32,369 nt of DNA from Theionarchaea archaeon (GTDB taxonomy: Archaea > Methanobacteriota_B > Thermococci > Methanofastidiosales > SZ-28-30), in contig JACVGW010000017.1 of the NCBI GenBank assembly GCA_018992565.1, forward strand, positions 1 to 32,369, given 5' to 3'. The notes beneath the pieces were generated by a model, which made no database searches, was not told where the DNA came from, and saw nothing but the letters and a program-made list of their open reading frames with translations. Positions 1 through 32,369 of the stretch are shown in pieces (position 1 is the first letter of the stretch; each line of letters opens with the position of its first letter). A program made the translations under genes and the position numbers.

Positions 1-1
1 G

Positions 2-901
2 TGCCCACGCAGCTTCTTTGACGTTAATGTACTCTCCCAGGATAAGTATACAACCCAGGGAGATCCCCAGGTAGGGTTCTACCAGAAAGCATACACTGCC
101 CGAACCAAGAATGAGGCCATCCAGCACATGTCCCAGGACGGAGGAATTGTCACTGATCTCCTGTGTTACGTACTGGAAAAGGATATTGTGGATGCAGCTG
201 TCGTGTCAATTTCTCAGAGTGGGTGGAACACCCTTCCTGCAGTGGTTACCACTCCTGAAGAAGTCCTCAGAGCAGCAGGTACCAAGTATACGGTGGTACC
301 CAATCTCACAGGAATAAAAGAGGCCGTGGATAGAGGATTTGAGCGCATTGCTTTTGTAGGAGTACCCTGCCAGATCCAGGGCGTTGCCAAGACCGATGCG
401 TACCCCTTTGGAGATAGATACTACCACTCAAAGATTGCCCTGGCTATCAGCATCTTCTGCATGGAGAATTTCCTGTTTGGAAACCTCCGTTCCATTGTAG
501 AAGGGAAGACAGAGGTCCCCCTGGACTCTGTCAACAAGATGGGGATCAGTAAGGGGCGATTCTGGGTGAGATCTATAGATGGAAACAGGTATAGGACTCC
601 TGTCAAGTCCATTGAATCCTATGCCCAGAAAAGCTGTTCCTTCTGCCTGGATTTCTGTGGGGAGCTCAGTGATATCTCTGTGGGAAGTGTGGGAAGTTCT
701 GACGGGTTCAGTTCAATCTTTGTCAGGTCTACCAAAGGCCTGGAAATATTCAATGGGTTCAAGAACCGCATAGAATGTGAAGAACTCTCAGAAGAGGGAT
801 TGAAGGCCATCCAGGACCTGGCCAATATTAAGAAGTCGAAAAATGCAAAGCACATTCAAGAAAGAAAGGATAAGAAAGAGAGAGTTACCTGTTGTTTTTA
901 G
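2..901 (+). CDS. FrhB-family F420 hydrogenase/dehydrogenase beta subunit, 5' truncated
   Basis: The reading frame is open from the window edge, so only the last 299 residues are visible. The first residues, CPRSFFD, look like the end of a ferredoxin [4Fe-4S] motif. Then come the family's N-terminal block (SQDGGIVTDLLCYVLEK) and C-terminal block (IAFVGVPCQIQGV, and SVGSVGSSDG near the end). Members of this family pass electrons between coenzyme F420 and iron-sulfur or flavin partners in the cytoplasm. It is a paralogue of the complete gene at 12026-13228, with the same block order. Its last 17 nt overlap the convergent AIM24 gene. The actual electron partner cannot be read from here. Confidence 0.85.
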   Translation, partial: CPRSFFDVNVLSQDKYTTQGDPQVGFYQKAYTARTKNEAIQHMSQDGGIVTDLLCYVLEKDIVDAAVVSISQSGWNTLPAVVTTPEEVLRAAGTKYTVVPNLTGIKEAVDRGFERIAFVGVPCQIQGVAKTDAYPFGDRYYHSKIALAISIFCMENFLFGNLRSIVEGKTEVPLDSVNKMGISKGRFWVRSIDGNRYRTPVKSIESYAQKSCSFCLDFCGELSDISVGSVGSSDGFSSIFVRSTKGLEIFNGFKNRIECEELSEEGLKAIQDLANIKKSKNAKHIQERKDKKERVTCCF

Positions 902-1655
902 GCAATTTCGGTATCAGCCAGGAAAGGAATGAATCTTCGCTTCTGGTTTGCATATAGATTTTCCCAGGCCCCTGGAATTCTGCTACCAACCCTTCTCCAC
1001 TGAATAATGTGGATTTCAATCCTCCAACGCGCCTGACATCCCACTGGACATTACTGTCAAAGGCCACAATATGCCCCGTATCCACCACGAGACGTTCCCC
1101 TGTGTTCAAGTTCACTTCATGCAGTGCCCCATATGCGGACATGAACAGGTACCCGGTACCTTCCAGTTTCAGCAAGAATAACCCTTCTCTGGCAAAAAAG
1201 GTCTTTGTACCGCCAAATTTAGTATCAATGGTCAGTTGAGGATCTGAAGCCATGTAGCACCCGGAAGTGACAAAGACTGTCTCTGACCTGAGTTCCCGGT
1301 AAATAACATCGCCAGATAACGTGGGGGCCAGCCCAATAATTCCCGGTCCACCTGTTGCAGTATAGGTGTTCATGAAAAAGCTCTCTCCACCAAGCATAGA
1401 CCGTTTCAGAGCACCAAGAACGCCTCCTTTTGCCTCTGTCAATAACTGGAGAGTGGAAGACATGTACACCATGGCTCCACCTTCTGCTGTAATACTCTGT
1501 CCAGATTTCAAGTGCACCTCGGCAAGAGAATAGCTCGGCCTGTACAGTATCTCGTAGTCCACCATCCCGGAAGACTCTATTCTAAAAGAAGCGCCGCAGC
1601 TCGCACAAAAGAGACTCCCTTCTGGATTTTCAGCACCACACTGTTTGCAATACAT
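885..1655 (-). CDS. AIM24/TIGR00266-family protein with N-terminal zinc ribbon
   Basis: A 256-residue protein. A zinc ribbon opens it (Cys3, Cys6, Cys17, Cys20). A beta-rich AIM24-like domain from about residue 33 follows, with typical glycine-rich strands (ITAEGGAMVYMSS, TATGGPGIIGLAP, YLFMSAYGALHEV). The biochemical role of this family in prokaryotes is not established, so no function is proposed. No signal peptide or membrane segment is seen. The start is supported by a TATA-like box about 25 nt upstream, which would make the mRNA leaderless. The 3' end overlaps the convergent FrhB-family gene by 17 nt. Confidence 0.8.
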   Translation of the reverse strand: MYCKQCGAENPEGSLFCASCGASFRIESSGMVDYEILYRPSYSLAEVHLKSGQSITAEGGAMVYMSSTLQLLTEAKGGVLGALKRSMLGGESFFMNTYTATGGPGIIGLAPTLSGDVIYRELRSETVFVTSGCYMASDPQLTIDTKFGGTKTFFAREGLFLLKLEGTGYLFMSAYGALHEVNLNTGERLVVDTGHIVAFDSNVQWDVRRVGGLKSTLFSGEGLVAEFQGPGKIYMQTRSEDSFLSWLIPKLPKNNR

Positions 1656-1675
1656 AAAACGTAGCCTGTTACCAT

Positions 1676-1684
1676 CTATTTAAA
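1676..1684 (-). promoter_or_regulatory. TATA box for AIM24 gene
   Basis: TTTAAATAG on the minus strand is centred about 25 nt before the ATG at 1655, the spacing of a leaderless archaeal promoter. Confidence 0.55.
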
Positions 1685-1713
1685 CTAACCCATTCTGATG
1701 CGAGAAACAAAGA

Positions 1714-1722
1714 TTTATAAAA
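1714..1722 (+). promoter_or_regulatory. TATA box for valS
   Basis: TTTATAAAA is centred about 51 nt before the valS ATG, which leaves a leader of roughly 25 nt. That leader contains GGTGG at 1759-1763 as the ribosome site. Confidence 0.6.
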
Positions 1723-1768
1723 CGTTCTTCGCATAACAAAAAAGCCGCATAGGACGCGTGGTGGTACG

Positions 1769-4348
1769 ATGATGGATCAATACAACCCTCAAGAGATGGA
1801 ACCAAGAATCCAGAAATTCTGGGAAGACCAGGGAATATTCAGGTTTAAGAGAGACTCTGAAGCACCAGTTTATTCCATAGATACTCCCCCCCGTACCTTA
1901 TCAGGAACCATCCACATGGGACACGCCATGAGCTACTCCCAGATGGAGTTCATCGCCCGGTACAAGAGAATGCAGAAGTTCAATGTGTTCTTTCCCATGG
2001 GATTTGATGATAATGGACTGGCCACTGAACGGTACGTGGAACAGAAGCATAATGTCTCATCAAAAGAGATGTCCCGGGAGGAGTTCATCAACCTCTGTTT
2101 AAAAGAGACTGTTGTTGGTGGCATGTACTTCAGGGATGTGTGGACCTCATTGGGAATATCCTGTGACTGGACCACCCTGTACTCCACCATTGATGAACAC
2201 TGCAGACGAGTGGCACAGAGGAGTTTCATAGAGTTGTACCCCAGGGGGAAGCTGGAACGGAAAAAAGACCCCATAACCTGGTGTCCTCTGTGTGAAACTG
2301 CCATTGCCCAGGCAGAATTGGAAGACAAGACAGAAGAAACTTTTTTAACCACCATACGATTCGTGTGTGAGGGGACTGACCTTCCCATTGCCACCACAAG
2401 ACCTGAATTCCTGGCTGCCTGCGTTGCTGTTGTGGTGCATCCCGATGATCAACGGTATAAGACCCTTCCAGGAAAGAAGGCTACTGTCCCATTGTTTCAG
2501 CAGGACGTCCCTGTCATTGCTGATTCCAGGGTGGATATGCACTTTGGAACAGGTATTGTCATGATCTGCACCTTTGGGGATAAGACTGATGTAGAATGGT
2601 GGCGGGACTATCAACTGGATACCCGCGTCATGATCAATAATGATGGGACCTTGAATGAGACAGCTGGTACATATAAGGGGATGACCCTTGTGAAGGCCAG
2701 GAATCTCATTTTGAAGGAATTGAAAGAGAAGAACCTCATAGTGGCCCAGGAGAAAATTGAACACACCCTCAATGCTCATGAGAGGTGTCATACTCCTGTG
2801 GAGTTCATCATAGCAAACCAGTGGTTTGTCAGAGTCATGGACCTGAAAGATGAGCTCATCAAAAAAGGAGAACAAATCCAGTGGTTCCCTGAGTTTATGG
2901 GGAAAAGATATGAATCCTGGGTGGAAAATCTACGGTGGGACTGGTGCATCTCCAGACAGAGGTACTACGGGATACCTTTCCCTGTGTGGTACTGCAAGAA
3001 GTGTGGAAGAATCATGCTGGCTGAAGAAAAGGATCTCCCTGTAGATCCGGTGAATGATAATCCGCCTCACCCCTGTGAATGTGGATCTACAGACTTTGAA
3101 CCTGAAACAGACGTTCTGGATACCTGGTTCACCTCAGCACATACACCTCAGATCGCGGCCCGATGGTTAGAACCTGACTCAATGATGGATATATTATTCC
3201 CCATGAGTCTGCGCAGCCAGGCCCACGATATTATCAGAACCTGGGCATTTTACACCATTGTAAAAGCTTTTCTCCACCATAATAGTGTTCCCTGGTTTAA
3301 TGCCATGATTTCAGGACATGGGCTGGATGAACATGGAAAAGGAATGCATGCTTCAAGAGGGAATGTGGTTTTATGCATGGACATGGTGAAGAAACACTCT
3401 GCTGATGCTGTGAGGTGGTGGGCTGCAGAAGCCAAACTGGGTGAAGACCTCCTGTTCAAGGAAAAAGATGTGATCAAAGGATATAAACTCTGCGTAAAAT
3501 TATGGAATGCGTCCAAGTTGGTTTCTCTTCATCTTGATTCAAAGCCAGAACGAGTTGATCTGAGAGAGGTGGACAGGTGGCTTCTGGGAAGGCTGGATAC
3601 GCTCATGAAGGAAGCCACAGAACACCTGGACAACTACGAATACAGCAGGGCCAAGAATCTGTTAGAACAGTCCTTCTGGCATGAATTCTGTGATAATTAT
3701 CTGGAACTTGTCAAGTACCGGCTGTATGGCGAAACTGATAAGGGTGCTGTCTATACATTGTATTACTCCCTGCTCACCTATTTGAAATTGCTGTCACCGT
3801 ATGTGGCCCACATTACAGAGGAAATCTACCAGAATGTGTACCGGCAGTGGGAAAAAGAAGTGAGCATCCACGTGTCTTCATGGCCCACGCCTTTTGAAAT
3901 CCCTGAAAGTGAAGAGGGGCAGACTCTTGTAGATGTCATTGCTGCTCTACGCAGGTGGAAATCAGACATGGGGATGCCTTTGAATAAAGAGGTATCAAGA
4001 GTGAAGCTGTATACACGTGCCCGCATCGAGGATGTGGAGGACATTAAGGGTGCCATGAATGTAGGGGCCGTTGAGATTACCAGTGACCCTCCCACCTGGA
4101 AAGAAAAGGTTGTAAAGGTCACTCCTGACTACAGTATTATTGGTCCGAAATTCGGAAAGGATACTGGCAACGTGGCTGCCCTCCTGGAGAAATATGCAGG
4201 AGACCTGGAACAGACCCCCCAACTGGAGAAAGATGGATTCCAATTGAAACGAGAGTACATTGTATCAATTCAAAAGGAATTCTATGTAGGAGAGAGGCGG
4301 GTTGAAGTGCTTTCTGCAGGTGATGTTGTCATTGAAATCGAGGTTTAA
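1769..4348 (+). CDS. valS: valyl-tRNA synthetase
   Basis: An 859-residue class I aminoacyl-tRNA synthetase that charges tRNA-Val. HMGH at residues 49-52 is the HIGH motif. The ValRS-type region DPITWCPLCETAIAQAELED and a second cysteine group (CKKCGR and CECGS) form zinc knuckles. The editing domain lies between about residues 190 and 340, and a helical anticodon-binding domain follows the catalytic core. The place of the KMSKS loop is taken by GMHASRGN (about residues 525-532), so the usual lysines are missing. A GGTGG ribosome site precedes a double ATG, so residue 2 is an equally possible start. The next gene begins directly after the stop codon. Confidence 0.93.
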   Translation: MMDQYNPQEMEPRIQKFWEDQGIFRFKRDSEAPVYSIDTPPRTLSGTIHMGHAMSYSQMEFIARYKRMQKFNVFFPMGFDDNGLATERYVEQKHNVSSKEMSREEFINLCLKETVVGGMYFRDVWTSLGISCDWTTLYSTIDEHCRRVAQRSFIELYPRGKLERKKDPITWCPLCETAIAQAELEDKTEETFLTTIRFVCEGTDLPIATTRPEFLAACVAVVVHPDDQRYKTLPGKKATVPLFQQDVPVIADSRVDMHFGTGIVMICTFGDKTDVEWWRDYQLDTRVMINNDGTLNETAGTYKGMTLVKARNLILKELKEKNLIVAQEKIEHTLNAHERCHTPVEFIIANQWFVRVMDLKDELIKKGEQIQWFPEFMGKRYESWVENLRWDWCISRQRYYGIPFPVWYCKKCGRIMLAEEKDLPVDPVNDNPPHPCECGSTDFEPETDVLDTWFTSAHTPQIAARWLEPDSMMDILFPMSLRSQAHDIIRTWAFYTIVKAFLHHNSVPWFNAMISGHGLDEHGKGMHASRGNVVLCMDMVKKHSADAVRWWAAEAKLGEDLLFKEKDVIKGYKLCVKLWNASKLVSLHLDSKPERVDLREVDRWLLGRLDTLMKEATEHLDNYEYSRAKNLLEQSFWHEFCDNYLELVKYRLYGETDKGAVYTLYYSLLTYLKLLSPYVAHITEEIYQNVYRQWEKEVSIHVSSWPTPFEIPESEEGQTLVDVIAALRRWKSDMGMPLNKEVSRVKLYTRARIEDVEDIKGAMNVGAVEITSDPPTWKEKVVKVTPDYSIIGPKFGKDTGNVAALLEKYAGDLEQTPQLEKDGFQLKREYIVSIQKEFYVGERRVEVLSAGDVVIEIEV

Positions 4349-5335
4349 ATGAAGGCTGCTGTCTATTACGGGGTCGATACTTTCAAAGTTGAGGAAGTAC
4401 CCCTGCCCAGAATTGGCGAGTATGAAGTCCTGGTGAGAGTCAGGGCATGTGGGGTGTGTGGCACTGATGTCCATAAAGCGATGCACCAGACAGTAAAGGC
4501 AGGAACTGTCTTAGGCCATGAAGTGGCCGGGGATATCATTGAAGTTGGCAAAAAGGTCACGAAATTTAAGATAGGTGAAAAAGTAGTTGTTCCTCATCAT
4601 ACACCCTGTTTTGCCTGCTCTTATTGTCACCATGGTCACCACACTCTGTGTGACCAGTACACAAAAACGAATATTGATCCTGGTGGATTTTCTGAGGTTA
4701 TCAGGGTCCCCCAGCCCAACGTGGAAAGAGCCATGCTGTCTTTTGATCATGTAGACTATGAGGAAGCTGCTTTTGTAGAACCACTAGCCTGCTGCATCCA
4801 TGCCTGGGAGAGACTCGAGGTATTCCCTGGAGATACTGTGTTGATTGTGGGAGCAGGGCCCATTGGGCTTCTCCATATGGAGCTTGCGAAAATACATCAG
4901 ACAGAGGCAATGGTGGCAGATATCAAGGAAGCCAGGTTACAGCAGGTAGAAAAAATGGGAGGTATCCCTGTTCAAGCAAGTGAGATGAAGGGAGTACAGG
5001 CTGACATTGTTATTGTGGCTGCTGGGAACAAGAACGCATATGAACTGGCCCTGTCCAGTGTGAAAAGGGGTGGCCAGATCAGTTTTTTTGCAGAGTGCCC
5101 TCCTGACTCGCATATTGCAGTGGATCCAAATATGATATATGGAAAAGAACTCACCCTCACAGGGAGTTATTCCTCCACTCCGCGTGGTCACTGGAAAGCC
5201 TTAACCCTCATCCGGGGCAGGAACCTGAATGTAACCCAGCTCATCTCCCACAGGTTTGGGCTGGAAGACCTGGGAAAAGCCATTGGAATGGCTTCCAAAG
5301 CTGATGACTGCTTGAAGATGATGATAAAGCCGTGA
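4349..5335 (+). CDS. zinc-dependent alcohol/polyol dehydrogenase (MDR family), copy 1
   Basis: A 328-residue medium-chain dehydrogenase that should oxidise an alcohol or polyol with NAD(P). Catalytic zinc ligands are visible as Cys37, the GHE motif (His57-Glu58) and Glu144 in VEPLACC. Four cysteines for structural zinc are at 87, 90, 93 and 101. The nucleotide-binding glycine motif GAGPIG is at 168-173. Its ATG abuts the valS stop, with GAGG in the end of valS as a possible ribosome site, so it is probably co-transcribed with valS. The adjacent gene is a paralogue, separated by 4 nt. Sorbitol- or threonine-dehydrogenase-like activity is possible, but the sequence alone does not fix the substrate. 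Confidence 0.88.
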   Translation: MKAAVYYGVDTFKVEEVPLPRIGEYEVLVRVRACGVCGTDVHKAMHQTVKAGTVLGHEVAGDIIEVGKKVTKFKIGEKVVVPHHTPCFACSYCHHGHHTLCDQYTKTNIDPGGFSEVIRVPQPNVERAMLSFDHVDYEEAAFVEPLACCIHAWERLEVFPGDTVLIVGAGPIGLLHMELAKIHQTEAMVADIKEARLQQVEKMGGIPVQASEMKGVQADIVIVAAGNKNAYELALSSVKRGGQISFFAECPPDSHIAVDPNMIYGKELTLTGSYSSTPRGHWKALTLIRGRNLNVTQLISHRFGLEDLGKAIGMASKADDCLKMMIKP

Positions 5336-5339
5336 TAGT

Positions 5340-6362
5340 ATGAAAGTCGCCATGTTTTATGGGCCTGGAGATGTCAGGCTGGAAGAGAAGGACATACCTG
5401 AGATTAAGGACACTGAAGTCCTGGTAAGAATACGAGCTGCCCTAACATGTGGAACTGATGTCAAGACGTACCGCAGAGGACATAGACTACTGCCTCCCCC
5501 CTCACCCTTTGGACATGAGTATGCTGGAGATGTTGTTGCAGTAGGGAAAATGGTGGAAAAAGTCACGGAAGGAACGCGGGTAGTTGCTGCCAATTCTGCA
5601 CCCTGCGGACACTGCTTCTACTGCAAGAGGGGGAGGGAAAGTCTGTGCGAAAACCTCTTTTTTGTGTGGGGAGCTTTTTCCGAGTACATTGTGGTTCCAG
5701 AGAGAATTGTGAAGAAGAATCTCCTGACTGTTCCCGATCACGTTACCTATGAGGAAGCTGCCCTGACAGAACCTCTGGCCTGTGTCATCCATGGTGTAGA
5801 AGAATCCGCTATTTGTATGGGAGATACAGTGGTTATTAATGGTGCAGGTCCAATCGGACTGTTTTTCACCGCACTGGTAAAACAGAAAGGTGCGCGGGTA
5901 ATCCAGACCGATCTGGTGGATGAAAGGCTTTCTGTGGCAGAAACCCTGGGTGCTGATCATATCATTAATGCCCAAGAAGGAGAAGACGCCACCATTAAGA
6001 AGGTGAAAGCACTTACTGAGGGAAGAGGAGCAGATATTGCCATCGAAGCTGTTGGGTATCCAAAAATCTGGGAAACTACCATCAAGATGACCAGAAAGGG
6101 GGGGACTGCCACGCTATTCGGCGGATGTGAAAAAAACACTGCCATTACAGTGGATACATCATTGCTGCATTACAGTGAGATAACAATGAAAGGTGTTTTC
6201 CATCACACTCCCCAGTACATCAGAACAGCTCTCAACCTGATATCGTGGGGAGCCATAGACACAAAGACGTTTATCACCGAGAAAATGCCTCTGTCCCGCA
6301 TTGATGAAGCGTTGCAGAAAGTACTGGCCCAGAAAGGGGTAAAAATTGCACTGATTCCCTGA
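5340..6362 (+). CDS. zinc-dependent alcohol/polyol dehydrogenase (MDR family), copy 2
   Basis: A 340-residue paralogue of the preceding gene, with the same marks at matching positions: Cys37, His59-Glu60 in FGHEYAG, structural cysteines 89, 92, 95 and 103, Glu144 in TEPLACV, and GAGPIG at 168-173. The region GADHIINAQEGEDATIKKV is typical of sorbitol and threonine dehydrogenases. The 4-nt gap to the upstream gene indicates an operon. A tandem pair of this kind could act on successive steps, or form a heteromeric enzyme, of a sugar alcohol or cyclitol pathway. That is inference, and the substrate is unknown. Confidence 0.88.
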   Translation: MKVAMFYGPGDVRLEEKDIPEIKDTEVLVRIRAALTCGTDVKTYRRGHRLLPPPSPFGHEYAGDVVAVGKMVEKVTEGTRVVAANSAPCGHCFYCKRGRESLCENLFFVWGAFSEYIVVPERIVKKNLLTVPDHVTYEEAALTEPLACVIHGVEESAICMGDTVVINGAGPIGLFFTALVKQKGARVIQTDLVDERLSVAETLGADHIINAQEGEDATIKKVKALTEGRGADIAIEAVGYPKIWETTIKMTRKGGTATLFGGCEKNTAITVDTSLLHYSEITMKGVFHHTPQYIRTALNLISWGAIDTKTFITEKMPLSRIDEALQKVLAQKGVKIALIP

Positions 6363-6391
6363 GAAATCTACAATAAGAAAATTGATTTCTC
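6361..6391 (+). other. small inverted repeat after the dehydrogenase pair
   Basis: An 8-bp perfect inverted repeat (GAGAAATC / GATTTCTC at 6361-6368 and 6384-6391) with a 15-nt AT-rich loop spans the stop codon. It could mark the 3' end of the transcript. The rest of the roughly 300-bp gap up to 6665 holds only the promoter of the next gene. Confidence 0.35.
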
Positions 6392-6623
6392 GCCTCCATG
6401 ATCAAAAGTGGCCATCTTCTTGGTCTAGCTATAATTACCACAACCGTCGCGGGCTACAGAAGTCTGATACAGAGCCATTGACGACAAACAGAAAAGAGGC
6501 AGGAACACCAATCTACAAGATATGCAACCTATCTTCTGATCTGGAAGTTGAAATGACTCAAAAAAGGAAAATGAATGTAAGATCGCGAGAAACGGCAAAA
6601 CCGCTCAATGAATCAACCAAACA

Positions 6624-6631
6624 TTTATATT
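6624..6631 (+). promoter_or_regulatory. TATA box for UPF0173 gene
   Basis: TTTATATT lies about 38 nt before the ATG at 6665. The ribosome site AGGTG (6655-6659) is placed five bases before the start. Confidence 0.55.
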
Positions 6632-6664
6632 CTCTGAAGAATCTCCGCTCGAGAAGGTGCTGTC

Positions 6665-7270
6665 ATGAATATAACCTATCTGAGCCATGCCTGTTTTGAG
6701 CTCAAGAATACCAAGACTATCCTCATTGATCCATTCTTTAAAGATAATCCAAATGCTCCTTCATACTCCGGAACCCCTGACCTGGTTCTGGTAACCCATG
6801 AACATTATGATCATAGTGATGCAGAAGGGTTTGACACAGTAGTAGTATGTCCTGAACCCTGCAGAAAGAAGTTCAAGAATCCCGTGACCATGAAAATCGG
6901 GGACAGGAACCCAGTGGAAGGTATCCCTCTTGAAATGGTGGAAGCCTCCCATCATCAGTCCTCCTGTCCCACTGGATTTATTATCAAGATGGAAGGAAAC
7001 TGCATCTACCATATGGGTGACACCTACCTGGATGGAGTCAGCTCTCACGGTACTATAGATATTCTCTTCATCCCCATTGGCGGGCACTACACCATGAACA
7101 TTGAAGAAGCTCTCAAGGCCCTGGACATCGTCAAGCCAATGCTGGCAATACCAATGCACTACAATACCTTCCCCCAGATCAAAGCAGATCCCCACGCATT
7201 CAAGAAAAAGGCAGAGGAAAAAGGATTTTCAGTGAAGGTGTTCAAGATTGGCGAGAGAGCTCAGTTCTAA
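6665..7270 (+). CDS. UPF0173-type metal-dependent hydrolase (metallo-beta-lactamase fold)
   Basis: A 201-residue cytoplasmic metallo-beta-lactamase-fold protein. Metal ligands are seen in THEHYDHSD (the HxHxDH motif), HHQS, HMGDT and IPMHYNTFP. Length and motif order match UPF0173/UlaG-like hydrolases, whose substrates are generally unknown. The first residues, MNITYLSHACFEL, are the usual family start. A TATA box and GGTG ribosome site precede it. The following MFS gene begins inside its 3' end (23-nt overlap), so the two are probably co-expressed. Confidence 0.87.
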   Translation: MNITYLSHACFELKNTKTILIDPFFKDNPNAPSYSGTPDLVLVTHEHYDHSDAEGFDTVVVCPEPCRKKFKNPVTMKIGDRNPVEGIPLEMVEASHHQSSCPTGFIIKMEGNCIYHMGDTYLDGVSSHGTIDILFIPIGGHYTMNIEEALKALDIVKPMLAIPMHYNTFPQIKADPHAFKKKAEEKGFSVKVFKIGERAQF

Positions 7271-8438
7271 TACAACCCGCATACTCTATGGAGGCATAAT
7301 TGCCCTGGGGTTGGCACATTTTCTGACTCATTTCTTAGAATTTGCCCTTCCTGCGGTTTATCCGTTGATACGAGAAGAATTCTCCCTAACATATTCGGAT
7401 GTGGGAGTGATTTCAAGCAGTGTTGTCATTACCCTCTTCATCTTTCAAACACCTATAGGACACGTATCAGATAGAAAAGGAAGAAAATATATCCTGATAG
7501 CATTCCTGTCCCTGCTCATTTGTTCTACCTTTCTGACAGCCCTTTCACATTCGTATATGTATTTGTTGCTGTTCCAGGTTCTGGTAGGGGTGGGTGCCAG
7601 TGCCTTCCACTCAGCAGGGATGGCCATGGCCTCAGATATTGCCCCCCACAGGAAAATGGGAAGGTACATGGCAGTCCAGGGGTTTGGAGGGACTTTTGGA
7701 GTTGCACTAGTCCCGCTGATTGTGAGTCTCCTGGGTAGCATTCTGGGATGGAGATACGCAATCCAGGGTGTCGCACTCCTGGGAGTACCCGTTCTGCTGT
7801 GCATATTTAAATTGCTTCAGGATACAGGAAGAGCGGTAGATTCTGAAGAGAAAGATCGTGTAATTCTCTCCAAAAAAGTCATAGTGCTCGTACTGCTTGG
7901 GTTTGTCCTGCAGGGATTCGTTTTCAGAGGTATTGTCTCTTTCTTTCCCACATATCTGGTGGACGTCTACGGGAGTTCTCTCAAGCTGGCGGGTTCATTG
8001 ACATTTCTACTCTTCCTCGGAGGAGCCTTCGCAGAGCTCGTGGGGGGCGAATTGTCTGATAGAACAGAAAAGCTCAATGTAGTAATCTTCTCTTATGGTG
8101 TCAGATGCGCCCTTCTCTATCTCATAAATACACTGGGTAATCCTCACCTTCTGGTGATTCTTGTGATAGGATTCGGGTTCTTTCAGGGGATGTCCACGCC
8201 TGCTGTGGCCTCTCTCATCAGAGATATGAGCCCTTCCGGTTCTGCAGGGAAATCATATGGAGCAGTATTCAGCATTGCCACGCTGACTGGATTCTTCTCC
8301 CCCCTTATCGTGGGATATGTGGGTGATCTGTACAGTCTGCGAGTCTCATTCTATATCTTGACCCTTGCCTTGCTGTGCGCCTTTACGTTCGTGGTGATAG
8401 CCAGGTACTTCAGGTTCAAAGAGACGCACTCTGCATGA
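7248..8438 (+). CDS. MFS transporter
   Basis: A 396-residue membrane protein with about twelve hydrophobic segments and the major facilitator loop motif GHVSDRKGRK between segments 2 and 3. A related GGELSDRTEK lies in the second half. It should move a small solute, or export a drug-like compound, using an ion gradient. The substrate is not evident. The start is a TTG inside the preceding gene, with GGTG seven bases upstream. The stop TGA is immediately followed by the stop codon of the convergent nucleotidyltransferase gene, with no bases between. Confidence 0.88.
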   Translation: MARELSSNTTRILYGGIIALGLAHFLTHFLEFALPAVYPLIREEFSLTYSDVGVISSSVVITLFIFQTPIGHVSDRKGRKYILIAFLSLLICSTFLTALSHSYMYLLLFQVLVGVGASAFHSAGMAMASDIAPHRKMGRYMAVQGFGGTFGVALVPLIVSLLGSILGWRYAIQGVALLGVPVLLCIFKLLQDTGRAVDSEEKDRVILSKKVIVLVLLGFVLQGFVFRGIVSFFPTYLVDVYGSSLKLAGSLTFLLFLGGAFAELVGGELSDRTEKLNVVIFSYGVRCALLYLINTLGNPHLLVILVIGFGFFQGMSTPAVASLIRDMSPSGSAGKSYGAVFSIATLTGFFSPLIVGYVGDLYSLRVSFYILTLALLCAFTFVVIARYFRFKETHSA

Positions 8439-9440
8439 CTATATGGAGCGAATATACTGAGGATCCACGTGGAGAGAACCCAAGACAAGCCGGTACCGAT
8501 CATCTGCCTTTTCAAGTCTTCCCCTGGCTTCAACAATATCGCCTTCCACGAAACTATCGCAGTAGAGTCCTTCATAAGAAATGATGTCCTCCACCGGCTG
8601 TTCCCCTTCCTGCACCTCCAGTGTTTCAACTTTGTACCCGGCAGGAAGGAACATAGATTCAGAGCTATCAGTAATCACTGCTCTGACGGTAGCTGGCCCC
8701 AACCCAGTATACTGGATATCACCGTAGGTCTCAGTAATGTCTGCATCCGTTCTGGTAGGATGGAGAGAGAAGTAGGTGCCATCGAAGAACCCATAATTCC
8801 ACTTTCTGGCTGCAAAGAGCTCTGCTTGCTTCCTGTCAATGCCAAAGATACTCATCTTATGCTGAATCCATTCTTCCATCTTCTCCCCCTGTAATCCAGT
8901 GACATGGGGTAGCTGGGGTAATATCTCCTTTATCAGGATGGCATTTCTCCTTCCGTAGACGATCAGGTCAATATCAGAAAACACTGGATTGTGTAACCCA
9001 ATGAGAATAGAGCCTGTTATACCCAGTTGATTCAATGGGATTGATGTTTCCTTCATAATCTCCTGGGCAAATACTCTCACTTTTTGCTCCAATTCGTCAT
9101 GAGGATAGTCAACAAGCTGAGCTATTCTCTCTTCTGGTACATAGTACTGGCTGATTCTATCTCTTGGGACCATAGACATTTCTATGCTGCGCACTGGGCA
9201 GTAATGTACGTAGTGGGGAAAGTCCTTCTTCAAATAGTCAATAGTCTGTGAAACAGAGAAAACATGGTAGAACGGGAGTTCTCGCCTGAAATGAGAGGCT
9301 CCTTTCTTCCACTTTCCCTGACTGGCGGGCGAATACTTCAGATAGGCTGTGATCTTATCAGGAGGATGCAGATATCCTGCCACACAGAAAAACATTCCCT
9401 CTCTGGTTTCTATGAAGTCTCTGTCCTTGGGCTTTCTCAT
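8439..9440 (-). CDS. archaeal predicted nucleotidyltransferase (COG2413-like)
   Basis: The preferred start, MRKPKDRDF, gives 333 residues. A polymerase-beta-type nucleotidyltransferase core is seen as LGITGSILIGLHNPVFSDID, with GS and the metal-binding aspartates (SDIDLIVYG). The N-terminal segment (residues 1-110) and the C-terminal beta-rich segment match a conserved archaeal architecture whose substrate is unknown. The chosen ATG is about 26 nt from a TATA box (9462-9469), consistent with a leaderless message. A GTG at 9488 would add 16 residues but would lie upstream of that promoter. The gene lies downstream of sppA, with its own promoter. Confidence 0.75.
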   Translation of the reverse strand: MRKPKDRDFIETREGMFFCVAGYLHPPDKITAYLKYSPASQGKWKKGASHFRRELPFYHVFSVSQTIDYLKKDFPHYVHYCPVRSIEMSMVPRDRISQYYVPEERIAQLVDYPHDELEQKVRVFAQEIMKETSIPLNQLGITGSILIGLHNPVFSDIDLIVYGRRNAILIKEILPQLPHVTGLQGEKMEEWIQHKMSIFGIDRKQAELFAARKWNYGFFDGTYFSLHPTRTDADITETYGDIQYTGLGPATVRAVITDSSESMFLPAGYKVETLEVQEGEQPVEDIISYEGLYCDSFVEGDIVEARGRLEKADDRYRLVLGSLHVDPQYIRSI

Positions 9441-9461
9441 GAAAGAACCTTGACATGCAGT

Positions 9462-9469
9462 TATTAAAA
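9462..9469 (-). promoter_or_regulatory. TATA box for nucleotidyltransferase gene
   Basis: TTTTAATA on the minus strand is centred about 26 nt from the ATG at 9440. This decides the start over the upstream GTG. Confidence 0.5.
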
Positions 9470-9545
9470 GGTGAGCATTGAAATCCACGCTCCAGAAGAA
9501 AAGTGGTGGTATTGATCCACCACATGAAAAGCGAACCCATCTTCT

Positions 9546-10460
9546 CTATGCTGTCTGCTGCATATACAGGTACATTGCCGATTCCCAGGTATATTCTCTG
9601 TAGTCACCACTGTCTTCAATCTCAATGAAGAGAAGTTCTGCACGCCTCAATCCAGTTAACCGCTCGATCTCTGCAATCGCTTCGTCAAGATTCCCGATCA
9701 GATCTGCAAATCCCCATTGCACTGCCTGTTCACCCGTCCAGGTAAGCCCATCTGCATGCTGTTCCACCTGTCCGGTGGTGAGGTTCCTTCCCCTTGCCAC
9801 TGTGAATACAAACCGGTAGAACGCGTCATAGACCGAATCAGTGATGTACTGCCTTTCATCCTCATCGAGATCTCTCCAGTCAGCCCCTGCGTCTTTGTGC
9901 TCCCCGGTCTTGAAGACCTCGATATCGAACCCAAATTGACTATAATACCCGGAAGCATCGATGTGCACATAAATGACACCAATGCTGCCCACTTCTGCAT
10001 CAGGTCGCACCACAATTCTGTCGCACACAGACATGATGTAGAATCCACCTGAGGCAGCAACGCCTCCTGTGTAGGCCACAACAGGTTTCTTGTAGTTTAA
10101 CCGTTCAATTTCATAGGTGATCTGGGTCACAGCTGCCACCGACCCTCCTGGTGAATCCACCCACAAGATGACTCCCTTTATTGAGGTGTCCTGCTCCACT
10201 TCCCGTAGTTTTGCTGCAAGAGGCATCACATCTTCAGAATCGAGGATACCTTCAATGCGAATCACGGCTACCTTTCCATCTGTAGGACCTTCTCTAAAAG
10301 AGTTCTGGATGGACTGCTGCTCTCCACTGTATTCATCCTGCAACATGCTGTAGTCAGGACTGGGGACAGTAGGTTCTTTCACCGTGCCTTCCTGAGTGAG
10401 CTGTTCTGCACATCCTGTGACCAAGACGATAACAAGTAAGAGTAGTATCAATTTTTTCAT
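9546..10460 (-). CDS. sppA: signal peptide peptidase SppA-type serine protease, lipoprotein
   Basis: 304 residues from MKKLILLLLVIVLVTGC. The lipobox cysteine is residue 17, so the protein should be lipid-anchored outside the membrane. The S49 peptidase domain has LWVDSPGGSV, the nucleophile region VAASGGFYIMS, and the downstream lysine in FKTGEHKDAG that serves as general base in this family. The role is degradation of cleaved signal peptides or membrane-protein fragments. The start is set by GGTG five bases upstream and a TATA box at 10491-10498. The longer frame from 10493 would begin inside that TATA box and is rejected. Confidence 0.9.
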   Translation of the reverse strand: MKKLILLLLVIVLVTGCAEQLTQEGTVKEPTVPSPDYSMLQDEYSGEQQSIQNSFREGPTDGKVAVIRIEGILDSEDVMPLAAKLREVEQDTSIKGVILWVDSPGGSVAAVTQITYEIERLNYKKPVVAYTGGVAASGGFYIMSVCDRIVVRPDAEVGSIGVIYVHIDASGYYSQFGFDIEVFKTGEHKDAGADWRDLDEDERQYITDSVYDAFYRFVFTVARGRNLTTGQVEQHADGLTWTGEQAVQWGFADLIGNLDEAIAEIERLTGLRRAELLFIEIEDSGDYREYTWESAMYLYMQQTA

Positions 10461-10490
10461 ACGTTCACCACAGTATTTTTCCTGTCCTTT

Positions 10491-10498
10491 CATATAAA
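10491..10498 (-). promoter_or_regulatory. TATA box for sppA
   Basis: TTTATATG on the minus strand is centred about 35 nt from the ATG at 10460. The ribosome site GGTGAA (complement of 10464-10469) lies between them. Confidence 0.55.
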
Positions 10499-10612
10499 CT
10501 TAGTGACATCCTATCCTCCCACAGCCATACGTCTGCATCCTGCAAATGATGAAACCGTGCTGTCTTCACATTCTACATCAATATTCGTCTCTGTTTTCAT
10601 TTTTCACATAGC

Positions 10613-10621
10613 TTTTTATAG
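10613..10621 (+). promoter_or_regulatory. TATA box for PK C-domain protein
   Basis: TTTTTATAG is centred 34 nt before the ATG at 10651. AGGTGATG (10641-10648) follows as ribosome site. Confidence 0.6.
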
Positions 10622-10650
10622 ATACGTACAACTGGACTTCAGGTGATGAC

Positions 10651-11319
10651 ATGTCGATTGGTGAGAAAAAATCCATCTACTATTTTGATTACTGTGGAGA
10701 GTCAAATACAGAAAAGGTCCTTGAACTGGCTAAAGAAAGAGCGAAAGAGATGGGAATTGAGAAGATTGTCATAGCTTCGGAGACCGGCCTCAGTGCCCAG
10801 AAAGCAGCCACTCTTCTGAATGGGCTCAGTATCATTGTGGTTACCTCAGCTCTGGGAAGCAAAGTGGAGAATACTGGGCTTGGAGATCTGCTCATTGGAA
10901 TAGCAGACACTACCATCTTCCAGAACCTTCAGAAGACCTGCACTATTGTAAGAGGAACAGATCCCTTCCACAATATCAACGCACCTTTTCGGGAGATGAC
11001 CAATGATAAAATCATCAGGGCTATTCTGCACTGTATTTCTTCAGGAGTAGGAGTATGCATGCTGAGTGTGATGATGGCAACGGACCAGGGAGTGCTGACC
11101 ACAGGTGAGAGGGTAATCTCCTGCGGTGGATCATTTCTGGGACTGGACACTGCCTGTGTGGTGCGAGCCTCTAATTCAGTAGACCTTTTCACCGAGGATG
11201 GGGTAATAGTGGAAGAAATCGTGTGCAAGCCCCGGAATCCCAAGTATGAATGGCCTATTAATCAAAGCCTGTGGAAAGGAGATCTTGACCAATACAGGAA
11301 ATTTATGCTGAAAAAATAA
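10651..11319 (+). CDS. pyruvate kinase alpha/beta (C-terminal) domain protein
   Basis: A 222-residue stand-alone protein resembling the C-terminal alpha/beta domain of pyruvate kinase, with no catalytic barrel. Such proteins are widespread in archaea and their role is unknown. Recognisable parts are an N-terminal Rossmann-like unit (KIVIASETGLSAQKAA) and the conserved GVCMLSVMMATDQG and ISCGGSFLGLDTACVV stretches. No signal peptide is seen. It is preceded by a TATA box and a GGTGATG ribosome site, and appears to be a single-gene transcript. In pyruvate kinase this domain binds allosteric effectors, so a ligand-sensing role is possible but unproven. Confidence 0.8.
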   Translation: MSIGEKKSIYYFDYCGESNTEKVLELAKERAKEMGIEKIVIASETGLSAQKAATLLNGLSIIVVTSALGSKVENTGLGDLLIGIADTTIFQNLQKTCTIVRGTDPFHNINAPFREMTNDKIIRAILHCISSGVGVCMLSVMMATDQGVLTTGERVISCGGSFLGLDTACVVRASNSVDLFTEDGVIVEEIVCKPRNPKYEWPINQSLWKGDLDQYRKFMLKK

Positions 11320-11562
11320 TTTAGAAGCACTGATATGAGAGCAAGTTAGTATGTAATGGATTTCATGCAGTATAAAAGATAACCTCAATAATTCTGATCA
11401 GCAAATGGCTCAGCCGGTGTCCCTTTTGATTTTCTGTATATCTTGAAAATTATATGTCGCCTAAAAGATAAAGAATTTCTGATATATAACGTACTAGCTA
11501 CATAGAAATCAAAAGTGGTCTCAATTACGAAAAATTTATAAGTTCCTCAGAAATTGTTTGTC
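11320..11562. other. AT-rich intergenic region
   Basis: 243 bp with no credible gene. Only the promoter of the acyltransferase gene, near the 3' end, is recognised. Confidence 0.5.
11534..11542 (+). promoter_or_regulatory. TATA box for acyltransferase gene
   Basis: ATTTATAAG is centred 25 nt before the ATG at 11563, which indicates a leaderless transcript. This favours that ATG over the TTG at 11554. Confidence 0.6.
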
Positions 11563-12057
11563 ATGTACTCCCACATCCGGAAATTCGTTGGGTACTTCTT
11601 CCATATGTCACTCAGGATCAAAATGAAAGCACTTAAGGTGATGGGCGTCAAAATCGGAAGGAACACAGTCGTTTACACTTCAATGCTCAATTTTGATACT
11701 TTCTTCCCAAATATCATCGAAATTGGATCAAACTGCGTTGTTTCCAAACATACGATTCTCATTACCCATGACTACTCCAGGAACTTCCCCACTGAAGGCC
11801 GGGCTTCCATGACTAAAGGGAGGATAGTGATAGGGGACAATACCTTCATCGGAATCGGGTGTATTATCCTCCCTGGTGTGAGTATTGGTAGCAATGTGAT
11901 TGTGGGTGCAGGGTCGGTAGTACGGGATTCTATTCCAGACAGTGTCGTAGCAGCGGGAAATCCCGCGCGAGTCATTAGTTCTCTGGAAAGATACATGAGC
12001 AAGGAACGTGCCAGAGAGGAAGCCTATGATACCACGTATGTTGTCAGGGCCATGTGA
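11563..12057 (+). CDS. hexapeptide-repeat (left-handed beta-helix) acyltransferase
   Basis: 164 residues from MYSHIRKF. Hexapeptide turns such as IEIGSNCVVSKHTILITHD, IVIGDNTFIGIGCIILPGV and SIGSNVIVGAGSVV predict a left-handed beta-helix. The HD in ITHDYS is the likely catalytic histidine region, and the AAGNPARVI ending is typical of maltose, galactoside or sugar O-acetyltransferases. The acceptor is unknown. The start is chosen because the TATA box sits 25 nt upstream. The next gene starts inside its 3' end, a 32-nt overlap with the chosen start of that gene. Confidence 0.85.
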   Translation: MYSHIRKFVGYFFHMSLRIKMKALKVMGVKIGRNTVVYTSMLNFDTFFPNIIEIGSNCVVSKHTILITHDYSRNFPTEGRASMTKGRIVIGDNTFIGIGCIILPGVSIGSNVIVGAGSVVRDSIPDSVVAAGNPARVISSLERYMSKERAREEAYDTTYVVRAM

Positions 12058-13228
12058 TACGAAATTCTGCACTCGATGCGGATGCTGTATCAGTATATGC
12101 CCACAAGAATGTATCACGATAACCACACATGCAGAAATTGATGACTCATGTACGCAGTGCGGACTGTGCCGTGAAGTATGTCCAGGAGAGGGGACTGATC
12201 TGAAGGAAGAGGGAAGAAAGCTGTTTGAGGGCTCATGCTATAACCAGTATGTGGGCTGGATCAACCACGCATATACTGGTTACTCTTTTTCTGATGCAGT
12301 TCGGAAACGAGGCACCTCAGGAGGAGTGGTGACCTCACTGTTGATCTGCCTTCTGGAAAAGGGAATGATAGATGGTGCTCTGGTGGTGGGCTTTGACCCT
12401 GAAAAGCCCTGGAAGACTGTCTACCAGGTAGCCACCTGTGCTGAGGATATTCTAGAGAGTGCTCAGACCAAATATCAGGTGACGCCTTTAACCCAGCGTA
12501 TTTTCAGTTTGCCTTTGGAGAGAATTGCCGTGGTGGGCCTTCCCTGTGTCATTCAGGGGTTGAGAAAGGTTCAGGCTCTCAAGCAAGGGGAGAAGATAAG
12601 ACTTCTTATTGGGTTATTCTGCTGGGTAAACATGGAACGGGAAGCCACAGAATTCCTGCTGGATATGCTCAAGGTTTCTCCTGAAGAGGTAGCGTCCCTT
12701 GAATACAGGGGAGGGGATTATCTAGGAGGGTTCAGGGTCACCAAAAAAGACGGGGAGGTCATCACCCTGGACAAGGAGTGCTACAATGTTCTGCCCTTCC
12801 TGTTTGCCCCTGAGAGATGCGTTTGCTGCAGTGATTTCACCAATGAATTGGCAGACATTTCAATGGGAGATGCCAAATTTATGCATTCTCAGAAGGGACA
12901 TACCTTTGTCATAACCCGATCCCAGGAGGGAGAAACTATGTTGAAGGCATGTCTTGACCACGTATCGATAGATGAACATGATATTGAGGATATTATCTGG
13001 TCTGAGAGCTCTTCTCTTTTCTTCAAGAAGAGAGGACATAGGAGGTTGTTGAGAGAACCCTCAGTACACTCGGAAGAAGAGATAGACATTCCCGTTAAGA
13101 ATCGGCTCTTTGAATTCGGATTTACTCTTATTCACAAGAACAGGAACTTCTTTAGATCACTGTTCAAAGCAATGCCTGTAGAGTTGTTTAAACTGGTATC
13201 AAGAGTCATAACTAGAGAGAGAAGCTGA
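12026..13228 (+). CDS. FrhB-family F420 hydrogenase/dehydrogenase beta subunit with two [4Fe-4S] motifs
   Basis: About 400 residues. Two ferredoxin motifs (CTRCGCCISICP and CTQCGLCREVCP) are followed by the FrhB N-terminal domain (TSGGVVTSLLICLLEKG) and C-terminal domain (IAVVGLPCVIQGL, LFCWVNME, ISMGDAKF). This layout fits an electron-transfer flavoprotein/iron-sulfur subunit that reacts with F420 or ferredoxin. The ATG at 12026 has AGAGAGG six bases upstream. A GTG at 12008 and an ATG at 12038 are alternatives. Co-expression with the acyltransferase is suggested by the overlap. Similar FrhB proteins occur in polysaccharide clusters (pyruvyltransferase-type loci), so a role next to a sugar acetyltransferase is possible. 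Confidence 0.87.
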   Translation: MIPRMLSGPCDTKFCTRCGCCISICPQECITITTHAEIDDSCTQCGLCREVCPGEGTDLKEEGRKLFEGSCYNQYVGWINHAYTGYSFSDAVRKRGTSGGVVTSLLICLLEKGMIDGALVVGFDPEKPWKTVYQVATCAEDILESAQTKYQVTPLTQRIFSLPLERIAVVGLPCVIQGLRKVQALKQGEKIRLLIGLFCWVNMEREATEFLLDMLKVSPEEVASLEYRGGDYLGGFRVTKKDGEVITLDKECYNVLPFLFAPERCVCCSDFTNELADISMGDAKFMHSQKGHTFVITRSQEGETMLKACLDHVSIDEHDIEDIIWSESSSLFFKKRGHRRLLREPSVHSEEEIDIPVKNRLFEFGFTLIHKNRNFFRSLFKAMPVELFKLVSRVITRERS

Positions 13229-13274
13229 TCACCTGGAAGGTGTGATGTACATTCCAGTTCCAAGCGATTGAGGG

Positions 13275-13886
13275 TCAGCGGACAGTCCTCCAGATTTCTG
13301 ACAGGTCTGGGATTGAGCAGAATTCGTGGACATCTTTTCCCACAGGACATGACAGCACACATGTATAACACTTAATGCACTTCTCATGTCGAAACCAGGC
13401 ACCCAGTGCTCCCGTTGGGCACATATCCACACATACAGAGCAGGTAGCACAGGGATCAAATTCCAGGGGGGGACCCGGGAGTACAGGCATGGTAGTCAGG
13501 ATAGTAGAAAACTGAACCCTGGGTCCGAATTCAGGGGTTATCACAAGGAAGTTTTTTCCAATAATTCCCAGGCCAGCTTTCACAGCAAGCTCTCTGTGTG
13601 GGACTACGTTCCTGCCTGGCATGTCTTCCTGAGAGAAGAGAGCACCCCAGGCACCATATCCCTTCTCATAGAGGAATTGCCTCCCGTGTACGTTAAGCAG
13701 GTCCATGGTCTCGTTCATAACCTGTACAGTATCAGACTGGCTCTTCCTGAATAACCTGAGGACAGAGACACCTACAATAACTGCAGAAGAATACTCAGGG
13801 AAATACTCCCTGCAGTTGCAGAATCCCACAAGGTCGGCTCCTTTCTTCTTGAGGAATTGGCTTACCTGCTCCATCTCTATCTCCAT
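13275..13886 (-). CDS. QueG-like iron-sulfur protein (4Fe-4S double cluster)
   Basis: 203 residues from MEIEMEQVSQF. The middle part is related to epoxyqueuosine-reductase-like proteins (GAWGALFSQEDMPGRNVVPHRELAVKAG and IIGKNFLVITPEFGPRV read as two adjoining stretches). The end has two [4Fe-4S] motifs, CATCSVCVDMCP and CIKCYTCVLSCP. It is shorter than true QueG (about 380 residues) and lacks the HEAT-like tail, so it is better called a QueG-like reductase of unknown substrate. The start was chosen because a TATA box lies about 27 nt upstream, making the mRNA leaderless. The GTG at 13901 would be only about 12 nt from that box. It is convergent with the FrhB-family gene. Confidence 0.8.
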   Translation of the reverse strand: MEIEMEQVSQFLKKKGADLVGFCNCREYFPEYSSAVIVGVSVLRLFRKSQSDTVQVMNETMDLLNVHGRQFLYEKGYGAWGALFSQEDMPGRNVVPHRELAVKAGLGIIGKNFLVITPEFGPRVQFSTILTTMPVLPGPPLEFDPCATCSVCVDMCPTGALGAWFRHEKCIKCYTCVLSCPVGKDVHEFCSIPDLSEIWRTVR

Positions 13887-13908
13887 GATCTCGAATGCCA
13901 CATTTACC

Positions 13909-13918
13909 TTATAAATGC
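13909..13918. promoter_or_regulatory. shared, near-symmetric TATA box between divergent iron-sulfur genes
   Basis: CTTATAAATG, read as CATTTATAAG on the minus strand, is placed 27 nt from the leaderless ATG at 13886. It can also serve the plus-strand gene starting at 13986 with a leader of about 45 nt. No separate better box is seen for the plus strand. Confidence 0.45.
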
Positions 13919-13985
13919 TTCAGGAAGATTGAGAACCCTGAGGAAAGGTTGATAAGGCTGTCCTGTAACTAGGGATGGTGATTCT

Positions 13986-15068
13986 TTGAATGATGCATAT
14001 GAGGCATTGAGACGCACAATGAATTTGTGGCCCATTCGAACCCCGCGGACCAATGAAATTATGGAAATCCTCCATGTGTTGTATACTGAAGAAGAAGCGG
14101 GCTTCCTGGCTGAGATATTTTCTGCTCCCTATCAGGACGAGAAACATGCCCAGGAAATCGCTGACATGACCAACATGCCCCTGGATGAGGTGGTGAAAAT
14201 CCTCAACAGCCTGGCAGACAAAGGGTTAGTATTCAGATTTCCTCACTGGAAAAAAAAGGAGACGTACTATGCGCTTCTACCTCTGGTTCCGGGGCTCTTC
14301 GAATTCTACTTCTCAGGGCTGGCTGACGAGGAAAAGAAAGAGAAGCTCGCTACCCTCTTTGAGAAAGCCTATAAGAGCGGCCTTGCCATGGAAGCAGGTC
14401 CCAGTGATTATCCCTGGGAGCGGGTTATCCCCATTGAAAAAACACTACAGGTATCGCAGGAAATCCTACCTTTTGAAAGAGTCTCTGAATTCATCAGAAC
14501 GGCACACAAGATTGCCGTAATTCCCTGTGCATGCAGGACAAAGCACCCCTGCAAACATCCAGTGGATACTTGCATCGTTTTTGACAGCTCGGCGGATTTC
14601 ATGGTGGGAAGAGGAATAGGTACCTACCTGAGTATTGAAGCAGCCCTGGTTCTCCTGGAAGACATGGAAAAAGCGGGTCTTGTACACACCACTACCAATT
14701 CCCAAAGAAGACCTCAGTTCATCTGTAATTGCTGTACATGCTCATGCTTGATTCTGCGAGGATTGACTGAAATGCATAACCCACGAGCCTTTGCCATATC
14801 GAATTTCGTTGCCCAAAAAGATGAGGATGCATGTACCCTGTGCAGGACGTGTATTGAGGTGTGCCCTTTTGACTGTTACTTCTATCACTACGACCACGAT
14901 GATGAGCCTGAAAAAATCGGATTCAATCCTGAACGGTGTGTAGGGTGTGGTCTGTGCAGTTATCACTGTCCTGCAGGAGCTATTACTCTGCGAAGAGTGA
15001 GAAATGAAGTACCTGAAGAAACAGCAAGGGATGCCTGGTTGAGAGTGGAAAAAGAAAGGGTTCATTAA
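13986..15068 (+). CDS. winged-helix plus double-ferredoxin iron-sulfur protein
   Basis: 360 residues. The N-terminal 100 residues contain a winged-helix-like segment (HAQEIADMTNMPLDEVVKIL followed by LADKGLVFRF). A cysteine-rich middle part follows (CACRTKHPCKHPVDTC and CNCCTCSC). Two ferredoxin motifs are at the end (CTLCRTCIEVCP and CVGCGLCSYHCP). Related proteins are common in anaerobic archaea and sulfate reducers and have no firm function. A redox-sensing or electron-carrier role is inferred. The start is TTG, supported by GGTGAT with the GGTG core exactly five bases upstream. An ATG at 14019 would shorten it by 11 residues. Confidence 0.82.
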   Translation: MNDAYEALRRTMNLWPIRTPRTNEIMEILHVLYTEEEAGFLAEIFSAPYQDEKHAQEIADMTNMPLDEVVKILNSLADKGLVFRFPHWKKKETYYALLPLVPGLFEFYFSGLADEEKKEKLATLFEKAYKSGLAMEAGPSDYPWERVIPIEKTLQVSQEILPFERVSEFIRTAHKIAVIPCACRTKHPCKHPVDTCIVFDSSADFMVGRGIGTYLSIEAALVLLEDMEKAGLVHTTTNSQRRPQFICNCCTCSCLILRGLTEMHNPRAFAISNFVAQKDEDACTLCRTCIEVCPFDCYFYHYDHDDEPEKIGFNPERCVGCGLCSYHCPAGAITLRRVRNEVPEETARDAWLRVEKERVH

Positions 15069-15126
15069 TGACAGCCCGCAGAATATTGTGCTGCTACTGG
15101 GACAACTTCAGTGAAGCTGGCCCTTA

Positions 15127-15582
15127 TCACCACTTTTCAATGTGAGTAAGAATCACCTTGTGCAACTGATCCCTGTTCTCCCGGGTGACCTCAAAGACCT
15201 CTGCATCACCATAGGTAAAAGCATCCACAAGGTCACTTCTCACGATGAGGATGGCTGGCTCTCTGATATAGTGAAAAACATCAAGGACTCGTTCCACTTC
15301 CAGATACCCAATTTCATCATATACCAGAATATCTCCATCCCTTCCAAGACTGTCAATGATGAACTGCAGAGATTCTACACGAAAGAAAAATCTCCTGAAT
15401 TTCAATCCAGGCCCTGTTTCTGAGCAGAGTATCCTCTTTTCTCCTGTCTTCACGTCCTCAACATAGTACCCATCCTCAAACCGATCACTTATCACACCGT
15501 AGAAGTCCCTTCTGGATTCATTCACAATTCTCCGCAGCACTGTTGTTTTCCCAATTCCCCTCTCCCCTGTGATCACAATCAT
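15127..15582 (-). CDS. THEP1-type nucleoside-triphosphatase
   Basis: 151 residues from MIVITGERG. Walker A is GERGIGKTT at residues 6-14 and Walker B is ILVYDEIGYLE. Length and pattern fit the small COG1618 NTPases, which hydrolyse NTPs slowly in vitro and whose cell role is unclear. The ATG overlaps the TGA of the T-component gene (ATGA), with GGTGG just upstream. A GTG at 15594 is a possible alternative. It is the last gene of the ECF operon, which suggests a nucleotide-handling or kinase-like role for the imported compound. No own promoter is seen. Confidence 0.85.
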   Translation of the reverse strand: MIVITGERGIGKTTVLRRIVNESRRDFYGVISDRFEDGYYVEDVKTGEKRILCSETGPGLKFRRFFFRVESLQFIIDSLGRDGDILVYDEIGYLEVERVLDVFHYIREPAILIVRSDLVDAFTYGDAEVFEVTRENRDQLHKVILTHIEKW

Positions 15583-16250
15583 AGACTCCACCACCCCGCC
15601 CCAGCCAACGCAGCTGCCATGAAAAGAATCCAGGCATAATCAAACAGAGAGAATACCGATTGCTTCCTGAATGTCCTTTTCCTGTATATGCCGAAACATC
15701 GCCCCTCCATTGATAAAGTCAAAGCATCGGCTCTCTCCAGAGCCGAATATATCCACGGGAAGAAGGTATATCTCACACTGTTGAGAAGAGAAGAAACCCC
15801 TTCCAGGTTTATCCCCCTGGCCATCTGTGCCTTCTTAATCATCATAGATTCAGTACTGAAGAGTGGAATCAACCTGAAGGTGAGCACCATGGTCATGCCA
15901 TACCGGTAAGGCAGTCCACAATTCATGAGAGCGTGGGCAAATTCATTGGGGTCCTCTCGAGAAAATAACATGCCGGAAAACACAATTCCCAGGAATCTCA
16001 ACACAATACGCAGGGCATATTCCACTTTGTAAGAGAGATCTCCCTCAATAAAGAACGCGTTGATCCCGAAAATAATCACTGCAAATATCATGACAAATCG
16101 ACTCACCCGAAACCGAGTGACATACATCACAAAAGGGATGACAAAAAGCCCTGCCAGCACAACCAGGTCATCAACTATGAAAAGAATGACACAGTACACT
16201 GCCACCGTGAGGAATTTGGTGAGAGAATTCAGCCTAAAGCTTGATCTCAT
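15579..16250 (-). CDS. ecfT: ECF transporter T component (transmembrane EcfT)
   Basis: 223 residues from MRSSFRLNSLTKFL. About five to six hydrophobic segments are seen. The two coupling motifs typical of EcfT are present as KKAQMARGINLEG and LSMEGRCFG, the second being a variant of ARG. EcfT couples the ATPase to the substrate-binding S component. The gene starts 17 nt inside the ATPase gene with a G-rich ribosome site (GGGGGG before AAATTGC), and its stop overlaps the NTPase start by 4 nt. The longer frame from 16328 is rejected, since it would run through the end of the ATPase gene. Confidence 0.9.
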   Translation of the reverse strand: MRSSFRLNSLTKFLTVAVYCVILFIVDDLVVLAGLFVIPFVMYVTRFRVSRFVMIFAVIIFGINAFFIEGDLSYKVEYALRIVLRFLGIVFSGMLFSREDPNEFAHALMNCGLPYRYGMTMVLTFRLIPLFSTESMMIKKAQMARGINLEGVSSLLNSVRYTFFPWIYSALERADALTLSMEGRCFGIYRKRTFRKQSVFSLFDYAWILFMAAALAGAGWWSL

Positions 16251-17559
16251 GCAATTTCCCCCCTCGCAATTCAAATACACGGGTGCAAAATGCCTTGGCA
16301 ATAAAGGGATCATGCAACACCATAACACATGTCTTTCCTTTCAATAGATCCATGATCTTCTGGACATTCTCGTAGTCCTGACCAATGAAGGGTTCATCCA
16401 GGAGAATTACCGCTGGGTCATAGGAGAGAACTGAAACAATGTTGAGTCTCCTCTTCTCACCATAGCTCAATCTGAAGGGATTCCTCTCCTGGTATTCCTG
16501 CAGTCCTGCATCTGCCAGAAGTGGGGTGATATCACGTTCTACAGAAAAATTGGTTGCTGCGAAACATGCCTCTTTGCGCACAGTATTCTCAAATATCTGG
16601 TGATTCGGATTCTGGAATACGATCCCAACGTCTTTCGCGATTTCTGCAGTCTTTTTATCTCGTATGCTCTTGTTATTAATGAGGATGTCTCCTTCATAGT
16701 TGAGAAAATTCATGATACACATGAGGAGGGTAGTCTTCCCTGAGCCATTGGCACCCATGATCCCCACCACCTCATTTTCTCTCACTGTCAGGTTGACACC
16801 ATCCAGAATCAGGTCATCATATGAAAAAGTCACATTCTTGAGCTCCAGGACTGGTTCACCCACCTCCCTCATGTATCCGGTATAGTGAATATCTACAGGG
16901 GTCTCGATGCGGACTAAAGTCCCGTCCTTCATTTCATAGAAGTGGTCCGCATACTTGTAGATGTGTTTCCACTTGTGTTCAATGACAAGTGCCGAAATGT
17001 TTGCTTTTCCCTTGATTTTAGTAATGACTCGCATAATTTCCTTGGTTGTCTCCACATCCAGGTTTGAGGTGGGCTCATCAAAGATGATAACCTCCGGTTT
17101 CATGGCCAGAATGGAAGCAATGGCTACCTTCTGTTTCTCACCACCTGACAGAGAGCGGGTCTCTCTTTCTTTCAGGTGAACTCCTCCCACAATGCTCAGG
17201 GCCCAGTCTATTCTCTGCTGGACTTCTTCAGGTGAAAAACAGAGGTTTTCCAGCCCAAAGGCAATCTCATCCTCAACGTTCAGAGTACATATCTGTGCCT
17301 CGGGGTCCTGCTGCACCATCCCAATACTCTGGGCCAGTTCAAAGAGGTCCACCTCGTCAATGTTACTGCTAGAGAAGAGAATTTCACCGGTATGGAATCC
17401 AGTATCTCTCAGGAACCCCGCGATACTGAGAGCCAGCGTTGACTTGCCACTTCCACTTTTTCCTGTAATGACAATGAGCTCTCGGTCTACAGTGAGGTTG
17501 ATATTCCTCAGAATCCACCGATCGCCGTACTTGAAGCTGTAATCTCTTATTTCTATCAT
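16234..17559 (-). CDS. ECF transporter ATPase, two ABC domains in one chain
   Basis: A 441-residue fusion of the two energy-coupling ATPases. The first domain has Walker A GKSGSGKST (33-41), signature LSGGE (137-141) and Walker B VIIFDEP (157-163). The second has GANGSGKTT (269-277), signature LSYGE (364-368) and VILLDEP (384-390). Q-loops VQQDPEAQI and VFQNPNHQIF are typical of cobalt/ECF-type ATPases. It powers uptake from the cytoplasmic face. The start codon overlaps the stop of the S-component gene (ATGA). Fused A/A' ATPases are known in YkoD-like systems, which agrees with the YkoE-like S component. Confidence 0.93.
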   Translation of the reverse strand: MIEIRDYSFKYGDRWILRNINLTVDRELIVITGKSGSGKSTLALSIAGFLRDTGFHTGEILFSSSNIDEVDLFELAQSIGMVQQDPEAQICTLNVEDEIAFGLENLCFSPEEVQQRIDWALSIVGGVHLKERETRSLSGGEKQKVAIASILAMKPEVIIFDEPTSNLDVETTKEIMRVITKIKGKANISALVIEHKWKHIYKYADHFYEMKDGTLVRIETPVDIHYTGYMREVGEPVLELKNVTFSYDDLILDGVNLTVRENEVVGIMGANGSGKTTLLMCIMNFLNYEGDILINNKSIRDKKTAEIAKDVGIVFQNPNHQIFENTVRKEACFAATNFSVERDITPLLADAGLQEYQERNPFRLSYGEKRRLNIVSVLSYDPAVILLDEPFIGQDYENVQKIMDLLKGKTCVMVLHDPFIAKAFCTRVFELRGGKLHEIKL

Positions 17560-18509
17560 AATATCTCTATCTTTATCACGTCCTGCACCCAGTAACTCCC
17601 TTCATACCCCTTGGCTATCAGCCGTCTCTCTCTGGTAAGGATAAGCTCTTCAATCCCATCCAGTGGAAAATCCACCGCATATCCATCTTCTGCAATGACT
17701 CTCACTGTTCTTCCTCGAGGATTCGCCCTTTCCACAACAAGGGACAAGGGAATACCCGTATACTGGGCTTCGGGTTCATACTTGTACTGTCCCACCATCT
17801 CTGCTTCCACAGTGGTCTCATACTGGGAAAAATCATCATATATAAGGAAGTATGCCTGTCCTACGTCGCCTGTCACCTCAATTTTCTCCGAGGTCTTATA
17901 CACGAAAGAATAGTAGTACACGCCGCCCACCATGAAAGCTGCACATATCACCAGTGTCAGGGCTTTCCTCACGTTGTATTCCTGCTCTCTCCCTTCCACT
18001 ACATTCAGTACATTGTAGGCAAAAACACCGGCAAAAGCAACTCCTGAAACAAATGAAATGAGAGCAATCAGAGTGAAAAAGTGAATCGCATTGTAGGGAG
18101 CGAAGAACAGTTGGAAGATGAATACATTGGCTGCTGTTGCTATGCCTCCTGCAATGGAGTACGTATACACATTCTTCTTCCTCAAGACAAGGAACATCAC
18201 ATCAGCAAGAACTCCCTGGATACCGCTCAGCAGAATGACAAAAATACCAAGCTTGCCGCCGGTGAACAGCTCTACCAGCCCTTTGAGAATCCCCACCATA
18301 GTGCAGGTTCCTTCTTTTTTCACCAACCCAAAAGCCAGGATAACCCAGAATATGTGTAACCCTGCCAGAAATTGTCCTGCGCCAAAGGGGACGCCCAAGA
18401 ACCTGTTGACCAGGTTACCCAGGTATCCAATATATGTGGAACTCACTCCACCCAAAGCCGATAGTATAGCAATTTTAACCAGGTCTTTCGTTTGGAAGTA
18501 GTATTTCAT
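17556..18509 (-). CDS. ECF S component (YkoE-like) fused to an extracytoplasmic sulfite-oxidase-fold-like domain
   Basis: 317 residues. Residues 1-170 form about six membrane segments with a YkoE-like pattern (YIGYLGNLVNRFLG, KGLVELFTGGKLG, GIQGVLADVMFLV), the substrate-binding subunit type linked to thiamine precursors in bacteria. A further membrane segment (about 182-203) leads to a soluble domain at 208-317. Its end, KGYEGSYWVQDVIKIEIL, closely resembles the end of lipoprotein 1 (PGYESKYWMKGLAEIEVL), and EDGYAVDF matches SDGYTIEL. The fused domain should face outside. No cysteine is present in it. Both gene ends overlap neighbours by ATGA. The substrate is unknown. Confidence 0.85.
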   Translation of the reverse strand: MKYYFQTKDLVKIAILSALGGVSSTYIGYLGNLVNRFLGVPFGAGQFLAGLHIFWVILAFGLVKKEGTCTMVGILKGLVELFTGGKLGIFVILLSGIQGVLADVMFLVLRKKNVYTYSIAGGIATAANVFIFQLFFAPYNAIHFFTLIALISFVSGVAFAGVFAYNVLNVVEGREQEYNVRKALTLVICAAFMVGGVYYYSFVYKTSEKIEVTGDVGQAYFLIYDDFSQYETTVEAEMVGQYKYEPEAQYTGIPLSLVVERANPRGRTVRVIAEDGYAVDFPLDGIEELILTRERRLIAKGYEGSYWVQDVIKIEIL

Positions 18510-19279
18510 AGTGGAATCACCTCGTATGTGACCTCATCCCCCACACGAACAACAATATAATGATGGAACCCCTGCCTCGTCAATGATGATCCAGCTCCCC
18601 CTGATACGATAAGGGTTGTGCCATTAATGTCTTCTTCGTACAGGTGGTGTATGTGGGAGCAGAAAACATAGTCCACATGGTATTTCTGTACAATCTCAAG
18701 GAATTCCTCTGGATGAATCATGCAGTATGTCCCTTGAGGATCCAGAGGTGGCACGTGCATGAACACAAAGGTGTGTTCAACTCCTCTCTTGAGTTGGTTC
18801 TCCAGAAATTCAAGCTGAGATTCGTTGAGAACCTTTCTCGAATTGTCCAGAATCACAAAGAGAGCATTCCTGTAGGTGATAGCATACACTCTGTCTCCCA
18901 GATGCTGGGAGTAGTAGGGGGAGTCATCATGGTTCCCACATACGTACAGGAGGGGGGGTTTCAAAACGGATACTGTCTCCAGAAATGCTTCAAAGTCGTG
19001 TGGTGTCCCTTCAAAGACGAAATCGCCTCCTCCCACTACGAACAAAGGGTCCAGCTCATTAATCTGTCCAAGCATTGTGATGAAAACCTCTGGGTGCTGC
19101 GAACCGTCAGTAGGCCTGCAATCCCCAAAGAAGACGAATGTGAATGGATAGGTATCACCAAACAATTCTCTTCCTTTGTAAACTGGATACTGGTCTCGTG
19201 TCCTCTGAACCTGATACCCTGTCATGAGGATCAGTGCTGCCACACCTACAGCAGCTACCAGCACGTACCATCTCTTCAT
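18506..19279 (-). CDS. membrane-anchored calcineurin-like metallophosphoesterase
   Basis: 257 residues from MKRWYVLVAAVGV. One N-terminal membrane anchor (about residues 4-22) places the catalytic domain outside. Metal-binding motifs are FFGDCRP, VGGGDFVF, GNHDD, FMHVPP and CSHIHH. It is the first gene of the ECF operon and overlaps the S-component gene by ATGA, so removal of phosphate from the ligand before uptake is a reasonable inference. The ATG at 19279 is about 30 nt from the TATA box. The ATG at 19291 is only 18 nt from it and less likely. Confidence 0.85.
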   Translation of the reverse strand: MKRWYVLVAAVGVAALILMTGYQVQRTRDQYPVYKGRELFGDTYPFTFVFFGDCRPTDGSQHPEVFITMLGQINELDPLFVVGGGDFVFEGTPHDFEAFLETVSVLKPPLLYVCGNHDDSPYYSQHLGDRVYAITYRNALFVILDNSRKVLNESQLEFLENQLKRGVEHTFVFMHVPPLDPQGTYCMIHPEEFLEIVQKYHVDYVFCSHIHHLYEEDINGTTLIVSGGAGSSLTRQGFHHYIVVRVGDEVTYEVIPL

Positions 19280-19293
19280 CGATATGCTCATGT

Positions 19294-19351
19294 AAGCATG
19301 ACGTTATAAATATACCGTCCGATATGTCAGGGCAAGCATAACGTTTATAAA
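19294..19351. repeat. direct repeat over both divergent promoters of the ECF/lipoprotein locus
   Basis: AAGCATGACGTTATAAA (19294-19310) and AAGCATAACGTTTATAAA (19334-19351) are nearly identical, with one substitution and one inserted T, spaced 40 bp start to start. Each copy contains the TATA box of one of the two divergent operons, so this may be a pair of operators for one regulator. Confidence 0.65.
19303..19314 (-). promoter_or_regulatory. TATA box for the phosphoesterase-ECF operon
   Basis: TATATTTATAAC on the minus strand, within the first repeat copy, predicts transcription start near 19282 and an almost leaderless ATG at 19279. Confidence 0.6.
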
Positions 19352-19352
19352 G
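19343..19352 (+). promoter_or_regulatory. TATA box for the lipoprotein operon
   Basis: GTTTATAAAG is centred about 35 nt before the ATG at 19382, within the second repeat copy. The ribosome site GGTGAT is at 19373-19378. Confidence 0.65.
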
Positions 19353-19381
19353 ACCTCCAACCATGACACCGTGGTGATCAT

Positions 19382-20179
19382 ATGAAAAACCTTGGAATAA
19401 TGTTCATCCTGTTGGTCCTTGTACTGGGATGTATTGGACAGGAAGAAGTGGTGACAGAACCCGAGCCAGAGTACACATTGGACGTGACAGGACTGGCTCA
19501 AGGGACGATTACTGTTGCCGACCTGAGGGAAACTCCTTCAGAGTTCACCGCTATCCTGGTGAAATCTACAGGTACTGAAATCGAAAATACATGGAAAGGG
19601 AGGCTTCTCACTGAATTACTGGCACAATACAATGTGAATCCCGAATACATTTCATTTGTGGCTGAAGATGGGTACATGATCACACTCCAAATGGAGGACC
19701 TGAAGAATGCATATCTGTGCTACGAGATGGACGGGAAGCAGCTCGCTCTGGAAGACGGAGGGCCTGTAAGACTTGTCATCACCGACCAACCGGGGAAGCT
19801 GTGGATGTCGTATCTCAAAGAGATCAAGCTGATAGGAAAGGAAAATGCATTGATTATCCATGGCAAGACCAAAGTAGTCCTCGCTCTGACAAAAGAGGAT
19901 TTTGCGCGTTTTGACAAGAAAACGATGGAAGCTGAATTCAAGGGAGAAATGAAAACCTATGAAGGCATTTCCTTAACGGTACTACTGAATCAGGCGCGAT
20001 ATGAAGATGATGCAACTAGCATCAAATTCGTAGCTAGCGATGGATACACCATTGAACTGGATTTCGCTGAGGTATACGGTAACGAGGACATTCTGGTGAC
20101 TGAAGACTTCACTCTCGTTATGCCTGGATATGAATCGAAGTACTGGATGAAAGGCCTGGCGGAGATAGAGGTATTATGA
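19382..20179 (+). CDS. surface lipoprotein 1 with two sulfite-oxidase-fold-like domains
   Basis: 265 residues. The signal peptide ends in the lipobox LVLGC (Cys17). Domain 1 (about 33-152) shows oxidoreductase molybdopterin-binding family marks: TITVADLRETP, AEDGYMITL, LCYEMDGKQL, LEDGGPVRLVI and YLKEIKLIG. Domain 2 (about 158-265) is a second copy with LTKEDFARF, YEGISLTVLL, ASDGYTIEL and YWMKGLAEIEVL. The cysteine that binds the metal in sulfite oxidase is absent from the matching stretch, so catalysis is unlikely and ligand binding is inferred. It overlaps lipoprotein 2 by ATGA and diverges from the ECF operon. Confidence 0.82.
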   Translation: MKNLGIMFILLVLVLGCIGQEEVVTEPEPEYTLDVTGLAQGTITVADLRETPSEFTAILVKSTGTEIENTWKGRLLTELLAQYNVNPEYISFVAEDGYMITLQMEDLKNAYLCYEMDGKQLALEDGGPVRLVITDQPGKLWMSYLKEIKLIGKENALIIHGKTKVVLALTKEDFARFDKKTMEAEFKGEMKTYEGISLTVLLNQARYEDDATSIKFVASDGYTIELDFAEVYGNEDILVTEDFTLVMPGYESKYWMKGLAEIEVL

Positions 20180-20895
20180 AGAGACTCTTATTATTTCTTT
20201 TTTTGATTTTAGGTCTTGGATGTATCCATCAAGTGCCCTGGACCTTTCATGTCATAGACGATGGTGTGACTGAATATGCGCTGGATTCTATCGCATCAAA
20301 AGACATCTCAACGATTGAGGAGACACTTGTTGAGAAAGAGATTAAGAAAGTCACGTGGGAAGGTGTTCTGGCCAGGGAATTCGGCGAGGGTGACACTATC
20401 AACTTTATTTCGCAGGACGGATATCTAGTCAGTATCCCATATAACGTGGATGTGATACTGGCATTCAGGAAAGAAGGAAATCCCATTGGGGAAGAAGATG
20501 GTGGACCCTTGAAGATTATCGTGGATCCCACCTATGGCTGCAAATGCAACTGGCTCAAGTATCTGAGAATTGTGGAATTCGTAGACAAAGAAGACTCTTT
20601 TTCAGTCTACGGGGATGTGTTCAACTTGCTGACCTTTTCCCCGCGGGACTTAAACTTGCACTACGGGCTGGAAGATGTCCTGGCTAATACCTCCAATGAG
20701 GTCCCTCTGGTATTTGTGCTGGACAAGGCCATAACCAAGGAAAACGCTACCACAATAACGTTTGTCACAGAAGATGGACGTTATACATACACGCTGCAAG
20801 AAATAAGAGACATGAATCCCACTCTGATTTATGACAATGGATTCTGTATCATAGAACTGGGAATAGTGAACTTGAAGGGAATCAAGATCGAATAA
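20176..20895 (+). CDS. surface lipoprotein 2 with two sulfite-oxidase-fold-like domains
   Basis: 239 residues. The signal peptide ends in LGLGC (Cys16). Domain 1 (about 21-137) keeps SQDGYLVSIP and the family signature EEDGGPLKIIV. It then has an unusual GCKCNW (Cys122, Cys124) where lipoprotein 1 has GKLWMS. Domain 2 (about 140-239) is more divergent, with VTEDGRYTY and GIVNLKGIKIE. The start overlaps the preceding stop (ATGA), so translation is coupled. It probably works with lipoprotein 1 and the fused S component at the membrane surface. The ligand is unknown. The Cys pair could form a disulfide or bind metal. Confidence 0.78.
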   Translation: MKRLLLFLFLILGLGCIHQVPWTFHVIDDGVTEYALDSIASKDISTIEETLVEKEIKKVTWEGVLAREFGEGDTINFISQDGYLVSIPYNVDVILAFRKEGNPIGEEDGGPLKIIVDPTYGCKCNWLKYLRIVEFVDKEDSFSVYGDVFNLLTFSPRDLNLHYGLEDVLANTSNEVPLVFVLDKAITKENATTITFVTEDGRYTYTLQEIRDMNPTLIYDNGFCIIELGIVNLKGIKIE

Positions 20896-21222
20896 AAACT
20901 GAGAATATGTTCGTAGTAATCTGAAAATGCTGTCATATTGTGATGGATTCACTGCTGTTTAGTTTATCATGGGACTGTAAGGCTGTCTTTACTTTTATGG
21001 CACGTAATTTGCTTGTTCTCTGTTGAAAGAAGAGATTTGCACGCTCTTATGGAGATTATCAGAGAATAACTCTGTACAGACCGTTTTCAGCAGATGGCTT
21101 TCTCTCCCACAAGAGAATGGTGTGTGAGGGTTGGTCCTGTCCAGAACCCGTGAGTAGTGCATCAGGTTGATCCAGCATCTGAACCTTTTTATATGTTCAC
21201 GAGGAAGCTCCATTGTGATTTC
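20896..21222. other. intergenic region with small palindromes
   Basis: About 330 bp without a credible gene. It holds a 10-bp palindrome TCTGTACAGA (21071-21080), a 6-bp inverted repeat TTCTCT/AGAGAA (21100-21117), and the promoter of the creatininase-family gene. Confidence 0.4.
21186..21195 (+). promoter_or_regulatory. TATA box for creatininase-family gene
   Basis: TTTTTATATG is centred 33 nt before the ATG at 21223. This argues against the in-frame start at 21157, which lies upstream of the box. Confidence 0.6.
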
Positions 21223-21942
21223 ATGATACTGAAAGAAGTATCCTGGTTGGACATAAAACCTGCAATAACAGAAGACGCTGTAGCAGTTATTCCTGTTGGA
21301 TCTACAGAACAGCACGGACCACAAAACCCTTTGGGGACAGATCATATGATTGCAGAACGCCTGGCTGCAGGAGTAAGAGAAGAAGCCATCATCACTCCCA
21401 CCGTTCCTGTGGGATACTCAGAACACCACAGACAGTTCCCTGGTACCTTGTGGGTTTCTCCCCATGTGCTTCAAGAGTATGTTTTAGGAATCTGCCAATC
21501 GCTGCAATACCACGGAATAAGGAAAATACTCATTGTCAATGGGCATGGCGGAAATACATTTCCCTTGCTGAGAGCAGCCATGAAGATGAGAGAACAGGGA
21601 GTCTTTGTAGGGCTACATGAGTGGTGGAAAGCCTGCAAAGAAGAAGATGCCCATGCGGGTTCTGGTGAAACATCATTAAACTTGTTTCTCTATGAACATC
21701 TGGTGCACATGGACAGGGCAAAAGACAATACAGCTGGATGGTCGCCTCCTCTCCATGGAACCATAATCTGGTATGATACTATTGATTTTTCTGATGATGG
21801 AACAGTGGGGAGTCCCACCAGAGCCACCAGAGGGAAGGGAGAGGTGCTGTACAGGGACGCTGTTAATCAGCTTAAGCAGACCATAGCCTACATGAAGGAA
21901 ACACCCCTGAAAGATTTGCTGTGCAAGGAGAGAGTGATGTGA
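21223..21942 (+). CDS. creatininase-family amidohydrolase
   Basis: 239 residues from MILKEVSWLDIKP. Metal-binding motifs are GSTEQHGPQNPLGTD, HHRQFPGT, VNGHGGN and HAGSGETS, all typical of the family. Archaeal members include the ArfB deformylase of riboflavin/F420 synthesis, while others act on different cyclic amides. The motifs here are of the general creatininase kind, so no specific reaction is assigned. TTGTGATTTC before the ATG is a weak ribosome site. The following phosphoesterase gene overlaps its stop codon, so the two are translationally coupled. Confidence 0.85.
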   Translation: MILKEVSWLDIKPAITEDAVAVIPVGSTEQHGPQNPLGTDHMIAERLAAGVREEAIITPTVPVGYSEHHRQFPGTLWVSPHVLQEYVLGICQSLQYHGIRKILIVNGHGGNTFPLLRAAMKMREQGVFVGLHEWWKACKEEDAHAGSGETSLNLFLYEHLVHMDRAKDNTAGWSPPLHGTIIWYDTIDFSDDGTVGSPTRATRGKGEVLYRDAVNQLKQTIAYMKETPLKDLLCKERVM

Positions 21943-22673
21943 CTGTGAGAATACTGGCTTTATCTGACTTTCATGGAGCTACTCATGTCCTGGATATGCT
22001 GATGGCCAGAATTGATCTGATTTCTCCTGATGTCATCGCATTCTCAGGGGACATTGTCAAAGGGCATAGCCGCGGAGACGAATGGCTCCAGGCACATGAC
22101 GAAGGAAGAACTCCTGAAGTGACAGAGGACATAAAAAACGAAGAGAAGGAAGATCTTCAATTTTATCAAGCTTTTTTCTCATTCCTGGACACGGTCAAGA
22201 TACCTTCTTTTGTGGTTCCGGGGAATATGGATGCTCCAGAAAGCCGCTTTCTCCAGGCGTGTCCTCAATCCAGACTGGTGCACCAAACCATGGTGAGAAC
22301 TCCTGTCAGCATTGCTGGCTTTGGAGGTGAGCTCACAGAAGAGCAGGAAGAAACAACATTTGTGCTCCAGTATTCCAGGGAGAGAGCCATAGAAGCCATG
22401 AAGCCATTTTCTGGCAAAGAAATCAGTATTCTCATTACCCATTCTCCACCCATATCTTCTCTCAGCAATGAAGATGGCCAGGAGAAAGGATCTGACGTTG
22501 TGAATTACCTGGTGGATCTTCTCCGCCCAGAGTATTTGGTCTGTGGGCATGCTCACAGCGCTCAGAGTTCAGAATGGATTAAGACAACGCTTGCAGTGAA
22601 TCCGGGGGCTGCGAAGTATGGTAATTATGCTGTAATAGAGGGGGATTCAGTGGAGTTCGGAAGGCTGGTTTAA
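21939..22673 (+). CDS. cytoplasmic metallophosphoesterase (YfcE/MJ0936-like)
   Basis: 244 residues. Calcineurin-type metal ligands are LALSDFHG, FSGDIVKG, PGNMDAP, ITHSPP and CGHAHSAQ. There is no signal peptide, unlike the membrane-bound enzyme at 18506-19279. The start is taken as the GTG overlapping the creatininase stop (GTGA), with AAGGAG eight bases upstream. GTG codons at 21921 and 21945 are alternatives. It probably hydrolyses a phosphomonoester or phosphodiester; the substrate is unknown. Its 3' end overlaps the convergent radical SAM gene by 4 nt. Confidence 0.85.
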   Translation: MTVRILALSDFHGATHVLDMLMARIDLISPDVIAFSGDIVKGHSRGDEWLQAHDEGRTPEVTEDIKNEEKEDLQFYQAFFSFLDTVKIPSFVVPGNMDAPESRFLQACPQSRLVHQTMVRTPVSIAGFGGELTEEQEETTFVLQYSRERAIEAMKPFSGKEISILITHSPPISSLSNEDGQEKGSDVVNYLVDLLRPEYLVCGHAHSAQSSEWIKTTLAVNPGAAKYGNYAVIEGDSVEFGRLV

Positions 22674-23599
22674 GTTCTCCTTTGAGGGGCATAGGATCGC
22701 ATAGTGCATTCTCTGCAGGTACAGAGCCGAGGGCGACCTGCTCTTATCTTGTAACACCCTGCTTGTGATGCCAGTTCTTTGAAATAGGTGATACCCTCCT
22801 TCTCACCAGGGATATCTGGCATTCCTGCCCAGTCCACCTTACGAAGTCCACAGTCTCGTGCAGCGTCTACTACTGATTCCATCTCTTGTGTGCTACTTCC
22901 TCGTGCTCTCTCCAGTACAAAATTAGGCCTGAACGCCAGAAAAGACACAGGGGCATCTTCAGAGAGGTTTGCCAGGAATCGAGCAATGTTGACAGCTTCC
23001 CCCATCAGTCCCGGCATCACCAACACTCGAAACTCATACACCTTTTCCATAGCATGTTCTACAAGGTATTCCACATTCCGCAGGACAGGACCCACCCGCG
23101 CACCTGTCAAGAGGATGTGTACCTCATCGGTAAAGGCCTTGATGTCGAACGTGATCGAGTCTGAAAACGTGAGTATTCTCTCCAGCGAGGCTTCTGTCAT
23201 GAATCCATTTGTATCGAAGTTCACCTTTGCGTTGACAGATAGAGCCGCTGCTTCTACCCAGGGTAGAGAACACGTGGGCTCACCTCCCGTGAAAAACAGC
23301 CGGTCTGCCCCAATCTGCCTTCCCTCTATGGAATTCAAGGCAGCTACTCCCATTTCTGCCCACTCTTCAGGAGGTATGTACTTCCCTCTTTCCTGCAACA
23401 TGGAGAGAGGATAGTTCTGGCAGCCCAGACAGATGAAATTGCATCCTTCCATGAAGGCGTCGAAACTCGCTGGAGGCGCTGGATGCAACATGGAGACCAC
23501 TACTCGGGGTATTCCGATGCCACATATTCCAGTCTCACCAGATATCCTGTTGACCTTGCATCGCCATTCACATAACTGGCAGGACTCCAGTTCTTTCAT
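22670..23599 (-). CDS. radical SAM enzyme, PflA-like/COG1180-type
   Basis: 309 residues. The radical SAM motif CxxxCxxC is at Cys53, Cys57 and Cys60 (GCNFICLGCQNYPLS), with the N-terminal cysteines CQLCEWRC and GICG (7, 10, 14, 26) typical of activase-like members. SAM-binding FFTGGEPT follows. The end holds a CTCREC cysteine cluster that could bind another iron-sulfur centre. Members activate glycyl-radical enzymes or do other radical chemistry. No glycyl-radical partner is in the window. The start ATG overlaps the stop of the PPC-domain gene (ATGA), so these two are co-translated. Confidence 0.87.
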   Translation of the reverse strand: MKELESCQLCEWRCKVNRISGETGICGIGIPRVVVSMLHPAPPASFDAFMEGCNFICLGCQNYPLSMLQERGKYIPPEEWAEMGVAALNSIEGRQIGADRLFFTGGEPTCSLPWVEAAALSVNAKVNFDTNGFMTEASLERILTFSDSITFDIKAFTDEVHILLTGARVGPVLRNVEYLVEHAMEKVYEFRVLVMPGLMGEAVNIARFLANLSEDAPVSFLAFRPNFVLERARGSSTQEMESVVDAARDCGLRKVDWAGMPDIPGEKEGITYFKELASQAGCYKIRAGRPRLCTCRECTMRSYAPQRRT

Positions 23600-24006
23600 A
23601 GATCCAGCAGGAAGAGCCCTGTATCCTCATCCAGTGCTCTGCTCAAGCCCGGGACATTCGCTATGAATATCTCCAGCGTGGCAGATGCCTCAGCACTGAA
23701 TACATGACCGCCCTTGCAGTTACCATCCTTATCTCCTATAACTGCATGCAAGTGTACAACAAGATCACCGTCTTTTTCTGCAATGTTGCCCATGCATGAC
23801 ACCACTTCTCCCCTGCATTCAACCTGCAGGTAGTGCTTCCTCTCCATGTCAAAGTATCCTAGGATGGCCTTCTGAACAGCGCCGATGGCCTGCAGTGTGC
23901 CAGATGAAACCTTCTCCCTGATGCATACTTCCTTTACAGACTCAATGAGTTCTTCTCCCTTGAACAGGCGCATGACGATAGTATTCTCTTTTTTTGAATA
24001 TCGCAT
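23596..24006 (-). CDS. PPC/DUF296-domain protein
   Basis: A 136-residue single-domain protein of the plant and prokaryote conserved family. Typical parts are RLFKGEELIESVKEVC, SGTLQAIGAVQKAILGYFD, HLHAVIGDKDG and GGHVFSAEASATLEI, with the histidines of the LHAV and GHVF stretches often metal-binding. In plants the domain occurs in AT-hook DNA-binding proteins. Prokaryotic stand-alone copies have no settled function. AGGTGA lies upstream (24013-24018). It follows the Hsp20 gene by 35 bp and overlaps the radical SAM gene by 4 nt. Confidence 0.87.
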   Translation of the reverse strand: MRYSKKENTIVMRLFKGEELIESVKEVCIREKVSSGTLQAIGAVQKAILGYFDMERKHYLQVECRGEVVSCMGNIAEKDGDLVVHLHAVIGDKDGNCKGGHVFSAEASATLEIFIANVPGLSRALDEDTGLFLLDL

Positions 24007-24020
24007 ATGTATTCACCTAC

Positions 24021-24041
24021 ATGTAAAAGAAAAAAAAGAAT
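24021..24041 (-). terminator. T-rich terminator after Hsp20 gene
   Basis: On the minus strand this is a T-rich stretch with a run of eight T followed by C and four T, directly after the Hsp20 stop. It fits archaeal intrinsic termination. Read-through into the PPC gene is possible, since no clear TATA box for that gene is seen. Confidence 0.5.
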
Positions 24042-24494
24042 TTACTCTATAGAAATCTCTTTCTTCTTCTCCTTCTCAGCTTTAGGCATTCTCACTTCAA
24101 GGACTCCATTCTTGTAGCCTGCGCTGACCTTGTCTGGATCAATGACAGCTGGAAGAGGAATTCTCCTGTAAAACCCTGAAAATTTCTTTCTGTGGGACTT
24201 GAATCCTTCTTTTTCCTCTTTAGATTCCTCTTTCATCTCGGCCTTAATTTCAAGGCTGTTTTTTGTCAAGTTCAGCGAAATATCTTCTTTCTTAATGCCG
24301 GGCAATTCCACAGTGGCAATAACAGCATCATCTGTTTCCTGAATATCTGTTATTGCGGTTCGCATTGCAGGCAGTCTCTCCCCAGGAACGGGAAGCAGTC
24401 GCTCTCCCGAATAGAATCTCTCATTGAATTCATTGAATAGTCGATCCATCTCTTCTCTCAACTTCCTCATTTCATCAAAAAAGTCTCCTGCCAA
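24042..24494 (-). CDS. Hsp20 small heat-shock protein
   Basis: A 150-residue alpha-crystallin-type chaperone. A helical N-terminus (MRKLREEMDRLFNEF) precedes the crystallin domain (about 45-140), with VELPGIKKEDISL, FYRRIPLPAVID and the closing signature YKNGVLEVRMPK. A charged lysine-rich tail ends in EISIE, the assembly motif. It binds unfolding proteins as an oligomer. The start is TTG, placed five bases after GGTG. A TATA box at 24528-24536 gives a short leader. An ATG nine codons in is a less likely alternative. Confidence 0.92.
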   Translation of the reverse strand: MAGDFFDEMRKLREEMDRLFNEFNERFYSGERLLPVPGERLPAMRTAITDIQETDDAVIATVELPGIKKEDISLNLTKNSLEIKAEMKEESKEEKEGFKSHRKKFSGFYRRIPLPAVIDPDKVSAGYKNGVLEVRMPKAEKEKKKEISIE

Positions 24495-24527
24495 AGTAAC
24501 ACCTCTATGTTAAAATAAGGTTTATGA

Positions 24528-24536
24528 ATTTAAATA
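24528..24536 (-). promoter_or_regulatory. TATA box for Hsp20 gene
   Basis: TATTTAAAT on the minus strand is centred about 38 nt from the TTG at 24494. AGAGGTG lies in between. Confidence 0.5.
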
Positions 24537-24592
24537 CATTGCCCTTATCATGTATGTTTCCAGCTATAGTGTATCCCTATAGGTTAGCCAGG

Positions 24593-24599
24593 TTATAAC
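24593..24599 (+). promoter_or_regulatory. TATA-like box before a 16-codon frame
   Basis: TTATAAC predicts a transcript starting near 24623, just before a complete AGGAGGTG ribosome site at 24626-24633. Confidence 0.35.
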
Positions 24600-24638
24600 G
24601 CCAATTCGTTAAAGAAAAAAGTGATAGGAGGTGCTCTT

Positions 24639-24689
24639 TTGACTATTGAGATGATTATTCACGGTACGCGGGCCCCCGTAAATTCTTAA
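24639..24689 (+). CDS. candidate small ORF or leader peptide (16 residues)
   Basis: A TTG start with AGGAGGTG placed five bases upstream, the same geometry as the confirmed genes here, and a TATA-like box before it. The product would be MTIEMIIHGTRAPVNS and then TAA. It resembles the beginning of a gene cut short, or a real micro-protein or leader. No family is recognised. It lies in the 323-bp gap between Hsp20 and the DMT transporter gene. Confidence 0.35.
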   Translation: MTIEMIIHGTRAPVNS

Positions 24690-24738
24690 GCTCCTTCTGC
24701 TCTCTCCGTGAATACGCAGCTCATTCCCACCGTGAGCT
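24656..24738 (+). other. potential structured RNA region
   Basis: A 9-bp perfect inverted repeat (TATTCACGG at 24656-24664 with CCGTGAATA at 24706-24714) is followed by a 6-bp one (AGCTCA/TGAGCT, 24718-24738). Local GC is high (GCGGGCCCCCG). It may be a folded leader or small RNA. Confidence 0.3.
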
Positions 24739-24789
24739 AGTGACTGCTGGAATGCCAACCCCACAATGTTCTGCAGGACATGCTAACCT

Positions 24790-24798
24790 TTTTTAAGA
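24790..24798 (+). promoter_or_regulatory. TATA box for DMT transporter gene
   Basis: TTTTAAGAT, centred 25 nt before the ATG at 24818, points to a leaderless message. Confidence 0.5.
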
Positions 24799-24817
24799 TA
24801 AACAGCCAGCTCCTCCG

Positions 24818-25660
24818 ATGTCATTCATGTGGGTTCCTCTTGTGACTCTCACCGTATTCTTGTACGGAGCTGGTCAGATATTCACCAAGAAAGGCACGTC
24901 CCGGTTAGGTTCGGGAGGAATGCTTCTTCTGCTTTCAATTACAATGGTGATTATCTACGGAGGTACGTGGATCTTGTTTGGTGTCAAGATTCCATTACAT
25001 GCCCATGAACTCATTTACTGCGTTTGTGCAGCATCTTTGTCATCAATTGGATATATTTTCTTCTATGAAGCTGTAGAAAGGCAAAAAATCTCCATAGTGG
25101 GAGTTGTTACTGCATCCTACCCTCTTATTACAGTGATCCTGGCTGTTCACGTTCTTCATGAACCTCTGACCACAATACAGATTGCTGCTGTCATCCTGAT
25201 TATTGCAGGTGTGTCTTTGTTATCCTACGAACCTCAGAAGGAAACCCCAGGCCATACCTGGCTGCTCATGGCAACGCTCTGTTTTATCATGTGGGGGTTG
25301 AGCTCTCTGGTGGCCAAGATTTCCATTACTCTGACAGGACCTCTGACGTACGCTGGGATTTATGCAGTTGTGGGCCCTACCATCTGGATTCCTTACTGGT
25401 GGTTGAAGAGTGGCAGGCTTCATTCTCTCTCATTTGACAGTAATGCCGAAATCAGTGTCATCTTCTTCTGCTTTGGAAGCCTTCTCTTTTACGCTGCTAT
25501 TAGCTACGGGTACGTCTCCATCGTGACAGCTTTTTCAAACCTTTACCCATTTGTCACCCTGGTACTGGCGAGATTCCTCATGTCTGAACTACTGTACCCA
25601 CACCACTATTGTGCTGCAGTATTGACACTTCTGGGTATCGTTTTTCTTGCCCTTTTTTAG
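24818..25660 (+). CDS. EamA/DMT-superfamily transporter
   Basis: A 280-residue membrane protein with about ten hydrophobic segments in two EamA-type halves. The first half has YGAGQIFTKKGT, SSIGYIFFYEAVERQK and PLITVILAVHVLHEPL. The second has MWGLSSLVAKISI, YAAISYGYVSIVTAFSNLYP and ILARFLMSELL-like ends. Members move small metabolites or sugars across the membrane. The substrate is unknown. The TATA box 25 nt upstream fixes the start. The CDS ends in a T-rich stretch (25638-25660) that may also act as terminator. Confidence 0.88.
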   Translation: MSFMWVPLVTLTVFLYGAGQIFTKKGTSRLGSGGMLLLLSITMVIIYGGTWILFGVKIPLHAHELIYCVCAASLSSIGYIFFYEAVERQKISIVGVVTASYPLITVILAVHVLHEPLTTIQIAAVILIIAGVSLLSYEPQKETPGHTWLLMATLCFIMWGLSSLVAKISITLTGPLTYAGIYAVVGPTIWIPYWWLKSGRLHSLSFDSNAEISVIFFCFGSLLFYAAISYGYVSIVTAFSNLYPFVTLVLARFLMSELLYPHHYCAAVLTLLGIVFLALF

Positions 25661-25774
25661 GATTTCCACCATACATCCATGGCACGACTGCTAATATTTA
25701 TTACTGCAGGTAATATTTCTTTACAAAAGAAAAGTAGATATCCTGGCACAGTGCACCATCTGGCAAAAGAAAGG

Positions 25775-25782
25775 TTTATTAG
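25775..25782 (+). promoter_or_regulatory. TATA box for egsA
   Basis: TTTATTAG is centred about 35 nt before the ATG at 25813. GGTGAT is at 25804-25809. Confidence 0.55.
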
Positions 25783-25812
25783 GTAAATGTCTTCATATTC
25801 TACGGTGATCGC

Positions 25813-26850
25813 ATGAATATTCATTTCATGGAATTTCCCCGGGAGGTACTCCTGGGAAAGAACATTCTCTCTAGGGTGGGTGAAATAATCAACAGGTTTG
25901 GATTTCATGCTCCTCTTATCATTTCTGGCCCTCTAACCTATAAGATTGCTGCATCCAGGATAGAAAAGGAAATACAGGCAGATGTTCTCACTATTGAGCA
26001 GGTAACGCTCTCCGAGGTAGAAAGAATCCAGCAGGAGATTAGGGAGACTCACAATGACGTGGTTATCGGAGCAGGCGGCGGAAAGATTATGGATGCCTCC
26101 AAACTCGCTGCCTCCTGGGCAGATATCCCCTGGATCAGTGTTCCGACCTCCTCATCCAACGACAGCCTGAGCAGCCAGGCTCTTTCCTTCCTGTTATCCA
26201 AAGAAGCAGAAGAAGAAGGAAAGTCCAGCCACGCCCATGCTCCCTTATGCATCGTCATTGACATGGCTATTGTGGAAAAAGCACCTCGCAGAATGCTTAT
26301 TGCCGGGTGCAGTGATCTCATCTCCAATTATACAGCGGTAAGAGACTGGGAGCTGGCTCACCGTCTCAAGGGTGAGTATTACAGCGACTATGCTGCAGCC
26401 CTGTCAATGATGAGTGCGAAACTGGTAATTGAGAATGCGCGCACCGTAAAGGAGGACCCCGATGAGGGGGCGCGTCTCGTTCTCAAGGGATTGGTATCTT
26501 CAGGAGTTGCCATGAGTATTGCAGGGAGTTCTCGTCCTGCCTCTGGATCAGAACATCTTTTCTCGCATGCCCTTGATCTTCTTGGTTCTAAAGCTCTTCA
26601 CGGGGAACAATGTGGTGCAGGAGCCATTATGATGATGTATCTGCACAACGCAGACTGGAAATCAGTGCGAGATGTTTTGAAATACATAGGAGCTCCCACA
26701 ACAGGAGCAGAACTGGGAGTCGATGCAGATACTGTTGTAAAAGCTCTTACCATGTGCCACAAGCTTCGTGATCGATATACTATCCTGGGAGAAAAAGGAA
26801 TAACCAGGAAAGCGGCCAAAGCGCTGGCTGAAACCACAGGTGTCATTTAG
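25813..26850 (+). CDS. egsA: sn-glycerol-1-phosphate dehydrogenase
   Basis: 345 residues. It reduces dihydroxyacetone phosphate to sn-glycerol 1-phosphate, the backbone of archaeal ether lipids, with NAD(P)H and zinc. Visible parts are the nucleotide-binding GAGGGKIMDASKLA (86-99), PTSSSNDS (111-118, the substrate loop, usually PTAASND), Asp168 in GCSDLISN, the histidines of SEHLFSHALD (248 and 252) and His263 in LHGEQCG as zinc ligands. This gene is the strongest proof that the DNA is archaeal. The UPF0179 gene follows directly after the stop. Confidence 0.95.
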   Translation: MNIHFMEFPREVLLGKNILSRVGEIINRFGFHAPLIISGPLTYKIAASRIEKEIQADVLTIEQVTLSEVERIQQEIRETHNDVVIGAGGGKIMDASKLAASWADIPWISVPTSSSNDSLSSQALSFLLSKEAEEEGKSSHAHAPLCIVIDMAIVEKAPRRMLIAGCSDLISNYTAVRDWELAHRLKGEYYSDYAAALSMMSAKLVIENARTVKEDPDEGARLVLKGLVSSGVAMSIAGSSRPASGSEHLFSHALDLLGSKALHGEQCGAGAIMMMYLHNADWKSVRDVLKYIGAPTTGAELGVDADTVVKALTMCHKLRDRYTILGEKGITRKAAKALAETTGVI

Positions 26851-27267
26851 ATGATTACTCTCGTTCCTTCCACCATTGCACGAAAGGGTTACACATTCAT
26901 TCACCAGGGAGAGACTCCCAAGGAATGTAAGAAATGTCGTCTGAAGAACACCTGCATTGAGAACCTGGAAAAAGGGAGGAGATATACAATCATGGAGATC
27001 AAGAATATCCAGCATGCATGCAATCTGGGGGGAACTGTTACTGTGGTGGAAGTCAGTGAGCCGGAGATTGTTCTGTTCATTGAATCAAAACTTGCTTTTG
27101 AAGGAATGAGTGTGGTGTACAACCCCGAATGCACAGGCTGTGAACTTGGAGACGCCTGTATGCCTGTTGGTCTGAAGAAAGGTGACAAGATTCAGATAAT
27201 GGAAGTCCTGAAAGAAGCTCCCTGTAAGAGAAAGAAGATGAACCAAGTTGCAGTGAAGAGACTATAA
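26851..27267 (+). CDS. UPF0179 family protein
   Basis: A 138-residue archaeal conserved protein of unknown function. It is rich in paired cysteines: CKKCRLKNTC (26-35), CNLGG, CTGCELGDACMP and APCKRKK, suggesting metal or iron-sulfur binding. The start ATLVP-type context MITLVPSTIARKGYTF is typical for the family. Its ATG follows the egsA stop with no gap, so it is likely made from the same transcript. No membrane segment is seen. Confidence 0.88.
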   Translation: MITLVPSTIARKGYTFIHQGETPKECKKCRLKNTCIENLEKGRRYTIMEIKNIQHACNLGGTVTVVEVSEPEIVLFIESKLAFEGMSVVYNPECTGCELGDACMPVGLKKGDKIQIMEVLKEAPCKRKKMNQVAVKRL

Positions 27268-27315
27268 TCCAGGAATTCCCGTGATGGTTGCGGTTTGCGG
27301 TTCAAATGAGATGTA

Positions 27316-27753
27316 TCATCCCTTTATTCTCTCATTTCTGGTATTGTTCCAGCGATACAACCCAGCATACACATACAATGATGCGACAAATCCTGCAGCA
27401 AGCCCAGTGGCCAATCGCAGGATGTTGTTGCTCTCCCTGAAAAGGAGCTGAGTCCCTCCATCCAGCACCAGTGGAAAAACGGCTGCCATCAGCACCCACC
27501 TCGGAGGAGAGGTCCCGGAAGCCACCGAACTTCCTATGAGAGCACCCAGATATATGCCTGTACACCGAGCGCACACTGGAAGCTGATGACCTGCAATATG
27601 GAAGGACCTTTGAGGGAGTTGATGGCAAACTGGGGAGAAAAATAGATACATGAATGCAGAGAATGCAGGGAACCTATCTCTCATTAGTGGTGTCAACACG
27701 ATAACCAGGCACCAAACACCAACTGCTGCCAGCACCTTACTTCTTAACCTCAT
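27316..27753 (-). CDS. DUF2085 membrane protein
   Basis: 145 residues from MRLRSKVLAAV. About three to four hydrophobic segments. The family signature is present: CHQLPQRSFHIAGHQLPVCARCTGIYLGA, read as CHQLPQRSFHIAG then HQLPVCARCTGIYLG, with cysteines and histidines that probably bind a metal. The function is unknown. The chosen ATG overlaps the upstream gene by 17 nt. The longer frame from 27819 would run through that gene. It is convergent with the UPF0179 gene. Confidence 0.8.
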   Translation of the reverse strand: MRLRSKVLAAVGVWCLVIVLTPLMRDRFPAFSAFMYLFFSPVCHQLPQRSFHIAGHQLPVCARCTGIYLGALIGSSVASGTSPPRWVLMAAVFPLVLDGGTQLLFRESNNILRLATGLAAGFVASLYVYAGLYRWNNTRNERIKG

Positions 27754-28321
27754 TTGAGATGATTCCTCCCAATGCACCAAACAGCGCCAGCAGGACGAAC
27801 ATGACCAGAATAACAACAACGGCTAGTGCCCCTGCAAATTCCTCAAGAGTGATTCCTGCCTCTGTCAGAGCCTCTGTAAGCTCGGGTGTGTACACAGCTT
27901 CGTCTAAAAAGGACCTGTAATCCCCTACCATAAGAAACTGGACTACTACTATGATGAAAGCGGCCACACACCCAGAAATTCCTCCAGTCAAGGCTGCTTT
28001 TCCTGTAGAGATCTTCCCCTCGATAGCGTTCCAGCGTTTCACCAAGTATACTGCAAGAGCTCCGCCCACGACTATCCACAAACAGAGAACGCAATTCAGT
28101 ACTGAGATTACGGGAGCCACAGATAGAATGCCTCCAACAACGCCACCAATCAATGCTGGCATCAATATCTTCTGCATCTCTATGGAAGACTCGCCCGTCC
28201 CAAGGCAATCCTTGCAGTAGGTGCGGCCTTCCTTCATGACCACACAATCTGAACACAGGTTCTTCCCACAGGTGAAGCATTGAGCTACAGAAATCCTATC
28301 AGGATGGTAATAGCAGTTCAT
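27737..28321 (-). CDS. B-box-type zinc-finger membrane protein
   Basis: 194 residues from MNCYYHPDRISV. The N-terminus is a B-box-like zinc finger with Cys3, His6, Cys15, Cys18, Cys23, Cys26, Cys36 and Cys39 as candidate ligands. Four membrane segments follow (about 52-70, 74-94, 108-130 and 164-186), glycine-rich. Such proteins are common in archaea and uncharacterised. The TATA box at 28341-28351, 25 nt before the ATG, shows a leaderless start and excludes the longer frame from 28477, which would overlap the divergent gene. It forms an operon with the DUF2085 gene. Confidence 0.75.
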   Translation of the reverse strand: MNCYYHPDRISVAQCFTCGKNLCSDCVVMKEGRTYCKDCLGTGESSIEMQKILMPALIGGVVGGILSVAPVISVLNCVLCLWIVVGGALAVYLVKRWNAIEGKISTGKAALTGGISGCVAAFIIVVVQFLMVGDYRSFLDEAVYTPELTEALTEAGITLEEFAGALAVVVILVMFVLLALFGALGGIISNEVKK

Positions 28322-28340
28322 AGTACGTATGAGCAGGTAG

Positions 28341-28351
28341 CCTATAAATTT
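28341..28351 (-). promoter_or_regulatory. TATA box for B-box membrane protein gene
   Basis: AAATTTATAGG on the minus strand is 25 nt from the ATG at 28321. Confidence 0.6.
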
Positions 28352-28390
28352 CTTTCCCTGCTTCATTCCCTTAGTCACCTGAAGGAAACC

Positions 28391-28399
28391 TTTTTTATG
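28391..28399 (+). promoter_or_regulatory. TATA box for metalloprotease gene
   Basis: TTTTTTATG is centred 25 nt before the ATG at 28420, consistent with a leaderless transcript. Confidence 0.55.
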
Positions 28400-28419
28400 A
28401 GTCAGCTCCACCCTTCTGC

Positions 28420-30336
28420 ATGAAGCGCTGGATAATCCCCTTTTTTGCACTCCTGCTGCTCTCTCAAGGAACAACAAAGGATGAATCCCATACTCTCATT
28501 ATCATTGAACCGCAGATTGGAGAAAATCGGATCGATGTCACCCAGGAATACACGTTAGCCACCAGTGGGATGACTGAATTCGAAATTCTAACTTTGGCAC
28601 TGTCATATGTAGATCTTCGTGTCTTTGATGATCAGAAAGAATTAGATTATCAAATTAATGATAATATTATTGTTGGAAAAAACATCTATCGAAAGATTAC
28701 CGTTTTTTTCCTTGAGCCAATCACTGCTCCTTATCACTTCGCGGTAAAGTACTGGTTCATCACCTCTGGGACAGGAAAACCCATTACAGGGAAATATCTT
28801 TACAATGTTGTCAACCTAACAGATACCACCTCTGTTAGAATTTCCATTCCTCTGACTGACGTCACAGCAACCTCCAGAGCCTCTCCCACTCCAACCATTA
28901 CGAGAACGGAGGACAGAACGATTTTTTCCTATGAATTAAGCAAAGACACCTCAATAGTCCTGCCTTACGAACTTGAAGAAGGAATCGACTATAAAGATAC
29001 GGTAACCAAGACGTTTTCCTACCAGGACTATTCTTTTGAGGTATTATGCCCTAAGAAGGCTGAGGTGTTCACTGATGATATCAAGGCATTTGTAGAGGAG
29101 GCCTTCCCCATATTCCTTGAAGAGACAGATACTCCTCCCACATACCATCAGTTCAGGATAACCCTGGAGAAAGAAGAAGACACATGGGCGGCTGCAGAAT
29201 ATGTCGGATCAGGAAGAATGACAGTCCTCATCAACAATACATCATCCTTCCCCTCACAATTTCTCTCTCACGAGCTCACTCATTCCTACATTGGGGACTT
29301 TCCACGGTATCTAGAAGAGGGGATGGCAAATTACTTTCAGAATCAGGTAGCTAGTAGACTGGCTCCTCCTCTTCCAGAACAGTTTATTCCCAGCCAGGAA
29401 TCATTCTTCCAGACGTATGAGAGGCAATTTGATGAAATTGTGGATGTTACTCCTTCACGGTATGGACTGGGGCTGACAGACAAGCAGGAAGCTCTCATCT
29501 ACGCCAAGTACAACAAGGGGATGTATGTCATCTATGAGATCAGCCGTACCTGTGGGCAGGAGACTGTCCAGCAGATGTTACGCATACTGGCAGAAGAGAG
29601 AGACTGCTCACTGAACTTCGTCGTGTACAACCTCAACAAAGGCGAGGCAGTATACACCATTCTCAGAAAGTATGGGTTTGAAGTTGTCCCTCCTTATGCA
29701 TATTCTGCAGAGCAGTTGTTAACTGAGACAGAAGAGGAATCCTGGTGGAGCCTGGTCTTATGCTTCAGTTCAGGGTTCAGATCAGATCTGGCCAGTGCAG
29801 CTCCCGAGAACGTTCCTGAGATTATGGGGGCTATTGAGAGTGTAAGGGATCTTGCCTCCGGGACTGTAGCTGTCATTACCGGGATTGCTGTAGGATTCTT
29901 GGGTGGAAGTTTTGCTGCATGCGGGACAAGACTATACGACGCACGGAAAAAAAATCCTCCAGTAGTCTATTATCTGTATTTTCTGCCTGTGATTGGATCT
30001 TCCATAGGGTCTGGCTACGTTCTGTACGAGTTGCTGTTTACTGGCTGCAAATTGCGATGGCTTCTCCTCAATGCATGTGCTCCATGGGCATTGGGGCTGT
30101 TTTCAGGTATTTTTATAGTTGCTGCGGCTTTTATCTTGCTTGAAAAATGGATTACGAGTTCCGGTGTAGTAATTGACGTAGTCTGGGCAACATTCTTTTT
30201 TGTCTTGACAGGAATGGCGATTCATGTCTTGCTGCTACAGGGAATACTCTTGGGACTGGGGTATGTCATGTCACTGGTAGCTGTCGTATTCTTGAAGAGA
30301 CAGGTACTCAATAAGAAACAGAGGGAGCTTACGTAG
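28420..30336 (+). CDS. secreted/membrane gluzincin-type metalloprotease
   Basis: 638 residues. A signal sequence (MKRWIIPFFALLLLSQG) is followed by a beta-rich extracellular part (about 20-205). The protease domain has SHELTHSYIGDFPRYLEEGM, where His284, Glu285 and His288 form HExxH and Glu299 or Glu300 is the third ligand eleven or twelve residues on. This pattern is that of M1-like/M61-like gluzincins. The C-terminal 150 residues hold about four membrane segments, so the enzyme is anchored with the active site outside. It probably degrades exported proteins or peptides. Its start is shared head-to-head with the B-box gene. No recognised closer family. Confidence 0.8.
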   Translation: MKRWIIPFFALLLLSQGTTKDESHTLIIIEPQIGENRIDVTQEYTLATSGMTEFEILTLALSYVDLRVFDDQKELDYQINDNIIVGKNIYRKITVFFLEPITAPYHFAVKYWFITSGTGKPITGKYLYNVVNLTDTTSVRISIPLTDVTATSRASPTPTITRTEDRTIFSYELSKDTSIVLPYELEEGIDYKDTVTKTFSYQDYSFEVLCPKKAEVFTDDIKAFVEEAFPIFLEETDTPPTYHQFRITLEKEEDTWAAAEYVGSGRMTVLINNTSSFPSQFLSHELTHSYIGDFPRYLEEGMANYFQNQVASRLAPPLPEQFIPSQESFFQTYERQFDEIVDVTPSRYGLGLTDKQEALIYAKYNKGMYVIYEISRTCGQETVQQMLRILAEERDCSLNFVVYNLNKGEAVYTILRKYGFEVVPPYAYSAEQLLTETEEESWWSLVLCFSSGFRSDLASAAPENVPEIMGAIESVRDLASGTVAVITGIAVGFLGGSFAACGTRLYDARKKNPPVVYYLYFLPVIGSSIGSGYVLYELLFTGCKLRWLLLNACAPWALGLFSGIFIVAAAFILLEKWITSSGVVIDVVWATFFFVLTGMAIHVLLLQGILLGLGYVMSLVAVVFLKRQVLNKKQRELT

Positions 30337-30438
30337 GCCACTGACTGTAATTCCCATTCTGGATTTTTACGTTTGTCGTACAAACCAAAAAATGATTACG
30401 GGTAAGAAAAGTACACCGAAATGTTCTTAAGATAGGAA

Positions 30439-30446
30439 TTATAAAG
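30439..30446 (+). promoter_or_regulatory. TATA box for the heptapeptide-repeat gene
   Basis: TTATAAAG predicts transcription start near 30470, giving a leader of about 30 nt. Confidence 0.6.
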
Positions 30447-30453
30447 AGAATGA

Positions 30454-30468
30454 GCGCCACAACGGCGC
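30454..30468. promoter_or_regulatory. GC-rich palindrome at the predicted transcription start of the repeat gene
   Basis: GCGCCACAACGGCGC is a perfect 5-bp inverted repeat with a 5-nt loop. It lies between the TATA box and the predicted start site, the usual place for an archaeal repressor operator, or it may fold at the 5' end of the RNA. Confidence 0.4.
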
Positions 30469-30501
30469 AACGATAGAAATTGCAGTAAAGGAGGGCGATT
30501 A

Positions 30502-31146
30502 ATGTTGTCAAAAGATGTTGTCCTTGCAGAATTCAAGGCAAATCAAGAGGCCGACAAGACAGTTTTAGAGATTGATGATGCAGTGAGGGAGTGTGCTGCT
30601 TCTTTAGATTCTGGAAAGGTGCCATCCAGTGTATCTGGGCTGGTAAGAGATGCATCGGGTCTGGTACGAGATGCGTCTGGGCTGGTAAGAGATGCATCGG
30701 GTCTGGTACGAGATGCGTCTGGGCTGGTAAGAGACCAGGCCACGGGCCAGCAGTACAAAGACATTGCCAGAAAGGCACGGCTCCTCTTCATAGAGCATTC
30801 CAGGTTTGCACTGACGATGAGAAGGTTTTCGGACTTGGCCAAAACGGGAAGCACTTCCAACGTGGTGGATGACGCCTCTGGATTGGTGAGAGATGCATCG
30901 GGTCTGGTACGAGATGCGTCTGGGCTGGTAAGAGATGTTTCTGAACTCATGTCAGACCCTGTGAAGAAAAAGAATTTGCAGCTCCTGATAAGTAATGCAG
31001 ATCTTGAAACGAGAGCAGGTAGTCTCAAGAATAATGCCGGAAATACGAAGACTCCTTCTGATGCCTCTGGATTGGTGAGAGATGCCTCTGGTCTAGTACG
31101 AGATGCGTCTGGGCTGGTGAGAGATGCCTCTGGATTAGTTCGATAG
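30502..31146 (+). CDS. heptapeptide-repeat protein, twelve SGLVR repeats in three blocks
   Basis: 214 residues with no signal peptide. Three blocks of a seven-residue unit (DASGLVR) lie at residues 44-78 (five units), 124-145 (three units, then a worn VSELMSD) and 187-214 (four units, ending at the stop). The N-terminus (1-42) and the two spacers (about 79-123 and 152-186) look helical and charged. The alanine and leucine are three residues apart, as in a coiled coil, but the glycine argues against a simple one, so the fold is open. The ribosome site AAGGAGG (30488-30494) is the most complete for any annotated gene. No known family is recognised. Function unknown. Confidence 0.8.
   Translation: MLSKDVVLAEFKANQEADKTVLEIDDAVRECAASLDSGKVPSSVSGLVRDASGLVRDASGLVRDASGLVRDASGLVRDQATGQQYKDIARKARLLFIEHSRFALTMRRFSDLAKTGSTSNVVDDASGLVRDASGLVRDASGLVRDVSELMSDPVKKKNLQLLISNADLETRAGSLKNNAGNTKTPSDASGLVRDASGLVRDASGLVRDASGLVR
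30631..31143 (+). repeat. 21-bp tandem repeats coding for DASGLVR
   Basis: Blocks are at 30631-30735, 30871-30936 and 31060-31143. A 42-bp double unit occurs three times without a mismatch (30649-30690, 30691-30732 and 30892-30933). The other units differ only at silent codon positions. Confidence 0.9.
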
Positions 31147-31170
31147 TTTCCTTCCTTTTTTCTTTTACTT
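31147..31170 (+). terminator. T-rich terminator after the repeat gene
   Basis: TTTCCTTCCTTTTTTCTTTT starts directly after the stop codon, the form of an archaeal terminator. Confidence 0.55.
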
Positions 31171-31288
31171 GTGTCTTCCAAGGTCTCCATTGGTCTCCCA
31201 ATTCAGAATTCGGACTGATTCAATCAGGTGTCTTTCAATTCTCCCGTAATGAAAAGAAGCTCTCGGAATCGGAGGGCTTGACGCGCGA

Positions 31289-32059
31289 TTAATTTTCATT
31301 TACAAGCGTTTTCAGTAAATCCATGCATATGCGTCTTGATTGGTCCACTCCTTCCATATCCGGATTCCAGCTAGACAGAGAAACTGCAGCTATCCTTCCT
31401 GTCTCAGAAAGAAAACGAAATACCTCTCTCAATTCGCCTGCAGAAGGACCGCCTTCGGCGGGGTAGCCCATGGCAGGCGCATCCCGTGGATCCACCACAT
31501 CTGTGTCAAAGTGAACATAAAGGGGTCCGTCTGGTATAGAATAGTCCGGGAGGGATCTCGGATCTGGTACAACATGAATCGTAGAGTCCTCTATCGCTGC
31601 CTTTTCCCCTGGGTCAAGATCACGTGCACCAGCAAGAATCACCATCCCCTCTGGTATGTTCTTGAGCCCCACAGCATCAACGAGTCTCTGGTCTCCCCGG
31701 CCTACTATCATGGCCAGCGGCATGCCTCCCAGGAATCCACTGGGAGTTGTCTCCCATGTATTGAAATCACCATGCGCATCGAACCAGATCAGGACAGGAG
31801 CAATGTTCTTCCTCTGCAGGCCAGCAAGAACTCCAATGGCAGTGCAGCAATCACCAGCAATACTAACAGGTCTCTCTCCTTTTCCCAAGACTTCTGCAAT
31901 GTAACCAGCAAGCGACTCATGTATGACAGAGATTCTTGTCATCTGGTCTCCTTCACCAGGGAAGGGCTTATTGACATACCACCCAGATGAGGCAAGCGTT
32001 TCAAGCTGTGGCAGATCTTCATCAAGGAAGTATGGTGTTACTACGTAGCGACTATTCAT
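31289..32059 (-). CDS. arginase/agmatinase-family hydrolase
   Basis: A 256-residue ureohydrolase-fold protein. Metal-binding motifs are WFDAHGDFNT (DAHxD) and HFDTDVVDP (DxD). The first motif, normally GGDHS, reads AGDCCTAIG, with cysteine in place of the histidine that binds the first manganese. Members hydrolyse guanidino or related compounds, and the changed ligand means the substrate cannot be assumed to be arginine or agmatine. A TATA box lies at 32089-32096, and GGTT is a weak ribosome site before the ATG. It is convergent with the repeat-protein gene. Confidence 0.85.
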   Translation of the reverse strand: MNSRYVVTPYFLDEDLPQLETLASSGWYVNKPFPGEGDQMTRISVIHESLAGYIAEVLGKGERPVSIAGDCCTAIGVLAGLQRKNIAPVLIWFDAHGDFNTWETTPSGFLGGMPLAMIVGRGDQRLVDAVGLKNIPEGMVILAGARDLDPGEKAAIEDSTIHVVPDPRSLPDYSIPDGPLYVHFDTDVVDPRDAPAMGYPAEGGPSAGELREVFRFLSETGRIAAVSLSSWNPDMEGVDQSRRICMDLLKTLVNEN

Positions 32060-32088
32060 GCAACCACTCTCCCGACTTCTGTTCTACT

Positions 32089-32096
32089 CATATAAA
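32089..32096 (-). promoter_or_regulatory. TATA box for arginase-family gene
   Basis: TTTATATG on the minus strand is centred about 34 nt from the ATG at 32059. Confidence 0.55.
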
Positions 32097-32174
32097 CCTA
32101 TTCTCCTGGTCTTCACGTCTTCCTGTCACTCCACAATTCCAAATTTCTGTCCAGGCTCACATTTCTGCCAGTTC

Positions 32175-32369
32175 TTACATCATTTTCTGCTCCCTTTTGT
32201 CCTTCAACCGAAGTTCTTCAGTTCTTTCTTTAAAATTCCCATATCCTCCACCACCTGGAGTTTCTATCCCAATAATGTCACCTCTCAGCAACTCATACGT
32301 GGTCTTGGATGGTAATTCTATCTCATTCCCATCTCTTGTCAGTACATTCTTGCCCTTCCTTCCCTTTTC
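32175..32369 (-). CDS. hydantoinase B/oxoprolinase-family C-terminus, truncated by the window edge
   Basis: An open minus-strand frame of 64 residues runs in from the right edge and ends MM-stop. It contains KNVLTRDGNEIELPSK and the family-closing signature IIGIETPGGGGYGN, which is highly typical of the B subunit of hydantoinase, oxoprolinase and acetone carboxylase-like enzymes. These open cyclic amide rings with ATP together with an A subunit, which would lie outside the window. The neighbouring arginase-family gene follows in the same direction but has its own promoter. Confidence 0.8.
   Translation of the reverse strand, partial: EKGRKGKNVLTRDGNEIELPSKTTYELLRGDIIGIETPGGGGYGNFKERTEELRLKDKREQKMM

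Follow-up and report, generated by a model that had tools for sequence, protein, structure and literature searches.

We analyzed a stretch of 32,369 nucleotides from a Theionarchaea archaeon (here, the window), in which a locus at positions 15127-20895, with genes on both strands, probably codes for an import system that salvages the pyranopterin cofactor of molybdenum and tungsten enzymes (Moco/Tuco); the host is apparently unable to make this cofactor itself. The substrate class is well supported by two independent lines, the riboswitches associated with homologous genes and the replacement of cofactor synthesis in genomes carrying the system; the former evidence is bacterial and the latter mostly archaeal, the two being joined by the homology of the S component and by a common gene content. 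The first-pass annotation had proposed an ECF uptake locus with surface lipoproteins; the sulfite-oxidase (SUOX) fold of the outer domains and the likely Mo/W cofactor substrate go beyond that reading and are the more important results. The gene set, the folds, their conservation, the loss of the Mo-ligand cysteine, the riboswitch control in bacteria and the replacement of biosynthesis in archaea were all computed here.

All seven open reading frames were confirmed in the two facing operons initially described, five on the minus strand and two on the plus strand, giving a complete ECF transporter with outer proteins. The ECF operon (minus strand) begins with a membrane-tethered, calcineurin-like metallophosphoesterase, MPE (18506..19291; PF00149, E = 3.8e-11), whose sequence shows a hydrophobic N-terminal anchor and the motifs GGD, GNHD and HIH. 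It continues with the S component of ABC_cobalt/YkoE type (17556..18509; PF09819, E = 3.6e-19), a double ATPase of two fused ABC domains (16234..17559; two ABC_tran stretches, and 319 bits against the NCBIfam model TIGR04520, above its cut-off of 315), and a CbiQ-like T component (15579..16250; PF02361, E = 2.1e-17), and ends with an NTPase_1/THEP1-type P-loop protein, hereafter NTPase (15127..15582; PF03266, E = 2.1e-15). The plus strand carries 2 lipoproteins with two SUOX domains each: Lp1 (19382..20179; domains at about 19457-19840 and 19832-20176; PF00174, E = 6.5e-20, in two stretches), with the lipobox LVLGC, and Lp2 (20176..20895; domains at about 20236-20595 and 20581-20892; PF00174, E = 1.3e-7). 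The overlaps are exactly those claimed, ATGA at MPE/S, S/ATPase, T/NTPase and Lp1/Lp2 and 17 nt at ATPase/T, where the 17-nt and the fourth ATGA overlap follow from taking the T start at ATG 16250 (with GAGGGGGG upstream; the mechanical reading frame extends to 16328) and the NTPase start at ATG 15582. An ATPase pair, a CbiQ-like T and a small S are thus encoded together, as is characteristic of ECF transporters, and the pump is a bona fide member of this class. A second phosphoesterase (Metallophos_3; 21921-22673) follows a creatininase-family gene just past the two lipoproteins, and the window holds two paralogues of the F420-hydrogenase/dehydrogenase beta subunit (FrhB/FdhB; 128-901 and 12008-13228).

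We then looked at the outer domain, which had been described as present in five copies in three proteins (S, Lp1 and Lp2). Pairwise scores showed that the five are indeed related in sequence: the C-terminal domain of S scored 41 bits against Lp1b, Lp1a scored 30 bits against Lp2a and 16 bits against Lp1b, and the second Lp2 domain is divergent and the weakest of the five, with 11 bits to Lp1b. As both Lp1 and Lp2 match the Pfam family Oxidored_molyb, the outer domain has the fold for which sulfite oxidase is named, SUOX. Structure models gave the S and Lp1 domains this one common fold rather than unrelated ones. The model of S (pLDDT 90) shows a YkoE-type six-helix bundle, then a seventh helix, then a SUOX domain (17559..17891, minus strand, about residues 207-317), and with a TM of 0.75 to YkoE it has the fold of an ECF S component; a profile of 57 S homologues likewise matched YkoE (5edl, E = 7.5e-18) and also sulfite dehydrogenase, and 5edl ranked first by structure as well as by sequence. 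The model of Lp1 (pLDDT 85) contains two SUOX domains, closest, among the best PDB matches, to sulfite dehydrogenase, YedY and PruR. YkoE-type S components have six helices with both ends inside the cell; therefore, the added seventh helix puts the SUOX domain of S outside. ECF transporters normally work without a separate soluble protein that binds the substrate. An outer capture stage ahead of S is the natural reading of this arrangement, with the SUOX domains presumably doing the binding.

The outer domain is a SUOX molybdopterin fold without the metal-binding cysteine. All five domains of the window lack this Mo-ligand cysteine, which three further SUOX proteins encoded in this genome retain. 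Among aligned domains from related loci, 163 have a residue at that position, and in no case is it a cysteine. The proteins therefore share the Pfam family and the fold with sulfite oxidase, SorA and MsrP (YedY), but differ from them in lacking the cysteine ligand to Mo, in their tandem arrays and in their link to a pump. A catalytic sulfite-oxidase role was ruled out by the cysteine loss. Separately, Lp2 carries a CKCNW motif (residues 122-126, window 20539-20553) within a SUOX domain, invariant in 5 of 5 aligned homologues, which could touch the metal or the dithiolene.

Known systems come close to parts of the locus. The YkoEDC gene set also has a dedicated double ATPase and a CbiQ-like T. 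YkoE is similar to our S component in fold and sequence but lacks its seventh helix and outer SUOX domain; the SUOX lipoproteins and the phosphoesterase are further additions here. PruR, the nearest characterised Cys-less SUOX protein, is likewise extracytoplasmic (Lp1 against 7kom, TM 0.70); it is, in contrast, a single-domain protein that partners the regulator DcpA instead of a transporter, binds small pterins, and is reported to be too small for Moco and not to hold it (PMC13259868). No coupling to a DcpA-type GGDEF-EAL regulator was seen in our locus, where the neighbors are the ECF genes.

The gene order Lp2-Lp1 / MPE-S-ATPase-T(-NTPase) is kept in related genomes of three families at 34-89% protein identity, with synteny followed as far as the contigs reach. 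The lipoproteins and the ECF genes are together in these genomes, not apart, and the conserved order in three families means that their adjacency is not due to chance, an explanation ruled out by synteny. The divergent arrangement is also present in two further families of the window's order. The NTPase is kept as the last gene in families f1 and f2; the f4 genomes are devoid of it, and one of them also of the phosphoesterase. The closest named relative of the window is a Theionarchaea genome, with 88% identity in S. A genome-wide scan returned 133 places, of which 80 were kept, with carriers in Methanofastidiosa, Thermoplasmata, Asgard groups, Bacillota (including Syntrophomonas, Pelotomaculum, Thermovorax and Anoxynatronum) and Bipolaricaulota.

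Results showed 77 homologous loci with a SUOX-fused S component, in archaea and anaerobic bacteria. Many of them are cut by contig ends; within this limit, a further SUOX protein is encoded no more than four genes from S in 71 of the 77, and the genes beside S include the ATPase in 71, T in 63 and the phosphoesterase in 53. The view that the ECF genes, the phosphoesterase and the SUOX proteins form a joint system is therefore borne out by their co-localization in most of these loci. In many of them the phosphoesterase carries two fused SUOX domains of its own (U2MPE), and genes for large proteins, in which profiles count as many as about ten SUOX domains (approximate), lie close by. The S tree mostly tracks phyla, bacterial and archaeal homologues sharing about 39-47% identity. 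In addition, Thermococcaceae-like genomes (L016-L026) encode separate SUOX-domain proteins that resemble the S tail, without a fused S.

The bacterial loci gave the first line of evidence on the substrate. By cmscan, 23 Moco/Tuco riboswitches (RF01055) were found in 16 of 43 bacterial loci, and the only other riboswitch in those 43 was a TPP element on the minus strand of L109. Most of these RNAs immediately precede genes of the system: RF01055 stands directly upstream of the phosphoesterase-SUOX-S-ATPase-T operon in L061, L066, L070, L072, L104, L115 and L116, directly upstream of S in L082 and L090, and upstream of giant multi-SUOX proteins in L071, L076, L082, L090 and L092; some copies precede solute-binding-protein/ABC genes that are followed by S. 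The giant Bacillota proteins behind these riboswitches reach 1600-2100 aa (L071, 14656-19509; L092, 14662-21027; L076, 14817-20396). Neither the window nor seven archaeal loci gave a match to any Rfam family. Moco riboswitches are known to control Mo/W transporters, and in the text searched the paper describing them mentions no phosphoesterase or cobalt-type transporter (PMC2408646). At least two Bacillota carriers (G065/L061 and G089/L104) combine the riboswitch before the operon with tungsten/molybdenum aldehyde oxidoreductases (AFOR), and MoaA, MoaC, MoaE and MoeA were not detected in them. Many Bacillota carriers also have MoaC, so that import there would be a supplement.

The second line is the replacement of cofactor synthesis. 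Nine genomes of the window's order carry S, and eight of them (G000, the window's own genome, G001, G002, G004, G005, G007, G008 and G011) have no MoaA, MoaC, MoaE, MoeA or above-cut-off WtpA, while the ninth, G013, has S and the complete pathway. Among the system-free relatives in the order, all ten genomes have MoeA and all ten have WtpA (Fisher p = 1e-4 for either gene). Sub-cut-off WtpA matches occur in G002 and G005, and the search for ModA/TupA-type metal uptake was non-exhaustive. AFOR enzymes are kept in every archaeal carrier tested, with ten copies in G000; the archaeal carriers thus show what is expected of salvage, a missing pathway with the cofactor-using enzymes retained. Genus g4 mixes pathway-less carriers, pathway-bearing non-carriers and one genome with both, which places the switch on a short time scale.

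The same exclusion was seen in two independent clades outside the order. Of the 47 genomes of an Asgard class, 29 have S, 16 have MoeA and none has both; of the 150 genomes of a Thermoplasmata class, 23 have S, 78 have MoeA and one has both. With the three clades pooled, 2 of 61 carriers have MoeA, compared with 103 of the 155 genomes without S (Fisher p = 3e-19, or p = 7e-17 when stratified; neither value corrects for shared ancestry). The carriers are for the most part metagenome assemblies, many incomplete though mostly 88-99% complete, and single gene absences are therefore unsafe; that four or five genes are missing together as a sampling accident is very unlikely. Two archaeal genomes, G013 and G245, have both the importer S gene and MoeA and may be transitional states.

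From these results we infer import itself, the metal-loaded state of the imported molecule, and the phosphoesterase and kinase steps. In the proposed mechanism, the SUOX domains of the lipoproteins and of S would bind cofactor set free from other cells or from the proteins of such cells. On the outer side, the tethered phosphoesterase would strip off its terminal phosphate (or nucleotide). The YkoE-type S, with its dedicated T and double ATPase, would move the trimmed cofactor inward, where an internal phosphotransferase would re-add the phosphate. Phosphorylated vitamins are usually salvaged in this way, by an outer phosphoesterase paired with an inner phosphotransferase. The putative restoring enzyme would be the NTPase_1 protein here and, in the majority of the other archaeal carriers, a kinase of APH type: an APH-family phosphotransferase is a neighbor in 29 loci and NTPase_1 in 3, never both, and one or the other is present in 21 of 24 archaeal loci with enough downstream sequence. 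MoeA inserts the metal, and its loss together with MoaA-MoaE suggests uptake of finished, metal-loaded cofactor. Counting against the importer reading are the reported failure of Moco to fit PruR, the MoaE genes of G061 and G079, the MoaC genes of many Bacillota carriers, the lability of the free cofactor, and the common ancestry behind the co-occurrence counts.

We also considered what else such a system could carry. An ECF-type importer of molybdate/tungstate oxyanions, replacing WtpABC under Moco riboswitches, is improbable. Metal ions can be ECF substrates, as in the Ni/Co systems. The carriers have no WtpA, Tup/Mod-like solute-binding-protein and ABC-permease genes adjoin S in several loci, and Moco riboswitches govern Mo/W transporters (PMC2408646). 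WtpABC, ModABC and TupABC resemble our system in purpose, the supply of Mo/W enzymes, and in bacterial riboswitch class, but they carry oxyanions and then need MoaA-MoeA. Those genes are missing here: as archaeal carriers also lack MoaA, MoaC, MoaE and MoeA, the metal alone would be useless to them. Moreover, the outer domains have a pterin-binding fold and S is YkoE-like, a family for organic substrates. Import of a metal-free precursor (cPMP or molybdopterin), with the metal inserted by an unrecognised enzyme, would fit the regulon, the fold and the gene loss equally, and the carriers G061 and G079 keep MoaE, which acts on cPMP; against it, most archaeal carriers have no MoaE, MoeA or WtpA and hence neither cPMP conversion nor known metal insertion, which leaves this option rather unlikely as well.

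The match of the S domain to YkoE, together with the binding of small pterins by PruR-type SUOX proteins, might instead point to thiamin/HMP or another pterin (folate, methanopterin, monapterin) as substrate. We consider this highly unlikely, since the mutual exclusion involves Moco genes and one TPP riboswitch stands against 23 Moco riboswitches; the control by TPP riboswitches typical of the YkoE thiamin/HMP transporter is replaced in the bacterial homologues by Moco riboswitches, and thiamin/HMP uptake as suggested by the YkoE match was ruled out by this riboswitch class. SUOX-fold proteins include enzymes as well as the sensor PruR, and the SUOX proteins could in principle be redox or sensory proteins merely sharing a locus with an ordinary ECF transporter. 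This is scarcely credible given that S itself carries a SUOX domain in 77 loci, that further copies are fused to the phosphoesterase, and that the Mo-ligand position, wherever an aligned domain has a residue there, is never a cysteine.

To our knowledge, no Moco transporter has been described; for this reason, and because the molecule is labile, Moco is widely treated as something that each cell must make. Our search, which covered open-access papers, found no importer for Moco and no link between Moco and ECF transporters; neither this class of substrate, nor SUOX capture domains in fused or separate form, nor the cofactor auxotrophy appears to be described there. A cell can gain ready-made Moco from other organisms, as in the dietary uptake by C. 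elegans (PMC9793310), for which we claim no gene homology. With the cofactor importer as the preferred reading, we find it fairly likely that this is the first dedicated cellular importer of finished Mo/W cofactor with an outer capture array, and that whole lineages (Theionarchaea, Methanofastidiosa relatives, and Asgard and Thermoplasmata groups) are Moco/Tuco auxotrophs living on the cofactor of their neighbors. If so, the tungsten enzymes of many uncultured anaerobic archaea without cofactor synthesis genes would be explained, the Mo/W cofactor would join B12 among the goods common to anaerobic communities, and a defined prokaryotic gene set would make questions of cofactor transfer directly testable.

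Finally, the window's genome carries at L038 (G000:C123, 3168-5242, minus strand) a second SUOX lipoprotein gene, which overlaps that of a 520-aa multi-helix membrane protein. No Pfam family matched this membrane protein; its N-terminal part resembles an S component, and this could be a second transporter of the same kind.
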